From Spiribacter salinus M19-40 (GTDB taxonomy: Bacteria; Pseudomonadota; Gammaproteobacteria; Nitrococcales; Nitrococcaceae): 64,000 nt of DNA. Shown here piece after piece: positions 1 to 64,000 of the stretch. The translations under genes were made by a program, and so were the position numbers. The DNA is taken from NCBI RefSeq assembly GCF_000319575.2, contig NC_021291.1:806001-870000 (forward strand), written 5' to 3'. Position 1 is the stretch's first letter. Each line of letters opens with the position of its first letter. A model generated the notes under the pieces. The model had not been told where the DNA came from and ran no database searches. It saw only the letters and a list, made by a program, of their open reading frames with translations.

Positions 1-2
1 AG

Positions 3-935
3 GAGCTGCTACCGGCGCTGGAGCATCTGGCGCAGACCCTCGAGGCCCGCGCCGTTGAGCTCGAGGGCATCACCACAACAGGCCGGACTCATTTGATGGA
101 TGCGATGCCCGTCAGTCTCGGCCAGGAAGTGGGCGGCTGGGCCCATCAGATTCGGTTGGGCGAGGCGCGGATTCGTGATGCGCTCGCTCGGGTGCATGCC
201 TTGGCGCAGGGTGGCACCGCAGTCGGGACGGGCATCAATGCCCGGCCGGCGTTTGGTGGCCAGGTGGCTGAGGCGCTGGCAAAGCGCACCGGGCTGCCAT
301 TCCGGGAAAGCGCTAATCGCTTCGAGAGCCTGAGTACCCAGGATGCCGCGGTCGAGCTCTCCGGTCAGCTGCGTGTGGTTGCGGTCAGCCTGATGAAGAT
401 CAGCAATGACCTGCGCTGGATGAACTCGGGACCGCTGGCTGGCCTCGGTGAGATCGCCCTGCCGGCGCTGCAGCCGGGCAGTAGCATCATGCCGGGCAAA
501 GTGAATCCGGTGATTCCTGAAGCCGTGGCCCAGGTGGCCGCGCAGGTGATCGGCAATGACACCACCATCACGGTGGCTGGGCAGTCCGGCAACTTCCAGC
601 TCAACGTGATGCTGCCGCTGGTTGCACATAACTTGCTTCAGAGCATTGGCTTGCTCGCCAATGGTGCCCGTGCCCTGGCGGACCGGGCGGTAGCCGGGTT
701 TTCAGTGAATCAAGACCGGCTTGAGGCCGCCCTGGGTCGGAATCCGATTCTCGTCACGGCACTGAATACAGTGATTGGTTACGAACTTGGCGCAAAAATC
801 GCCAAGCGCGCGTATGCCGAGGGCCGGCCGCTCATGGAGCTTGCCCAGGAGATGACCGACCTCTCTGACGAGGATCTGGCACGGTTGCTTGATCCCCGGG
901 CGCTCACGGCCGGGGGGATTCCTGGAGCAGACTAG
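3..935 (+). CDS. fumC: Fumarate hydratase class II, C-terminal part (cut by left edge)
   Basis: This is the last 310 residues of a class II fumarase, which interconverts fumarate and malate in the TCA cycle as a soluble homotetramer. The frame is open at the left edge, so the N-terminus lies outside the window. The substrate-site stretch GRTHLMDAMP and the superfamily signature GSSIMPGKVNP are both visible, followed by SGNFQLNV and the C-terminal LVTALN segment. The text after the signature (VIPEAVAQVAAQVIGND) resembles the Pseudomonas FumC1 subtype more than E. coli FumC. Aspartase and argininosuccinate lyase share the signature, but the overall C-terminal pattern favours fumarase. The stop lies 4 bp before uvrC, so the two genes are probably cotranscribed. 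Confidence 0.85.
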   Translation, partial: ELLPALEHLAQTLEARAVELEGITTTGRTHLMDAMPVSLGQEVGGWAHQIRLGEARIRDALARVHALAQGGTAVGTGINARPAFGGQVAEALAKRTGLPFRESANRFESLSTQDAAVELSGQLRVVAVSLMKISNDLRWMNSGPLAGLGEIALPALQPGSSIMPGKVNPVIPEAVAQVAAQVIGNDTTITVAGQSGNFQLNVMLPLVAHNLLQSIGLLANGARALADRAVAGFSVNQDRLEAALGRNPILVTALNTVIGYELGAKIAKRAYAEGRPLMELAQEMTDLSDEDLARLLDPRALTAGGIPGAD

Positions 936-939
936 GCGT

Positions 940-2754
940 ATGGCATTCGACGCGGACGCCGTTCTCAAGCACCTCCCCACCGCGCCAGGCGTCTATCGGA
1001 TGATGGACGCCTCGGGGGCGGTGATTTACGTCGGCAAGGCCCGTCAACTCAAGCGCCGCGTATCGAGTTATTTCCGTAAGGGGGCGCACAACGCCAAGAC
1101 GCAGGCGCTCGTCAGCCAAGTGGCGGATCTGCAGGTCACTGTGACCCATACCGAGGCCGAGGCCCTCATCCTTGAGAACAATCTCATTAAGGAGCACCGG
1201 CCTCGCTACAACGTGCTGCTGCGCGATGACAAGAGCTATCCGTACATTCATCTCTCAACGCAGCAGGACTTTCCGCGGTTGAGTTTCCACCGCGGGCAGC
1301 GCAAGACGGAGGGCCAGACCTTCGGACCGTTCCCGTCCTCCGGGGCGGTGCGCGAGACGCTGAATCACCTCCAGAAGGTCTTCCCGGTGCGCCAGTGCCG
1401 CGACAGCTTCTACCGGCACCGCTCGCGGCCCTGTCTGCAACATCAGATTAGCCGCTGTACGGCCCCTTGCGTGGGGCTCGTCAGCCAGGCGGACTACGCT
1501 CGGGATGTCCGCCATGTGGAGATGTTTCTCTCGGGCCAGAGCAACGAGGTGGTCGACGAGCTCGTGGGCCGCATGGAGCAGGCCGCTGAAGATCTGCAGT
1601 TCGAGCAGGCGGCGCGCCTGCGTGACCGCATCAGCAGCCTGCGGCGAATCCAGGAGCGGCAGTACGTGGCGGGCGCCAAGGGGGATGTCGATGTCATCGC
1701 CTGTCGCACGCGCGAGAACTTGGCCTGTGTGCAGGTCTTTGTGATTCGGGATGGGCGTAATCTGGGTAACCAGACCTACTTTCCCAAAGCACCCCCCGAT
1801 ACCGACACCGAGGAACTGATCTACAGCTTCATCGCCCGACATTACCTTGGCCGCGAGACCCCGGCGGAACTGTTGGTGAGCCATGCCCTACCGGATAGCG
1901 AAGTGCTTGAAGAGGCCCTCAGTCACGATGCCGGACATCGAGTGCGGGTTTCATCGCGTCTGCGTGGCGAGCGCCGGCGTTGGATGGAGATGGCTGAGCG
2001 CAATGCCGAGCACGCGCTGAGTGCCAGAATGAACAGTGAGGCGATCATGGAGCGGCGATTCGAGGATCTCCAGCAGGCCCTTGGGCTTGATGAGATTCCC
2101 GAGCGCATTGAATGCTTCGACATCAGCCACACACAGGGTGAAGCGACGGTGGCCTCCTGCGTCGTCTTTGGTCGCGAAGGCCCCATCAAGGATGACTATC
2201 GTCGCTTTAATATCGAGGGCGTCACGGGGGGCGACGACTACGCCGCGATGCACCAGGCCCTGGAGCGGCGCTATCGGCGGGTGAAAGAGGGTGAAGGGAC
2301 GCCGCCTGACCTGCTTTTGATCGATGGGGGAGAGGGCCAGCTTAAACAGGCTGAAAATGTCCTGGAGGATCTCCAGCTCGACATGATCCTGCCGGTAGGC
2401 ATCGCCAAGGGACCGCGCCGGCGCGCGGGTGAGGAAGTGCTGCTGATCGCGGGCCAGCCCGAAGACATTCGCCTGGCGCCCGAGTCGCCAGCGCTGCATT
2501 TGCTCCAGCAGGCGCGAGACGAGGCCCATCGGTTTGCGATCACGGGCCATCGCAATCGGCGCGGTAAGTCGCGGACAACCTCCAGTCTGGAGGAGATTGG
2601 CGGACTGGGCCCAAAACGGCGCCAGGCCCTCATGCAGCAATTTGGCGGACTGAAAGGCATGAAACGGGCCGGAGTCGAAGACCTTGAGCGGGTGCCTGGC
2701 ATCAGCCGTGCGCTCGCCGAGCGCATTCACGGCTACCTTAATGGCGGCGCGTGA
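940..2754 (+). CDS. uvrC: UvrABC system protein C (excinuclease subunit)
   Basis: UvrC makes both incisions around bulky DNA lesions after UvrA/UvrB recognition in nucleotide excision repair. The 604-residue length matches the family (about 600). The N-terminal GIY-YIG nuclease is seen as PGVYRMM with VIYVGKA (Y19, Y30). A UVR motif for UvrB binding lies near residues 205-240, the RNase H-like 5' nuclease follows (FDISHTQG), and a C-terminal helix-hairpin-helix pair (GLGPKRR, VPGISRALAERI) ends the protein. I chose the ATG at 940 because it starts the family N-terminus and follows a GGAG site; longer starts in the same frame run into fumC. The order uvrC-pgsA-tRNA cluster is the same as in E. 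coli. Confidence 0.97.
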   Translation: MAFDADAVLKHLPTAPGVYRMMDASGAVIYVGKARQLKRRVSSYFRKGAHNAKTQALVSQVADLQVTVTHTEAEALILENNLIKEHRPRYNVLLRDDKSYPYIHLSTQQDFPRLSFHRGQRKTEGQTFGPFPSSGAVRETLNHLQKVFPVRQCRDSFYRHRSRPCLQHQISRCTAPCVGLVSQADYARDVRHVEMFLSGQSNEVVDELVGRMEQAAEDLQFEQAARLRDRISSLRRIQERQYVAGAKGDVDVIACRTRENLACVQVFVIRDGRNLGNQTYFPKAPPDTDTEELIYSFIARHYLGRETPAELLVSHALPDSEVLEEALSHDAGHRVRVSSRLRGERRRWMEMAERNAEHALSARMNSEAIMERRFEDLQQALGLDEIPERIECFDISHTQGEATVASCVVFGREGPIKDDYRRFNIEGVTGGDDYAAMHQALERRYRRVKEGEGTPPDLLLIDGGEGQLKQAENVLEDLQLDMILPVGIAKGPRRRAGEEVLLIAGQPEDIRLAPESPALHLLQQARDEAHRFAITGHRNRRGKSRTTSSLEEIGGLGPKRRQALMQQFGGLKGMKRAGVEDLERVPGISRALAERIHGYLNGGA

Positions 2755-2767
2755 TAGGCTCTGCGCC

Positions 2768-3331
2768 ATGGAGATGACCTTACCCAACATCCTGACTTGG
2801 CTGCGGATCGCGATGATCCCCGTGCTGGGTCTGCTGTTTCTCTTGCCCGCGCCGTGGGCCAACAGCGCGGCAGCGGCGGTGTTCGCACTGGCAAGTCTTA
2901 CCGACTGGCTGGATGGCTACCTTGCGCGGCGCTGGAACCAGATTTCGGCCTTTGGTGCCTTTCTTGATCCGGTGGCCGACAAACTCATTGTGGCGATCGC
3001 CCTGATCATCGTTGTCGTTGAGACACCCACCGCCTGGATGGCGGTCCCGGCAGCCGTCATTATTGGCCGTGAAATTGCTGTGTCCGCGTTGCGTGAGTGG
3101 ATGGCCGAACTCGGGCTTCGCTCCAGCGTCGCAGTTGGGATGGCCGGCAAGCTGAAGACGGCCGCACAGATGGTCGCGATCGTTTTGCTGCTCTACCGGC
3201 ACGAGTTCAATGGCTTCCCGGTGTGGGGTGTGGGACTGGGACTGTTGTACATCGCGGCCGCGCTCACGCTGTATTCCATGGTGTTGTATCTGAACGCGGC
3301 GATCCGGCGGGTTGAGGGTCTTTCGGGTTGA
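2768..3331 (+). CDS. pgsA: CDP-diacylglycerol--glycerol-3-phosphate 3-phosphatidyltransferase
   Basis: PgsA makes phosphatidylglycerophosphate from CDP-diacylglycerol and glycerol 3-phosphate at the inner membrane, the committed step toward phosphatidylglycerol and cardiolipin. The 187-residue protein has the complete CDP-alcohol phosphatidyltransferase motif D49-G50-x2-A53-R54-x8-G63-x3-D67-x3-D71 and several hydrophobic helices. The start could be ATG 2768 or ATG 2774; both give the family N-terminus (TLPNILTWLRI). It begins 13 bp after uvrC, so the two are probably cotranscribed. Its stop codon lies inside the -35 box of the tRNA promoter. Confidence 0.96.
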   Translation: MEMTLPNILTWLRIAMIPVLGLLFLLPAPWANSAAAAVFALASLTDWLDGYLARRWNQISAFGAFLDPVADKLIVAIALIIVVVETPTAWMAVPAAVIIGREIAVSALREWMAELGLRSSVAVGMAGKLKTAAQMVAIVLLLYRHEFNGFPVWGVGLGLLYIAAALTLYSMVLYLNAAIRRVEGLSG

Positions 3332-3355
3332 CAGCAAAGCGGCTCGCACTAGAAT
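3328..3355 (+). promoter_or_regulatory. Sigma70 promoter of the tRNA operon
   Basis: A perfect -35 TTGACA (3328-3333) and a -10 TAGAAT (3350-3355) are separated by 16 bp. The -35 box overlaps the pgsA stop codon. The predicted transcription start is near 3362, only about 6 nt before the mature 5' end of tRNA-Gly. The region after the -10 is GC-rich, as is usual for stringently controlled tRNA promoters. Confidence 0.8.
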
Positions 3356-3367
3356 AGCGGGTCTGAC

Positions 3368-3443
<76 letters not shown>

Positions 3444-3451
3444 GAATTCCA

Positions 3452-3479
3452 CCCCGATCGGGTTCGGTCGGGGTTTTTT
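3452..3479 (+). terminator. Rho-independent terminator between tRNA-Gly and tRNA-Cys
   Basis: An 8-bp stem, CCCCGATC with GGTCGGGG (one G-T pair), encloses a 6-nt loop and is followed directly by six T. It would end or weaken transcription after tRNA-Gly, so the Cys and Leu tRNAs would depend on readthrough or on their own promoter. Confidence 0.75.
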
Positions 3480-3523
3480 GTGCCCGCCCGATGGGCGTGG
3501 CTTCACTATTGGCACCGAAAGGT

Positions 3524-3532
3524 TGCTATCCT
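3524..3532 (+). promoter_or_regulatory. Possible extended -10 promoter for tRNA-Cys/tRNA-Leu
   Basis: TGC followed by TATCCT (3527-3532) resembles an extended -10 element and would start transcription near 3540, just before tRNA-Cys at 3547. No good -35 box is seen. The call rests mainly on the terminator upstream, which makes a second promoter likely. Confidence 0.35.
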
Positions 3533-3546
3533 TGGCAGCCTGTATC

Positions 3547-3620
3547 GGCTAGGTGGCAGAGTGGTGATGCAGCGGCCTGCAAAGCCGTGTACGCCGGTTC
3601 GATTCCGGCCCTAGCCTCCA
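3547..3620 (+). tRNA. cysT: tRNA-Cys (anticodon GCA)
   Basis: A 74-nt cloverleaf with acceptor GGCTAGG pairing CCTAGCC, anticodon GCA at 3579-3581, T-arm GCCGGTTCGATTCCGGC and encoded CCA. It is the second member of the conserved Gly-Cys-Leu tRNA cluster. Confidence 0.96.
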
Positions 3621-3627
3621 GATCCAT

Positions 3628-3712
3628 GCCCGGATGGCGGAACTGGTAGACGCACGGGACTTAAAATCCCGAGGCTTAGGCCGTGTGGGTTCGAGTCCCA
3701 CTCCGGGCACCA
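3628..3712 (+). tRNA. leuZ: tRNA-Leu (anticodon TAA)
   Basis: An 85-nt class II tRNA with acceptor GCCCGGA pairing TCCGGGC, D-loop ACTGGTAGA, anticodon TAA at 3662-3664, a long variable arm, T-loop TTCGAGT and encoded CCA. It begins 7 nt after tRNA-Cys, so the two are probably processed from one transcript. Confidence 0.96.
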
Positions 3713-3747
3713 CTTTTCCAAGCGGTCTCTTTTCACCGGAGCATCTA

Positions 3748-4455
3748 ATGGCTTCACCCATTCTGATCACTGGTGCCAGTCAGCGCATCGGGCTCGCCTT
3801 TGCCATGCACTGCCTGGAAAACAATACCCCGGTGATTGCGACCTACCGCACCCTTCGGCCTGCCGTGGAGACACTAAAAGCGGCGGGGGCCCGGTGCATT
3901 CACGCTGACTTTGCGACCAACGAGGGCATTGACGCGTTCATCGACACGCTTAAACAAGAAACGGCCACGTTGCGGGCCATCATCCACAACGCATCCGACT
4001 GGATGCCCGAGCGCGCCGATTCGGACCCGGCCGAGGTGATGGCGTCCATGATGCAGATACACAGCATGACGCCCTACCGCATTAACCTGGCCTGTCGGCA
4101 CTTGCTTGAGAACAGCGGTGCCACCACCGATATCGTTCACATGACGGACTACGTCGTGGAGAAAGGCAGCGCGAAGCACATTGCCTATGCCGCGAGTAAA
4201 GCGGCGCTGGACAACCTGACTCGGTCTTTCTCGCGGCTGCTGGCACCCAACGTGAAAGTGAACAGCGTGGCGCCCTCGCTCATCATGTTCAACGAGGGGG
4301 ATAGCGAGGCGTACCGCGAGAAAACGCTCAAGAAATCCCTGCTCGGCATCGCACCAGGGGAGGCTGCGGCCGTCCAGACGCTGCAATTCCTGCTCGATAA
4401 CCGCTATATCACCGGCCGCAGCATCGGGCTTGACGGCGGCCGACCGCTCGTCTGA
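3748..4455 (+). CDS. folM: Dihydromonapterin reductase (FolM), SDR family
   Basis: FolM reduces dihydromonapterin to tetrahydromonapterin with NADPH and has weak dihydrofolate reductase activity. The 235-residue protein has the SDR nucleotide motif TGASQRIG (residues 8-15) and the catalytic Y147-x3-K151. It also has stretches typical of FolM rather than of general SDRs: ILITGASQRIGLA, HNASDW, MTDYVVEKGS, KHIAYAASKAALDN and VAPSLIMFNE. The ATG at 3748 gives the family N-terminus; earlier starts in this frame fall inside tRNA-Leu. It stands alone downstream of the tRNAs and converges with fabB. A pterin-4a-carbinolamine dehydratase (58.5 kb) in the same window fits use of tetrahydromonapterin as a cofactor. 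Confidence 0.9.
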   Translation: MASPILITGASQRIGLAFAMHCLENNTPVIATYRTLRPAVETLKAAGARCIHADFATNEGIDAFIDTLKQETATLRAIIHNASDWMPERADSDPAEVMASMMQIHSMTPYRINLACRHLLENSGATTDIVHMTDYVVEKGSAKHIAYAASKAALDNLTRSFSRLLAPNVKVNSVAPSLIMFNEGDSEAYREKTLKKSLLGIAPGEAAAVQTLQFLLDNRYITGRSIGLDGGRPLV

Positions 4456-4470
4456 GCGATCAGCGACGCC

Positions 4471-5700
4471 CTAGAAGCGCTTGAATGCCAGGGTTGCGTT
4501 GGTGCCACCAAAGCCGAAGCTGTTGCTGATGACCAGATCCAGCGACTGGTTTTCTCGCGTCTCAGTCACAACGGAAAGCCCCTCGGCATCCTCATCCAGA
4601 TGCTCGACATTGGCTGTGCCGGCAATGAAATTGCCCTGCATCATCAGCAGTGCATAAATCGCCTCCTGGACGCCCGCGGCGCCCAGGGAGTGGCCGGTGA
4701 GCGATTTGGTTGAGCTCACCGGAGGCAGGGCGTTGCCAAAGACCGCCTGCAAGGCACGCAACTCAGTAATATCTCCCGCCGGCGTACTGGTGCCGTGGGC
4801 ATTGATGTAGTCCACGGCTTGATCCGTGCCAGCCTCGGCCATTTGCAACGCCTGGTTCACGCAGCGCTCCGCGCCCTCGCCGGAAGGCGCGACCATGTCG
4901 TAGCCATCAGACGTGGCGCCGTATCCCACGAGTTCGGCCAGGATCTCAGCGCCGCGCGCCTCGGCGTGTTCCAACGACTCGAGCACCAGCATGCCGGCCC
5001 CGCCAGCAATGACGAACCCATCTCGGTCCCGATCAAAGGGGCGGGATGCCCGCGCTGGCGTTTCGTTGTACTGGGTGGAGAGCGCACCCATGGCATCAAA
5101 GAGCATGGTCAGGCTCCAGTGCTCTTCTTCGCCGCCACCGGCAAAGACCACATCCTGTTTGCCAAGCTGGATTTGCTCCATCGCGGCACCGATGCAGTGC
5201 GCACTGGTCGCGCAGGCTGAAGAGATGCTGTAGTTAACGCCCTTGATGCCAAACGGCGTCGCCAAGCAGGCCGACGTCGTGCTGCCCATCACCTTGGGCA
5301 CAGCAAACGCCCCGATTTTGCGGACGCCGCGCTCCCGGAGAATGTCAGTGGCTTTGACGACGTTTTCTGTCGATGCGCCGCCAGAGCCGACGATGAGCCC
5401 GGTTCGCGGGTCAGACACCTTTTCTGGTGCTAAGCCGGACTGCTGGATTGCCTGCTCCATTGCCAAATAGGCGTAGCCGGCGGCATCGCCCATGAAACGC
5501 CTGGCGCGCCGCGGCACGGCGGCATCCAGATCGACGTCCGGGCCGGCGGCAATTTGGCTGCGCAGCCCCATTTCGGCATAGGCCTCGCGACCGGTAATGC
5601 CCGAGCGGCCCTCTCGAAGGGCTCGGGTGACGGTGGCCGGATCATTACCCAGGCAGGAGACGATACCCATCCCCGTGACAACCACTCTTCGCAAGGTCAA
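4471..5700 (-). CDS. fabB: 3-oxoacyl-ACP synthase I (KAS I)
   Basis: FabB condenses malonyl-ACP with acyl-ACP and is required to elongate the cis-3-decenoyl product of FabA in unsaturated fatty-acid synthesis. The 409-residue length is close to E. coli FabB (406). The nucleophile is C163 in [12 protein letters not shown], and the two catalytic histidines are in [11 protein letters not shown] and TGHSLGAAG. The N-terminus [15 protein letters not shown] matches the family. It starts 6 bp after the fabA stop, so fabA-fabB form an operon. A separate fabF lies at 23.1 kb. Confidence 0.95.
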
Positions 5701-5706
5701 ATCCTC

Positions 5707-6225
5707 CTACAACGCATCCTGCGGATTTTGAAATAACCCAACGCGCAGGTCCATGGCGCGATAGATCACATTGCCATCGACTTCAACCTGACCATCGGCA
5801 ATGCCCATGTACAGGCGTCGACGTATTACCCGCTTAATATCCAATTGATATTTTACATTCGCGTTATCCGGAAGGATCTGGCCGGTGAACTTCACCTCGC
5901 CGCAGCCCAGCGCGCGGCCCTTGCCCGTTCCCCCAATCCAGCCCAGGTAAAAACCCAGTAGCTGCCAGAGGGCGTCCAGGCCCAGGCAGCCAGGCATGAC
6001 CGGGTCGCCGGGGAAGTGACAGCCGAAAAACCAGAGCTCGGGATGAACCTTGAGCTCCGCTGTCACCAGGCCTTTCTCGAATTCCCCGCTATCCTCGTCG
6101 ATGTGCGTAATCGCATCGAACATGAGCATGTTGGGGACCGGGAGCTGGGGGTTACCCGGGCCAAAAAGTTCGCCATGCCCGCAGGCCAGCAGCTCGTCAT
6201 AGTTATAGCTAGATTTCTGATTCAT
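5707..6225 (-). CDS. fabA: 3-hydroxydecanoyl-ACP dehydratase/isomerase
   Basis: FabA dehydrates 3-hydroxydecanoyl-ACP and isomerises the trans-2 product to cis-3-decenoyl-ACP, the branch point of anaerobic unsaturated fatty-acid synthesis. The protein has 172 residues, the same as E. coli. The catalytic H70 ([14 protein letters not shown]) and D84 (CLGLDALWQ) are present. The start at 6225 gives the usual N-terminus; a longer in-frame start at 6267 adds 14 residues with no family counterpart. It is followed by fabB in the usual fabAB pair. Confidence 0.96.
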
Positions 6226-6316
6226 GAGTATCCGCAAGCCGCTGGCCCATTCGCATGGCCCTGACATGCCGGGAAGCGGCGGCGTTTCGGGAAGGGCTTG
6301 ATCAAGGGGCGGAACA

Positions 6317-8206
6317 CTAATCGCTCACGAGCGTACTGGCAACTTCATGGCCCAGCCAGGTCGTTATCCGCTGATGGATCCCTGTGGTATCCAGGCCCAC
6401 CATTTCGAGCTGTTCATCGCGCTCACCATGCTGGACGTAGGTGTCGGGCAAGCCGATGTGCAATATCGGGAGCTGGATATTGAGACGCGCGAGCGCCTCG
6501 GCCACGGCCGAGCCGGCGCCGCCAGCCACCACATTTTCCTCGAGGGTGATGAGCTGCGCATGCGTCTCGGCGATCTCGCGTAGGCAGTCTTCATCTAATG
6601 GCCGCACAAACCGCATGTTCACCACCGTGGCGTTTAATGCCTCACCCACGGCCTCGGCGGGGGCTACCATGCTGCCGAAGGCGAGGAGCGCAACGCCTTC
6701 GCCGCGCCGCCGCACTTCGGCTTGCCCGACGGGCAGGCCTTCGAGGCTCTCGTCCGGCATGGTGCCCGGGCCACGACCCTTGGGATAACGCACCGAACTC
6801 GGCCCATCGAGGCTAATGGCCGTCGAGAGCATCTGCCGGCACTCCCGCTCATCGGCAGGCGCCATAACCGTCATGTTCGGCAGACAACGCATGAAACTGA
6901 AATCGAATGCGCCCTGGTGCGTAGCGCCGTCCGCGCCGACAAGGCCAGCCCGGTCAAGTGCAAACACGACCGGCAGGTTCTGTAGCGTGACATCGTGGAT
7001 CAGCTGGTCGTACCCGCGCTGCAGGAACGTGGAGTAGATCGCGAGAACGGGCTTTTCACCCTCGCAGGCGAGGCCCGCGGCCAGCGTCACCGCATGCTGC
7101 TCGGCGATGGCGGTATCGAGATAGCGCTCGGGATACTGATTGGCGAAGTCCACCAGACCGGATCCCTCGCGCATAGCGGGGGTAATGCCCCAGACGCGCT
7201 CGTCTGCCTTGGCGATATCGCACAGCCACTGACTAAAGACATCAGTGTAGTTCAACGGCGCGGCTTCATTGGAGGCCTTAAGCCCGGCCGCCGGGTCGAA
7301 GGCCTTTACGCCATGGTAGGCGATGGGGTTGGCCTCAGCCCGGGCGTAGCCTTTGCCCTTGCGGGTGACGCAGTGAAGGATCCGCGGGCCGTCGAGCTCG
7401 CGCAGCCGCTGCAGGACCGGGATGAGTTCGTCCAGGTCATGGCCGTCGACTGGCCCAAAATACTGAAAGCCGAGCTCCTCAAAGAACGTTCCCGGCACTA
7501 GCATGCCTTTGACGTGCTCCTCCGCGCGTTTCGCAAACTCCCGCATGGGCCCAGGCATGCGCTCAAGCATGTTTTTGGCCTCTTCGCGGACATTGCCGTA
7601 CACCCCGCCGGAGAGTAAGCGCGCGAAGGTCTTGTTCAGCGCGCCGACATTCTCGGAAATCGACATTTCGTTGTCGTTCAGGATTACCAACAGATCAGGG
7701 CGCACGTCGCCGGCGTGGTTCAGGGCTTCGAAGGCCTCACCCGCGGTGAGTCCACCATCACCGATCACCGCGCAGGTTTTGCGGGTGATGTCCTGGTTGC
7801 TGCTTGCGAGCGCCATACCGAGCGCCGCGCTGATGGAGGTGCTGGAGTGGCCCACGCCGAAAGTGTCATAAACACTCTCATCGCGGCTGGGGAAGCCAGC
7901 GGGGCCGTCGACCTTGCGGATACGGCCGATTTCCCTGCGCCGCCCGGTCAGGATTTTGTGGGGATAACACTGATGGCCGACATCCCAGACCAGTCGATCA
8001 AACGGTGTGTCGAGGACATAGTGCAGGGCGACGGTGAGTTCCACTGCCCCAAGACCGGCAGCGAGATGTCCACCGGAGCGCGCTACGCTCGCTAATAAGT
8101 ATTCGCGTAGCTGACTGGCCAGCCGAGGCAGTTGGCCTTCTGGCAGTTCGCGCAGGTGAGCCGGCTCATCGATGCCTTCAAGCAAAGGGTAGGCACTCAT
8201 GTCCAT
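6317..8206 (-). CDS. dxs: 1-deoxy-D-xylulose-5-phosphate synthase
   Basis: Dxs condenses pyruvate and glyceraldehyde 3-phosphate, using thiamine diphosphate, in the first step of the MEP isoprenoid pathway. The 629-residue protein shows the transketolase-type thiamine-binding segment ([18 protein letters not shown] followed by NDNEMSIS), the conserved [15 protein letters not shown], and the C-terminal [13 protein letters not shown] and [15 protein letters not shown]. The window also holds ispG, a late step of the same pathway. The start overlaps the upstream YcgN-type gene by 10 bp, which suggests translational coupling. Confidence 0.97.
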
Positions 8207-8652
8207 TCCGACTCCTCCATGTAATCTTCGAGCTCAGCGCCCGTGGGCAGGTTCCGCTCACTGGTGAGCTCGCCCTGCACCGATACGCCGGCTTCGTGAA
8301 CTGTTTGCGGGTCACCCGAGACCAGCGGATGCCACCAGGCCAGTCCTTTGCCTTCGGCAATCCTTCTGTAAGCACAAGTTTCCGGGAGCCAGCGCGCTTC
8401 GGCAACCTTTTCGACCGTTAACTGGATGCAATCGGGCACCGTCGCGTGGCGGTTGGCGTAGTCGCTGCACTGGCAGGTGTGCGTGTTCAGTAGCTGACAG
8501 CTGACCGTGGTGGGGTAGATCGCCCCCGTATCGGCGTCTTCCAGACGATGGCGACAGCACTGCCCACAGCCATCACAGAGGGCCTCCCACTCAGGCCACG
8601 ACATCTCCGCAAGGGTTTTGCGGTGCCAAAAGGGAGTGGATGCGTCGTGCAT
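8197..8652 (-). CDS. YcgN-type cysteine-cluster protein (UPF0260)
   Basis: This 151-residue protein belongs to the YcgN/UPF0260 family, whose function is not established. It has the cysteine motif [11 protein letters not shown] and more cysteines downstream (CQLL, CQCSDY, PDC, ETCAYR), consistent with the putative zinc- or iron-chelating CxxCxxCC domain. Other family hallmarks are the start [11 protein letters not shown] and the late WHPLVSGDP. It is the first gene of a minus-strand unit with dxs (10-bp overlap). A partnership with iron-sulfur metabolism is only an inference from the cysteines. Confidence 0.85.
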
Positions 8653-8895
8653 ACGCTAATTATACGACCACCATGCCAATGTTGCACCGTCATTGGACGA
8701 TAATGCCCTCGGCCGACACGTAGCCTTTTCTAGCGCCAGGCGATGAGCAGGCATGTATTGCGGTGGTGTGATCGGAAGTTGCCCAGGGTCGCAGTCTACC
8801 GGAAAGTTTGCATTGCCTATTCATGAGAGTGCAATTAGTATCTGCCAGGGTCAGCAAAACAGAAAAGCCGAGAATTCACTCCGGCTGGTGGGGAT

Positions 8896-10080
8896 ATGAG
8901 GAATTTGAACAGACTGGCGCAGTTATTGGCCGTCGTGCCGCTGGTAACAGCCTGCGTGTCGTTTGCCGGCGGCAATATCGAAGATATTGAAGACGCGTTG
9001 GAATCCTCGGAGGCACAGAGCGACGCGGACAGCGGTTCAACAGCGAGCGCCAGCCCAGAGCCACAGGGTGAAACGCGGCGCGACGGGGCTAGCTCGGAGA
9101 GCGGTTCCCGCACTGGACTGAGAGCGCGTGAAAGCGAAGACGCAGAGCCTTCTCAGGCGCCAACTGATACAGATGCGGAAGGGCCGCAGGAAGATGTTCC
9201 CCTGATTATCGACCTGTCGGGGCTTACCGATGCCGATGGAATCGGTGATCTATCGCTGCAGTGGGAAGAATACGACGATAACCGCGGCCGCTGGACCAAC
9301 ATTGAGGGCGCCCGGTCGAACGGCTTCACTCCTCGTCAGCGTCACGTCGGTAATCAGCTTCGGGTCAGCATCGAGTACAAGGACGGTCTCGGCAATCTTG
9401 AGTCAGTACTGACCGAGCCAACACCGCCGGTGCGTAACGTGAACGACGCGCCGACAGGCGAGTTGGAAGTGTTGGGAATTCAACGTGAGTACGAAACGCT
9501 AAAGGCGGACACCAGCGATATTCGGGATGAGGACGGGCTTGGATCCCTTGAGTATTCCTGGGAAATTTCCGCAGACGGCGAGCGTTGGGCCCGACATCGC
9601 GCAGATGAGTGGCGAGATGATTCTGTCACGTTGTCGCAGCGGGAAGTGGGCCAATATCTGCGTGCCGTAATCGAGTACACCGATGGTTATGGTGCGGAAG
9701 AGCGGGTGAACAGTGCCGCTACCGATCCCATCGAAAATGTGAATGACTCAGTTCAGGGGGACCTCGTGGTAACTGGCGAGGCACTGGTGGGCAAATCGCT
9801 CCGGGCAGACCCCAGCGGACTGAGCGATCGCGACGGCATCGCGAACATCACGCTGGTATGGGAATCCTCTGCCGACGGTCAGATGTGGCAACGTCTGGAT
9901 GAGTCGCCCGATGGTCGATTGGAGATGACCAGCGACATTCGGGGGCTCCAGGTGCGAGCTGTGGCGACTGTGGTGGATCGGTTCGGTAACGAGGGAACCG
10001 TGATGTCCTCGAAACAGGGGCCGGTCGACGCACTGAACTCGGAGCCTTCTGGCACGATCAAGATACTCTCGGTCGACTAA
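8896..10080 (+). CDS. Putative lipoprotein with three adhesin-type repeat domains
   Basis: I do not recognise this 394-residue protein as a named family. Residues 1-20 form a hydrophobic signal ending in LVTAC, a lipobox-like site with Cys20 as the likely lipidated residue. Residues 24-100 are a low-complexity acidic linker rich in Ser, Glu and Asp. Three related domains follow, near residues 103-187, 188-285 and 286-390. Each has the pattern SGL-x-D-x-DGI/L, a core Trp, an SADG-x-x-W turn in domains two and three, and an end near NDAPTG or NSEPSG. These resemble the Ig/cadherin-like repeats of very large RTX adhesins, here in a small protein. The first repeat lacks its opening strand. An RBS-like GGTGGGG precedes the ATG, and a strong terminator follows. 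A cell-surface adhesion or structural role is a guess. Confidence 0.7.
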   Translation: MRNLNRLAQLLAVVPLVTACVSFAGGNIEDIEDALESSEAQSDADSGSTASASPEPQGETRRDGASSESGSRTGLRARESEDAEPSQAPTDTDAEGPQEDVPLIIDLSGLTDADGIGDLSLQWEEYDDNRGRWTNIEGARSNGFTPRQRHVGNQLRVSIEYKDGLGNLESVLTEPTPPVRNVNDAPTGELEVLGIQREYETLKADTSDIRDEDGLGSLEYSWEISADGERWARHRADEWRDDSVTLSQREVGQYLRAVIEYTDGYGAEERVNSAATDPIENVNDSVQGDLVVTGEALVGKSLRADPSGLSDRDGIANITLVWESSADGQMWQRLDESPDGRLEMTSDIRGLQVRAVATVVDRFGNEGTVMSSKQGPVDALNSEPSGTIKILSVD

Positions 10081-10103
10081 CACCGCCCAGGCGGTATCAT
10101 AGA

Positions 10104-10135
10104 GCGCCGGTGGAGTGATCCATCGGCGCTTTTTT
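10104..10135 (+). terminator. Rho-independent terminator after the repeat lipoprotein
   Basis: An 11-bp stem (GCGCCGGTGGA with TCCATCGGCGC, one G-T pair), loop GTGA, followed by six T at 10130-10135. It separates the lipoprotein gene from prfC and shows that the true prfC start lies after 10135. Confidence 0.9.
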
Positions 10136-10156
10136 GTCTCCACCAATCAGGTTTTC

Positions 10157-11743
10157 ATGGCCGCACAGAACATTGCTACCGAAGCCCATCGGCGTCGGAC
10201 CTTTGCCATCATCTCGCATCCGGACGCGGGCAAGACGACCGTCACGGAAAAACTGCTCCTCTACGGTGGCGCCATTCAGCTTGCGGGCACCGTCAAGGGC
10301 CGCAAATCCGACCGACACGCAACCTCCGACTGGATGGAGCTCGAGAAAGAGCGCGGTATCTCGGTGACCTCCTCCGTCATGCAGTTTCCCTATCGTGACG
10401 AGGTCGTGAACCTACTCGATACCCCAGGGCATGCGGACTTTTCCGAGGACACCTACCGGACCCTGACGGCCGTGGACTCTGCCTTGATGGTGATCGATGC
10501 CGCGAAAGGGGTCGAGGAGCGGACCGTCAAATTGATGGATGTCTGCCGACTGCGAACGACCCCGATCATGACGTTCATGAACAAACTGGATCGGGAGGGC
10601 CGCGACCCGATGGACCTGATGGACGAGGTAGAGCGGATCCTGAAGATCCGTTGTGCCCCGGTGACCTGGCCCATTGGCATGGGCAAGCGCTTTCGCGGTG
10701 TCTTTCACCTTTTGGATAATCGCGTTCATCTGTATGAAGCCCACCACAAGGGTGGCATTCAGCAGGGGGAGGTGATTGAGGGGCTGGATAACGCGCGGCT
10801 GGATGAAGTCCTTGGTGATCAGGCAGACGAGTTGCGCGACGAAGTGGAGCTTTTGCAGGAAGCCGGTAACGCCTTTGATGAGGCCGCTTATCTGGCCGGT
10901 GAACTGACGCCGGTTTTCTTTGGCTCGGCAATCAACAATTTCGGTCTACAGGAGCTGCTGGATCGCTTTGTACAACACGCCCCGTCACCACAACCACGGG
11001 AGTCGGAGGATCGGGCGGTTCAGCCGGAGGAGGCGCAGCTCAGCGGCTTTGTCTTCAAGATCCAGGCCAACATGGACCCGAATCATCGGGATCGGATCGC
11101 GTTCATGCGCATCTGCTCCGGTGCGTTCGAGCGCGGGATGAAGCTTCGGCATGCGCGCATCGGAAAAGATGTGCGCATTGCCAATGCCATTACCTTTCTG
11201 GCCTCAGATCGCGATCATGTGGAGACGGCCTATCCCGGCGACATCATTGGGCTGCATAACCACGGCACCATTCAGATCGGAGACACGTTTACACAGGGAG
11301 AGACCCTCAAGTTTGCCGGGATCCCCAATTTCGCCCCTGAGCTTTTCCGTCGCGCCGTACTCAAAGATCCGATGCGAATGAAGGCCTTGCAGAAGGGTCT
11401 TGTCGAGCTGTGTGAAGAGGGGGCCTCCCAACTTTTCCGGCCGTTGACCAACAATGACTTGATTGTGGGCGCAGTTGGCGCACTGCAGTTTGATGTGGTG
11501 GCGTTCCGCCTTAAGAACGAGTACGGGGTGGATTGTCAGTTCGAGCCTGTGGGAGTAACCACCGCTCGCTGGGTTTATTCCGACGATGAAAAGCGCTTGG
11601 CCCAGTTCCGCGATCGCCAGGCAGAAAATCTGGCTGAGGACGTGTCTGGCGCACTGGCCTACATCGCGCCGTCAAGGGTGAACTTGCAGCTAACCGAAGA
11701 GCGCTGGCCCGATATCGAGTTTCGGGCCACGCGGGAACACTAA
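10157..11743 (+). CDS. prfC: Peptide chain release factor 3
   Basis: RF3 is a GTPase that removes RF1/RF2 from the ribosome after peptide release. Its 528 residues match E. coli RF3 (529). The G1 loop SHPDAGKTT, switch [14 protein letters not shown] and NKLDREGRD (NKxD) are present, followed by the RF3-type C-terminal domains. I chose ATG 10157 ([21 protein letters not shown]) because the earlier in-frame ATG at 10115 lies inside the terminator hairpin. It converges with the aldolase gene. A 14-bp palindrome, AGGCGCTAGCGCCT (11758-11771), lies between them without a T-run. Confidence 0.96.
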
Positions 11744-11769
11744 CGGGTCCAGTTACCAGGCGCTAGCGC

Positions 11770-12783
11770 CTATTCCATGCTGGCGGCGTACTCGCCCTTG
11801 CGGGCTAGAGAGTTGAGGCGGGCACGCTTGAGAAACGCCTGCTGGGCCGCTTCTCGATTGGCGGCGTTACCGTTCCAGGCGGCTTGCACTGGGTTTTGCA
11901 GCGCGCGGCTGTAGGAAAAGCTCAGCACCCAGGGCTTCGGCCCGTCCAGCTGATTCATGGCATTCAGATTCGCTGTGGCCTCTTCGGCTGTTTGTCCGCC
12001 AGAGAGGAAATTGATGCTTGGCACCGCCGCTGGCACCGTCCGGCGCAGGACTTTTAGCGTCTCTTCAGCGCATTCTTCTGGCGTTGGACGGGGAAGATCC
12101 TTGCCGGGCAGAACCATGTTGGGTTTGAGGATCACGGCTTCAAGACGCACGTTGTGACGGCGCAAGGCGGCGAACAGTGTTGTCTGGGCGGCTTCCGTGA
12201 CCTCGGCGCAGCGGGCCATGTCGTGGCTCCCGTCCATCAGAACCTCGGGCTCCACGATCGGCACCATCCCACGGGACTGCACAATAGCCGCATAACGGGC
12301 GAGCACCTCGGCGTTGGCCTCGAGCGCCTGAATGCCTGGCGTGCCCTCGGAAATGGCGTAGACATTCCGCCACTTGGTAAACAGGGCGCCCTGCGCCCGG
12401 TAGCCATCCAGACGGTCTCCGAGATTGTCGAGCCCCTGAGTGACCTTCTCGCCGTCGCTACCGGGCAGGTCCACCAGGCCCTTATCCACTTTGATGCCAG
12501 GCACGATGTCCTGCTGTTCACACGCCTCGGGAATGAGCGTGCCGTCATCCGTTTTCTGTCCGAGGGTCTCTTCGAAGAAGATAATGCCGCTGACGTACTC
12601 GCCGATGCCTGGCGTGGTGGCCAGCAACGCGCGGTAAAAACGCCGGTTTTCCTCGGTGGATTCGATCCCATGATCAGACAGGCGTCGCGTGATGGTGGGA
12701 TAGCTTTCATCCGCTGCCAGAATGCCCCGTCCTGAGCTCGTTAGGCGCTCGACCGTGCGCTGCATCTGTCCGTGGGTGTCCAT
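11770..12783 (-). CDS. Fructose-bisphosphate aldolase, class I
   Basis: This glycolytic/gluconeogenic enzyme cleaves fructose 1,6-bisphosphate by Schiff-base chemistry without metal. The 337-residue protein is the animal/plant-like class I type, recognised by GRGILAADES near the N-terminus, IVEPEVLMDG, the Schiff-base lysine in VILKPNMVLPG, and INFLSGGQ. Many gammaproteobacteria rely on class II FbaA instead, so this may be the main aldolase or a second one. An AGGAGG site lies 10 bp before the ATG, and a TAGAAT -10-like box lies at 12824-12829 on the minus strand without a clear -35. Confidence 0.93.
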   Translation of the reverse strand: MDTHGQMQRTVERLTSSGRGILAADESYPTITRRLSDHGIESTEENRRFYRALLATTPGIGEYVSGIIFFEETLGQKTDDGTLIPEACEQQDIVPGIKVDKGLVDLPGSDGEKVTQGLDNLGDRLDGYRAQGALFTKWRNVYAISEGTPGIQALEANAEVLARYAAIVQSRGMVPIVEPEVLMDGSHDMARCAEVTEAAQTTLFAALRRHNVRLEAVILKPNMVLPGKDLPRPTPEECAEETLKVLRRTVPAAVPSINFLSGGQTAEEATANLNAMNQLDGPKPWVLSFSYSRALQNPVQAAWNGNAANREAAQQAFLKRARLNSLARKGEYAASME

Positions 12784-12858
12784 GGGAATCCATCCTCCTG
12801 TGCCGGTTTTATTTTGGCGCCAGATTCTAATGTGCTTTGCCGCAGTCGACCAGCAGTT

Positions 12859-13584
12859 TTACGGACCGCGATCAGTTTCAAAGTCTGAGACTCGCCGCAT
12901 CCAGAGGCGCAGGTAATGAAACAGCACAAGGCTGATCACGCCGATAAGCGCCAGTATGATAAAGCCCAGCGGATTAGGATCGAGCAAGAAACGCTTGGTC
13001 TGATTGCCAACGAGGGCGATGACGATCAGGCCGGGTACGGTGCCCAGCAGCGTCCCCCAGAGGTAAGCGCCCGGACCGATACTGGAGGCCCCGGCGAGTA
13101 AGCTCACGGCGTGAAAATGGGCGACGGGAAGTATACGAAGTGCGGCGATCAGCGTTGTGCCATGCGCCCCGGCTTGGGCGTCCAGCCGCTTGAGCGTGCG
13201 CCCCCCGAGACGCTGCAGCGGTTTCGCGCCCAGCAGGCTCCCCAGTGCGTATCCCACAATCGCGGTCGCGACGGTCCCCGCCAGCGCAATAAGGAAACCC
13301 TCCAGCGCACCAAACAGGATAATGGTGGCCACCACCATGACGGTCAGGGGCAGGAAGGTCACACCGGCACCGATGAACAGCGCAAGCGTTGCCGGAATCG
13401 CCCAGACTTCGTGACGAATTTCCCCGCCCAGCGCCAGTAATGCGTGGATATCGGTGTAGTCCTCGAGGCTGTAGACCTCCCAGGCGGCGATAATGCCGAT
13501 CAGAATGGCAATGGCCACCGCTCCCCGCCAGAGAAACGGCCACCGTGCCCGAATGATGTTGCGCCATTCAGTCCGCGTTGGCAT
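12859..13584 (-). CDS. VTT-domain (TVP38/TMEM64, DedA-like) membrane protein
   Basis: This 241-residue integral membrane protein is of the VTT (SNARE-associated) superfamily. It has an N-terminal transmembrane helix (residues 20-38), then the VTT core with re-entrant and helical segments (FLPLTVMVVATIILFG and GTVATAIVGYALGSLLG), the family segment LRILPVAHFHAVSLLAGASS, and a C-terminal helix (about 210-230). Related proteins act as lipid scramblases or flippases or in membrane homeostasis, but no substrate can be read here. Its start lies 17 bp inside the upstream DUF3422 gene, which implies cotranslation. Confidence 0.85.
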   Translation of the reverse strand: MPTRTEWRNIIRARWPFLWRGAVAIAILIGIIAAWEVYSLEDYTDIHALLALGGEIRHEVWAIPATLALFIGAGVTFLPLTVMVVATIILFGALEGFLIALAGTVATAIVGYALGSLLGAKPLQRLGGRTLKRLDAQAGAHGTTLIAALRILPVAHFHAVSLLAGASSIGPGAYLWGTLLGTVPGLIVIALVGNQTKRFLLDPNPLGFIILALIGVISLVLFHYLRLWMRRVSDFETDRGP

Positions 13585-14872
13585 CGGCCCGCGTCACGCG
13601 CTTTCTGACCTGGCGAATGCCGATGGCTACGGTAATGGCAATCACCGGTATGGTGATGGCGGTTGCGAGCTCCGGGTTGGGCATCAGGCCGATGCTGTGC
13701 AGGCCACGAAAGGCGTAGCCCGCGAGGGAGACGGCGTAGTAACTCAGGATCACGGTGGACAGTCCCTCGACTGTTTCCTGGAGTCGTAGCTGCAGGCGCG
13801 CTCGTCGGTTCATGGATTCGAGTAAATCGCGGTTCTGCGCCTCGAGGGCAACGTCGACCCGGGTCCGCAGCAGATTGGCCGCACGGCTGACACGGCTCGA
13901 AACCCGCTCCAGGCGCTCGCCCATGTGGACGCAGGTATCCAGCGCTGGCGCCAGTCGTCGCTCCATGAACTCATCCAGCGTGCTCACGCCCTCGATACGC
14001 TGCTCACGTAAGGCATTGAGCCGGCGCCGCACGAGCGTGCCATAGGCTGCCGTGGCGCTGAAACGAAAGTTGGTGCGCGCCATCAGGCGCTCGACCTGTG
14101 CCGAGAGTTCCGACAATGCGGTGAGCAAGTCACGTTCATCGGCCAGATCCGAAACGGTGGCCAATCGGTCCATGAGTGTCCCGAGTCGGTTCTCCATCTC
14201 GGTGATATCAGGCGCTAGCTCGCGGGCCAGGGGAAAGCCCAGTAGCGCCATGAACCGATACGTCTCCAGCTCCAGTAACCGCTGGACCAGACGCCCGGCC
14301 TGCGCAGGGCTCAAGCTTTCGTCGATGACCAGAAACCGGAGGTAACCCTCACGATCGGCCAGAAAATCCGTCCAGACGCTTGCTGCGCCGCCTGAGCAGT
14401 AGCTGCCCGCCAGGCTGTCGGGCTGTAGATAACGGCCAAGCGAGTCGGTATTGGCATCGAGTGTTCCGTTGTTGAGCAGGCTAAGATGCATGGCCGCGAG
14501 GAGCTCGCCCGGCAGGCGCTCCAGCCAGCGCTTCGGCAGGCAGTGAATAGCTGGATTGTTAAATGGCGCATCCTCATCGCCATTCGCAAACACCGTGTAA
14601 GTGGAGAACTCGGTGTGCCGCTCCCAGCGGACCCGGCAGTGAGCGGTCTCGATAATAAAATGGCTGGCGTCTTCCGCGGGTGGCTCCATACCCATCTCGC
14701 GGCAGAGTTCGCTAACGTGCGCCACCTCCTGTGAGCGACCGCTGGTCCCGGTTTGCATCACCAGGTGGGAGACCCGCAGCGGGATGGCTAGGCTCTCGAA
14801 GGGCCGCGCATGTGCCTCGCGCAGTAGGGCGCCCCGCAGTGGGTGAGCGGTAATTCCGGTCTGATCAGGCAT
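13568..14872 (-). CDS. DUF3422 family membrane-anchored protein
   Basis: A 434-residue member of the DUF3422 family, whose function is unknown. The N-terminal half is soluble with conserved HPLRGALLREAHARP, RWERHTEFSTY and GYLRFLVID. The middle is helical and probably coiled coil (residues 230-370), including a run of amphipathic heptads. Two transmembrane helices lie at the C-terminus (about 375-395 and 405-425), so most of the protein should face one side of the membrane. The ATG at 14872 gives the family start MPDQTGITAHP; a longer in-frame start at 14932 would extend into the spacer before the rhomboid gene. It overlaps the VTT-protein gene by 17 bp. Confidence 0.85.
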   Translation of the reverse strand: MPDQTGITAHPLRGALLREAHARPFESLAIPLRVSHLVMQTGTSGRSQEVAHVSELCREMGMEPPAEDASHFIIETAHCRVRWERHTEFSTYTVFANGDEDAPFNNPAIHCLPKRWLERLPGELLAAMHLSLLNNGTLDANTDSLGRYLQPDSLAGSYCSGGAASVWTDFLADREGYLRFLVIDESLSPAQAGRLVQRLLELETYRFMALLGFPLARELAPDITEMENRLGTLMDRLATVSDLADERDLLTALSELSAQVERLMARTNFRFSATAAYGTLVRRRLNALREQRIEGVSTLDEFMERRLAPALDTCVHMGERLERVSSRVSRAANLLRTRVDVALEAQNRDLLESMNRRARLQLRLQETVEGLSTVILSYYAVSLAGYAFRGLHSIGLMPNPELATAITIPVIAITVAIGIRQVRKRVTRADANAD

Positions 14873-14961
14873 GAGCAGCGCTATCCTTCGAAAAACATGA
14901 GGCAAGCTAACGCCCGAGTGGGGCGACGGCAAGTGGCGTTCGCGAGCCTGACACCCGTATC

Positions 14962-15633
14962 ATGCCAGCAATGGGACCCACTAATCTGAACGATACCCCG
15001 GTTGTCATGACCCTGCTGATCGCTAATGCGATCGGATTCCTCGCCTACATGCTGCTCGGCCCAGCTATGATCATCCACTTCGGGCTTTGGCCACTGGGGG
15101 CCGAGGGCATGCGCCCAGGGCTCTCCGGCGGGATTCCCGGCTTCGAGTTCTGGCAGCTGGTGAGCTATGGCTTCCTCCACGGCGGCTTGTTGCACTTGTT
15201 CGTGAACATGTTCGCGCTGTGGATGTTTGGCACAGCACTCGAGAGCTTCTGGGGTTCACGCCCATTTCTGACCTTCTACCTGGTCTGCCTGGTGGGAGCG
15301 GGGGTTATCCAGCTCGTGGTCGCCACCATGGCCGTCGACTCGGGCAGCGTGTACCCCACCGTGGGCGCATCAGGGGCTGTGTTTGGCATTCTGCTGGGAT
15401 TCGCGATGATGTTCCCAAATCAGCAACTGATGCTGCTTTTTCCGCCGATTCCGCTGAAGGCCAAATACTTTGTCGTCTTGTACGGTGCGTTCGAGTTATA
15501 CGCCGGCGTGACGGGCTCTATGTCCGGTGTGGCCCACTTCGCTCACCTCGGTGGCATGGCCTTTGGTCTGCTTATGATTATGTATTGGCGAGGAAATCTG
15601 CCCATCAAACCGGAGCGCCGACTCATGCGCTAA
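14962..15633 (+). CDS. Rhomboid-family intramembrane serine protease
   Basis: This 223-residue membrane protein is a GlpG-like rhomboid that cleaves transmembrane substrates within the bilayer. The catalytic serine is S137 in GASGAVFG and the catalytic histidine is H195 in AHFAHLGG. The oxyanion and structural motif HGGLLHLFVNM (H78, N82) is also present. About six transmembrane helices are visible and there is no large N-terminal cytoplasmic domain. The start could be ATG 14962 or 14971. It is divergent from DUF3422 with about 90 bp between. The substrate is not known. Confidence 0.93.
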   Translation: MPAMGPTNLNDTPVVMTLLIANAIGFLAYMLLGPAMIIHFGLWPLGAEGMRPGLSGGIPGFEFWQLVSYGFLHGGLLHLFVNMFALWMFGTALESFWGSRPFLTFYLVCLVGAGVIQLVVATMAVDSGSVYPTVGASGAVFGILLGFAMMFPNQQLMLLFPPIPLKAKYFVVLYGAFELYAGVTGSMSGVAHFAHLGGMAFGLLMIMYWRGNLPIKPERRLMR

Positions 15634-15635
15634 GT

Positions 15636-15869
15636 TTGTCCACAGAACCTGTGGATAAGACTGTGGATGAAAAAGTTCCCAGCGGATATAAGCCTTGGAT
15701 ACCGGGCATTTGCGTTAAATTGGCGGAATATTAACCAATATATTTTATTTTATTTTTATCAAGAATTTACCGTACTTTTGTAAGACTTCTGATTGTTAAA
15801 ATCACGCAAGCCGTGATTACACGGCCAGGGATCTACCCGATTATCACGACGCACAATTTCTGTGCATAA
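15636..15869. other. DnaA-box cluster with AT-rich segment and IHF-like site
   Basis: Four 9-mers resemble DnaA boxes (TTWTNCACA). TTGTCCACA (15636-15644) has one mismatch. On the minus strand, TTATCCACA (15650-15658) is perfect, TCATCCACA (15662-15670) has one mismatch, and TTATGCACA (15861-15869) fits the relaxed consensus. Between them, 15721-15780 is 77% AT in an otherwise GC-rich window. TATCAAGAATTTA at 15757-15769 fits the IHF consensus WATCAANNNNTTR fully. An inverted repeat AATCACG-caagc-CGTGATT lies at 15800-15818, overlapping a -10-like TAAAAT at 15797-15802. The layout is like a replication origin or a DnaA-regulated promoter; the sequence alone does not decide which. Confidence 0.5.
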
Positions 15870-15886
15870 ACCTGGAAGGAAAGGCC

Positions 15887-16849
15887 ATGTCAGGCGCTGT
15901 TTTACTGGATCGCGAGACACTTGACCTCGGTGACCTCGACCTATCAGCGCTGGAAAGCGCGACGGGTGGGCTGACGAGCTACGAGCGCACTGAGCCTTCG
16001 CAGGTCGCTGACCGGATACACGACGCATCCATCGTGATCGTGAACAAAGTCGTGCTGGATGCAGCAATCCTCGCCCGATGCCCGTCGCTGCGCCTGATTT
16101 GTGTCATCGCCACGGGCGTCAATAATATCGATACAGCCGCGGCGCGCGCGCAGGGCATCACGGTGGTCAACTGTCAGGCCTATGGCACCGACTCGGTGGC
16201 CCAGCATACCTTAACGCTGATGCTTGCCCTGGCGACCCAATTGGTTCCCTATCGCGATGCCGTTAGGGCAGGGCGATGGGAGCAGGCACCGAATTTCTGT
16301 TTTCTGGATTATCCGATCATCGAATTGGCGGGACGGCGGCTGCTCGTAGTTGGTCATGGGGAGCTCGGCTCAGCCGTGGCCCGCCTGGCCGAAGCCTTCG
16401 GGATGGAGGTGCTGATTGCCGAGCGGCCCGGCAGCACTGAGGCTCGCCCAGGCCGAGTCCTTTTTGAAGAGGCGCTGCCAACCGCAGATTTCGTTACGCT
16501 GCATTGCCCATTGACCGATCAGACGCGCAATCTCATTAATGCTGAGACGCTGCGCGCCATGAAGACAACGGCATTTGTGATTAACACCGCGCGCGGGGGC
16601 ATCGTTAATGAGGCCGATCTGGCCGAGGTCCTGCGATTGGGTGAAATCGCAGGCGCGGGCATGGATGTACTCACTCAGGAGCCGCCACGCGATGGCAACC
16701 CGCTGCTTGCTGCGGATATTCCCAACCTGATCGTGACGCCACATTCTGCCTGGGGCAGTCGCACGGCGCGGCAGCGCATCGTCGAGCAGACCGTAGAAAA
16801 CATTGCGGCATGGCAAGCCGGCGAGCCAATCCGCGTGGTGACCGCCTGA
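15887..16849 (+). CDS. D-2-hydroxyacid dehydrogenase (glycerate dehydrogenase-like)
   Basis: A 320-residue NAD(P)-dependent D-isomer-specific 2-hydroxyacid dehydrogenase, most like glycerate dehydrogenase/hydroxypyruvate reductase (HprA). The Rossmann motif VVGHGELGSAVA is clear. The catalytic Arg is in NTARGGIVNE, the Glu in MDVLTQEPP and the His in TPHSAWGS. The N-terminus LLDRETLDLGDLDLSAL also resembles that group. The exact substrate (hydroxypyruvate, glyoxylate or another) cannot be read. An AAGGAAAGG site precedes the ATG. It is followed after 14 bp by an SDR gene. Upstream lies the AT-rich DnaA-box spacer. Confidence 0.87.
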   Translation: MSGAVLLDRETLDLGDLDLSALESATGGLTSYERTEPSQVADRIHDASIVIVNKVVLDAAILARCPSLRLICVIATGVNNIDTAAARAQGITVVNCQAYGTDSVAQHTLTLMLALATQLVPYRDAVRAGRWEQAPNFCFLDYPIIELAGRRLLVVGHGELGSAVARLAEAFGMEVLIAERPGSTEARPGRVLFEEALPTADFVTLHCPLTDQTRNLINAETLRAMKTTAFVINTARGGIVNEADLAEVLRLGEIAGAGMDVLTQEPPRDGNPLLAADIPNLIVTPHSAWGSRTARQRIVEQTVENIAAWQAGEPIRVVTA

Positions 16850-16863
16850 CAAGGAGGGCTTTG

Positions 16864-17604
16864 ATGGAAAACGACCTCGCTATTGTGACGGGTGCAAGCA
16901 GCGGCATTGGGGCGGCCTTAACACGGCGCCTGGCCGCTACAGGACGGCCAGTTGTGGCCGTGGCACGACGTGAGGCGCTACTGGCCGAGCTAAGCGATTC
17001 ACACCCATCGGTTATCCCGTGCCCAGCGGATGTTGCCGACACGGCGGGACAGGCGGCCATCATAGCGGCCGCCGCTGATCGACCGGTGTCGCTCCTGATT
17101 CATAATGCTGGTGTGCTTGAGCCGGTAGGTCTGCTTGTTGAGCAGTCCCCCGACGCCCTGCGACAGGCGCTCGCGATCAATCTCGAGGCGCCCATAGCGC
17201 TGACAAGGGCCCTGGTGGGCCAGATGCCAGCCGGTGCACGCATCCTTCACGTCTCCTCTGGTGCGGCACATCGGGCGTTGGCGGGGTGGGGCGCGTACTG
17301 CATCAGTAAAGCGGGCCTGCACATGGCCTATCAGATCCTGCGACAAGAACTGGCTGATCGCGATATCGCGGTCGGGAGTGTGCGCCCGGGTGTGGTGGAT
17401 ACCCCCATGCAGGCCCTGATTCGTGCGCAGACGCAGGAGGATTTTCCTGCCGTTGAGCGCTTCCGCGCCTTAAAGGCGATGGGTGAACTCACGTCGGCCG
17501 AAGACGCAGCGGCATTCATTGAGGCCGTCGTGAATCTTCGCGACGCGCAGCGATTCAGCGAAGCGGAGTGGGATATCCGTGAGCACACCCCGGTGACTGC
17601 ATGA
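16864..17604 (+). CDS. Short-chain dehydrogenase/reductase
   Basis: A 246-residue classical SDR with TGASSGIG near the N-terminus, HNAG in place of NNAG, a catalytic Ser in HVSSGAAHR and the YCISK (Y-x3-K) active site. The pattern is closest to the sepiapterin/benzil reductase-like subgroup, but the substrate is unknown. I chose ATG 16864 because AAGGAGGGC precedes it at good spacing; a longer in-frame start at 16810 lies inside the hydroxyacid dehydrogenase gene. It is probably cotranscribed with that gene. Confidence 0.85.
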   Translation: MENDLAIVTGASSGIGAALTRRLAATGRPVVAVARREALLAELSDSHPSVIPCPADVADTAGQAAIIAAAADRPVSLLIHNAGVLEPVGLLVEQSPDALRQALAINLEAPIALTRALVGQMPAGARILHVSSGAAHRALAGWGAYCISKAGLHMAYQILRQELADRDIAVGSVRPGVVDTPMQALIRAQTQEDFPAVERFRALKAMGELTSAEDAAAFIEAVVNLRDAQRFSEAEWDIREHTPVTA

Positions 17605-17621
17605 ATCGGGATATCTGCTAT

Positions 17622-17650
17622 TTAACATAATATATATTATACGCAATTAT
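17622..17650 (+). promoter_or_regulatory. Candidate promoter upstream of the TraB-family gene
   Basis: TTAACA (17622-17627, 5 of 6 for a -35) and AATTAT (17645-17650, 4 of 6 for a -10) are 17 bp apart in a strikingly AT-rich stretch that contains the palindrome TAATATATATTA. Confidence 0.4.
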
Positions 17651-17711
17651 ATGGTAGCCAAAGATAACCTGGCGCCGGATAATGCCGGCACCCTCACCAG
17701 ACCGGAATCCA

Positions 17712-18917
17712 ATGACAGGCATTAACGACACGCATTTGATTCGCCACGCTGTCGTGGGCGACACCACGTTTGTCCTGTTGGGGACCGCTCACGTCTCTCC
17801 GGAAAGTGTCGCTGACGTGCGCCGGGAAATTGACGCCGGCACCTACGATGCGTTGGCCATTGAGCTCTGCGACACGCGCTACAACGCAATGACTGATCCC
17901 AAGGCGCTCGAAAAGCTCGATCTCTTCGAGATTCTCCGCCAGGGCAAGGCCGGGATGGTGATGGCAAGCCTTGCACTCGGGGCCTATCAGCAGCGCCTGG
18001 CCCAGCAGTTCGACATCCGCCCCGGCGCGGAGCTTGAGGCAGCCGCCACCGGCGCAAAGCGCCTCGGTCTGCCCCTTTGGCTTATTGACCGCGAAATTGG
18101 CACAACGCTGAAACGCGTGTATCGCAACGTACCTTGGTGGCAGCGCTATTCCATATTTACGGGGCTTATCAGCAGCTTGCTGTCTCGAACTGAGGTTAGT
18201 TCTGAGGATATTGAGCGTCTCAAACAGGGCGATATGCTGGAATCGACGTTCAGCGAATTCGCTGCCGGCTCGGCTTCCCTCTATACGCCTTTAATCGATG
18301 AGCGGGATCAGTTCATGGCGGCTCGACTGCTTGAAGCGCAGCAGACGGCCGAGAACGGCCCTCCCAAGCGCGTTCTCGCCGTTGTAGGGGCCGGGCACCT
18401 CGAAGGTCTGGAACGTTCGTTGAGCGAAGGCTTAGCGGAGCCAGCGGCCACCCGCGCCGAGCTGGAGCGCATCCCCAAACCGGCGCGCTGGCCCAAACTC
18501 CTGCCCTGGATCGTGGTGGCAATTATTCTCGTGGGCTTTGGCATCGGTTTTTCGCGCGGCACCGATCTCGGGCTGCAGTTGGTGCTCGACTGGGTCCTGA
18601 TCAACGGTGCCCTGTGTGCGTTTGGCGTGGCACTGGCGAGGGCGCACCCGGTTACGGTCATCGGATCGTTTTTTGCCGCACCGCTGACGTCACTCAACCC
18701 CACGGTCGGTGCCGGCATGGTGGCGGGTGGCATTGAATTGGCGATGCGCCGGCCCCGCGTGGCTGACTTTCGTGAGCTGCGCGAAGCCGTTGCAGACTGG
18801 CGGGGTTGGTGGCGAAATCGCGTTGCGCGGACGTTACTGGTCTTCCTGTTCGCCTCAATCGGCTCGGCCGCCGGCACCTACCTGGCTGGGTTCAGGATTT
18901 TCGGTCAGCTCGTTTGA
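17712..18917 (+). CDS. TraB/PrgY (GumN-related) family membrane protein
   Basis: A 401-residue TraB-family protein. The N-terminal ~270 residues are the TraB domain with the hallmark LLGTAHVSPESVADV, the ALAIELCDTRY stretch and a late VVGAGHLEGL (GxxH motif). The C-terminal ~130 residues have four hydrophobic segments (about 268-285, 292-315, 325-350 and 378-398). TraB/PrgY proteins have been proposed to be membrane-bound peptidases; PrgY of enterococci restrains a peptide pheromone. No local peptide partner is seen. The ATG at 17712 follows GGAATCC; ATG 17682 is an alternative. The 3' end overlaps the convergent tatD end by 13 bp. Confidence 0.85.
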   Translation: MTGINDTHLIRHAVVGDTTFVLLGTAHVSPESVADVRREIDAGTYDALAIELCDTRYNAMTDPKALEKLDLFEILRQGKAGMVMASLALGAYQQRLAQQFDIRPGAELEAAATGAKRLGLPLWLIDREIGTTLKRVYRNVPWWQRYSIFTGLISSLLSRTEVSSEDIERLKQGDMLESTFSEFAAGSASLYTPLIDERDQFMAARLLEAQQTAENGPPKRVLAVVGAGHLEGLERSLSEGLAEPAATRAELERIPKPARWPKLLPWIVVAIILVGFGIGFSRGTDLGLQLVLDWVLINGALCAFGVALARAHPVTVIGSFFAAPLTSLNPTVGAGMVAGGIELAMRRPRVADFRELREAVADWRGWWRNRVARTLLVFLFASIGSAAGTYLAGFRIFGQLV

Positions 18918-19681
18918 GGCTGCGCCTGGGGAAAGCAGGCAAAAAAATTCTCGGCCGTTTGTTGGGCCACGGCCTCTGCGGAGTTTTGTTGTAACCCCGC
19001 AAGGCAGTCGATCACCTCGGTGACCCACGCTGGGCGGTTCTCCTGGCCGCGATGCGGCACGGGCGCCAGATAAGGACAATCGGTCTCTACGAGCAACCGG
19101 TCGAGTGGCAGTTGGCTCGCTGTCTTCCTCAGCGCCTCGGCATTTCGAAACGTCAGGATGCCGGAAAGCGACAGGTAAAATCCCAAATCCAGTAACTCCT
19201 TGGCGGTGTCGGCATCCTCAACAAAGCAGTGGATGACGCCTCCGACATCCTCAGCGCCCTCCTCTTGCAGGATGCGCAGCGTATCGGCGGGCGCCAGCCG
19301 GCTGTGAACAATGATGGGCAGGCCGGCCGCTCGGCCAGCTTCGATATGGCGTCTAAAGCGCGTCTGCTGCCAGCCATAATCGCCCGGGCCTGCGCCATAA
19401 TCGAGTCCGGTCTCACCAATGGCAATCACCCGCGGGTGCTGTGCCAGGGCCACGAGCTCGTCGACAGACGGATCTTCGCCGGTGCCGCAGGGGTGTACGC
19501 CGGCTGAGGTAAAAACGCGCGCATGCCGCTCGCTGAAGCCGGTCAGCGCATCGTGCGACTCGGTATCGACCGCCACATTCAGGAAATAGTCGACGCCGGC
19601 GGCACGGGCCTCAGCGAGCGCTGCATCAGCACTCTCGGGCTCTTCGAGCAAATGAAAGTGGCAGTGCGAATCAATGATCAT
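18905..19681 (-). CDS. TatD-family metal-dependent hydrolase (YcfH type)
   Basis: A 258-residue TatD/YcfH-type hydrolase, a TIM-barrel metal enzyme linked with DNase activity in some family members. The metal-binding motifs are present in order: DSHCHFH, GETGLDY, IVHSR, VIHCF and VETDCPYLAP. I chose the start at 19681 because its ATG forms an ATGA overlap with the holB stop and MIIDSHCHF is the usual N-terminus; ATG 19690 would add three residues. The order tmk-holB-tatD is conserved in gammaproteobacteria, but the pilZ gene often found between holB and tatD is absent here. Confidence 0.9.
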   Translation of the reverse strand: MIIDSHCHFHLLEEPESADAALAEARAAGVDYFLNVAVDTESHDALTGFSERHARVFTSAGVHPCGTGEDPSVDELVALAQHPRVIAIGETGLDYGAGPGDYGWQQTRFRRHIEAGRAAGLPIIVHSRLAPADTLRILQEEGAEDVGGVIHCFVEDADTAKELLDLGFYLSLSGILTFRNAEALRKTASQLPLDRLLVETDCPYLAPVPHRGQENRPAWVTEVIDCLAGLQQNSAEAVAQQTAENFFACFPQAQPQTS

Positions 19682-20643
19682 GGGCGCCATAGCAGGAACA
19701 AGGCCTCCAGGGAAAGCTCACGGCTTAAACTCTGCTCCGCAGCCCGGCGCAGATCGCCGAGGCGAAGCGCCAAGGCGTGAATGTCACGCGCTCCGAGGTG
19801 GTGTGCCGATAACCTGCCCCTCTCACCTCGGGCCTGTGCTCGGGCCACATCCAGCGCGAGGTGCTGCATCAACGCGGTCACCTGGCGCGCACCCGTCTCC
19901 TGCCATTGCCCAGCCGCCTCAACCGGGCTGAGGTCGCCTTTGACCACCTGGCTGACATGATCGGCGAGTTGTTGATAGCGCGCTGCCCCGCCGGACTCGG
20001 CAAGGGCGATGGCCTCAAGCGGGGCGCCGCCTGCCAGATCCAGCAGCGGCGCTGGCTCGGTGATGCCCTGGGTAGTGAGCCATTCGAGGCCGGCTGTTCG
20101 GTTCGGTATTCCGAGTCGGTACAGCTGGCAGCGACTGCGAATCGTGGCGGGCAAGCGTCCGGGGCGATGACTGACCAGAATGAGCACGACGCCGGAGGGT
20201 GGTTCTTCCAGCGTTTTGAGCAGCGCGTTGGCGGCGTTGCGATTGAGTGCCTCCGCGGGCGCCAGGATTGCGGTCCGGTAGCCATTAAACTGACTGGTCC
20301 GTTGGCTGAACTCCGTCAGCGCCCGCACCGCCTCGATTTTGAGAATCCCGCTCCCCTCTGCCTCCGGTACAACGGTCAAACGGTCGGGATGGCTACCCGC
20401 CTGCTGCAAAAGACAGCCGCGACAGGCACCGCAGGCACCCGCGGCCCCAGGCTGTTCACATAGGAGTCGAGCCGCCATGGCTTCGGCAAGGCGCATTTTG
20501 CCAATGCCTGCGCTCCCGGCCAGCAAAACGGCATGCGGGCTGCGTCCCGCGTCCAGCGCGCGGGTAAATCGCGCCCAAGCCGCTGACTGCCAGGGTAGCG
20601 GCCCAGATAGAGTCGTTTCATCGCCTGGCAATGCGTGCCTCAA
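19678..20643 (-). CDS. holB: DNA polymerase III subunit delta'
   Basis: HolB is a clamp-loader subunit that helps load the beta clamp onto DNA. The 321-residue protein has an AAA+ fold with a degenerate P-loop (AGSAGIGKMRLA, lacking the usual Ser/Thr after Lys, as expected of non-hydrolysing delta'). It also has the zinc motif CGACRGC with a preceding Cys, a segment ALLKTLEEPP, and RSRCQ, the SRC-type motif. It overlaps tmk by 26 bp if the ATG at 20643 is right. No other ATG is available near the N-terminus. Confidence 0.92.
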   Translation of the reverse strand: MRHALPGDETTLSGPLPWQSAAWARFTRALDAGRSPHAVLLAGSAGIGKMRLAEAMAARLLCEQPGAAGACGACRGCLLQQAGSHPDRLTVVPEAEGSGILKIEAVRALTEFSQRTSQFNGYRTAILAPAEALNRNAANALLKTLEEPPSGVVLILVSHRPGRLPATIRSRCQLYRLGIPNRTAGLEWLTTQGITEPAPLLDLAGGAPLEAIALAESGGAARYQQLADHVSQVVKGDLSPVEAAGQWQETGARQVTALMQHLALDVARAQARGERGRLSAHHLGARDIHALALRLGDLRRAAEQSLSRELSLEALFLLWRP

Positions 20644-21250
20644 GTGTTGTGGTGATCGCCTGTGTCACCTCTTCCAATGGGACACCCGCATCGATCCGCG
20701 CGATACGGTCACCCTGTTCCTTGGCCAGCTGCGCATAGCTCGACCGAACGGCCTCAAAGAACCGGGTTTTTTCCGACTCAAAGCGATCCGGCGTGCTGCG
20801 CCCTGCTGCGCGCCTCAGCCCCTCCTCCACTGGGACATCAAGCCACAGCGTTAGCGTGGGCATGAAATCGGCCAGCGCCCATTGGGCTAACGCCTCGACG
20901 CGATCAGCGCCCAGTCCGCGTCCACCGCCCTGGTAGGCGATGCTGGCATCGACAAATCGATCGCAAACCACCCATTGACCGGCGGCGAGCGCGGGCTGGA
21001 TGACCCGAGCCACATGCTCAGCACGGGCGGCAAACATCAACAACACCTCAGTGTCCGGCGCCATTCCCTCAGCTCGGTGCGTGAGCAGCATCGATCGCAG
21101 CTCTTCGCCGAGCGCCGTACCACCGGGCTCTCGGGTGGTGACGACGCGATGCCCTTGCCTGATCAACCAACCGGCAATGGTGTCGATCGCGGTGCTCTTA
21201 CCCGCACCTTCGATGCCCTCCACCGTGATCAACTGCGGCGCTGTGTTCAC
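20618..21250 (-). CDS. tmk: Thymidylate kinase
   Basis: Tmk phosphorylates dTMP to dTDP. The 210-residue enzyme has the P-loop EGIEGAGKST, the REPGGT stretch, the DRF motif in VVCDRFVDASIAYQG and the lid region AAGRSTPDRFE. Its start overlaps the mltG stop by 4 bp (ATGA), and its end overlaps holB. It belongs to the long minus-strand fab-holB-tatD unit. Confidence 0.97.
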   Translation of the reverse strand: MNTAPQLITVEGIEGAGKSTAIDTIAGWLIRQGHRVVTTREPGGTALGEELRSMLLTHRAEGMAPDTEVLLMFAARAEHVARVIQPALAAGQWVVCDRFVDASIAYQGGGRGLGADRVEALAQWALADFMPTLTLWLDVPVEEGLRRAAGRSTPDRFESEKTRFFEAVRSSYAQLAKEQGDRIARIDAGVPLEEVTQAITTTLEARIARR

Positions 21251-22287
21251 GAATCATCCTCCAGCCCTAGCTGATAGCGGCGCACCGCCTGATTGTGCTC
21301 TTCGTAGGTCGCGGAGAAATGGTGGCTACCATCCCCCCGCGATACGAAATACAGGGCATCGCCCTCGGCCGGGTCGACGGCGGCCCGTATTGCAGCGGCG
21401 CCCGGTAAGGCGATGGGCGTTGGCGGTAAGCCATGTCGCGTGTAGGTATTAAAGGGCGTATCGCGGCGCAGGTCCTCGTGTCGAATATCACCATCAAACC
21501 CTTCACCGAGCCCGTAAATCACGGTTGGATCGGTTTGCAGACGCATGCCCTTCTCGAGGCGTCGCGTGAACACGCCCGCGATGGTCCGACGCTCTTCAGG
21601 CACGCCGGTCTCTTTCTCGATGATGGACGCCAGAATCAGTGCCTCCTGGGCGTTATCGAGGGGTAACCCTGGCGCACGCTCTGCCCAGGCCTGCCGCAAG
21701 GTCGCCTCGAGATCCCGATTGGCACGCCGCAGAATGTCGACATCGCGCGTGCCCCGAGGGAAGCGATAGGTCTCCGGCAGAAACTGGCCCTCTGGCGCAA
21801 TATCCCCACGACCAATCGCCGACATGATTGCGCTGGCCTCTGCGTCCGCTGGTAACGTCGCCGTCACGGCTGGATGCGCACGCAGTGCCTGCCATAGCGT
21901 CTGAAAGCGCCACCCTTCGATGATGGTTAACTCGTGCTGAACGACCCGCCCCCGAGCCATCCGCCGAATGAGTGCCCCGGCAGAGAGCCCTGGCTCAAGC
22001 GCATATTCACCGGGTTGAATCTGATCCGCGATTGATTGCCAACGCGCATAAATTCGAAGGTGCAGCGGATGGTGCAAAAGCCCACGGTCCTGCAGACGGT
22101 CGGCCACTTCGCGAAAACTCTCACCTGACCGCACCACAAACGGCATGATTTCTCGAGACTCGGCCGTCTCCTCAACCATTGCGCTGCGTTCCACCGCGAT
22201 AAGGCCCTGGCCGAGCCAGAGCCCACCCGCGATAACCAGGCCGGCCGCCACGAGCCCGCCCCATGTCAGGATCTGCCGTCGCATCAC
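21247..22287 (-). CDS. mltG: Endolytic murein transglycosylase MltG
   Basis: MltG cuts nascent peptidoglycan strands at the inner membrane and so sets glycan length. The 346-residue protein has one N-terminal transmembrane anchor (about residues 8-30), a LysM-like region (VVRSGESFREVADRL) and the YceG catalytic domain with the key Glu in ASIIEKETG. The segments QTDPTVIYGLG and PFNTYTRHGLPPTPI are family hallmarks. It overlaps pabC and tmk by 4 bp each (ATGA), in the conserved pabC-mltG-tmk order. Confidence 0.95.
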   Translation of the reverse strand: MMRRQILTWGGLVAAGLVIAGGLWLGQGLIAVERSAMVEETAESREIMPFVVRSGESFREVADRLQDRGLLHHPLHLRIYARWQSIADQIQPGEYALEPGLSAGALIRRMARGRVVQHELTIIEGWRFQTLWQALRAHPAVTATLPADAEASAIMSAIGRGDIAPEGQFLPETYRFPRGTRDVDILRRANRDLEATLRQAWAERAPGLPLDNAQEALILASIIEKETGVPEERRTIAGVFTRRLEKGMRLQTDPTVIYGLGEGFDGDIRHEDLRRDTPFNTYTRHGLPPTPIALPGAAAIRAAVDPAEGDALYFVSRGDGSHHFSATYEEHNQAVRRYQLGLEDDS

Positions 22288-23138
22288 GTCGCCATTATCT
22301 CAGGTGTGAGCGCAAGGCGGGCTTCATTGATCCACGTTTGCAAGGCCCGCGCATGCGTCGATTGTCGGTGCACGGTACCTGCACGCGTTGCCACCGACCA
22401 AAGCCCGATCAGGCTGTTGCATAGCATCAGTCCATGTTCAGGCCGCAGGCTATCGCGGTAAATAACGCGGCGCTCCCAGGGAATACCCAGTACCTCTGCT
22501 TGCTTTAACAAGGCAGTTTGCATTACGCCATCGACGCCGCATTGTGAGGTGTCCGGGATGATCAGCCGCTCACCATCATCTATGAGGAGATTCGCGGCGG
22601 TCGCCTCAACGAGTGCGCCATCGGCGCTGCACATCAGGCCCTCAGCAATGTCCGGATCCCGCCATTCCCCACGGGCAAGCACCTGCTCAAGTCGATTCAA
22701 ATGTTTCACGCCGGCCAGGGCGGGCTGTGAGGCCAGTGTTATCTGACAGTCCCGTACCGCGACGCCGGTGTGCCACCAATGCGCGGGTCGATCGGGGATT
22801 GAAAGACGCTGGAGGATCCGCGTCGGTTGTGGCGTTGCTGGCGGGGCATAACCTTGCCCCCCATTTCCGCGTGTGACGGTGAGACGAAGGGCCCCGAAAG
22901 ACGGCAGGGATAGCGCGCCAAGGTCGGCCGCCAACTGGTCTTGTTCGGGAGGCAGTATGCCAAGGCGGGCACAGCCGTGCCGCAGGCGCTCCAGATGCGC
23001 ACCCCAGAGCACAGGCTGATGGTCGATCACGGCCACTGTCTCAAAGACGCCATCGCCGTAGCGAAGGCCTCGATCGTCTGCGGAAACCGAGGTGGCAGGC
23101 GCGCCGTTAATCAGCAGATCGGAGTGGAGTGCGCTCAC
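22284..23138 (-). CDS. pabC: Aminodeoxychorismate lyase
   Basis: PabC releases pyruvate from 4-amino-4-deoxychorismate to give p-aminobenzoate for folate. The 284-residue protein belongs to the class IV PLP aminotransferase fold, with [12 protein letters not shown] near the N-terminus and the PLP lysine in [14 protein letters not shown]. The segments EATAANLLI and [11 protein letters not shown] also fit. D-amino-acid and branched-chain aminotransferases share the fold, but the position between fabF and mltG strongly supports PabC. Both ends overlap neighbours by 4 bp. Confidence 0.92.
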
Positions 23139-24379
23139 GCGTCCAGGGCACGGAAAATGACCGTGCCGTTGGTGCCACCAAACCCGAAGGAGTTTGAAAG
23201 GGCCGCCCGAATAGGCCGCTCCCGGGTCTCATTGGCCACAAAGTCCAGTTCGAGATCAGGATCCGGCTGATCACAGTTAATCGTCGGCGGCAGCACGCCA
23301 TCACGCATCGCAAGCAGGGTAAATACGGCTTCAATGCCGCCGGCGGCCCCGAGCAGATGCCCTGTCATGGACTTGGTCGAACTGATCGACAGGTTCCCGG
23401 CGTGTCCCCCGAAGCTGCCTTTCACCGCGAAGACCTCAGCCCGATCCCCGGCCTTCGTCGACGTACCATGGGCATTGATATACTCGATCTCATCCGGGTT
23501 CATTTCGGCATCGCGCAGGGCCTGATCCATGCAGCGTTGTGCCCCCTCCCCGCTCTCCGCCGGTAAGGTCATGTGGTGCGCATCGCCACTCATGCCAAAG
23601 CCAGTCAGCTCGCCATAGATCGTTGCACCCCGGCGCTTGGCATGTTCGTACTCCTCGAGCACGAGGATGCCGGCCCCATCGCCGAGTACGAAGCCGTCAC
23701 GGTCTTGGTCCCACGGTCGGCTGGCTGCGGCCGGATCGTCGTTGCGCGTGGACAATGCCCGGGCCGCGGCAAAGCCGCCAAGCCCGGTTGGCGTTGTACC
23801 AAATTCCGCTCCCCCTGCAATCATGACGTCGGCATCACCATAGGCAATCAGTCGGCCGGACTGGCCAATGTTGTGCGTGGCCGTCGTGCACGCGGTGACA
23901 GTCGCAACATTCGGGCCTTTGGCGCCCAGGAGGATCGAGAGATTGCCCGAGACCATGTTGATAATGGCGCTTGGGATGAAAAAAGGCGAAATCCGTTTGG
24001 GACCGGCGTCCAGACAGGTCTTGTGGCCCTCCTCGATGGAATGGATCCCACCGATGCCCGAGCCGACTGATACCCCAATACGCTCGGCATTGTCCTCGGT
24101 GATCTCGAGCCCGGCGTCCTTTACGGCATCGACGGCTGCGGCGATGCCGTAGTGGATGAACGGATCCATCTTGCGAGCTTCTTTGCGGCTAATGTACGCC
24201 TCGATGTCAAAGTCACGGACTTCGCCACCAAAGCGCACGGGAAACTGCTCGGTATCAAACCGCTGGATCGGTCCAATACCGCTTTGGCCGGCGGTGATAC
24301 TGGCCCAGGCACGATCGACCGTGTTGCCGACCGGCGAGACAATCCCCAGACCGGTTACCACCACTCGTCGTCCTTTCAC
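23135..24379 (-). CDS. fabF: 3-oxoacyl-ACP synthase II (KAS II)
   Basis: FabF elongates acyl-ACP with malonyl-ACP and, in related bacteria, controls the temperature-dependent C16 to C18 step. The 414-residue protein has the nucleophile C164 in [13 protein letters not shown] and the two active-site histidines in [11 protein letters not shown] and [28 protein letters not shown] is the family start. It lies after acpP with a terminator-like hairpin between, and overlaps pabC by 4 bp. Confidence 0.96.
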
Positions 24380-24415
24380 AGAGACACCCCCAAACTATTG
24401 TTCGTCCATGCACAC

Positions 24416-24442
24416 AAAAACCGGGCCGGACGATGCCGGCCC
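24416..24442 (-). terminator. Hairpin with T-run between acpP and fabF
   Basis: On the minus strand, GGGCCGG and CCGGCCC form a perfect 7-bp stem around a 6-nt loop, followed by GG and five T. It probably works as a partial terminator. It would give more acpP than fabF transcript, which fits the high demand for acyl carrier protein. Confidence 0.75.
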
Positions 24443-24491
24443 AGTCGCGCGTTCAAACGCCTTGACATACCCCCGCAACCGGGGCCGGAGC

Positions 24492-24731
24492 TTACTGCTC
24501 CAGATGGCGGTTGATGTAGTCGATTGCCTGCTGGACGGTGGTTATTTTCTCAGCTTCCTCGTCGGGAATCTCACACTCGAACTCTTCTTCGAGTGCCATC
24601 ACCAGCTCAACGGTGTCCAGCGAGTCAGCACCAAGATCGTCCACGAAGGAAGCCTCGGTGGTGACCTCTTCTTCCTTCACCCCCAACTGTTCTACGACGA
24701 TCTTCTTGACGCGTTCCTCGATACTGCTCAT
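24492..24731 (-). CDS. acpP: Acyl carrier protein
   Basis: AcpP carries growing fatty-acid chains on a 4'-phosphopantetheine arm attached to S37 in [18 protein letters not shown]. The 79-residue acidic protein has the standard [18 protein letters not shown] start. It lies between fabG and fabF in the usual order, with an 88-bp spacer upstream that contains a TAGAAT -10-like box (24783-24788) and with a terminator-like hairpin downstream, so it can be transcribed on its own. Confidence 0.98.
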
Positions 24732-24791
24732 CTCGCTCCTACCTCTGATTGCGGAATAAGGGCCTGGCCCGGCTGGGGCCGTATTCTAGGG

Positions 24792-24813
24792 AATCTGCCA
24801 GCAATCTGCCAGC
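24792..24813. repeat. Tandem 11-bp duplication upstream of acpP
   Basis: AATCTGCCAGC occurs twice back to back (24792-24802, 24803-24813) in the fabG-acpP spacer, just upstream of the TAGAAT box on the minus strand. Each copy puts a TTGCTG on the minus strand, 10 bp and 21 bp before TAGAAT, so neither copy has -35 spacing. Confidence 0.7.
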
Positions 24814-24819
24814 AACCCC

Positions 24820-25569
24820 TTAGCTCATCAACAAGCCGCCATTTACATTCAGCGTCTCGCCGGTGATATAGCTGCCACCGGCCGAGGCCAGGAAGCAAAC
24901 CGCCGCAGCGATGTCCTCCGGCTCGCCCAGCCGCTGCAGCGGTGTTTGTGCGGTCAGCGCCTCGCGCTGATTGTCATCCAGTGCGTCAGTCATGTCCGTG
25001 GCAATAAAGCCGGGCGCGATCGCATTCACCGTGATGTTGCGGCTTCCCACCTCACGCGCCAACGACCGAGTCATACCAAGCAGCCCGGCCTTCGCCGCGG
25101 CGTAGTTGGCTTGACCGGCATTCCCCATTAGCCCAACAACCGAGCCGATATTAATAATGCGTCCGCGCCGGGCTTTCATCATCCCGCGGAGCACGCCGCG
25201 CGTCATGCGGAAGGTAGCGCTGAGGTTGGTATTCACCACGGCATCCCAGTCATCGTCGGTCATCCGCATGGCCAGCCCGTCACGCGTAATGCCGGCATTG
25301 TTCACCAGAATATTCGGCGTGCCCTCTTGTGCCGCGACATCGGCAACAACGGACTCGATCTGGCTGCCTTCGGTGACATCCAGCACAAGACCACGGCCGC
25401 CAAAGCCACTCCCCTGAAGCGCCTCGGTGATTTTTGCGGCACCAGCGTCGCTGGTGGCCGTGCCAACAACAGTTGCACCGCAGGCCGCGAGTCCTTGGGC
25501 CACCGCCGCACCGATGCCTCGGCTTGCGCCAGTTACTAGGGCTACTTGCCCCGTCAAATCCATGTTCAT
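24820..25569 (-). CDS. fabG: 3-oxoacyl-ACP reductase
   Basis: FabG reduces 3-oxoacyl-ACP to 3-hydroxyacyl-ACP with NADPH. The 249-residue SDR has TGASRGIG (residues 13-20), NNAG near 90, the catalytic S143, Y156 and K160 (YAAAK), and the FabG C-terminus YITGETLNVNGGLLM. The ATG at 25569 makes an ATGA overlap with the fabD stop, which supports this start over the ATG two codons later. Confidence 0.97.
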   Translation of the reverse strand: MNMDLTGQVALVTGASRGIGAAVAQGLAACGATVVGTATSDAGAAKITEALQGSGFGGRGLVLDVTEGSQIESVVADVAAQEGTPNILVNNAGITRDGLAMRMTDDDWDAVVNTNLSATFRMTRGVLRGMMKARRGRIINIGSVVGLMGNAGQANYAAAKAGLLGMTRSLAREVGSRNITVNAIAPGFIATDMTDALDDNQREALTAQTPLQRLGEPEDIAAAVCFLASAGGSYITGETLNVNGGLLMS

Positions 25570-26516
25570 TCCGCCTCCAGTGTATCGAGTGCTCCAGCCA
25601 GCGAATCGGGATCGTATATCGCCTGAGTGGCCACTTCACGATTGATGCGCCGATTAAGGCCAGCAAGGACTCGTCCCGGACCGCATTCGACCGCCTGCGT
25701 CATTCCGCGGCCGACGAGTGCCTGTACACACTCCGTCCAGCGCACCGGTGAGCGGACCTGGTTAACCAGCCGCTCGCGGATTGCGTCGGGATGACCGCTC
25801 TCACTCACATCCACATTATGAATGACCGGGATTTCCGGTGTGGTGAGAGTCACCCGGGAAAGCCGCTCAGCCAGCCGTTCAGCCGCCGGCTCCATCAGCG
25901 AACAGTGGGCCGGTACGCTCATCGGCAACGGTACCGCCCGCTTGGCACCGGCTTCGCGGGCCGCGGCGAGTGCTCTTTCAACGGCGCCAACATGGCCGGC
26001 AATCACCACCTGCCCGGGGGCGTTGTAGTTAACTGGCTCGACGACCTCTCCCTCGGCAGCCTGGTCACAGACCGCCTGGATGGCGTCATCGGCCAAACCC
26101 AGCACAGCCGCAATGGCGCCCTCACCCTCGGGGACAGCGTCCTGCATGAACCGTCCACGGTCATGGACCAATGCAACCGCATCTGGAAAGCTGAGCGCCC
26201 CACCACAGACGAGCGCGGTGTACTCCCCCAGACTATGCCCAGCAAGTGCGGCGGGCTTCGGCCCACCGGCCTGGATCCACGCCCGCCAGACCGCGACACC
26301 GGCCGTCAGCATCAGAGGCTGCGTGTGGTCTGTCCGATTCATTAAGGTCTCGGGGCCGTCGCAACTAAGTACCCAGAGATCTTCACCAAAAGCGGTGGAG
26401 GCCTCGATGAACGTCTTCTGCACCACGGCATGGCGTTCAGCGAGCGCCGTGAGCATGCCCACTGACTGTGAACCCTGGCCTGGAAAAAGAAATGCGAGAT
26501 CGTTGCGTTTCATCAC
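25566..26516 (-). CDS. fabD: Malonyl-CoA:ACP transacylase
   Basis: FabD moves malonyl from CoA to ACP. The 316-residue protein has FLFPGQGSQSVGM, the nucleophile S95 in GHSLGEY, the RGRFMQDAVPEGEGAI segment with its substrate Arg, and the catalytic His in PAHCSLM. It begins 9 bp after fabH and overlaps fabG by 4 bp. Confidence 0.97.
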   Translation of the reverse strand: MMKRNDLAFLFPGQGSQSVGMLTALAERHAVVQKTFIEASTAFGEDLWVLSCDGPETLMNRTDHTQPLMLTAGVAVWRAWIQAGGPKPAALAGHSLGEYTALVCGGALSFPDAVALVHDRGRFMQDAVPEGEGAIAAVLGLADDAIQAVCDQAAEGEVVEPVNYNAPGQVVIAGHVGAVERALAAAREAGAKRAVPLPMSVPAHCSLMEPAAERLAERLSRVTLTTPEIPVIHNVDVSESGHPDAIRERLVNQVRSPVRWTECVQALVGRGMTQAVECGPGRVLAGLNRRINREVATQAIYDPDSLAGALDTLEAE

Positions 26517-26525
26517 TTTCCTGTT

Positions 26526-27497
26526 TTAGTAACGAATCAGTGCTGAGCCCCAGGTAAACCCGGCGCCAAAGGCTTCAAGCAGCAGCAGCTCCCCGCGCTG
26601 AATCCGCCCATCGCGTACCGCGCAGTCCAGTGCCAGCGGGATGGAGGCCGCCGACGTATTCCCGTGATCTGCCACGGTACTGACCATGCGCTCCATGGGT
26701 AACCCAAGCGCTCTTGCCGTCGCTGTCATGATGCGAATGTTGGCTTGATGGGGCACCAGCCAGTCGACGTCGCCGCGCTCGAGCCCGTTCGCCGATAGTG
26801 TTTCATCCACAAGGGCGCCTAGCGTGCGCACCGCGACCCGAAACACTTCATTGCCCCGCATACTGACGGTGCCACTGTCTGCATTAAGGGCCTCATAACC
26901 CTGCCCCACACCCCAAGGCACATTGAGCAAAGGCTCCTGTCGCCCGTCTGCATGAAGATGCGTTGAGATCACCCCGGGCTTTTCGCTCGCCTCGAGCACT
27001 ACCGCACCGGCGCCATCACCAAAGAGTACACAGGTGCCGCGATCGCTCCAGTCAAGAATCCGCGAGAAGACCTCGGCGCCGATGATCAGCGCCCGTCGGG
27101 CGCCGCCCGTGCGCACAAACCGATGGCCAATATCCAGTGCATAGATAAACCCGGAACAAGCGGCCGCCACGTCAAACGCGGGTATGCCGCCTGGCATACC
27201 CAGGCGCTCCAGCAAGCGCGTCGCCGTGCTCGGAAAGATCTGATCCGGTGTAGAAGTCGCTACAATGAGCAGGTCAATGTCGGCCGGTGTGAGCCCTGCC
27301 GCCTCAATAGCCCGAAGAGCAGCCATTTCAGCCAGGCTGACACAAGTCTGATCCGGTGCCGCGATATGCCGCTGTTTGATGCCCGTTCGCTCGACGATCC
27401 AGGCGTCTGAGGTATCGACCAGGGCCTCAAGCTCGGCATTGGTGAGGATTCTGTTGGGCAGATAGCTGCCAGTGCCGGTTATTCTGGCGCAGCTCAC
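26526..27497 (-). CDS. fabH: 3-oxoacyl-ACP synthase III
   Basis: FabH starts fatty-acid synthesis by condensing acetyl-CoA with malonyl-ACP. The 323-residue thiolase-fold enzyme has the catalytic C114 in [10 protein letters not shown], the His in VPHQANIRI and the Asn in HGNTSAAS. It overlaps plsX by 4 bp and precedes fabD, the conserved order. Confidence 0.97.
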
Positions 27498-28522
27498 GCG
27501 GGCCGCTCCCCGGCAAATACCTCGCCGAGACGCTCATCGATTCGGTGCGGAATCGCTTCGCGGGCCTCAAAAACGCCTTTTTCGAGCGCCTGCTCGAAGG
27601 CTGTCTGATCCGCGCCGCCATGGCTTTTGACGACGACACCACGAAGCCCCAAAAGGCTGGCGCCATTGTAGTTCCGCGGGTCCAGGCGGCGTCGAAGCGC
27701 GCGCAGGACCGGCAAGGCCACCACGGCGGCCGCCCGGGTGAGGAGGTTACGTTGGAACTCTTCCCGCAGGTACTGGGAGATCATGGCCGCGACGCCTTCA
27801 CTGCTCTTGAGTGCGACGTTACCGGTAAAGCCATCACAGACCACCAGATCAGCAATATTCTTGAACATGCGATCTCCCTCCACGTACCCAACATAATGGA
27901 GGTCGCTGTCTTGTAACAGCTGGGCAGCCTGCTTGACCTGATCGTTGCCCTTTATTTCTTCCTCTCCGAGGTTTAACAGGCCGACTCGCGGTTGCTCGCT
28001 GTCGCCGCTGGCTTCCACCAGCACCGACCCCATCACCGCGAATTGAAAAAGATGCTCGGCCGTGCAATCGACGTTGGCGCCCAGGTCAAGCATCCGAAAG
28101 CGACCGCCGAGGCAGGGAATCGTGGTGCAAATTGCGGGACGATCAATGCCCGGCAGGGTTTTTAGCACGTATCGCGCGGTGGCCATGAGCGCACCGGTAT
28201 TGCCCGCACTCACGCAGGCATCGGCGTTGCCCGATTTTACTTGGTCAATGGCCACCCGCATGGAGGAGTCTTTTTTGTACCGAAGCGCTTGGGAGGGCGC
28301 TTCGTCCATGTCCACGACTTGGGTGGCAGGCTGGAGAGTTAACCGGTTGTCCGTGCCGGCGCCCGCGGTTTTCAGCGCTTGGGTGAGCGTCGCTTCATCC
28401 CCGACCAGGACCAGGCGGATATCCTGATGACGCTCGAGGATTGCGAGTGCGGCCGGTACCGTCACGGACGGCCCATAGTCGCCACCCATCGCATCGACTG
28501 CCAGCGTACAGGACTTACTCAT
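27494..28522 (-). CDS. plsX: Phosphate acyltransferase PlsX
   Basis: PlsX turns acyl-ACP into acyl-phosphate for phospholipid synthesis. The 342-residue protein shows [12 protein letters not shown] at the N-terminus, [26 protein letters not shown], and the late [15 protein letters not shown]. It follows rpmF after a strong hairpin and is coupled to fabH by a 4-bp overlap. Confidence 0.96.
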
Positions 28523-28553
28523 CAGCGCGCGTTTACCCTAACCCATAAACAAT

Positions 28554-28581
28554 GGCCGCGGCGGCAGATGCCGGCGCGGCC
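28554..28581 (-). terminator. Strong hairpin between rpmF and plsX
   Basis: A 7-bp GC stem (GGCCGCG with CGCGGCC) encloses a second 4-bp stem (CGGC-ATCT-GCCG on the minus strand). The downstream tract, ATTGTTTA, is a poor T-run, so this may be an attenuator or an RNA-stabilising hairpin rather than a full terminator. Confidence 0.45.
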
Positions 28582-28603
28582 CGCGGGTCGAATGGCCAGA
28601 TGG

Positions 28604-28783
28604 CTATTCTTCGTCGCCCTCGGTCACTTTGCGGCCACGGTAATAACCGTCAGCCGAGATGTGGTGACGGCGATGGGTCTCCCCTGTCGTGGTGTCTGTC
28701 GAGAGCGCTGGGCCCTTCAAAGCGTCGTGGCTGCGGCGCATCCCACGGCGGGAAGGGGTCTTGCGTGATTTCTGTACGGCCAT
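28604..28783 (-). CDS. rpmF: 50S ribosomal protein L32
   Basis: This short gene encodes 59 residues starting [20 protein letters not shown], followed by a basic stretch with [16 protein letters not shown], the L32 pattern. The protein is a structural part of the large ribosomal subunit. It sits 33 bp after yceD and 81 bp before plsX, the universal yceD-rpmF-plsX order. No C-terminal zinc cysteines are present, as is usual for this L32 type. Confidence 0.96.
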
Positions 28784-28816
28784 GTCCTGTCCTGCTCGTT
28801 TGCTGTTCGATGTACT

Positions 28817-29344
28817 TCAGTGTTCTTCGTCGCTGCGTCCGCCCTTCAACACGGCGAGCGCTTCGAATCCCGACCGATGTTTCGGCATCGGCTCGCCATC
28901 CGGGCCAAAATGTCGCTGTCCCCCGTCACAGTTCGTATCATCGTGCCGCGGAACCGCAGGGAGCCCGAGGATCAACTCGTCCTCGATGATCCGATGCAAC
29001 GCCAATCGACCTTTCGGCGCTTCAACCTCAGCCGCCGTCTCGGCGGCATCGTCCTGTTCAGTCAGTCGATCGACCGCCACGACTTCGAATGTCGTCTCAA
29101 TTGGCCAGGCCATTGCCTCCAGGCAACGCTCACAGCGCACTTCAACGGGGCAAGTGGCCGAACCGCTCACAACAGCTTGCCCAGCCGTCGTATCGATTCG
29201 GACATTCGCCTGCGCCGGTGAGACGCTCAGGCTGGCCGCCGCGAGCCGGTCTAATGCCGCTGGCGCCACCTCGCCCTGCCAAGTCCGAACACCTGGACCA
29301 AGGCGTTGCAAATCAATCCACTCGGGCAACGCGTCGGCTTGCAT
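28817..29344 (-). CDS. yceD: YceD family protein (DUF177)
   Basis: YceD proteins are linked to large-subunit rRNA accumulation and always sit upstream of rpmF. The 175-residue protein has the cysteine pair in RCERC (with an upstream C in ATCPVEVRC) and the family segment IEDELILGLPAVPRHD. I chose ATG 29344 because MQADALPEWIDLQRL aligns with the E. coli start. An excellent promoter ends only 9 bp before this ATG, so the mRNA would be leaderless or nearly so. Confidence 0.9.
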   Translation of the reverse strand: MQADALPEWIDLQRLGPGVRTWQGEVAPAALDRLAAASLSVSPAQANVRIDTTAGQAVVSGSATCPVEVRCERCLEAMAWPIETTFEVVAVDRLTEQDDAAETAAEVEAPKGRLALHRIIEDELILGLPAVPRHDDTNCDGGQRHFGPDGEPMPKHRSGFEALAVLKGGRSDEEH

Positions 29345-29353
29345 AACCCGCGG

Positions 29354-29382
29354 ATGATAGGCGCGGCTCCGAGGTCTGTCAA
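29354..29382 (-). promoter_or_regulatory. Strong sigma70 promoter for yceD-rpmF-plsX-fab
   Basis: On the minus strand, TTGACA (29377-29382, perfect) and TATCAT (29354-29359, 5 of 6) are separated by exactly 17 bp. The expected start of transcription is near 29347, about 3 nt before the yceD ATG. This is one of the best promoters in the window and probably drives the whole fatty-acid cluster. Confidence 0.85.
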
Positions 29383-29447
29383 AAGCATTGCCGGCGATCA
29401 CGCGTTGCGGACAGAATAGCGGTTCATTCCAATGTTGGAGACCGCCC

Positions 29448-30026
29448 ATGGCGCCCCTTGTCCTCGCTTCTGGCTCGCCGTACCGCGCACAGCTACTCGC
29501 ACGGCTCGGGCTTGAATTTACCCAGCGTCCGGCAGACCTGGATGAGGCGGTGCTGCCTGGCGAATCTCCAGAGGACTATGTCTGTCGACTCGCTCGAGAA
29601 AAGTCGGAGGCCGTCGCGGCTCATGAACCCGAGGCAATCATCATCGGGTCAGATCAGTGCAGCGAGTGTCAGGGGCAGATCCTCGGCAAACCCCTGACGG
29701 AAGATGCGGCCATCGCTCAGCTTGCAAACGCCTCGGGTCAACGCGTCACCCTCTGGACCGCCGTGGCTGTCCGCGATCCATCCACGGGCCGTATGGGGGT
29801 TGCCCAGGTCCCCACCCATGTACAGTTTCGACGGCTCGGCCACGAGGCGATCCGACGCTATGTCCAGGCCGAACAACCACTGGATTGCGCCGGGGCTTTC
29901 CGGGCTGAGGGGCTTGGTATTGCTCTGTTCGAGCGTATCGAAGGTGATGACCCTAACGCATTGATTGGGCTGCCAATGATTGCACTCGTTCGGTTGCTGT
30001 CCCAAGTGGGTGTCGTTCTGCCCTGA
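29448..30026 (+). CDS. Maf-like nucleotide pyrophosphatase (YceF type)
   Basis: A 192-residue Maf-fold enzyme that hydrolyses non-canonical nucleoside triphosphates. It starts with LVLASGSPYRAQLL and has GSDQ with D69, the YceF subgroup pattern associated with 7-methyl-GTP pyrophosphatase. It also has GKPLTEDAA and DCAGAFRAEGLG. ATG 29448 gives the family start. It is divergent from yceD, a conserved neighbour pair. Confidence 0.92.
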   Translation: MAPLVLASGSPYRAQLLARLGLEFTQRPADLDEAVLPGESPEDYVCRLAREKSEAVAAHEPEAIIIGSDQCSECQGQILGKPLTEDAAIAQLANASGQRVTLWTAVAVRDPSTGRMGVAQVPTHVQFRRLGHEAIRRYVQAEQPLDCAGAFRAEGLGIALFERIEGDDPNALIGLPMIALVRLLSQVGVVLP

Positions 30027-30051
30027 TCTGCATCCGCTCACGGCAGGCCGA

Positions 30052-30999
30052 TTAATGGGTCAATGCCGGATGTTGCATTTCAAGCCAGACACGAGCCGCA
30101 GCCCCGCCGACGCGCTCAAGTGCTCGATCCAGAAATGGCCGAGGCGGCGCATATTCGATGCGCTGCTCCGCGCCGATCACCTCAGCGGCCACGGTGCGCG
30201 GTGTCCCCAGCCCATCAGCCAGTCCGAGCGCAATGCCCTGCTCGCCGGTCCAAATACGCCCGGAGAACAGCGTCTCGTCTTTTGTGTCGAGGCGCTCGCC
30301 CCGACCCGCGCGCACGGCATCAATAAACTGTTCGTGAATCCCGTCCAGCATGTCCTGCATGCGCGCCTCTTCGTCCGGATCAGGTTCAGTAAACGGGTCC
30401 ATGCCCGCTTTCTCATCACCGGCCGCATAGACCCGACGCTCAATACCAAGCCGATCAATGGCCTCACTGAATCCGAATCCTCGGCTAATGACGCCGATTG
30501 ACCCCACGATCGAGGCGCCATCGACATGGATTTCATCGGCTGCCGCGGCAATGTAATACGCGCCGGAGGCCATCGCGTCTCCGGCCACCGCATGCACCGG
30601 CATATCGGGGTGCGCCTCACGTAGCGCCTGAATCGCCTGATAGATGCGGCTCGATTCCACCGGAGAGCCGCCGGGGCTGTTTATTTTAAGCATGACGCCT
30701 TGTGCCTGTGGCGCTTCGAAAGCCCGCTCAAGCCCAGCAATCACACGCTCAGCACTGGCGCGGCTATCCGCCATAATCGGGCCCTCGATTTCAACAACCG
30801 CCGTGTGGGGGCCGGCGCTGGCATCCGCACCCAAGCCTAACAGCGGGCGCGCCGAGAAAAACAACAAAGCGAAGAGATAGGCGAGCACCGCCAGCTTGAA
30901 GAATATTCCCCAACGCCGCGCACGACGCCGCTCACGTATCCCCTCCAGCGCAACATCCCGGAGGCTGTCTCTTGCCCAGGTCTCTTCATCCTGCATCAA
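30052..30999 (-). CDS. sppA: Signal peptide peptidase-like S49 protease (short SppA)
   Basis: A 315-residue membrane-anchored S49 peptidase that degrades cleaved signal peptides or membrane protein fragments. One transmembrane helix (about residues 32-50) is followed by the periplasmic protease domain. The catalytic serine is S145 in AMASGAYYIA and the general-base lysine is K197 in AAGDEKAGMDP. It is the short, single-repeat type. Its start overlaps the rluC end by 14 bp, and the order rluC-sppA next to maf-yceD resembles that in Pseudomonas. Confidence 0.93.
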   Translation of the reverse strand: MMQDEETWARDSLRDVALEGIRERRRARRWGIFFKLAVLAYLFALLFFSARPLLGLGADASAGPHTAVVEIEGPIMADSRASAERVIAGLERAFEAPQAQGVMLKINSPGGSPVESSRIYQAIQALREAHPDMPVHAVAGDAMASGAYYIAAAADEIHVDGASIVGSIGVISRGFGFSEAIDRLGIERRVYAAGDEKAGMDPFTEPDPDEEARMQDMLDGIHEQFIDAVRAGRGERLDTKDETLFSGRIWTGEQGIALGLADGLGTPRTVAAEVIGAEQRIEYAPPRPFLDRALERVGGAAARVWLEMQHPALTH

Positions 31000-31918
31000 T
31001 CAATCTCCTTTGGCAGTCCGACAGCGCATCAGGAAGCGGTGCGTCGACCGCAATTTGTCCTTCCGGCGGCAGATCGAATCGTAATGACTCCGCATGTAGA
31101 AACAGCCGCTTCAGCCCGAGGGCGCGCAGTTCGCGATCCGCCTCTGCGTCGCCGTAACGCGCGTCCATCGCAACGGGATGGCCAAGATGCGCCGCATGCG
31201 CACGGATCTGATGCATCCGCCCGGTGTGCAGCTGCGCCCTAACCAGTGTCCACCCCTGGTACGACTCCAATACCGTGAAATCGGTTCGCGCGAATTGCCC
31301 ATCCGCCGCTACCCGCATAATGCGTTCCCCACCCCGACCAGCAAACGCCTTGAGCGGGGCCTCGACCCGCACACTGGGCGATGCAACATACCCGCGAAGC
31401 AGGGCCAGATAGCGTTTATCAACCTCGCCCTCGCGAAAAGCGGTATGCAAGGTCCGCAGCGCCGAGCGGCGTTTGGCAATGGCCAGACAGCCGCTGGTAT
31501 CTCGGTCGAGGCGGTGTGCAAGGTCCAGGAAAGGCGCATCGGGGCGGAGCTGGCGGAGTGCTTCAATTACTCCGTAAGCGATGCCCGAGCCACCATGGAC
31601 CGCCAGCCCCGAGGGCTTATCTAGAACCAGCACGCGGCTGTCCTCATGCAGAATGGCGGATTCGAGACGGGCCAGGATCCGCCCGGAGGCCTCCGTGGGT
31701 GCGCGACCAGCCTGGCGGACCGGCGGTATACGGACTGCATCGCCCGCGGCCAATCGGTAGGTTGGTCGTATGCGCCCGCCATTAACCCGGACTTCGCCCT
31801 TGCGCAGCAGCCGATAGACGCGGGTGCGCGGCACGCCTTTGAGGTGACGCAGCAGGAAATTATCAATGCGCTGACCGGCCAGCGCCTCGGGGACGGTTTC
31901 GATGGTAACGCCAGACAA
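30986..31918 (-). CDS. rluC: 23S rRNA pseudouridine synthase RluC
   Basis: RluC makes pseudouridines in 23S rRNA (955, 2504 and 2580 in E. coli). The 310-residue protein has an N-terminal S4 RNA-binding domain (about residues 15-62) and the catalytic D138 in HRLDRDTSG, followed by LHTGRMHQIRAHAAHLGHP. I chose a TTG start at 31918 (MSGVTIETVPEAL) because GAGGGAG lies 6 bp upstream and the family begins here. The only in-frame ATG upstream would overrun the divergent ETF-ubiquinone oxidoreductase gene. Confidence 0.9.
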   Translation of the reverse strand: MSGVTIETVPEALAGQRIDNFLLRHLKGVPRTRVYRLLRKGEVRVNGGRIRPTYRLAAGDAVRIPPVRQAGRAPTEASGRILARLESAILHEDSRVLVLDKPSGLAVHGGSGIAYGVIEALRQLRPDAPFLDLAHRLDRDTSGCLAIAKRRSALRTLHTAFREGEVDKRYLALLRGYVASPSVRVEAPLKAFAGRGGERIMRVAADGQFARTDFTVLESYQGWTLVRAQLHTGRMHQIRAHAAHLGHPVAMDARYGDAEADRELRALGLKRLFLHAESLRFDLPPEGQIAVDAPLPDALSDCQRRLIDAG

Positions 31919-32096
31919 ACAGAACTCCCTCGGGTCAATCGCATTGCAAGCGTGCCATATTCCGCTCACCCAGGCATCGCAGCCGTCGGGAGTGGAGTCG
32001 TGTCGTCGGGAGAAAATGCGGCGTCGCGCTGATGCAATAGTCCCCGAGCGGGTTGTCATTCCATTGCACTGAACCATGAACAACAAGGGGTCAACC

Positions 32097-33749
32097 ATGT
32101 CGCGCGAGGCCATGGAATACGATGTGGTCATTGTCGGAGCTGGCCCCGCCGGGTTATCCGCCGGCATCCGCCTGCGCCAGCTCGCCGCGGAATCCGGCGA
32201 GGACATCCGTGTGTGCATCCTGGAAAAAGGCGCTGAAGTTGGCGCACATATCCTCTCTGGCGCGGTACTCGAGCCCCGGGCGCTGGATGAGCTGCTGCCA
32301 GACTGGGCCGAGCGTGGTGCCCCACTCGACACGCCCGTGGCCGAGGAGCAGTTCCTCTACCTCACAGAGCAGCGGGGCCTGAAGATGCCCCTCGCCCTCC
32401 TTCCCCCGCAGTTACGTAATCACGGTAATCACATCGTCTCGATGGGTAACGTCTGCCGGTGGTTGGCCACGCAGGCCGAAGCCCTGGGCGTGGAGATCTA
32501 TCCTGGCTTTGCGGCTGCCGAGGTGCTCTTCGATGACCAGGGGCAGGTATATGGGGTTGCCACCGGTGATATGGGTGTGGATCGCCGTGGTGAACCCAAG
32601 CCCGGGCATGAGCCGGGTATCGAGCTCCATGCGCGACACACGCTGTTTGCCGAAGGCTGTCGCGGGCACTTGAGCGAACAGCTCCAGGCGCAATTTGGTT
32701 TACGAGCGCATGCGGATCCTCAAACCTATGGCATTGGATTCAAAGAGCTGTGGGAGGTTGATCCAAAACAGCATCACCCCGGTCGCGTGGTCCACACCGC
32801 CGGCTGGCCCGTCGACGATGCCACCTGGGGAGGGTCATTCATCTATCACCTAAGCGCGGACAACCAGGTCTATATCGGCTATGTCGTTGGCCTGGATTAC
32901 GAAAACCCGCACCTCGACCCGTTTATGGAGTTTCAGCGCTTCAAGACACACCCAGCCATCCGGCCGCTGCTTGAGGGCGGCCGACGCATCAGTTACGGCG
33001 CCCGGGCCCTCAATGAGGGTGGGCTGCAGTCCATCCCGGAATTGGTCTTTCCGGGTGGCGCATTGATTGGGTGTAGCGCGGGATTTCTTAATGTACCGAA
33101 GATCAAGGGTAATCACACCGCCATGAAAAGCGGCATGCTGGCGGCTGAGGCGGTTGCGGATGATCTCGCCGCCGCCACACCGGTGGGTACGCCCCTCGCC
33201 GACTACCCCGATCGGCTGCGTCAGTCGTGGGTGCACGATGAACTCCACGCGGGTCGCAACCTGCGCCCGGCCGTGGCGCGTTGGGGAATGCGGCTGGGCT
33301 CGCTCTACGCCGGGCTGGACCTGAAGATCTTCAGAGGGCGTTTACCATGGACGTTGCATCACCGCCACAGCGATCGGGATTGCCTGCGTCCTGCGAACAG
33401 CATGCCGACAATCGACTATCCAAAACCAGACGGCGTGATCAGCTTTGATCGCAATAGCAGCGTGCATCTGACCAACACCCAGCACGAGGCTGATCAGCCC
33501 TGCCACCTCCAGCTCGCCGATACGGCGATTCCGGTGGAGCACAATCTCGCGGTTTACGATGAACCGGCGCAGCGCTACTGCCCCGCCGGTGTCTACGAGA
33601 TCGTTACTGACGATGCCGGTTCGCCTCAGCTCCAGATCAATGCCCAGAACTGCATCCACTGCAAGACTTGCGACATCAAGGACCCGCTCAACAACATCAC
33701 CTGGGTCACACCCGAAGGTGGCGGCGGGCCCGCCTATCCCAATATGTAG
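32097..33749 (+). CDS. Electron transfer flavoprotein-ubiquinone oxidoreductase
   Basis: This membrane-associated iron-sulfur flavoprotein takes electrons from ETF and passes them to ubiquinone. The 550-residue protein has an N-terminal FAD site ([17 protein letters not shown]), [15 protein letters not shown], the quinone-site region WGGSFIYHL, and the C-terminal [4Fe-4S] cysteines (RYCPAGVYE, then [13 protein letters not shown]). ATG 32097 follows AAGGGG at 6 bp. It converges with the dimethylglycine dehydrogenase gene (3 bp between stops). With the nearby etfA/etfB it completes an electron path to the respiratory chain. Confidence 0.95.
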
Positions 33750-33752
33750 GGA

Positions 33753-36317
33753 TCAGGAACGGGGCCGCTCGTTGTCCGGATCATAAATCGGCTGATAACC
33801 CACTGATTCCACGCGAACCGGGTACGACTCGTTAAAGTACTCGATCGCGAGTTCACGCCCCGCCTCGCAGTAATCAGCCGGCAGGTAGGCCATCATGAGA
33901 TTCCGACCCACGGTGGGGCCGTAGGCGATGCTCGTGGTGAACGAGCGGCGTCCTTTCGCATCCACCAGCACCTCACCGTTGCCCGGGTCCACCACCGGCA
34001 GATGGCCCAGCGGATAACGCGCCACGCCCCGCTGGTCACGGTTATCGACCATACCCAAAGTGCACAGATACGCCGGTTGACTGGCCTGGTTGCGCTGCTC
34101 GAGGTAGGCCGATTTGCCATGAAAATCCGCAGGCTTAACTTTCGGCCGGGTGAGCCCAGCCTCAATCAGGTTGTATTCCGTGCGCAGATCGGCGTTCTGC
34201 AGCCGCAGGCTCTTTTCCAGCCGCCGGCTGTTAGCGTAAGTCTCAATCCCCACTGGCGTAACATTGGCCTCGGCCAGGGCGTCCCAGAGTGCGAGCCCAT
34301 CGTCGTAGTTGAAGTGCAACTCCCAACCCTGCTCGCCAACGTAGGAAATCCGAAATGCCAGCACCGTCACGCCGGCAAGGGTGATTTCGCGAAAATGCGC
34401 GAAGGGAAACTGATCGGCATCCAGCGCATCCGGCTCGGCCGCGAGGGGCTTTAACACCCGCCGTGCGTTGGGGCCCCAGACACCGAGGCAACCGAAATCC
34501 TCAGTCTGATCAGTCAGGCGGACGTCGAACCCGTGGTCATCGACCATGCGTTGCAGCCATATCAGATCGCGATGGCCGGTATCGCCGCCGTCGATGATCC
34601 GATAGCGATCGGCCGCAAGCCGAAGAATGGTTAGATCGGCACGCACACCGCCTTTGGCATCGAGGAAATGGGTGTAGATCCCTTTGCCGACCGGGGTATC
34701 GCCCCCGACTTTGGCCACGCTTGCGTATTCCAGCAGCGCCTCGGCGTCCGGTCCGGCAACGTCAATAATGAAAAAATGCGAGAGATTGATCATGCCGACA
34801 TCGTCGGAGAGCTTGAGCTGCTCGGCATTGGATACCCGCCAGAAATGCCGGTTATCCCATTCATTTTCCCGCACAGGGACGCGTTCGGCGTACTGGTCAA
34901 GCAAATGCGCATTGCTCTCATAGCCATGCGCCCGCTCCCAGCCGCCCCCTTCCATGAAATGGGCGCCGAGCGCCTGCTCACGCGCCCAGAATGGGCTACG
35001 CCGAGCATCCCGGGCCGCGGTGTAGGGCTCGCGGTCGTGTACCGGTGGGTTGTAAACCTTGAAGGCGGTCTCGTAGCAGCGCGCCTCGATGTAGTCAGCC
35101 TCTCGCTGGAAGGGCTGGTAGCGGGCGATATCAATCCCGTGATGATCCAGCTCGGTGATCCCGTCGGTCATCCAATCGGCCAGCACTTTGCCCGTGCCAG
35201 GGCCATCTTTCACCCAGACTGACTCGGCGTACCAAAGCCCGCGAACTGCCGTTGACTCGCCGATGGACGGCCCCCCATCCGTGGTGACCTGCAGCAGGCC
35301 ATTGAACGAGCGCTTCTCGTCATAACCCAGCTCACCCAGGATTGGTGTGAGCTCCATGGCCTTCTCCAGCGGCTCGATGATCTGCTCCATCTCGAGATCA
35401 CGCTGAGAGGGCGACAGCCGGGCCTGATCCTTTTCAAGAATATCCCGGGGATGGACGAGCCGCGGCGCCTTCTCTTCGTAGTAGCCCCACTCGATCTGTC
35501 CACCCTCGGGGGTTTTCGGATCCCCCGTGTCCCGCAGATAGGCGGAGTTGCCCTGATCCCGCAGCAGCGGGTAGCCGATGTCCTTGCCCGTGCCCGCGAA
35601 CGCCTCATAGGGACCAAAAAAGGTGAGCGGATGATCCAGGGGCATGATCGGCAGGTCTTCGCCGGCCATATTGGCGATCAGTCGCCCCCACAGCCCGGCA
35701 CACACCACGACATAATCCGCCTCGACCCGGCCCCGCGGCGTCTCCACGCCACGAATACGCCCATCCTCGATGATCAGCCCGGTACATGCCGTGTTCGGCC
35801 AGGCACTCAAGTGGCCTGTAGCCACGGCCTCATCGACCAGTTCACCGCTAAAGACCTGCGAGCGCGGTTTGACAAGACCCGCGTCCGGATCCCATAACGC
35901 GCCCTGGATGACGTCTTCCTCAAGCAGCGGAAACCGCCGCTTCGCCTCCGCCGCGTCGATCATGTGCGCACGGGTACCGAAGGCCCGGCCTGATGTCACC
36001 TTGCGCTTTAGCTCTTCCATGCGTTCGTCATCGCCCACACGGGCGACCTCGAGGCCGCCAACCCTGTCATAGCGGTCGCGGGCGGCAAAGAAGTTAATGC
36101 TGTACATCGTCGTATAACAGGTCATCGGGTCATGCGAGGTCGCATAGCAAAAATCCGAGGCATGAGAAGTCGACCCGATGTCGGTGGGGATCGCGCTCTT
36201 GTCGATGCCCACGATCCGCGTCCACCCGCGCTCGATCAGATGGTGCACCGTCGACGCCCCAACGATGCCGCCGAGTCCGACAATGACCACATCCGCATTG
36301 GCGGGAAAATCGCTCAT
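33753..36317 (-). CDS. Dimethylglycine/sarcosine dehydrogenase-type FAD-GcvT fusion
   Basis: An 854-residue two-part enzyme. The N-terminal ~430 residues are a DAO-type FAD domain (VVIVGLGGIVGASTVHHL), with H52 in GSTSHASDF at the place where mammalian dimethylglycine dehydrogenase binds FAD covalently. The C-terminal ~400 residues are a GcvT-like folate domain (GVWGPNARRVLKPL, YVGEQGWELHF, GLTRPKVKPADFHGK). Such enzymes demethylate dimethylglycine or sarcosine, give the one-carbon unit to tetrahydrofolate, and pass electrons to ETF. Location after etfB-etfA and next to ETF-ubiquinone oxidoreductase supports this. The sequence does not separate dimethylglycine from sarcosine as substrate. A role in glycine-betaine use by a halophile is inference. 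Confidence 0.85.
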   Translation of the reverse strand: MSDFPANADVVIVGLGGIVGASTVHHLIERGWTRIVGIDKSAIPTDIGSTSHASDFCYATSHDPMTCYTTMYSINFFAARDRYDRVGGLEVARVGDDERMEELKRKVTSGRAFGTRAHMIDAAEAKRRFPLLEEDVIQGALWDPDAGLVKPRSQVFSGELVDEAVATGHLSAWPNTACTGLIIEDGRIRGVETPRGRVEADYVVVCAGLWGRLIANMAGEDLPIMPLDHPLTFFGPYEAFAGTGKDIGYPLLRDQGNSAYLRDTGDPKTPEGGQIEWGYYEEKAPRLVHPRDILEKDQARLSPSQRDLEMEQIIEPLEKAMELTPILGELGYDEKRSFNGLLQVTTDGGPSIGESTAVRGLWYAESVWVKDGPGTGKVLADWMTDGITELDHHGIDIARYQPFQREADYIEARCYETAFKVYNPPVHDREPYTAARDARRSPFWAREQALGAHFMEGGGWERAHGYESNAHLLDQYAERVPVRENEWDNRHFWRVSNAEQLKLSDDVGMINLSHFFIIDVAGPDAEALLEYASVAKVGGDTPVGKGIYTHFLDAKGGVRADLTILRLAADRYRIIDGGDTGHRDLIWLQRMVDDHGFDVRLTDQTEDFGCLGVWGPNARRVLKPLAAEPDALDADQFPFAHFREITLAGVTVLAFRISYVGEQGWELHFNYDDGLALWDALAEANVTPVGIETYANSRRLEKSLRLQNADLRTEYNLIEAGLTRPKVKPADFHGKSAYLEQRNQASQPAYLCTLGMVDNRDQRGVARYPLGHLPVVDPGNGEVLVDAKGRRSFTTSIAYGPTVGRNLMMAYLPADYCEAGRELAIEYFNESYPVRVESVGYQPIYDPDNERPRS

Positions 36318-36335
36318 GATCCTGCTCCTTCGCCC

Positions 36336-37298
36336 TCAGGCACTGTCGGGAATCGCGACGTTGTTCTGACTCAGGGCCTCGTCAATCTCGCCGAGGGCCT
36401 CCATGAGATCGGCGACGAGCCCGTAGTCCGCCATCTGAAAGATGGGGGCCTCCGGGTCGTTGTTGATTGCTGCGATGACCTTGGCGTCCTTCATGCCTGC
36501 CCAGTGCTGGATGGCTCCTGAAATGCCCACCGCGATGTAGACATCGGGCGCGACGATCTTGCCGCTCTGGCCAACCTGGTGGTCATTCGGGATATAACCG
36601 GCGTCCACAGCCGCCCGACTCGCGCCGACGGCGGCGCCCAGGCGTGCTGCTACCCGCTCAACCAGCTGGAAATTCTCGGCCGAACCCACGCCCCGGCCGC
36701 CTGAGACCACGACTTTGGCCGTTGTCAGATCGGGGCCTTCGCCACCGGTGAGCTTCGCAGCGATAAAGCGCACCAGCCCGCTGTCTGGCCCGGCATTAAT
36801 GGCCTCCACGGTGGCACTGCCGCCGGTTTCCATCACCGGCTCGAATGAGGTCGTGCGCACCGTAATGACCTGAGTCGGCTCACTGGAGCGCACGGTGGCC
36901 ATCGCATTCCCCGCGTAAATCGGCCGGATGAACGTCTGCGGGTCGATCACGGCAGAAATCTCCGAGATCGGTTGAACGCCAAGGCGAGCAGCCACGCGTG
37001 GGAGGATGCCTTTGCCCTGACTGCTCGCCGCCGCGAGGACGTGGGAATAACCCCCGACAAGTCCCTCGACAACGGGGGCAACGTTCTCGGCAATGACAGT
37101 TGCCAGATGCGGGGCATCAGCCACGTAAACGCGACGAATACCGGGAACATCCGCAGCCTCGGCTGCGACAGCCTCACAGTCTGAGCCGCAGATCAGCACA
37201 TCGATCTCACCACCGATTTCCCGGGCGCAGGCGAGCGTTGAGCGCGTGCCTGAGGTCAGCCCGTTCTGATCGGTCTCCGCAAGGACTAAAATCGTCAT
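36336..37298 (-). CDS. etfA: Electron transfer flavoprotein alpha subunit
   Basis: EtfA binds the FAD of ETF and docks to dehydrogenases and to ETF-ubiquinone oxidoreductase. The 320-residue protein has the C-terminal FAD-binding hallmark [15 protein letters not shown], followed by [22 protein letters not shown] and [13 protein letters not shown]. It overlaps etfB by 4 bp and lies 18 bp before the FAD-GcvT gene in the same operon. Confidence 0.97.
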
Positions 37299-38047
37299 GC
37301 TGCACCTCCAAGGGGGGCCTTGAGCTTCTCAAGGAGTTCGCTGACGCTCGCCACCCTTGTCCCGGGAGCGCGAGCAGGTGGCTCGGTCACTTCCAGGACC
37401 GTCAGGCGTTGGCGGGCATCGACGCCCAATTCCGAGAGCTCGATGGACTCGATGGGCTGCTTCTTGGCCTTCATGATGGCGGGCAGCTTCGGATAGCGGG
37501 GGTCATGGAGTCGCAAATCGACGGTCACCACCGCCGGGCGAGTCAGGGCCAGCTCCTCAAGCCCACCGTCTATCTCGCGTGTCACCTCAATGGCGTCTGC
37601 CGTGATGTTCAGCGCCGAGGCTGCTGTTGCCTGGGCGCAGCCTCGCAGCGCAGCGAGCATCTGCCCGGTCTGATTGCAGTCATCGTCAATGGCCTGCTTA
37701 CCGAGCAGCACCAGATCGGGTTTTTCGCGCTCACAGATGGCCGCGAGCGTCTGCGCAACGGCCAGCGGCTCGATACTCGCTTCAGCGGTGGCCAACATCG
37801 CCCGGTCGGCGCCCATGGCAATTGCCGTGCGCAACTGCTCCTGGGCGCTTTCAGGTCCAATACTGACCACCAGAACCTCATCCGCGACAGCCGCTTCTTT
37901 CAGCCGGACGGCGGCCTCGACAGCCACTTCATCAAAAGGATTCATGGCCATTTTGGTGTTGGCGGTATCTACGCCGGATCCATCGCTGCGCACACGGATT
38001 TTTACGTACGCATCAACCACCCGTTTCACGCCGACGAGCACTTTCAT
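37295..38047 (-). CDS. etfB: Electron transfer flavoprotein beta subunit
   Basis: EtfB forms the heterodimeric ETF with EtfA and binds the AMP cofactor. The 250-residue protein starts MKVLVGVKRVVDAYVKIRV and has MNPFDEVAVEAAVRLKE, LGKQAIDDDCNQTGQM and the late IMKAKKQPIE (the recognition-loop region). ATG 38047 follows an AGGGGG site; longer in-frame starts lack family homology. It is the first gene of etfB-etfA-dehydrogenase and faces away from rne across a 470-bp spacer. Confidence 0.96.
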   Translation of the reverse strand: MKVLVGVKRVVDAYVKIRVRSDGSGVDTANTKMAMNPFDEVAVEAAVRLKEAAVADEVLVVSIGPESAQEQLRTAIAMGADRAMLATAEASIEPLAVAQTLAAICEREKPDLVLLGKQAIDDDCNQTGQMLAALRGCAQATAASALNITADAIEVTREIDGGLEELALTRPAVVTVDLRLHDPRYPKLPAIMKAKKQPIESIELSELGVDARQRLTVLEVTEPPARAPGTRVASVSELLEKLKAPLGGAA

Positions 38048-38517
38048 GGAGCCCCCTGGGGTCGAGTGTTCATGCTCCGAGCGTAACGGCGGCCCCAACG
38101 ACTCGACTGGTCTGACTGCGACCGCGTTTTGCACCTTAGCGGCATGGGTCGATCGCGGAATTTTCGCGACATGACAGGGCTTTGGACGCAATCGACGGAA
38201 ATTGCTACCCTCTCGGGGCTCAGCCGAGATGTTGAGGCGACCAGAGCGCCCCTCGGCGAGCGAGGACGAATGCTTTGAAGAGTCGGCGAGTAGCCGCCTC
38301 GGTAATGAAAAAACGATTTAAATTTACAACGCGCCTGCCCTGGCGCCCGCAAGTGGAATCCCCATGTCGGGTCTCTTAGCCCTGCGAATCAGCTGCCTCG
38401 CCACGCCGCCCGTCGGCGTGTGCGTGCCGTTGACGCTCGTCGCCCTGTGGCGGCGGTGCGCCGGCGCGCTGATCTCGCTGGCGGGGGCTTGGGGCAGTCG
38501 CCGGAGAACAATTCGGC
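38048..38517. other. Divergent intergenic region between etfB and rne
   Basis: These 470 bp hold no convincing gene. They must contain the promoters of the etfB operon (minus) and rne (plus). I see a 17-bp imperfect inverted repeat TCGCGGAATTTTCGCGA (38153-38169), about 105 bp from the etfB start, as a possible operator. Several short GC hairpins lie at 38210-38305, and an AT-rich patch with AAAAAACGATTTAAATTTACA lies at about 38308-38328. The 5' leader of rne is known in E. coli to be structured and autoregulatory, which could explain the length. No clear -35/-10 pair stands out. Confidence 0.5.
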
Positions 38518-41091
38518 ATGAAAAGAATGCTAGTCAACGCCACCCAGCCCGAAGAGCTGCGTGTGGCCCTGGTCGATGGCCAGATTCTCTACGACCTCGA
38601 CATCGAGACCCCCGCTAGAGAGCGTAAAAAAAGCAACATCTACAAAGGCCGCATCACGCGCGTCGAGCCGAGCCTCGAGGCCGCCTTTGTGCAATATGGT
38701 GCCGAGCGCCACGGCTTTCTGCCGTTCAAAGAAATCAGCCGCGAGTATTTCTCTGGCAGTGACGACACTGACCCCGCCAAGGTCTCGATCGCTGATGTGA
38801 TCAAAGAAGGCCAGGAAGTCGTCGTTCAGGTGGAAAAGGAAGAGCGCGGCAATAAGGGTGCGGCACTGACCACCTTTATCAGTCTGGCCGGGCGCTATCT
38901 GGTATTGATGCCCAATAACCCCCGTGCTGGTGGCGTCTCCCGGCGCATCGAAGGCGATGATCGCAGCGAGATTCGCGACGCCCTGAAAGAGATCGAAGTG
39001 CCTGAAGGAATGGGCTTGATCGTGCGCACTGCCGGCGTTGGTCGCAATGCCGAAGAGCTACAGTGGGACCTCGACTACCTGCTCAATCTCTGGAGCGCGG
39101 TCAAAAAAGCCGGAGAAACACAGGCTGCACCGTTCCTGATCTATCAGGAAAGCAACGTCATCATCCGGGCGCTGCGCGATTACCTGCGCGCCGATATCGG
39201 CGAGATCCTGATTGATGACCGTGAGGTTTACGAGCGTGCCCGGGAATTCGTTCAGCAGGTCATGCCGCATAACCTGCAAAAGCTCAAGTTCTACGACGAC
39301 CGGGTTCCGCTGTTTAGCCGCTACCAGATCGAAAGCCAGATTGAGTCGGCCTTTCAGCGAGAAGTTCGCCTGCCAAGCGGTGGACTGATCGTCATCGATC
39401 ACACCGAGGCGCTCATCTCCATCGATATCAACTCGGCTCGCGCCACCAAGGGCGCGGACATCGAAGAAACCGCACTGAAAACCAACGTCGAAGCCGCTGA
39501 GGAGATCGCCCGACAGCTACGGCTGCGCGATTTGGGTGGGCTGATCGTGATTGACTTCATCGATATGGGCCCAAATCGCAATCAGCGCGATGTGGAGAAT
39601 CGCCTGCGCGACGCCGTCAAGCAGGATCGGGCCCGGGTACAGGTGGGGCGAATCTCACGCTTTGGCCTGCTGGAAATGTCCCGTCAGCGCTTGCGCTCCT
39701 CTCTGGGTGAGTCTTCTTTGGAGGTCTGCAGCCGATGCAGCGGCCAGGGCACGGTGCGTAGCGTCGAGTCGCTCGCCCTGTCCGTCCTGCGGATCATCGA
39801 AGAAGAGGCGATGAAGGACAAAACCGGCAAAGTGCTCGCCCAGCTGCCCGTGGACGTTGCGACCTTCCTGCTCAACGAAAAGCGCACCATTCTCGGTGCG
39901 CTGGAAGCACGGAATGGCATCGAAGTCATTCTGATCCCGAATCGTCGTCTCGAAACGCCACATTACGAGCTACAGAGACTGCGCACGGACGAGGAAGAGC
40001 CGGCGGACACCAGTTACCGCATGGCCGGTGAGGATGTTGCCCCGAGCAAGGCTGAGGAGCTGCTCACTGCAGAGCGCCCGAAAGCCGAGGAGCCGCTGGT
40101 GAAAGGGGTAAGCCCCGCAACGCCTGCGCCCAGCCGAAAGGCGGCCGAGCCCACAACAAACATCTCGGAGCCAGTAAAAACGGCTGCGCAGTCCAGTCCG
40201 AGTGCGACGACGGAATCGGCGCAAGCCCCTGGCCTCCTGGGTTGGCTCAAGCGCATTGTTGTTGGTAGCGGCGAGCATGCGGATGCCGAAACAGAGCCTG
40301 AGGCCGGTAGCGCATCAGCAACGGACAAGAGCAAGGACGCGAGCACTGAACGTCAGAGCAACAGCAGTGGGCGTAGCAGTGGAGGAGGCCGTCGTCGTCG
40401 TAGCAGCAGTAGCAGTGCGGGAACGAGCAGTGGGTCTCGCAGCAACAGCAGCCGCAGCGGCAGCACGCGACGCAGTCGCCCTAACGGGAGTGAGGAGACC
40501 GCGCAGGAGGTGACGCCAGCGCAGCCAGAGACCGAAGCCGAGGCGCCGGAGACCGCGGATGGCAGTGGCACAGGCAGTAGCAGTTCAACCGGTACGGGGC
40601 GTAGCCGCCGTGGGCGCCGGGGTGGCCGTCGTCGGCGTCGCGGTGGCGCCAACGGGCAGGCACCAGATACGACTGAGGCCTCTGAGGCCACGCAATCCGA
40701 CGCGGATGCCAAAGTAGAGGCTGCCGCAGAGACCGCCGCAGAACCGGCTCCCCAGGCCGCGGAGAAACCGGAGGCCGCCGAAGAGACACCGGTCAGCAGC
40801 GAGGATAAACCGAAACCGCGCCGTCGCAGTCGTTCGAGCACGACGCGCAAGAAGAGCGAAGCGGCTGATCAACCCGCCACACCAGAGGCAGCGCCGTCAA
40901 CTAACGAGGCCAAAAGCACCGAGCCGGAGGCCGATGCGCCAGAGGCGGATGCGTCAAAAGCAAAGGCCGCGCCAAAAGCAAGAGCAAAGCCTAAGCCGAA
41001 GCCGAAGGCGAAACCGAAACCGAAAGAGGCATCGGCGGATGACCCCCGGCGTTGGTCGGGTCGGCCCCGTATCCCCTCTGAGGATAGCTAA
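38518..41091 (+). CDS. rne: Ribonuclease E
   Basis: RNase E is the main endonuclease of mRNA decay and of rRNA/tRNA processing and the scaffold of the degradosome. The 857-residue protein has the catalytic N-terminal half (S1 domain, 5' sensor, catalytic Asp in [12 protein letters not shown] and VIDFIDMG) and the zinc-link cysteines C404 and C407 (CSRCSG), the same numbering as in E. coli. Residues near 572-584 ([12 protein letters not shown]) resemble the membrane-targeting helix. The rest is disordered: acidic Ala/Glu stretches, two Ser/Arg-rich blocks and a Lys-Pro tail before [14 protein letters not shown]. It is shorter than E. coli RNase E (1061). Its end overlaps the convergent phosphatase gene by 4 bp. 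Confidence 0.96.
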
Positions 41092-41567
41092 ACGAGCGAA
41101 TAGCGCTGGCAGAGTTCAGCCAGGAGACCATCGGATGCCGCCTCGACCAAGTCAAAGACGTGGCGGAATCCGGCGTCTCCGCCAAAGTACGGGTCTGGAA
41201 CCCAGCGCTCGGGTACATCCGGGGCGAAGCGCAGGAACGGATGGATTCGCGCACGCAGCGCCGAGGGTGCCTCTGCGATCAGCCAATCGTAATTCGCCTC
41301 ATCCATCGCAAGCAGATAGTCGAAGAATTCAAAGTCGTGGCTGTCCACCTGCCTGGCGCGCAGATCACTGATATCAACGCCACGCGTTTGGGCTTCGGTG
41401 TGCGAACGCGGATCTGGGCGCTTGCCGATATGGTAATCGTGGGTGCCCGCAGAATCGGTATGAATCGCTTCACCAAGCCCTGATGCTCTAACCCGCTCAC
41501 GAAAGACGCCCTCTGCGGTCGGCGAGCGACAAATATTGCCCATACAGACAAACAAGACGGCTGGCAT
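41088..41567 (-). CDS. Low-molecular-weight protein tyrosine phosphatase
   Basis: A 159-residue cytoplasmic phosphatase with the N-terminal P-loop C8-MGNIC-R14-S and the general-acid Asp in VPDPYFGG. In enterobacteria such enzymes (Wzb, Etp) act on tyrosine kinases of capsule synthesis, but no kinase is nearby, so the target is unknown. It lies 2 bp after kdsB as the last gene of the minus-strand envelope block; the same kdsB-phosphatase pair next to rne occurs in Pseudomonas. Confidence 0.92.
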
Positions 41568-41569
41568 GA

Positions 41570-42331
41570 CTAACCTTCTGACGACGAATGGTTGAGTTGT
41601 CTTTCCGCGGCCAGGAGGTCGGCGGCCGTATCAATACCTGGACCTGGCGTGGTGATGGCATCCACCACCTGGATCCACTCCCCTGCCTCGAGGGCGCGCA
41701 GTTGTTCCAGTTGTTCAAGTTGCTCCAGCGGACTTGCGGGTATACCGGCATGGCGTGCCAAAAACCCGCTGCGATAGGCGTAAATGCCGAGGTGCCGACG
41801 CGCCGCTGCTAACTGCAAGCCGGTATTACCTTCACGATCCCAGGGAATCGGCGCCCGGCTGAAATACAGGGCCCGGCCCAGGTGATCACTCAAGACCTTG
41901 ACAGTGTGCGGGTCATGCAAATCATCCGTATCGGTGATCGGCGCACAGAGCGTTGCCATCGCGGCGCGTGGCTCCGTTGCGAGAGCGTTAGCCACTTGAG
42001 CGAGCAGCGCAGAGGGCATCAGCGGCTCGTCCCCCTGGAGATTGACGACGATCGTGTCCGCATCCATGCCCTCACGCGCAACCACTTCCGCCAGGCGATC
42101 GGTCCCGCTCGGGTGATCACTCCGGGTCAAACAGACTTCCCCCCCAAGCGGCTTCACCGCATCGGCAATCCGCGAGTCATCCGTTGCCACAATTACCCGG
42201 TCTGCCCCGCTGTCGATCGCCCGCTGCCAGACGTGCGCGATAACCGGCCGGCCGGCCAGCGGCAGCAGCGGTTTGCCCGGTAGCCGTGTTGCGCCGTAGC
42301 GCGCGGGAATAATGACGGTGAATGAAGTCAT
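41570..42331 (-). CDS. kdsB: 3-deoxy-manno-octulosonate cytidylyltransferase
   Basis: KdsB activates Kdo as CMP-Kdo for the lipopolysaccharide inner core. The 253-residue protein has the nucleotide-binding start VIIPARYGATRLPGKPL, ATDD, SGTDRLAEV and NLQGDEPLMP, followed by FSRAPIPWDR and HLGIYAYR. It overlaps lpxK by 4 bp. Confidence 0.96.
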   Translation of the reverse strand: MTSFTVIIPARYGATRLPGKPLLPLAGRPVIAHVWQRAIDSGADRVIVATDDSRIADAVKPLGGEVCLTRSDHPSGTDRLAEVVAREGMDADTIVVNLQGDEPLMPSALLAQVANALATEPRAAMATLCAPITDTDDLHDPHTVKVLSDHLGRALYFSRAPIPWDREGNTGLQLAAARRHLGIYAYRSGFLARHAGIPASPLEQLEQLEQLRALEAGEWIQVVDAITTPGPGIDTAADLLAAERQLNHSSSEG

Positions 42332-43338
42332 TGACTCTTCTTCCCATGCGCATGGCGCGCTGCGGCCTGCTCAATCACCCGGTCAAGCGCACGAACACCA
42401 TCAGGGCTGAGGGCAGCCTGCACGGGGAGATACCAGACATCCTCCGACGCGAGTTCACGGCATTTCACCGCATCCTTTTCCGTCATGATAACCGGTTTCT
42501 CGTCATCAAACGTGATGTCAGAAGAACGGTAGCGGTGATGATCGCCAAACGCGTGTTGCTCAACCTCGTAGCCCAGCGCTTCCAGACTGGCGAAAAACCG
42601 CACAGGGTCACCAATACCGGCGATACCGTGCACCTGCGCGCCTGCCCCTGGCGGCGACCTCTGCGGTTTTGCGATACCGACCGGCGCCAACGCGAGGGGA
42701 GTCAGCACGAAATGTCCCTCGCCATGATCAACCTCTCCCCCGTTGCCAATTACCGCGTCCACACGCATCAAACGCATTGGCGGCTCCCTGAGCGGCCCGG
42801 CCGGCAAACACCGACGATTGCCCAACCCGCGCGCAGCATCAATCACCAGAACCTCAGCATGCCGACCCAGCGCGTAGTGCTGCAGTCCATCATCACTAAT
42901 GATCAGATCCACCGCTTCGCGTTCGAGCAGGGCCTGGCCAGCAGCTGGACGATCCCGGGCGATCGTCACTGGCGCGCCGGTGCGTTGCGCGATGAGCACC
43001 GCCTCATCGCCAACCGCTGCGGGGTGAGTTGTTCCCGAGACCGCCATCGGCCCCGCGAGTTGTCCACCATAGCCGCGTAAAATAACGCCTGGTTGATAAC
43101 CCAGGGCCCGGGCCCGCTCGACGAGCCAGATCACCAGTGGGGTCTTGCCTGCGCCACCCACGGTTACATTACCCACCACCACAACGGGCACCGAGAGCCA
43201 TCGCACCGGCAACAAGCCATAGCCATAGCCGAGTCGACGTAAAGCAGCGAGGCCGCGAAATCCGTAGGCAAGCGGTTGAAGCGCCGTGCTGATGAGCCCG
43301 CCCGCTTCCCAGAAGGCCGGCGTTCGTTTACCGATCAT
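42328..43338 (-). CDS. lpxK: Tetraacyldisaccharide 4'-kinase
   Basis: LpxK phosphorylates the lipid A precursor at the 4' position, at the inner membrane. The 336-residue protein has an N-terminal hydrophobic anchor region and the P-loop GNVTVGGAGKTPL, with GDEAVLIAQRTGAPV and ISDDGLQHYAL downstream. I chose ATG 43338 (MIGKRTPAFW); the longer in-frame start at 43398 lies deeper inside msbA. Even so the gene overlaps msbA by 11 bp, so the two are coupled. Confidence 0.94.
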   Translation of the reverse strand: MIGKRTPAFWEAGGLISTALQPLAYGFRGLAALRRLGYGYGLLPVRWLSVPVVVVGNVTVGGAGKTPLVIWLVERARALGYQPGVILRGYGGQLAGPMAVSGTTHPAAVGDEAVLIAQRTGAPVTIARDRPAAGQALLEREAVDLIISDDGLQHYALGRHAEVLVIDAARGLGNRRCLPAGPLREPPMRLMRVDAVIGNGGEVDHGEGHFVLTPLALAPVGIAKPQRSPPGAGAQVHGIAGIGDPVRFFASLEALGYEVEQHAFGDHHRYRSSDITFDDEKPVIMTEKDAVKCRELASEDVWYLPVQAALSPDGVRALDRVIEQAAARHAHGKKSQ

Positions 43339-45112
43339 GGGCTGCGCCGTCGCCCAGTCCAAACTGCAGCTGATGGAGAGCGGCGTAGGCACCACCATGC
43401 TGGATCAGCCCGGTGTGGTGCCCACTTTCGACCACGCGCCCTCCGTCAAGAACCAAAATACGATCAGCGCGCTCAATGGTTGAGAGCCGGTGAGCGATAA
43501 CCAGCGTGGTGCGCCCCTGCATGAGGCGCTCGAGTGCCCCTTGAATGTGCCGCTCGGATTCGGAGTCAAGCGCTGAGGTCGCCTCGTCGAGAATCAGCAA
43601 GGGAGCGTCCTTCAGGAGCGCGCGGGCAATCGCAAGCCGCTGACGCTGCCCGCCTGAGAGCAGCACGCCATTCTCCCCGATCTGGGTGTCGAACCCATCC
43701 GGTAGCGCTTCGATAAAACCGCGGGCATTGGCTGCCTCGGCCGCTGCAATAATTTCCGGTCGATCAGGGATTGGGTCTTGGCCGTAAGCAATATTTTCGG
43801 CAACGCTGGCGTTAAACAAAACCACCTGCTGGCCGACCAGCGAAATCTGACGGCGCAGTGCAGACAGCCGATAATCAGAGAGGGACACGCCATCCAGGCG
43901 AATTTCCCCTTCTGTTAGCTCGTAAAATCGCGGCAATAGACTCACCAGCGTGCTCTTACCACTCCCGGATCGCCCGACGATAGCGACCGTCTCACCGGCC
44001 TCAATGGTCTGATTGATCCCCTGCAGGACAGGCTGGGAGCGATCGCCATAATGAAAGCCTACTGCGTCTAGTTCGAGGCGCCCGTCGACACGTCCCGGGT
44101 CATACCGTCCAAGGTCTCGCTCCGGCGGCTCATCGATGATCTCGAAAATACTTTCTCCGGCTGCTATACCTCGTTGAATTTCCGCGTGAACTTTAGTCAA
44201 TCGCTTTAGGGGCTGCAGCAGCAAAAGCATGGCCGTCACGAAAGAAACGAACGTCCCAACGGTCACTGTGGTCATGCTGCCCTGGAGCGTGGCCAACCAG
44301 ACGACGACCGATAATGCCAGCGCCGCACAAAACTGTACGACCGGGGTACTGAGCGCCTGGGTTGCTGCGAACTTCATGAACTGCCGGGTGTTGCGCACGT
44401 TTGCCTTGGCAAAGCGGTCTCGTTCGATCTGCTGGGCGCCAAAAATGCGGACCTCATCACTGCCCTCAATGGCCTCCTCCGCCACATAGGCAATATTGCC
44501 GACCGAGCGTTGAATGGTATGACTCAGACGCCGGAAGCGCTTGCTGACATACCAGACGACACCGATCACCACCGGCCCAAGCAGCGTGAAAGTAAGGGTC
44601 AGCGACCAGCTGAGCCAGGCCATGTAGCCAAGCAAGAAGATCACAGTTGCACAGTCGCGAATAATGATGACAACGGCGTTCGTTCCAGCCTGTGCCACCT
44701 GCTCGACATTGTAGGTGAGCCGCGAGAGGAGCATCCCGGAGGAGGCTTCGTCGAAATAGCGTCGCGGCAGCGTTAAAAAGCGATCAAATACCTGTTCCCG
44801 CAAGCGCGCGATAACCCGACGACTAATCCAGGCTGTGCCGTACTGCGCAGCGAAACTACTCACGCCACGGATAATGAAAATGCTGAGGATGCCAACGGGG
44901 ATAAGACGCAAAATCGCCATGTCCCGCTCGACAAAGCCCGAGTCGAGCATCGGTTTGATCAGCCAGGCGAAACCCGCCTCAGTCGCACCGGTAATAACCA
45001 TGCCGAGCACCGCGATGAGGGCAACCTTCCAGTGCTCGAGCACATAACCCAGCAGACGCTGATAAATTGCCCAGCCTTCGACTTGGGGAGCACCCTCGCG
45101 GGCCACGTTCAT
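43328..45112 (-). CDS. msbA: Lipid A export ATP-binding/permease protein MsbA
   Basis: MsbA flips lipid A-core across the inner membrane. The 594-residue half-transporter has six transmembrane segments in the first ~330 residues and then the ATPase domain with Walker [10 protein letters not shown] (near residue 380), signature LSGGQRQR, Walker B LLILDEATSALD and an H-loop. ATG 45112 follows AAGGAA at proper spacing. The order comEC-msbA-lpxK-kdsB is conserved, but the exbB-exbD pair found between comEC and lpxK in some relatives is missing. Confidence 0.95.
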   Translation of the reverse strand: MNVAREGAPQVEGWAIYQRLLGYVLEHWKVALIAVLGMVITGATEAGFAWLIKPMLDSGFVERDMAILRLIPVGILSIFIIRGVSSFAAQYGTAWISRRVIARLREQVFDRFLTLPRRYFDEASSGMLLSRLTYNVEQVAQAGTNAVVIIIRDCATVIFLLGYMAWLSWSLTLTFTLLGPVVIGVVWYVSKRFRRLSHTIQRSVGNIAYVAEEAIEGSDEVRIFGAQQIERDRFAKANVRNTRQFMKFAATQALSTPVVQFCAALALSVVVWLATLQGSMTTVTVGTFVSFVTAMLLLLQPLKRLTKVHAEIQRGIAAGESIFEIIDEPPERDLGRYDPGRVDGRLELDAVGFHYGDRSQPVLQGINQTIEAGETVAIVGRSGSGKSTLVSLLPRFYELTEGEIRLDGVSLSDYRLSALRRQISLVGQQVVLFNASVAENIAYGQDPIPDRPEIIAAAEAANARGFIEALPDGFDTQIGENGVLLSGGQRQRLAIARALLKDAPLLILDEATSALDSESERHIQGALERLMQGRTTLVIAHRLSTIERADRILVLDGGRVVESGHHTGLIQHGGAYAALHQLQFGLGDGAAHDR

Positions 45113-45185
45113 GGCATATTCCTTATGGTTTCCCCATATCCTGCCGCCAGGTTGGTGGGCGATTTCCACAGTCCGCTGGCGCTGA

Positions 45186-47513
45186 TCAGCGCGCGCACGG
45201 TAATCGGGAATGATAATGGATTTGCTTACCGCCCTGAAAGCGACCGACTCGATGCGACTCGTTCAGCCATCGACCGTGGCGGACGCGTGCGCCAGGGCCA
45301 ATCTCCACCCCGGTAGCCGTCAGCTTTACATGGAGCGCACCACGAAGGCCCAGGTCATGAATCGCAAGTCCTCGGCAACGAAGGCGCTGAATCAGCCCGG
45401 CATCCGGCATCCGATACGGATTGCGGTAGCCTGCAGCCACCACCACCTGGTCTGGTTTTGCGGCCTCCAGAAGAGCTGAGGTCGTGCTGTGTCGGCTACC
45501 GTGATGCGGGGCTTCCATAACGTCTACCGGCTGTTGCAGGCGCCTGGCAAGCGCGTGTTCCGCCTGGCCCTCTGTGTCGCCGGTAAAGAGCACTCGGCCA
45601 CCCCGGGTTTCAACGAGCACCACACACGATGCCTCATTGCCGGTGCCGATCCGGCCAGGCTCCGGCGCCAGAATAGCGAAATTGACGCCGTCAGCCGACC
45701 ATCTTTGACCGGAAACACACTGGCGAGCACCCGGTAAAGCACTTATCGGCTCACCCGTCATGACTTGGTCAATGGAAAAGGCCTCGCGCAGTGTCTCGAC
45801 CCCGCCTCGGTGGTCACGATCCGCATGCGTGACCACCAACCGATCGAGCCGACGGATGCCACGCTCCTCAAGAAACGGCTTCAGCGTGAATGTCGCCGCG
45901 TTTCCGCCCGAGAACCAGGCAGGCCCGGTATCAATGACCGTTACGCCGGCGCGGGTCTGGAGAACCGCGGCGTTCCCTTGTCCAACCTCGAGCCAATCGA
46001 TCCAAGCTTCGCCATGATCCGGGCGTAAGGGTGCCGCGAGCGCGATAGGGAAACACAGCGGTACCGCAAGCCAGCGTAAGGGCAGCCCGCGGGGAAGCAG
46101 CATGAGCCCAACAGCGAGCAGAGCGCCCATCGAGCCAACAGCCTCGCCAACGCCCAGCGATAAAAGGCCTGGGCCAACCCCATCCAGCCACTCCCCCGCT
46201 ATCAGCAGTGCCTCCAGCAGTCGGGCAAGCGCACCAAGCCCCCAAGCTGAGATGCCCGGAGTCATTAGGTCCAACAGGGTCGCGCCAAGCGCCGCCGGTA
46301 CGATAAAAAACGAGAAAACAGGAATCACCAGCAAATTGGCGATCAAGCCCTGCGGGCTCCAGGTGCCGAAAAACAGCGCCGACACGGGCGCAAGGCCCAA
46401 TGTCAGTAATGCCTGGATACGCAGCAGCGCGCCTGGACCGCCCGGCCGGCGACCCCGGGCGACCAGAATGATCAATGCCACCGCACTGAACGACAGCCAG
46501 AAGCCTGGCGATAACCCAGCGGCGGGGTCGAGCGTAAGAATCAGCATGGCCGCCAGCAGCAATGCACGGCCAGGGAGAAGACGGCGCGCGACGGCCGCTG
46601 CGGATGCGACCACGGCGAACATGATAAGCGCGCGCTGGGTCGGCAGCGCAAAGCCTGCAAGTGCCGCATAGCCTGTGGCGGCAATGCCCCCGAGGACCAG
46701 CCCGCTCCAGTGCCGCGCACCCGGTATCCGGGCGAGTGCCCAGAGCCATTGCCCCAACATGACCCCAAGCCCACCAACCAGCCCAATGTGCAGCCCGGAG
46801 ATCGCCATGAGATGGCTTGTGCCTGTCGCCCGCAGAATCTCCCATGTCTGTTCGCTAAACCCTCGACGGTCACCCACCATCAACCCCTGCAGCAGCGCAC
46901 TGCCCTGTCCTGACCCTGCCAAGGAGCCGATGTGATCGCTCAAGCGGGCGCGCCAGGCGGGTAAGCCGCTCGCGGGTGTCTTGCTTTCTGCCTCGTCCGG
47001 CCGGCTCAGCGTCCCCCGGGCATCAATCCCATCTGCTGCCAGCCAGCGTTCATAATCAAAACGAACGGGGTTCATGTAGCCCCGTGGGCGTCGCAAACGA
47101 ACCCATAGCCGCCATCGCTCACCGGCCTGAACGCGCGGGCGTTGATCATAGATCGACACCTGGATGCGCCTTGGCAGCGGCCCACGCCAATTCTCGATGG
47201 CCTCTACGGCGAACAGGAACTGCTGGCGGTCTTCATGATTGTCCGGGAGGTCCACGACCTGACCGGTGACAGCCACTGGACTACTCAGCTCCAAGGCGGG
47301 GCGTAATGACAACGCCCAGGCCTGCCAGACAAGCGCGGTGAGCACGCCGGCCGCCAACCAGCCTGGGAGCGACCGTGATGCACTCAACGCCAGGGTGGGA
47401 AGGGGCAGAACAAGGGTCAGGACCCACGGGCCGAGATGGGCTGGGAGCCAGACCGCGACGAGTAACCCGAGTAAAAAGGCGAGCAGACGCCCGCCTAGCC
47501 CATAGTCACCCAA
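45186..47513 (-). CDS. comEC: DNA internalization-related competence protein ComEC/Rec2
   Basis: ComEC forms the inner-membrane channel for single-stranded DNA during natural transformation. The 775-residue protein has an N-terminal DUF4131 OB-like region, the Competence domain with about ten transmembrane helices (including ISGLHIGLVGG), and a C-terminal metallo-beta-lactamase domain (from about residue 520). The latter holds THADRDHRGG, FTGDTEG and APHHGSRHS, so the nuclease metal site looks intact. The other competence genes are not in this window. Confidence 0.94.
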   Translation of the reverse strand: MGDYGLGGRLLAFLLGLLVAVWLPAHLGPWVLTLVLPLPTLALSASRSLPGWLAAGVLTALVWQAWALSLRPALELSSPVAVTGQVVDLPDNHEDRQQFLFAVEAIENWRGPLPRRIQVSIYDQRPRVQAGERWRLWVRLRRPRGYMNPVRFDYERWLAADGIDARGTLSRPDEAESKTPASGLPAWRARLSDHIGSLAGSGQGSALLQGLMVGDRRGFSEQTWEILRATGTSHLMAISGLHIGLVGGLGVMLGQWLWALARIPGARHWSGLVLGGIAATGYAALAGFALPTQRALIMFAVVASAAAVARRLLPGRALLLAAMLILTLDPAAGLSPGFWLSFSAVALIILVARGRRPGGPGALLRIQALLTLGLAPVSALFFGTWSPQGLIANLLVIPVFSFFIVPAALGATLLDLMTPGISAWGLGALARLLEALLIAGEWLDGVGPGLLSLGVGEAVGSMGALLAVGLMLLPRGLPLRWLAVPLCFPIALAAPLRPDHGEAWIDWLEVGQGNAAVLQTRAGVTVIDTGPAWFSGGNAATFTLKPFLEERGIRRLDRLVVTHADRDHRGGVETLREAFSIDQVMTGEPISALPGARQCVSGQRWSADGVNFAILAPEPGRIGTGNEASCVVLVETRGGRVLFTGDTEGQAEHALARRLQQPVDVMEAPHHGSRHSTTSALLEAAKPDQVVVAAGYRNPYRMPDAGLIQRLRCRGLAIHDLGLRGALHVKLTATGVEIGPGARVRHGRWLNESHRVGRFQGGKQIHYHSRLPCAR

Positions 47514-47564
47514 CGCTGATTCCCTCAGTCGCCCGCTTCACCTTTGAAAGGCTAGCAGGCGGTA

Positions 47565-48251
47565 TCAGAGCGGCTGGAGCACCCCGTCGGAGAGATTCAA
47601 CCGTCGATCCATCCGCCCGGCGACATCGAGATCGTGCGTTACCAGCACCACGCTCGTGCCGTTGGCCCGGTTCAATGACTGAAACAGCGCAAGGATGGAC
47701 TCCGCGGTTTGCCCGTCGAGATTGCCCGTGGGCTCGTCGGCCAGCAGACAGCGCGGTGTCGTGACGAGCGCTCGGGCAATCGCCACCCGTTGGCGTTCAC
47801 CGCCCGATAGCTCGGCCGGCTTGTGAGCCCAGCGCGCGCTAAGACCAACCTGGTCCAGCATAGCCTCCGCTTGCGACTGGGCCTCGCTGGCCCTCAATCC
47901 GCGAATGAGCAGCGGCATCGCGACGTTTTCCATGGCGGAGAATTCGCCGAGGAGATGGTGAAACTGGTAAACAAACCCCAGCGCCCGGTTACGCAGGCGA
48001 CCCCGCCCCACCGCGCCAAGCCCATTCAGCGCTACGCCATCCACCTCAATCGTGCCCGCGTCGGGGTCTTCCAGGCCGCCAAGCAACTGCAGGAGCGTGC
48101 TCTTACCCGATCCGGAGCGCCCGAGAATGGCGACCTGCTCACCCTGCGCCACCCGAAAATCGAGATCCTGCAGAACATTCACGGCCAGACCGGCCTCGTT
48201 GAAGCCCTTGCGCACGCCCTGGCAGGCAATGACCGGCTGCGCATCACTCAT
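47565..48251 (-). CDS. lolD: Lipoprotein-releasing system ATPase LolD
   Basis: LolD powers release of outer-membrane lipoproteins from the inner membrane to LolA. The 228-residue ABC ATPase has Walker [10 protein letters not shown] (residues 44-52), signature LSGGERQR, Walker [13 protein letters not shown] and the switch His in LVTHD. It overlaps the lolC/E gene by 8 bp. Confidence 0.95.
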
Positions 48252-49491
48252 AGCGCAATGCCTCCGCCGGTGCAGTCCGCGCCGCCCGCCAGGCGGGGTA
48301 GAGCGTAGCCAATAGGCTCAACACCACGGCCGAACCCGTGATACGCCAGACATCAGGCCATCGCAGATCGGAAGGGAGCTCGCTAATCCAGTAAACATCG
48401 CCGGAGATAAACTCCAGCCCAAGCCATTGTTCGATGGCCGGGACGATGGTCTCGACATTCAAGGCCAGGCCGATCCCCGCCCCCGTCCCGACCAATGTGC
48501 CGAGCAGACCCAGGAGAGAGCCCTGAATCACGAAGACCGCCATGACCGTCGCCGGCCGAGCGCCGAGTGTGCGAAGAATAGCGATATCTGCTTGCTTGTC
48601 CTGAACCGCCATAATCAGCGTTGAGACGATATTGAAGGCCGCAACTCCGACGATGAGCATCAGAATGATGAACATCACGGTTTTCTCCATGGCCACCGCT
48701 CGAAAGAAATTGCGGTGCTGCATGGTCCAGTCACTGACCAGGTAATCCCCCGGCAGGGAGCGCGCGATACCCCGCACCCGTTCGGGGGCGATCATCAGGT
48801 CCGTGAACTCCAGACGGATGCCGCTAATGCCCTCCTCCAGGCGCAGCAGACGCTGGGCATCGGTCAAATGAATCAGCGCCAGCGATCCGTCGTACTGAGC
48901 CATGTCGACATCAAAGATCCCCGCCACCTCAAACCGGCGCATGCGCGGCAGAATGCCGGCGGCTGATGCCCGCACCTCCGGGGTAACCAGATTGAGCGGG
49001 TCGCCCAGGCCGACACCAAGTTCCTGGGCAAGCCGACTGCCCAGGACAATCTGCCAACTGCCGGCTTCGAGATTGGCGAGTGACCCGGCCACCACGTTGT
49101 CAGCCACCTCTGAAACCGCTGCCTCCCGCTCAGGGTCGACCCCCCGCAACAAGGCCCCGGTCACCGCACTGCCACGCGTGAGCATGACCTCGCCTCGGAC
49201 AAAAGGCGCCACCCCCGTCACATCCGGCATGCCCTCCAGCTCGGGGATCAAACCAGCCCAATCCTGCAGGCTGCCCTCGTAATCCTGCACTGTGGCGTGG
49301 GAGACCATGCCGAGAATGCGCTCGCGCAGCTCTTTCTCGAAGCCATTCATCACAGAGAGCACCGTGATCAGGGCCATGACCCCAACGGCGATCCCCAGCA
49401 TCGAGCTGGCGGAAATAAACGAAACGAAGCGATTCCGCCGGCGCGCCCGCATGTAGCGCAGGCCGATGAAAAGTGGCAGAGGCTGGATCAT
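48244..49491 (-). CDS. Lipoprotein-releasing transmembrane protein LolC/LolE family
   Basis: This FtsX-like permease is the membrane part of the Lol exporter. The 415-residue protein has an N-terminal helix (about 25-50), a large periplasmic domain, and three C-terminal helices (about 275-295, 320-345 and 380-402). The N-terminal [20 protein letters not shown] and the [14 protein letters not shown] stretch are family hallmarks. Only one such gene accompanies lolD here, while E. coli has lolC and lolE. It could therefore be LolC with LolE elsewhere, or a single LolF-type protein working as a homodimer. Confidence 0.9.
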
Positions 49492-50189
49492 GCCACCACC
49501 CTAAGTCGGCGCGTGACCTCGATACCCGCATCAGTTGGCTCGGCTCCCAGCGCAATGACGTCCACGCCAGCGGCCATGGCGCGGCGCAAGGCCTGCCCAT
49601 AGGCCGGATCGATGTCGTCGGCTGGGCTCACCGTGTGCACATCCGCGCGTTGAGCGCAGAACACCAGCATGGCAGGCGTCCCACCCTCCACAAGGGCCTG
49701 GAGCACCTCAAGGTGACGCACGCCACGGCTGCTCCGTGCATCGGGGAAGACAGCCAACCCTTGATCCACCGCCGCTGTCACGTTCTTTACCTCGATAAAT
49801 CGGCCGTCTCCTTCCTGATAAAAATCCGCGCGCATAGGTAATCCCGGCACCGTTACTTCGGCGCGAGCCGGGCCGCCCGCAGCGGTCTCGGGCATCAATT
49901 CAGGGGAATCGAGCACTTCGCCGACCAAACGATTGGTCCGACCCGTATGAATCCCCACACGGATGCCGTTTGCAACGCCTACTTGCTCCCACGTATGCGC
50001 ATATTTCCGCCCTGCCCGATCACTATGAGACAGCCAAACCGGCATGCCGGGCTCCGCGCAGCCCAGCATCGAGCCAGTATTGGGGCAGTGCGCCGTCAGC
50101 GTCTCACCAGAGCGTAGTTGCACATCCGCCAGAAAGCGCTTGTAGCGGCGCTCAAGGACGGCGGGAATCAGGGGTGCGTCGTAATCCAT
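49488..50189 (-). CDS. sfsA: Sugar fermentation stimulation protein SfsA
   Basis: A 233-residue SfsA-family protein, originally described as a DNA-binding regulator of maltose metabolism. The family also has a nuclease-like core, here MRADFYQEGDGRFIEVKNVT with AHCPNTGSM near the N-terminus and FPDARSSRGVRHLEVL later. The true role is uncertain. It is the first gene of the sfsA-lolC/E-lolD unit (4-bp ATGA overlap with lolC/E) and is divergent from mfd. Confidence 0.92.
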   Translation of the reverse strand: MDYDAPLIPAVLERRYKRFLADVQLRSGETLTAHCPNTGSMLGCAEPGMPVWLSHSDRAGRKYAHTWEQVGVANGIRVGIHTGRTNRLVGEVLDSPELMPETAAGGPARAEVTVPGLPMRADFYQEGDGRFIEVKNVTAAVDQGLAVFPDARSSRGVRHLEVLQALVEGGTPAMLVFCAQRADVHTVSPADDIDPAYGQALRRAMAAGVDVIALGAEPTDAGIEVTRRLRVVA

Positions 50190-50287
50190 GCGCGGAGTCT
50201 ACCGAGCCACGGCCCGGGCTTCACCCAGTTTCGCGAGATCACGGCATTGGTTAGACTCTGCGGCCCTTTCCGTTACCCGATGACGTC

Positions 50288-53200
50288 ATGACTTCGACTG
50301 ATGCAGAGTTGCTCGCGCCGGCTTTGCCGGAGCGCGCCGGTGAGCGCCAAGACTGGCTTGGCCTGCCTGGTGATGCGTCGGCGCTCGCCATCGCCGAAGC
50401 CAGCCGACGCCACGACGGCCCCCTTCTCGTGGTCACGGCTGGCAGCACCGAGGCGCAACAACTGCGGCGTGGGCTGCGTTTTTTTGCGCCCGATGAAGAA
50501 ATTGAGCTGATGCCCGACTGGGAAGTCCTCCCTTACGACGTCTTCTCCCCCCATCAGGACATCGTCTCGGAGCGGCTGCGCGCACTTCATCGTCTAAGCC
50601 GCCGCCGTCGCGGTATTCTCATTCTGCCCGTGGCAACGCTGATGCAGCGGATTGCACCCCCTGAGTTTCTGCGCTCGACAGTGACTCGGCTGGCGGTTGG
50701 CGAAGCGCTCGACCTCGAAGCCATGCGTCGAGGACTGGAGCAAGCGGGCTATCGGTGTGTTTCAGAGGTCCTGGAGCATGGTGAATTCACGGTGCGCGGT
50801 TCCATACTCGATCTCTTTCCGATGGGGGCGACGGCACCGTATCGCATTGATCTCTTCGACACCGAGATCGACACGATTCGACGCTTTGACCCGGAAACGC
50901 AGCGCAGCGCCGAGCGCCTGGAGTCCATCGAACTGCTTCCTGCGCATGAGTTTCCGACCGATGAGGCAGCGATTAGCCGGTTCCGCCATCAATTCCGGGC
51001 GCACTTTGAGGGCGACCCCATGGCCTCGGCGGTCTACCAATCGGTCAGTGACGGCCATATCCCTAACGGCATCGAGGCCTACCTGCCGTTATTTTTCGAG
51101 CAAACAGCGAGCCTCTTCGATTATCTACCGGCGGATACACTCGCGATCCGCCACGGTGATATCGACGCCCAGATGGATACGGATTGGCATCAGATTGGTG
51201 AGCGCTTTGAGCAACGCCGTCACGACCGCGAGCGGCCCTTGCTGCCACCGGACACGCTCTATCTCAATCCGGATCATGTGCGCCAAGGCCTGAACGCGCA
51301 TCCCCTGGTCGATATTGCGGCGGATCACCGCCGTGAGCCAGCCCGCGCGCGGGACCGCAGTCTCCCCAGCCGGCCCCTGCCCAATCTTGCCCGGGGAAGC
51401 GCTGAGCATGATGGCCTGGATGCCCTGGTCACATTTATTGGCGAACACCCGGGGGCCATCCTGCTCACAGCAGAAACACCCGGGCGCCGTGAGGCGCTTC
51501 GCGAGCGCCTGCAGGCCGATAACCTGCGGCCCAGTGCGATGGAGGACTGGCCCACCTTTCTGACGGAGCGACCGTCCGTGGGCTTGACCGTGGCGCCCCT
51601 GGACCATGGTTTTCGCTTGCCGGACTCGGATATCGCGGTGATTCCGGAAGCAGCACTCTATCCCGAGCGGGCCGAGCAGCGGCGCCGCCGCAAGTCCGCG
51701 CCGCAGCGAGACCCGGAGTCCATCATCCGGGATCTGACGGATCTTCGCCCAGGCGCGCCCGTGGTCCATGAACAGCATGGCGTTGGACGCTATCGCGGCC
51801 TGCAAACGCTCACCATCGATCAGGTCGATACAGAATTCCTCACCCTTGAGTACGCGGGTGACGACAAGCTCTATGTGCCGGTTTCCAGCCTCCACCTCAT
51901 CAGCCGTTACACCGGCGCGGATACCGACGAGGCCCCGCTCCATCGCCTCGGCAGCGGCCAATGGGAAAAAGCTCGGCGCCGGGCGGCGGAGAAGGCACGG
52001 GACGTGGCCGCTGAACTCCTGGATATCTACGCCCGCCGGGAGGCCCAGCAAGGTGAGCCGCACCGCGTGCCAGAGGACGAATACGCGCGCTTTGCCGCGC
52101 AATTCCCATTCGAAGAGACACCCGACCAGGAAGTGGCCATTCATGCGGTGCTGCAAGACCTGAAGCGATCACGCCCCATGGATCGCGTGGTTTGTGGTGA
52201 TGTCGGCTTTGGCAAGACCGAGGTGGCCATGCGGGCGGCGTTTGCCGGTGTGCAATCGGGTCGCCAGGTGGCCGTCCTGGTTCCGACTACCCTGCTCTGC
52301 CAGCAGCATTACCAGAATTTCAGTGACCGCTTTGCCGACTGGCCAGTGCGCATCGAGCAGCTCTCCCGCTTTCAGTCTGCCAATGAGCAGGCGCGTACCC
52401 TCGCTGATCTCGAGGCCGGCAAGGTCGATATTGTCATCGGCACGCACAAGCTGCTGCAGCGCTCCGTCCAATTCCGCGAACTGGGCCTGCTCATCATCGA
52501 CGAGGAGCACCGCTTCGGTGTGCGCCAGAAGGAGACGCTTAAGCGGATGCGCGCGAACGTCGACGTGCTCAACCTCACGGCGACGCCCATCCCACGTACC
52601 CTGAACATGTCGCTCGCGGGATTGCGTGACCTGTCGATCATCGCCACACCGCCCGCCCGGCGCTTGGCCGTCAAGACCTTCGTGAATGAATGGAACGACG
52701 CGCTTATTCGCGAAGCGTGCCTGCGAGAGCTTCACCGCGGTGGACAGGTGTACTTCCTGCACAACGATGTTCAGAGCATCCAGCGAACGGCCGAGGCTCT
52801 GGCGGAGCTGTTACCGGAAGCTCGCGTTCGAACGGCGCATGGCCAGATACCAGAGCGTGAGCTGGAGCGCGTGATGCTCGACTTCTACCACCAGCGCTAC
52901 AACATCCTGGTCTGCACAACGATTATCGAAAGCGGAATCGATGTACCAACCGCCAATACGATCATTATCAATCGCGCGGACCATTTGGGCCTCGCCCAAC
53001 TTCACCAGCTGCGTGGCCGGGTTGGACGCTCACACCACCGCGCCTATGCCTACCTATTGGCACCACCCCGTCGCAGCCAAACCCCGGATGCGGCGAAACG
53101 GCTCGAGGCCATCGCCTCGCTTGAAGACCTGGGTATCGGATTCGCTCTTGCCAGTCATGACCTGGAAATACGGGGTGCAGGCGAACTGCTGGGCGAGGGA

Positions 53201-53761
53201 CAAAGCGGGCAGATCCACGAGGTGGGCTTCACGCTCTACAACGACCTCCTCGACCGCGCTGTGCAGTCACTTAAGGCCGGCCAGGAACCCGCACTCACGC
53301 AACCGCTGGAGCAGGCCACCGAAGTGGATCTCCACATCCCCGCCCTACTGCCCGCTGACTATCTCCCGGATGTTCATACGCGGCTGGTCATGTACAAGCG
53401 AATTGCCAGTGCGAAGGGGGCGGATGGGCTACGTGAGCTGCAGGTGGAGATGATCGACCGCTTTGGCCTGCTCCCTGAGCCGGCCAAAAACCTGATGGCT
53501 ATTGCGCAGTTACGCCAACGTGCTCAGGCCATGGGAATCGAGCGGATCGAAGCGGGCCCCGGCGGCGGGCTGGTGCAATTCAGTGACGCGCCTCAAGTGG
53601 ATGCCGGCGCACTGGTTCGGATGGTTCAGGAACAGCCAGCGGTGTATCGTCTGGAAGGACAGGAGCGGCTGCGCTTTCGCCTGGAAACGGAAACCCCTGA
53701 GGCGCGTATTGAGGCTATTGAGCAGATGCTGCAGGCGATGGCACTGCGCGAGGCCGCCTGA
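50288..53761 (+). CDS. mfd: Transcription-repair coupling factor Mfd
   Basis: Mfd removes stalled RNA polymerase and recruits UvrA to the lesion. The 1157-residue protein (E. coli 1148) has an N-terminal UvrB-like region, a CarD-type RNA polymerase interaction domain (GAPVVHEQHGVGRYRGLQ), and the RecG-like motor. The motor has Walker A GDVGFGKTE near residue 636, the DEEH box near 737 (LLIIDEEHRFGV) and TATPIPRTL, followed by the TRG motif and C-terminal D7 domain. No clear Shine-Dalgarno precedes the ATG, which overlaps the palindrome ATGACGTCAT (50280-50289). Confidence 0.97.
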   Translation: MTSTDAELLAPALPERAGERQDWLGLPGDASALAIAEASRRHDGPLLVVTAGSTEAQQLRRGLRFFAPDEEIELMPDWEVLPYDVFSPHQDIVSERLRALHRLSRRRRGILILPVATLMQRIAPPEFLRSTVTRLAVGEALDLEAMRRGLEQAGYRCVSEVLEHGEFTVRGSILDLFPMGATAPYRIDLFDTEIDTIRRFDPETQRSAERLESIELLPAHEFPTDEAAISRFRHQFRAHFEGDPMASAVYQSVSDGHIPNGIEAYLPLFFEQTASLFDYLPADTLAIRHGDIDAQMDTDWHQIGERFEQRRHDRERPLLPPDTLYLNPDHVRQGLNAHPLVDIAADHRREPARARDRSLPSRPLPNLARGSAEHDGLDALVTFIGEHPGAILLTAETPGRREALRERLQADNLRPSAMEDWPTFLTERPSVGLTVAPLDHGFRLPDSDIAVIPEAALYPERAEQRRRRKSAPQRDPESIIRDLTDLRPGAPVVHEQHGVGRYRGLQTLTIDQVDTEFLTLEYAGDDKLYVPVSSLHLISRYTGADTDEAPLHRLGSGQWEKARRRAAEKARDVAAELLDIYARREAQQGEPHRVPEDEYARFAAQFPFEETPDQEVAIHAVLQDLKRSRPMDRVVCGDVGFGKTEVAMRAAFAGVQSGRQVAVLVPTTLLCQQHYQNFSDRFADWPVRIEQLSRFQSANEQARTLADLEAGKVDIVIGTHKLLQRSVQFRELGLLIIDEEHRFGVRQKETLKRMRANVDVLNLTATPIPRTLNMSLAGLRDLSIIATPPARRLAVKTFVNEWNDALIREACLRELHRGGQVYFLHNDVQSIQRTAEALAELLPEARVRTAHGQIPERELERVMLDFYHQRYNILVCTTIIESGIDVPTANTIIINRADHLGLAQLHQLRGRVGRSHHRAYAYLLAPPRRSQTPDAAKRLEAIASLEDLGIGFALASHDLEIRGAGELLGEGQSGQIHEVGFTLYNDLLDRAVQSLKAGQEPALTQPLEQATEVDLHIPALLPADYLPDVHTRLVMYKRIASAKGADGLRELQVEMIDRFGLLPEPAKNLMAIAQLRQRAQAMGIERIEAGPGGGLVQFSDAPQVDAGALVRMVQEQPAVYRLEGQERLRFRLETETPEARIEAIEQMLQAMALREAA

Positions 53762-53782
53762 ATCACCCCCATGGAGGCCAAC

Positions 53783-54379
53783 GTGAAAAGGCGCCCGTAC
53801 CGGTTTTATTTGCCCATGCTGTTGCTGTTGGGACTGGCATTGACTGGCCAGGCGCCTGCACAGGACAACTCAGACTCGCCTCAATACTACCGCGTCGAGG
53901 TCATCCTGCTAGGTCAGCCACCCATAGCCGAGACGTTTGCGGAGGCCCCCAGCGAGACGCCCCCACCACTGCCCGTTCGCTTTGCCTGGCCATTGCAGGA
54001 TCCAGGCGAAGAGGGCCTCGGGTATACACGGGTTCCCGAGTCAGAACGCGCACTGAACACTATCGCTCGGCGTCTTCGCGATCGTGAAGGGTTTACGGTC
54101 TACTGGCATACCGCTTGGGAGCAGCCAGGCCTCGATGCCGATCGGGCGCAGTCTGTTGCGCTCCCTGCCGACCTGGGCGCAGATGCCCCGCGCGGTATGC
54201 TGCGGGTCTATCGCAGTCGCTACCTGCACGCAGAAATCGAGCTGCGTGCGCCCGCTGACGACGACCGCACCTGGGTCATGTCAGATGCCCGGCGCATGCG
54301 CAGCGACGAGCGTCACTACGTCGATCACCCCGCGCTTGGTGTGATTATTGAGGTAACGGAGGTGCCAGACCCGAGATAA
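53783..54379 (+). CDS. csiV: CsiV-family periplasmic protein
   Basis: A 198-residue exported protein of the CsiV family, which in Vibrio cholerae is a periplasmic peptidoglycan-binding protein linked to cell-wall stress and D-amino acids. A signal peptide is visible (positive KRR start, hydrophobic core LPMLLLLGLALTG, likely cut after APAQ). Family segments are YYRVEVILL, LRVYRSRYLHAEIEL and RRMRSDERHYVDHPALG. I chose the GTG at 53783 because GGAGG lies 5 bp upstream; the ATG at 53771 contains that site. It follows mfd, as in Pseudomonas, and overlaps the convergent phosphorylase gene by 35 bp. Confidence 0.85.
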   Translation: MKRRPYRFYLPMLLLLGLALTGQAPAQDNSDSPQYYRVEVILLGQPPIAETFAEAPSETPPPLPVRFAWPLQDPGEEGLGYTRVPESERALNTIARRLRDREGFTVYWHTAWEQPGLDADRAQSVALPADLGADAPRGMLRVYRSRYLHAEIELRAPADDDRTWVMSDARRMRSDERHYVDHPALGVIIEVTEVPDPR

Positions 54380-55103
54380 GGGCCTGTAAAACCTGCCGGA
54401 CCGATTGAATTCCGGTCTGCAGCGTCTCGTGAATCTGCTCCATCGCAATGACTTCATCCCGCCCCACGCCGGCCGCCCAGTTCGCAACGACAGCGCAGGT
54501 CGCGTAAGGGATCTCGAGTTCCCGGGCGAGCGCCGCCTCCGGCATGCCGGTCATTCCCACCATGTCACACCCATCTCGGGCGAGGCGCTGAATCTCGGCG
54601 GCGGTCTCAAGCCGCGGTCCCTGAGTTGCCCCGTAGCAGCCCTGAGTTTGCGCATCCACGCCAGCCTCATGCGCTGCCGCAATCAGCCGGTCGCGAAGCG
54701 CTGCATCGTACGGCTGAGTAAAATCGATGTGAACGACGGCATCATGATCATCATCGTGATAGGTGCTGGCACGGCCATGGGTGTAGTCGATGATCTGGTC
54801 AGGGAAGGCCAGCCGGGCCGGGCTGAGTGCCTCATGAATCCCCCCAACGGCAGCCACCGCCATTACCTGCTTCGCACCGGCCGCCTGCATGGCCCAGATG
54901 TTGGCGCGGTAGTTCACTCGATGGGGTGGGATCGTGTGGCCATAACCGTGGCGCGCCAGGAAGATCACCGGTTGCCCGTGCAGGCGCCCGTGCGTGAGCG
55001 GCCCGGACGGTTCACCGTAGGGCGTATGCACCATCTCGCGGCGCTCGATCTCCAGGCCCTCGAGCTCCGTCAGCCCGCTTCCCCCGATGATCGCCAGCGT
55101 CAT
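54345..55103 (-). CDS. S-methyl-5'-thioinosine phosphorylase (MTAP/PNP family)
   Basis: A 252-residue trimeric purine phosphorylase. LAIIGGSGLTEL, the phosphate-site region FLARHGYGHTIPPHRVNYRANIWA and the base-site GMTGMPEA support the MTAP/MTIP group. In Pseudomonas aeruginosa the gene at the same place (beside csiV and nagZ) is methylthioinosine phosphorylase, part of polyamine by-product recycling; by position and sequence this one is probably the same. Methylthioadenosine phosphorylase is the alternative. It lies 2 bp after hpt. Confidence 0.87.
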   Translation of the reverse strand: MTLAIIGGSGLTELEGLEIERREMVHTPYGEPSGPLTHGRLHGQPVIFLARHGYGHTIPPHRVNYRANIWAMQAAGAKQVMAVAAVGGIHEALSPARLAFPDQIIDYTHGRASTYHDDDHDAVVHIDFTQPYDAALRDRLIAAAHEAGVDAQTQGCYGATQGPRLETAAEIQRLARDGCDMVGMTGMPEAALARELEIPYATCAVVANWAAGVGRDEVIAMEQIHETLQTGIQSVRQVLQALISGLAPPLPQ

Positions 55104-55105
55104 AC

Positions 55106-55681
55106 TCAGTCCTCGTCATCCGGATGCGCTGCGTAAATCGCATTCACGTTGCGCAGATAACCTTTGTAATCCATACCCACGCCGAACACATAGCGCTCGG
55201 GTACCGTTAGCCCCGCGAAGTCCGCTTTCAAGCCAGGGACTCGAGCGGGATTAGGCTTATCCGCGAGCACTGCGGTCTGAACACTCGCCGCGCCCTCCTC
55301 CTGACAGGCCTCAAGCAACCCGCGGAAGGTGTGCCCCTCATCGAGAATGTCATCCACCAGGAGCACATGCCGGCCTCTGAGGGGGGTTTGAGGGCGGGCC
55401 AGCCATACCAGCTCACGGCCGGTCGTGGTCTTGTGATACCGAGTGGCGTGGATGTAATCCACCTCGAGGGGGAAATCGAGCCGGGAGAGCAAGCGACCCA
55501 GCGGGACGATGGCGCCAGTCATCACGCCAAGCAGCAACGGACGCGTGCCACTGAGCGCCGTTGAAATCGCCTCGCCCATGCGATCGAGCGCGGCCTCAAT
55601 GGCCGGTGCATCGTGCAGACATTCCGCACGGGCCATGACACCCGCCAGCTCGGTCGCATCCAATTCAACGCCCTGTGACAT
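55106..55681 (-). CDS. hpt: Hypoxanthine-guanine phosphoribosyltransferase
   Basis: A 191-residue type I phosphoribosyltransferase that salvages hypoxanthine/guanine to IMP/GMP. The PRPP loop LLVDDILDEGHTF is clear, with LLGVMTGAIVPLGRL upstream and PERYVFGVGMDYKGYLRN at the C-terminus. ATG 55681 follows GGAG at 6 bp; an in-frame ATG at 55705 is less likely. It precedes methylthioinosine phosphorylase; together the two would convert methylthioinosine to hypoxanthine and then IMP. Confidence 0.92.
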   Translation of the reverse strand: MSQGVELDATELAGVMARAECLHDAPAIEAALDRMGEAISTALSGTRPLLLGVMTGAIVPLGRLLSRLDFPLEVDYIHATRYHKTTTGRELVWLARPQTPLRGRHVLLVDDILDEGHTFRGLLEACQEEGAASVQTAVLADKPNPARVPGLKADFAGLTVPERYVFGVGMDYKGYLRNVNAIYAAHPDDED

Positions 55682-55711
55682 CCCCGACTCCGCATGGCTG
55701 ATCAATCCACC

Positions 55712-55740
55712 AGTATAGCGACGGCGCTAGAGAGCGGCCA
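55712..55740 (-). promoter_or_regulatory. Candidate promoter for hpt and methylthioinosine phosphorylase
   Basis: On the minus strand, TATACT (55712-55717, 5 of 6) is 17 bp downstream of TGGCCG (55735-55740, 3 of 6), inside the end of nagZ. Transcription would start near 55705, about 24 nt before the hpt ATG. Confidence 0.45.
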
Positions 55741-56734
55741 GCAGCTCCCGCGCTGCTTGGTAGTCGGCGCGCGCCTGCAGCGTCGCCAGGGGTTCTCCAC
55801 CCCGCCCATGCAGCCGGGCAAGGCGCAGGCCCCGCCCGCTTGAGTGTCCGCTCACCTCGGCAAGAATGGCATCCGCCTCACGCGCTGCATTGCCCAGTAC
55901 CGCCATGTCGCAGCCCGCCTGAAGCGCCGCCTGGACGCGGGCCTGGAGACTGCCGGCCCCAGCAGCTCCCGCCATCTCGAGGTCATCACTGAAGATGCTG
56001 CCCTCAAATCTCAGCGTCTCCCGGAGATACTGGATCCAGCGCGGCGAAAACCCCGCTGGGCAGTCTTCCATGGCTGGATAAGCCACATGCGCCATCATCA
56101 CACCAGCCAGGCCGTTGTCGATCAGGCGCCGGAAGGGCAACAAATCCTGGTGTTCGAGATCCGTCACTGATCGCGGGTCACGAGCGCTCGCCTCATGGGA
56201 GTCGGGGGCCGTGCCACCATGCCCGGGAAAGTGCTTACCCACACAGGCCATCCCTGCCTCACGCGCCCCGCGCTGCCAGGCCAGACCGAGCGTGGCCACC
56301 GTCTGCGCATCGGCGCCAAGCGCCCGATCACCAATCACCTGACTGATCCCATGATCCAAATCCAGAACCGGCGCGAAGCTGAAATCGACACCCAGCGCTC
56401 GGAGCTCCATGGCCATCAGCCAACCGGCACGCTGCGCGGCCTCCTGCGCCAGGCTTGGCGCACTCGCATAGGATCGAGCCAGGCGCTCAGCCGCCGGGAG
56501 TTCGGTGAGCCCAGCTCGGAAGCGTTGAACGCGCCCACCTTCCTGGTCCACCGCAATAAGCAGGGGCGGGTTCCTGAGCCCGCGAATTACCTCGGTTAAC
56601 CCAGCGAGCTGCGCCGGGTCGCGGTAATTACGGGCGAATAACAGCACACCGCCGACCGCTGGGTGACACAGCCGTTCACGCTCCTCACCGAGCAACTCAG
56701 TGCCAGCAATCCCCAGCATCAGTGGCCCGAGCAT
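55727..56734 (-). CDS. nagZ: Beta-N-acetylglucosaminidase NagZ
   Basis: NagZ removes GlcNAc from anhydro-muropeptides in the cytoplasm during peptidoglycan recycling and so influences AmpC-type induction. The 335-residue GH3 protein has AVDQEGGRVQRF, the KHFPGHGGTAPDSH active-site loop and the catalytic nucleophile in IFSDDLEM. There is no signal peptide, as expected of a cytoplasmic enzyme. Its start overlaps the YkuD-domain gene by 16 bp; an internal ATG at 56719 would form a TGATG junction but would cut the family N-terminus. Confidence 0.94.
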   Translation of the reverse strand: MLGPLMLGIAGTELLGEERERLCHPAVGGVLLFARNYRDPAQLAGLTEVIRGLRNPPLLIAVDQEGGRVQRFRAGLTELPAAERLARSYASAPSLAQEAAQRAGWLMAMELRALGVDFSFAPVLDLDHGISQVIGDRALGADAQTVATLGLAWQRGAREAGMACVGKHFPGHGGTAPDSHEASARDPRSVTDLEHQDLLPFRRLIDNGLAGVMMAHVAYPAMEDCPAGFSPRWIQYLRETLRFEGSIFSDDLEMAGAAGAGSLQARVQAALQAGCDMAVLGNAAREADAILAEVSGHSSGRGLRLARLHGRGGEPLATLQARADYQAARELLAAL

Positions 56735-57228
56735 GATGAATCCTCACTGATCAGCACCGGCATGCCGGGATAACACTTGGGAAACAGGCTGCAGATATCG
56801 GCATTGCCCATGCGAATACAACCCGCGGAGACCGGCTCACCGAGTCGGTCCTCATCAGAGGTGCCATGGATGTAGATCAGGCGTCGCAGCGTATCGACAT
56901 CACCCCCGCGATTACGGCCGGACTCGGCCCCCGTGAGCCAGAGAATGCGGGTCAGGATCCAGTCACGACCCGGGTTAGCCGCCATCAATTCCGGGGAGCA
57001 CGTCTGACCCGTCGCACGGCGGCCGACAAAAACGGATCGCAAAGGCGCCCCCGCGCCGATGCCAAGCCGTATCCGATGCCACCCGCGCGGCGTTTGACCA
57101 CTGCCATTGCACTCACCCGCCCCTGCCGCGGCCGTGGAAACGGGCCAGGCACCCAGACAGCGCTCCGCTTTTCTTAACTCGAGGACCTGTCGGGCAATCG
57201 AGATAGACAGCCAGTGACCCTGTGACAC
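56719..57228 (-). CDS. YkuD-domain L,D-transpeptidase/carboxypeptidase, no signal peptide
   Basis: A 169-residue protein made almost wholly of one YkuD domain. The catalytic pattern is present as IHGT, then SAGCIRM with the nucleophilic Cys (the common SHGC here reads SAGC). I chose a GTG start at 57228 because AGGAG lies 7-8 bp upstream. The frame is closed by a stop 13 codons further upstream, so no signal peptide fits. The enzyme should therefore be cytoplasmic. It is coupled to nagZ, a cytoplasmic muropeptide-recycling enzyme, which suggests it trims recycled muropeptides. A cytoplasmic YkuD-type L,D-carboxypeptidase (ElsL) is known in Acinetobacter. Transpeptidase activity is less likely without export. 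Confidence 0.8.
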
Positions 57229-57307
57229 CGGGCAACTCCTGAATAAACCTGCTGCAATGATACGCTATCGGCTTTCGGCACACTGCAAGACGGGGACGGA
57301 TCGATCC

Positions 57308-58006
57308 ATGAAACGCCTGATACTGCTTCGCCATGGCCAGAGCACCTGGAATCTCGAGAACCGGTTTACCGGCTGGCATGACGTTGACCTGAGTGAGCGC
57401 GGCCGCCAGGAAGCCACTGAGGCGGGGCGATTGATGGAGAACGCTGACCTGGCACCCGAGGCGGTATTCAGCTCCGTGCTGACCCGCGCGATTCGCACCG
57501 CCTTTATGAGCCTGGATGTTCTGGATCGGCTGTGGATCCCGATGACGAAAGATTGGCGCCTGAATGAGCGCCATTACGGCGCATTGACTGGCCTAGACAA
57601 GGCTGAAACAGCCGAGCAATACGGCGATGAGCAGGTGCACGTCTGGCGACGCAGCTTTGCCACGCCGCCACCGCCACTGGACGCCGACGATCCACGCCAT
57701 CCGGTCCATGACCCTCGTTACGCGCATTTGCCCGCGGCCACATTGCCAGGCACCGAATCGCTTAAAGACACGCTGGCACGCGTTCTACCGTTTTATGAAT
57801 CGGATATTGCCCCTGCCCTAAAGCGTGTCGACACGCTGCTGATTGCAGCCCATGGCAATAGCTTGCGGGCGCTCGTCAAACACCTGGAAGGGCTATCGGA
57901 TGAGGCCATCACGGGGGTCGAAATCGCAACGGGCGATCCGCTGGTCTATGCCCTCGATGACCATCTAGCGGTAACGAGCAAGCACTCGCTGCGGGATGGA
58001 CAGTGA
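57308..58006 (+). CDS. gpmA: 2,3-bisphosphoglycerate-dependent phosphoglycerate mutase
   Basis: GpmA interconverts 3- and 2-phosphoglycerate using a phosphohistidine. The 232-residue protein has [20 protein letters not shown] with H9 of the RHG motif, the second His in [11 protein letters not shown] and [17 protein letters not shown] 57308 is the family start. Its stop overlaps the moaC GTG (GTGA). Confidence 0.95.
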
Positions 58007-58476
58007 GCGACCTCACCCACCTCAACCCGCAGGGTGAGGCCCACATGGTCGATGTCGGGGGTAAACCCGCAACGCAGCGAGTGGCGATCGCTGAGGGGCG
58101 GATTCACATGGCAGCGGCCACCCTGGAGGCGCTCCGGCAGGGCGACCTGAAAAAAGGCGATGCCCTTGGGACCGCGCGGATTGCCGGCATCATGGCCGCG
58201 AAGCGCACTGCCGAACTCATCCCACTCTGCCATCCCCTGCCGCTCACCCACTTGGAGGTTACGCTGACCCCCGAGCCTGAGAATCTGGCCGTGCACTGTG
58301 AAGTTCAGGCGGAAACCCGCGGCCAGACGGGCGTTGAGATAGAGGCACTCACCGCGGTTCAGACCGCCCTACTCACCGTCTATGACATGTGCAAGGCGCT
58401 GGACCGCGGCATGCAAATCGATGGTGTAGCACTCACCCACAAGCGCGGTGGGCGCACCGGCGACTGGTCGCGTTAG
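58003..58476 (+). CDS. moaC: Cyclic pyranopterin monophosphate synthase MoaC
   Basis: MoaC, with MoaA, turns GTP into cyclic pyranopterin monophosphate for molybdenum cofactor. The 157-residue protein has [36 protein letters not shown] and the late [11 protein letters not shown] and [12 protein letters not shown]. It starts with GTG inside the gpmA stop (GTGA) and overlaps the convergent phhB end by 4 bp. No other moa genes are in the window. Confidence 0.95.
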
Positions 58477-58805
58477 GCGTCTACCGCCTGATTGACCTTT
58501 GCCGCGAAGATGAAGTCATTTTCATGCAGCCCGCCAATGGCGTGGGTAAAAATCTCCACCTCGCAGTAGCCGTAGCCAAAGGTGATCTCGGGGTGATGAT
58601 CCTGATCTTCGGCAACCTCTCCGGCCTGGTTCGCCACGGTCTGCGCAGCCGCGAAGTCGCCTGTCTTGAACCGACGAGTGATGCGGGATGCATCATCGCT
58701 CAGTGTCCATCCAGGCACTTCAGCGAGGTAGGCCTGGGCCTGTTCGCGGGTCATCGGGTCAATCCCGCCCTGGCAGGGCGTGCACTGTTTCTCAGTTAAG
58801 CTCAT
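58473..58805 (-). CDS. phhB: Pterin-4a-carbinolamine dehydratase
   Basis: A 110-residue enzyme that dehydrates 4a-hydroxytetrahydropterin so the pterin cofactor of phenylalanine hydroxylase can be reused. The core [20 protein letters not shown] contains the catalytic histidines, and the N-terminal [10 protein letters not shown] is typical. ATG 58805 follows AAGGAGATC. No phenylalanine hydroxylase is seen in the window. Together with folM it points to a tetrahydromonapterin cycle. Confidence 0.93.
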
Positions 58806-58870
58806 GCGATCTCCTTGGTCTTCGTTCAACAAGATGTCCCGGGTTGGGGCGCTCCTATCTCTAGGCACGC

Positions 58871-59686
58871 CTAAGTGCCGGTTGGTTCCTCGCCTTCACG
58901 GGCCTTTGCGGTTTGGTAGGCAGCCTCGAGGCGCTCGAAACTCGCCTCCTCGAGCGTTTCGCCCGCTTCGGCAAGAACGGCTTCCAAACCCCTGAAGCGC
59001 CTCTCAAACTTGCGGTTACCGGCGCGTAGCGCGTGCTCAGCGTCGACCCCCGCCTGCCGCGCCAGATTAACGCAGGCGAGGAGCAAATCCCCGATCTCTT
59101 CTGCAACGTGCGCCTGATCGCGCGGCTCATCCGCGAGTGCCTCATCGAGTTCATCGAGCTCTTCGCGCACTTTATCGATGACCTGCCGGGGATCCGGCCA
59201 CTCAAACCCGACGCGCGCCGCGCGGCCCTGCAATTTGCGACTGCGCGTGAGCGCAGGCAGTGCCAGTGGCACACTATCTAGTGCCCCGGGACGGTCTGTG
59301 CCCGAGGTCCGTGCGAGCCGCTCGTCCGCTTTAATCGCCTCCCAGCTCGCGCGCTGGCCTTCAGCCGTGATCGGGCCGGCTTCGCCAAAAATATGCGGAT
59401 GACGCCGAATCAACTTATCCCGCACACCCGCCGCGATTGAGTCGAAGTCAAAGCTGCCCTCTTCCTCACCCAGGCGTGCATAGAACACCACCTGAAAAAG
59501 CAGATCGCCGAGCTCGTCGCGCATGTCCTCGCGATCATCCCGCTCGATGGCGTCAGCCACCTCATAGGCCTCCTCAAGGGTATGCGGCACGATCGAGGCG
59601 AAGGTCTGCTGAAGATCCCATGGGCAACCCTCAGCGGGATCCCGAAGCCGGGCCATAACCGCCAGCAGATCATCGAGCGCACTCAT
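58871..59686 (-). CDS. mazG: Nucleoside triphosphate pyrophosphohydrolase MazG
   Basis: A 271-residue two-domain MazG that hydrolyses nucleoside triphosphates to monophosphates, linked to starvation survival and removal of abnormal nucleotides. Both domains carry the metal-binding helices: E-E-x-Y-E in [12 protein letters not shown] with [13 protein letters not shown], and [11 protein letters not shown] with [12 protein letters not shown]. The CPWDLQQTF start is typical. Its ATG overlaps the yfcG stop by 4 bp. Confidence 0.95.
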
Positions 59687-60375
59687 CGTTTTTGGTACTG
59701 ACTCGCGCCAAAGAGCTTCTCTTTTGCCTCGTCATCGAGTTTTGGTGGCCGGACGTCGGCAAGCACCGCAACACCCCGCTCCACGGCTGGCCGGGCTGCA
59801 ATGACGTCAAACCAGCGCTTGAGGTTCGGGAAATCGGCGAGTACCTGGCCCTGGTTTTCATAAGGCCGAATCCACGGGAAGCAGGCAATATCCGCGATGC
59901 TGTACATCTCGCCGGCGAGCCACTCCCGCCCAGCCAGGCGCCGATCGAGCACACCATAGAGCCGAGCGGCCTCATTGGTGTAGCGATTAACGGCGTAGTC
60001 GATCGTCTCGGGTGCGTACTGGCGGAAATGATGGGCCTGGCCCAGCATCGGCCCGAGGCCTCCCATCTGGAACATGAGCCACTCCAGGGTCTCGACGCGA
60101 CCACGCGGCCCAGTCGGCATCAATTCACCGGTTTTTTCTGCGAGATACATCAGCATAGCGCCGGATTCGAACACCGAAATGGGCTCCCCGCCGGGGCCGT
60201 CCGTATCAATCATCGCCGGAATCTTGTTGTTCGGGCTGATGCGCAGGAACTCTTCGGTAAACTGATCGCCCTGACCGATATTGATCGGATGCACGTCATA
60301 GCTCAGACCGAGCTCCTCGAGCGCAATGTGAACTTTGTGACCATTCGGTGTCGGCCAGGTATAGAGATCGATCAT
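59683..60375 (-). CDS. yfcG: Glutathione S-transferase-like disulfide oxidoreductase (YfcG)
   Basis: A 230-residue GST-fold protein close to E. coli YfcG, a glutathione-dependent disulfide-bond oxidoreductase. [14 protein letters not shown] has the T9 and N11 typical of the group, with [41 protein letters not shown] and [14 protein letters not shown] 60375 follows AAAGGATGG. It is divergent from ispG with only 27 bp between the starts and is coupled to mazG. Confidence 0.92.
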
Positions 60376-60390
60376 GCCGTTACCATCCTT

Positions 60391-60396
60391 TATGAT
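60391..60396 (+). promoter_or_regulatory. -10 box of ispG predicting a leaderless mRNA
   Basis: TATGAT (60391-60396, 5 of 6) ends 6 bp before the ispG ATG, so the expected transcription start is the A of the start codon. The -35 candidate TCGATC (60368-60373) is weak (3 of 6) and lies inside yfcG. Confidence 0.5.
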
Positions 60397-60402
60397 TGCC
60401 GT

Positions 60403-61644
60403 ATGAATGAGATTCCCGGATATCAGCGTCGATATAGTGTGCCGGTCAAGGTGGGCCACGTCACGGTAGGGGGCGATGCACCCGTCGTTGTCCAGTCGAT
60501 GACCAACACGGACACCGTGGATGAGATCCGCACAGCCATCCAGGTGGCCGATCTGGCGCGGGCTGGCTCGGAGCTTGTGCGCATTACGGTGAACAACGAA
60601 GAGGCGGCCCGGGCCGTGCCGCGGATACGACAGCGTCTGGATGACATGGGCGTCGACGTTCCGCTGGTGGGCGACTTCCACTTTAACGGCCACCGGCTCC
60701 TCAAGGCGGTACCGGCCTGTGGCGAAGCGCTGGGCAAGCTGCGCATCAATCCCGGCAATGTTGGTAAAGGCAGTCGCCGTGACCCCCAGTTCGCCGAGGT
60801 CATCGAAATCGCTCGCGATCTCGATCGACCGGTGCGCATTGGTGTGAACTGGGGCAGCCTGGATCAGGATCTGCTCTCACGCATGATGGATGACAACGCC
60901 CGTCTCGCGAATCCCAGACCGCCTGAGGTGGTCATGAAAGACGCGGTCGTAACGTCTTCACTGGAGAGTGCTGAGCGTGCTGAAGCGCTCGGCCTCCCCC
61001 ATGACCGCATCATCATTTCCTGCAAAATGAGCCGGGTCCAGGATCTGATCAGCGTGTACCAGGATCTCGCCAACCGCTGTGACTTCCCGCTGCATCTGGG
61101 GCTGACTGAGGCCGGGATGGGCTCCAAAGGCATTGTGGCGTCCACGGCCGCCCTGTCGGTGCTGCTCCAGCAAGGGATCGGGGATACCATTCGCATTTCA
61201 CTCACGCCAGAGCCAGGTGGCGACCGGACCCAGGAAGTCGTGGTCGCCCAGGAAATCCTGCAGACAATGGGGCTGCGCAGCTTCACGCCGCTTGTCGCCG
61301 CCTGCCCGGGATGTGGCCGCACCACTAGCACCTTCTTCCAGGAACTGGCTGACGAGATCCAGTCCCACGTCCGGACCCGCATGCCCGAGTGGCAAGCGCA
61401 GTACCCGGGCGTTGAAGAGATGAGCCTTGCCGTTATGGGATGCGTGGTTAATGGGCCAGGTGAGAGCCGCCAGGCCGACATTGGCATCAGCCTGCCAGGC
61501 ACGGGAGAAAAGCCGGTCGCTCCCGTGTATGAGGATGGCGAGAAGACCGTCACCCTCAAGGGCGATAACATCGCTGAGGATTTCAAGGCGGTGGTGGAGC
61601 GCTATGTGGAACGTCGTTACGGCAATGGTATAACAACCCGCTGA
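60403..61644 (+). CDS. ispG: 4-hydroxy-3-methylbut-2-enyl diphosphate synthase
   Basis: IspG is the iron-sulfur enzyme of the sixth MEP step, giving HMBPP from cyclic diphosphate. The 413-residue protein is longer than E. coli IspG (372). Conserved parts include [25 protein letters not shown] and RINPGNVG. The [4Fe-4S] ligands are C301 and C304 (ACPGCGRTT) and C347 ([10 protein letters not shown]). The start at 60403 is the only ATG before conserved sequence. It ends 1 bp before the convergent fdxA end. Confidence 0.96.
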
Positions 61645-61645
61645 G

Positions 61646-61969
61646 TCATTCGCTAAGCTGCTCTCGCTTCGCCGTCACCACTGACCAGTCATCGGCATCA
61701 TCTGGCGGTGGCTCAGCCCGACTGATCACCGGCCACTGGTTGGCAAGCCGTGCGTTCAGGGCAATGAAGTCCTGCTGATCAGCGGGCACCTCGTCATCCG
61801 GGTAAATGGCATCCACGGGGCATTCCGCGACGCACACTGCGCAATCAATGCACTCCACCGGGTCGATCACCAGAAAATTGGGCCCGCCGTGGAAGCAGTC
61901 GACCGGGCAGACCTCGACACAGTCGGTATAGCGACAGCGGATGCAGGGCTCGGTGACGACATAGGTCAT
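61646..61969 (-). CDS. fdxA: Seven-iron ferredoxin FdxA
   Basis: A 107-residue ferredoxin of the Azotobacter FdI type with one [3Fe-4S] and one [4Fe-4S] cluster. MTYVVTEPCIRCRYTDC, VCPVDCFHGGPNF and CIDCAVCVAECPVDAI carry the ligands, and the C-terminal tail (DEVPADQQDFIALN) is also typical. It acts as a low-potential electron carrier or in redox response. Its ATG overlaps the upstream IscR-like gene by 4 bp (ATGA), so the two are translated together. Confidence 0.96.
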   Translation of the reverse strand: MTYVVTEPCIRCRYTDCVEVCPVDCFHGGPNFLVIDPVECIDCAVCVAECPVDAIYPDDEVPADQQDFIALNARLANQWPVISRAEPPPDDADDWSVVTAKREQLSE

Positions 61970-62451
61970 GAACCGGTCTCCCCGCTGGGTGCATGGCGCC
62001 GAGTCGCCAGGGCGCCACACACCTCGCAGCGCCACTCACGGCCCGCGTACTGCTGAAGGATGGTCTCGCGAATCTGCGGGCGTGCCACGAAGTCAGCGAG
62101 GGTGAACCTCCGAAGAAATGCCTCGATCTCGCTGGAAAGATGTGACCAAAGCGCTTCATCCAGCGCCGAGCCCACCCGTCTGGGCCCACTGGCACCGTCC
62201 ATGAGCGTCGTGATCTCGCCAATGGAGATGGCCTCCGCGGCTCGACCCAGCCGATAGCCACCCCCTGGCCCCGGTGTGCCCTGCACCAGGCCTTCACGAC
62301 GAAGGCGCCAGAAAATCTGATCGATGTAGGACATGGAGATGCCCTGACAGACAGACACTTCCGCCAACGGCACCGCACCCGTGTCTTGGTGGACGGCCAG
62401 ATGCATCAGTGCGCTGACGGCATAACGGCTTTTCGCAGACAGACGGATCAT
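61966..62451 (-). CDS. Rrf2/IscR-like transcription regulator lacking the cluster cysteines
   Basis: A 161-residue Rrf2-family regulator. The N-terminal winged helix is very like IscR (RLSAKSRYAVSAL, PLAEVSVCQGISMSYIDQIF, RLRREGLVQGTPGPGGGY). Where IscR has three Cys (92, 98 and 104) for its [2Fe-2S] cluster, this protein reads MDGASGPRRVGSALDEALW with none. A CEVC pair lies near the C-terminus instead. The dimerisation helix LWSHLSSEIEAFLRRFTLADF is kept. It may be an IscR paralog that acts without the usual cluster, or one that binds metal by another route. It is coupled to fdxA by ATGA and lies 16 bp after thiD. Confidence 0.88.
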   Translation of the reverse strand: MIRLSAKSRYAVSALMHLAVHQDTGAVPLAEVSVCQGISMSYIDQIFWRLRREGLVQGTPGPGGGYRLGRAAEAISIGEITTLMDGASGPRRVGSALDEALWSHLSSEIEAFLRRFTLADFVARPQIRETILQQYAGREWRCEVCGALATRRHAPSGETGS

Positions 62452-62467
62452 CTGCGTAGTATGCCAA

Positions 62468-63289
62468 TCAGCGAGCGATCTGTGGGGCCGCAAACGGAAT
62501 CACGGTGTGTCCATGATTCACAGGACCGTGTCCGGTACCAAGCGGCACCGCCGTCTCAAGCGCCTGCTGGAGATAATCTCGCGCTCGCTCAACTGCAGCA
62601 GGCAGAGCCATCCCCCGGCCAATGCCCTCAGCGATCGCCGAGGCCAGGGTGCAGCCGGTGCCATGGTCACTGGTGGTGGCGATGCGAGGATGATGCAGCC
62701 TCAGGTAACCCCCAGCGTGGGCGAACACATCAACCAGGTCATCGCTGGATAAATGCCCGCCCTTGAGCAAAACGGCGTCACAGCCCAGGGCCCGCAGCGC
62801 ATCGGCGGCGTCCTGCATTTCATCAGCGCTTTGAATGCGTTGGCCCAAGAGCGCTTCCGCCTCAGGAATATTGGGAGTAATCACGCTCGCCTGCGGGATC
62901 AGGCGCTCACGCAGCCGGTTCATGGCAGCGTCATCCACCAGCCGATCACCGCTTTGCGCCACCATGACCGGATCAACAACGAGCGGCACATTGGGCGCCC
63001 GCGCGGTCAGACAATCCGCAATCGCATCGATCACGGCCGGCGCATGGAGCATGCCGGTTTTAATGCAATCAGCGCCCAGATCATCCAGTACAGAGTCCAT
63101 CTGTGCGCGAATAAACGCCTCAGGGATTCCCATGACGGACTGTACACCGAGGGTATTTTGCGCCGTTAGCGCGGTCACTGCGGTCATGGCATACCCCTCG
63201 AGGGCGCAAACCGTTTTAATATCCGCTTGGATGCCGGCCCCGCCTCCCGCGTCAGACCCGGCCACAATCAGAATGCGTGCGGGCGTCAT
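62468..63289 (-). CDS. thiD: Hydroxymethylpyrimidine/phosphomethylpyrimidine kinase ThiD
   Basis: ThiD makes HMP-PP for thiamine synthesis by two phosphorylations. The 273-residue ribokinase-fold enzyme has AGSDAGGGAGIQADIK, VDPVMVAQSG, TPNIPEAEALLG, VLLKGGH and the catalytic anion hole and base in SDHGTGCTLASA. It overlaps the upstream acyl-CoA ligase by 4 bp. No other thi genes are in the window. Confidence 0.95.
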   Translation of the reverse strand: MTPARILIVAGSDAGGGAGIQADIKTVCALEGYAMTAVTALTAQNTLGVQSVMGIPEAFIRAQMDSVLDDLGADCIKTGMLHAPAVIDAIADCLTARAPNVPLVVDPVMVAQSGDRLVDDAAMNRLRERLIPQASVITPNIPEAEALLGQRIQSADEMQDAADALRALGCDAVLLKGGHLSSDDLVDVFAHAGGYLRLHHPRIATTSDHGTGCTLASAIAEGIGRGMALPAAVERARDYLQQALETAVPLGTGHGPVNHGHTVIPFAAPQIAR

Positions 63290-64000
63290 GTCGGATCTCC
63301 GTGATGCTTGGAAAGATAATGCGCTTGTGCCGAACGCCGATCGGGTTTGCCCGCCCCGGTAAGCGGCAGGGTGTCGACCAACTCGATGGCCACCGGCTGC
63401 TTGAAGCGCGAGAGTTTGTCGTCGAGTGACGCCATGACCGCCGGTATCTCGCTTTCCTCAGGCCCGGTTACCCAGGCAACCGGCCGCTCTCCCCAGCGCT
63501 CGTCCGGAATGCCGAATACGAGGGCACTCTGTACGGCCTCATGTGCGACAAGGGCAGCCTCTACCTCCTCAGCCGCCACGTTCTCACCCCCGGTGATGAT
63601 CACATGATCCAGTCGACCAATCACCCGGACCTGCCCATTCTCCTCGGTAACCGCCAAATCCCCACTGCGCACCCAGCCATCTGGCCGAACGCGCTGCTGT
63701 GTTGCATCGGCATCATCCAGGTAGCCGTCGAACGTGTGCTGACTGCGTAGCTGCAACTCTCCCGGTACCCCCGGCGCTGTCTCGGTTTCGGTTTTTGGGT
63801 CAACGATCCGATAGTCACAATGAAACAAGCTCGTCCCAATCGATTGCTGCCGCGCCTCGAGCGTCTCCAGGCTTTGATCAGCGCGCGGTTGAAGGAAATT
63901 AGACGGGCCCGCCTCGGTGAGCCCATAGGACTGACTGACGGGGATACCACGGCGGAAGAACGGCGCCATGGTGGCCGGCGCACAGGGCGCGCCGGCTGTG
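63286..64000 (-). CDS. Acyl-CoA ligase/AMP-binding enzyme, C-terminal part (cut by right edge)
   Basis: The frame stays open to the right edge, so the N-terminus lies outside. The visible ~238 residues have the ANL-family segments QSYGLTEAGP, GELQLRS, GWVRSGDLAVTEENGQVRVIGR (with the A8 hinge and Arg), ITGGENVAAEEVEAAL, and the catalytic Lys region TGAGKPDRR. The size and GIPDERWGERPVAWV resemble the o-succinylbenzoate-CoA ligase (MenE) and general acyl-CoA ligase groups. The substrate cannot be read. It overlaps thiD by 4 bp and is the most upstream visible gene of the thiD-regulator-fdxA unit. Confidence 0.85.
   Translation of the reverse strand, partial: TAGAPCAPATMAPFFRRGIPVSQSYGLTEAGPSNFLQPRADQSLETLEARQQSIGTSLFHCDYRIVDPKTETETAPGVPGELQLRSQHTFDGYLDDADATQQRVRPDGWVRSGDLAVTEENGQVRVIGRLDHVIITGGENVAAEEVEAALVAHEAVQSALVFGIPDERWGERPVAWVTGPEESEIPAVMASLDDKLSRFKQPVAIELVDTLPLTGAGKPDRRSAQAHYLSKHHGDPT

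Follow-up and report, generated by a model that had tools for sequence, protein, structure and literature searches.

The locus examined here raises the question of which enzyme trims the peptides of recycled muropeptides in Spiribacter salinus M19-40. In the window, the whole 64,000-nucleotide stretch of DNA that was analysed, a YkuD-domain gene overlaps nagZ, and a sequence-only reading had proposed that its product replaces or supplements LdcA in the cytoplasm. Our analysis points to this gene being the organism's elsL, with a probability that we put at about 0.88; it would encode an ElsL-class cytoplasmic L,D-carboxypeptidase of muropeptide recycling that acts in LdcA's place. The gene and its neighbours are as follows (the start residue is numbered 1):

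56719..57228, minus strand: elsL-class gene, encoding a leaderless 169-aa YkuD protein, candidate cytoplasmic L,D-carboxypeptidase with catalytic His121 and Cys137
57236..57240, minus strand: Shine-Dalgarno AGGAG of elsL, read from the sequence, with 7 nt spacing to the GTG
55727..56734, minus strand: nagZ, beta-N-acetylglucosaminidase of muropeptide recycling (NF003740, 404 bits, cut-off 207), its ATG within the 16 bp at the 3' end of elsL
55106..55705, minus strand: hpt, hypoxanthine-guanine phosphoribosyltransferase (NF006605, 237 bits, cut-off 181), the next gene in the same direction
54345..55103, minus strand: mtnP-like S-methyl-5'-thioinosine phosphorylase gene (NF006599, 391 bits, cut-off 223), same direction
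57257..58006, plus strand: gpmA-like phosphoglycerate mutase gene (NF010713, 345 bits, cut-off 305), divergent, bounding the gene cluster

According to the ORF analysis, elsL starts at a GTG codon and its product is 169 aa long. The DNA 5' of the start reads CAGGAGTTGCCCG-GTG, and an in-frame stop lies 13 codons ahead of the GTG, with 12 sense codons in between. At the other end, the nagZ ATG at 56734 precedes the end of elsL at 56719, and a GAGGA for nagZ itself lies within elsL, 6 nt ahead of that ATG. The window protein without its start residue (168 aa) was used for the Pfam, NCBIfam and PDB searches, the 50-sequence alignment and the structure model. Its sole Pfam domain was YkuD (58.6 bits, cut-off 23.4), and the active site with the HGT/SxGCxR motif is present. 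The complete active site, the GTG start with a good Shine-Dalgarno sequence, the upstream stop and the 16-bp overlap, all claimed by the sequence-only reading, were thus borne out. Homologs of like length with 46-63% identity were found in other genomes, and 28 columns, His121 and Cys137 among them, are invariant in an alignment of 50 ElsL-class sequences that includes the window protein; because of this conservation, we conclude that elsL is no chance ORF.

The best NCBIfam match of the window protein was NF040925 ('cell wall-recycling L,D-carboxypeptidase ElsL'), with 154.3 bits over nearly the full length (profile positions 9-161 of 164), and the second-best YkuD model in this collection gave 27.9 bits. 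At 154 bits, the protein falls short of the curated cut-off of 270, which was passed in none of the 369 genomes of our class set; the NCBI type of NF040925 is 'exception', and the model was presumably fitted to a narrow group. Excerpts of PMC8649774 recognise ElsL orthologs by the lack of a signal peptide or transmembrane helix, a length of 105-200 aa and the lack of a peptidoglycan-binding domain. The window protein has 169 aa, YkuD alone in Pfam and a top 13-residue Kyte-Doolittle mean of 0.99 in its first 45 aa. Judged by these features, it is best placed in the wider ElsL class of that study, and not in NF040925 as curated. Of the 59 genomes in the relatives sample, the own genome among them, 55 had ElsL-class genes; these matched at 150-206 bits (contig-end fragments at 130 and 81), compared with at most 29.5 bits for L,D-transpeptidases.

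A PDB search with the single window sequence found no relative at E 0.001, and a profile search aligned transpeptidases over no more than their active-site region, some 45 residues surrounding the motif. The structure predicted from 57 sequences had a mean pLDDT of 94.1. Its top Foldseek match was B. subtilis YkuD (E 1.3e-7, TM-score 0.57), and a second structural aligner placed it with the YkuD structures 4a1i/1y7m (Z 16.2, rmsd 1.7, 112 residues). The model therefore indicates a YkuD fold, and a Peptidase_S66 (LdcA) domain was not found, YkuD being the one domain in the protein. The ElsL tree, built from the window protein, 60 loci (L004-L063), 40 of 80 named loci and one outgroup, had poor resolution, with 41 of its 98 inner branches open. 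The window protein fell in no starred set, and the nearest row by path was L064, followed by same-genus rows. A. baumannii ElsL was represented in our comparisons by the NF040925 profile.

The residue after the motif Ser is Ala in the window protein. Among 61 aligned ElsL-class proteins this position holds His in 47, Lys in 9, Ala in 3, Arg in 1 and Ile in 1, and in a second alignment (n = 79) His in 65, Ile in 7, Lys in 3, Ala in 2 and Arg in 2. The proposal that Ala for His in SxGC marks an ElsL subgroup was ruled out by these counts, although the Ala itself is real.

Two further positions set the window protein apart, since it has Gln75 and Ser124 where Glu and Pro are found in all 60 of the other aligned proteins. 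In addition, the window copy scored 153.5 bits, less than was found in 12 of 13 further genomes of the genus (158 to 189 bits); in the remaining one, G004, elsL is split between two contig ends. Some drift is therefore possible, and a cytoplasmic ElsL-class protein that is now weak, or that acts on an altered stem peptide, would explain the low score as well as Gln75 and Ser124. We consider this unlikely, however, given that all columns invariant among the 50 sequences, the catalytic His and Cys included, are kept, that the reading frame, the Shine-Dalgarno sequence and the nagZ overlap are intact, and that no LdcA was found in the genome.

The cytoplasmic ElsL-class reading also agrees with the N-terminus. 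The sequence-only reading had noted the absence of a hydrophobic leader, and the hydropathy values support this: the mean of 0.99 compares with 13-residue maxima of 1.70 and 1.88 in the genome's other two YkuD proteins, which have visible leaders (as judged by Kyte-Doolittle hydropathy, not by SignalP, Phobius or TMHMM). Three YkuD genes were found in the genome, one leaderless and two with leaders; the latter encode, in the order of the two maxima just given, proteins of 205 aa and 344 aa and lie 10-12 kb from elsL. The 344-aa protein matched the LdtE transpeptidase model with 212 bits, under the cut-off of 480. An ordinary periplasmic L,D-transpeptidase with an overlooked export signal or a wrongly assigned start would likewise have the YkuD fold and the HGT/SxGCxR motif, but it is a very improbable explanation for the window protein. 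A leader would hardly fit between the start and the stop 13 codons ahead of it, no hydrophobic stretch that could serve as an export signal was found, transpeptidase models stay below 28 bits, and the genome encodes another, LdtE-like protein that does have a leader. Moreover, the overlapping neighbour encodes NagZ, a cytoplasmic enzyme.

The 205-aa YkuD protein (L001:172-789, plus strand; near 873107-873574 of the genome) has an RR-containing leader and the motif HWTQGCIALT, and it matched no NCBIfam family at E 0.001.

Returning to the reading as an ElsL-class carboxypeptidase, we searched the genome (one contig of 1,739,487 bases) for the recycling pathway. AmpG (499 bits, cut-off 350), Mpl (583 bits, cut-off 389), AmpD (249 bits, cut-off 143) and NagZ (404 bits, cut-off 207) were all present. 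The search for ldcA that the sequence-only reading had called for gave no PF02016 match, either in the genome or in any member of the relatives sample (59 genomes); E. coli served as the positive control. The VanY family (PF02557), which may or may not reach LdcV, had no match in the genome either. Among the pathway steps looked for, L,D-carboxypeptidase alone lacks its usual gene, and the window gene is the candidate for it. Of the two possibilities proposed at the outset, that the protein replaces LdcA fits these results better, and that it supplements LdcA fits them less well. In the mechanism that we propose, AmpG would import anhydro-muropeptides into the cytoplasm, NagZ would take off the GlcNAc and AmpD would release the peptide. 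The leaderless YkuD enzyme would then cut D-Ala from the tetrapeptide, using Cys137 and His121, and Mpl would join the resulting tripeptide to UDP-MurNAc, with the ElsL-class enzyme standing in for LdcA and the nagZ overlap coupling the synthesis of two enzymes of the same pathway. For the window elsL, the cytoplasmic location, the L,D-carboxypeptidase activity and the translational coupling are what we infer; the ElsL model as best match, the lack of a leader, the lack of an LdcA match and the presence of AmpG, AmpD, NagZ and Mpl support the original proposal in its main point. The gene would close the only gap that we saw in muropeptide recycling in this streamlined, small-genomed bacterium.

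Across the class set of 369 genomes, ElsL-class matches, with E no worse than 3.3e-16, were present in 274, weak ElsL matches alone (4.5e-8 or worse) in 43 and none in 52; this split, like the per-genome absence of AmpG considered below, was counted by eye, a genome outside the listed matches being taken as without. LdcA was over the cut-off in 38 genomes. Both genes occurred in 5 genomes, ElsL alone in 269, LdcA alone in 33 and neither in 62, a pattern of avoidance with a Fisher p of 5e-17 that ignores kinship and treats as independent genomes that are not. The exchange of the two genes within families is better evidence than this test. In six families (f9, f56, f119, f139, f173 and f174) one genome had ElsL only and another had LdcA only, the pairs of f9 and f139 being weaker given that their LdcA-only genomes are 77% and 72% complete. 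The exclusion is not strict, as the 5 genomes with both genes indicate, and 62 genomes had neither. An ElsL-class gene and LdcA occur together in G100, G118, G223, G372 and G409, in which a possible division of substrates between the two enzymes could be addressed. The window gene does not represent a new class: leaderless ElsL orthologs are described as widespread and common in Gamma- and Betaproteobacteria in excerpts of PMC8649774, and part of the text of PMC8630537 states that many ElsL-bearing organisms have neither LdcA nor LdcV, so that both the wide spread and the frequent absence of LdcA beside ElsL were already published. What the exchange with LdcA inside families adds, together with the conserved nagZ neighbourhood described below, is genomic support for the published view of ElsL outside Acinetobacter.

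Several known enzymes can be set beside the window protein. Periplasmic L,D-transpeptidases as a group make 3-3 cross-links outside the membrane; they and B. subtilis YkuD have the same catalytic fold and motif as the window protein, but the profile match to the transpeptidases is limited to the motif region mentioned above. Pgp2 of C. jejuni is an L,D-carboxypeptidase, and both it and Csd6 of H. pylori are exported and act on the sacculus. These two have a YkuD fold like that of the window protein (Z 14.4 for Csd6 and 14.0 for Pgp2; 13% of the structurally aligned residues identical). For Csd6, too, L,D-carboxypeptidase activity is stated in a portion of PMC4599014. Like A. baumannii ElsL (LdtK), the window protein consists of one YkuD domain (about 165 aa) without a leader, its catalytic Cys occupies the corresponding position (C138 in A. 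baumannii, C137 here), and it is encoded in a genome where LdcA was not found and AmpG and Mpl are present. The A. baumannii enzyme is cytosolic, cuts tetrapeptides but not pentapeptides and requires Cys138, as reported in excerpts of PMC8649774 and PMC9239154. The differences are that the window protein scores 154 bits against the cut-off of 270 for the A. baumannii enzyme's family, that the motif Ser is followed by Ala and not, as usual, by His, and that activity is here predicted from sequence. The window elsL lies directly ahead of nagZ and overlaps it. E. coli LdcA (peptidase family S66) carries out the step predicted for the window protein, cytoplasmic conversion of tetrapeptide to tripeptide, and so does V. 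cholerae LdcV. The excerpted text of PMC8649774 describes LdcA as a serine peptidase with a Ser-His-Glu triad and LdcV as a zinc peptidase of the LAS superfamily; unlike LdcA, the window protein has a YkuD domain, and an S66 match is absent from the genome.

We then compared the neighbourhood of elsL in three sets of loci: relatives' loci L004-L033 (best 30 of 56 matching genomes) and class loci L034-L063 (best 30 of 317 matching genomes), each with about 1.5 kb of flank per side, and named loci L064-L143 (best 80 of 590 candidates, from an alignment weighted to the window's relatives). Flanking genes were assigned by tblastn, some of the queries being ORFs from a greedy longest-ORF scan, and the counts come from best-scoring matches and are not rates for the whole class. 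In all 30 relatives' loci (best 30 of 56), nagZ follows elsL in the same orientation, at a distance of at most 150 bp in 23 and at most 1.3 kb in the other 7; once the window is counted in, the two genes are within 150 bp in 24 of 31. In the class loci (best 30 of 317), nagZ was downstream in 8, SBP or dppB flanked elsL in 14, and 8 showed neither within their flanks. Among the named loci (best 80 of 590), nagZ was downstream in 41 (within 150 bp in 26) and SBP or dppB flanked elsL in 18, of which 6 had nagZ as well; neither was present in the covered DNA of 27. A nagZ or importer neighbourhood of elsL is thus common but not universal. The arrangement of the window, with gpm divergent, elsL-nagZ-hpt in series and csiV and mfd beyond, is the same in L120 (uncultured Spiribacter sp.) and L064 (uncultured Ectothiorhodospiraceae bacterium).

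The purine salvage genes hpt and mtnP share the direction of elsL, and the cluster is therefore not purely a recycling operon; still, it is most improbable that the enzyme trims some other cytoplasmic D-amino-acid peptide and adjoins nagZ for other reasons, in view of the close nagZ in 23 of the 30 relatives' loci (best 30 of 56), the position of elsL between an oligopeptide-binding protein and peptide permeases in other lineages, and the reciprocal pattern with LdcA, which points to the same substrate. As for an enzyme of muropeptide recycling encoded beside nagZ, neither the elsL-nagZ pair nor an elsL importer operon appeared in the titles and abstract starts searched (supplements, subscription papers and bioRxiv being outside the scope). 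The name nagZ is absent from the main text of PMC8649774, and the review PMC13204101, the only paper with all of ElsL, nagZ and operon in it, draws no connection among them in its excerpted text. The conserved elsL-nagZ pair and the SBP-elsL-dppB-dppC operons were thus not seen in the papers searched, which is not proof of their absence from print. In L004, an ORF between elsL and nagZ (L004:516-1331) has weak primase and Pox_D5 matches only and may be spurious.

Beyond the window's closest relatives, gammaproteobacterial elsL genes often lie in an operon for a peptide ABC importer, SBP-elsL-dppB-dppC (for example L043), which nagZ and hpt sometimes follow. The order SBP-elsL-dppB-dppC-nagZ was observed in L099, L117, L084, L072 and L108; in the first three, rlmD and CYTH lie ahead of this series and hpt follows it. 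The SBP gene overlaps the elsL start by 17 bp in L084 and by 26 bp in L099. A family search identified four example flanking proteins as SBP_bac_5 binding proteins and BPD_transp_1 permeases, and the remaining importer flanks were assigned by tblastn with these four and two more of the same kind. We call importer-type those loci with SBP upstream or dppB downstream of elsL on the same strand. A one-frame motif scan for an ABC ATPase (Walker A plus signature), run with no positive control, found none in the 32 importer-type loci, 14 of which are class loci spanning only about 1.5 kb or less per side.

AmpG was absent in 8 of the 14 importer-type class genomes (two of them 84-85% complete) and in 77 of the 355 others (p 0.005, kinship ignored). 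In the class set, all 8 nagZ-type genomes had AmpG, as did the other 6 importer-type ones; where the class loci had neither neighbour, 3 of 8 genomes were without AmpG, all three from one family. The importer-type genomes without AmpG are those of L036, L039, L042, L047, L048, L050, L056, L058 and L084. Of the 18 named importer-type genomes, 8 were checked for AmpG, which was over the cut-off in five, under it in one (270 bits), at 19 bits in one and not found in one. Among the rows of the ElsL tree, 10 of 21 importer-type rows lacked AmpG versus 1 of 39 nagZ-only rows, which reduces to 1 independent pair on well-supported branches and 8 on all branches. Agrobacterium uses the ABC importer YejBEF-YepA in place of AmpG according to excerpts of PMC9790009, and the review PMC13204101 names, in the part cited here, the ABC system OppBCDF-MppA for the uptake of short peptidoglycan peptides. 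A tentative explanation, which we regard as possible but rather doubtful, is that an older murein-recycling operon of Gammaproteobacteria had the order (rlmD)-CYTH-SBP-elsL-dppB-dppC-nagZ-hpt-mtnP. SBP-DppBC might then import murein peptides or muropeptides where AmpG is absent, with ElsL trimming them, and the elsL-nagZ-hpt-mtnP series of the window might be a remnant where AmpG imports. The importer operon makes testable how AmpG-less Gammaproteobacteria import murein fragments.

At the far end of the window cluster, a gene of the CsiV family (53771-54379, plus strand; Pfam peptidoglycan-binding protein CsiV, 92.7 bits) lies tail-to-tail with the mtnP-like gene, with an overlap of 35 bp.
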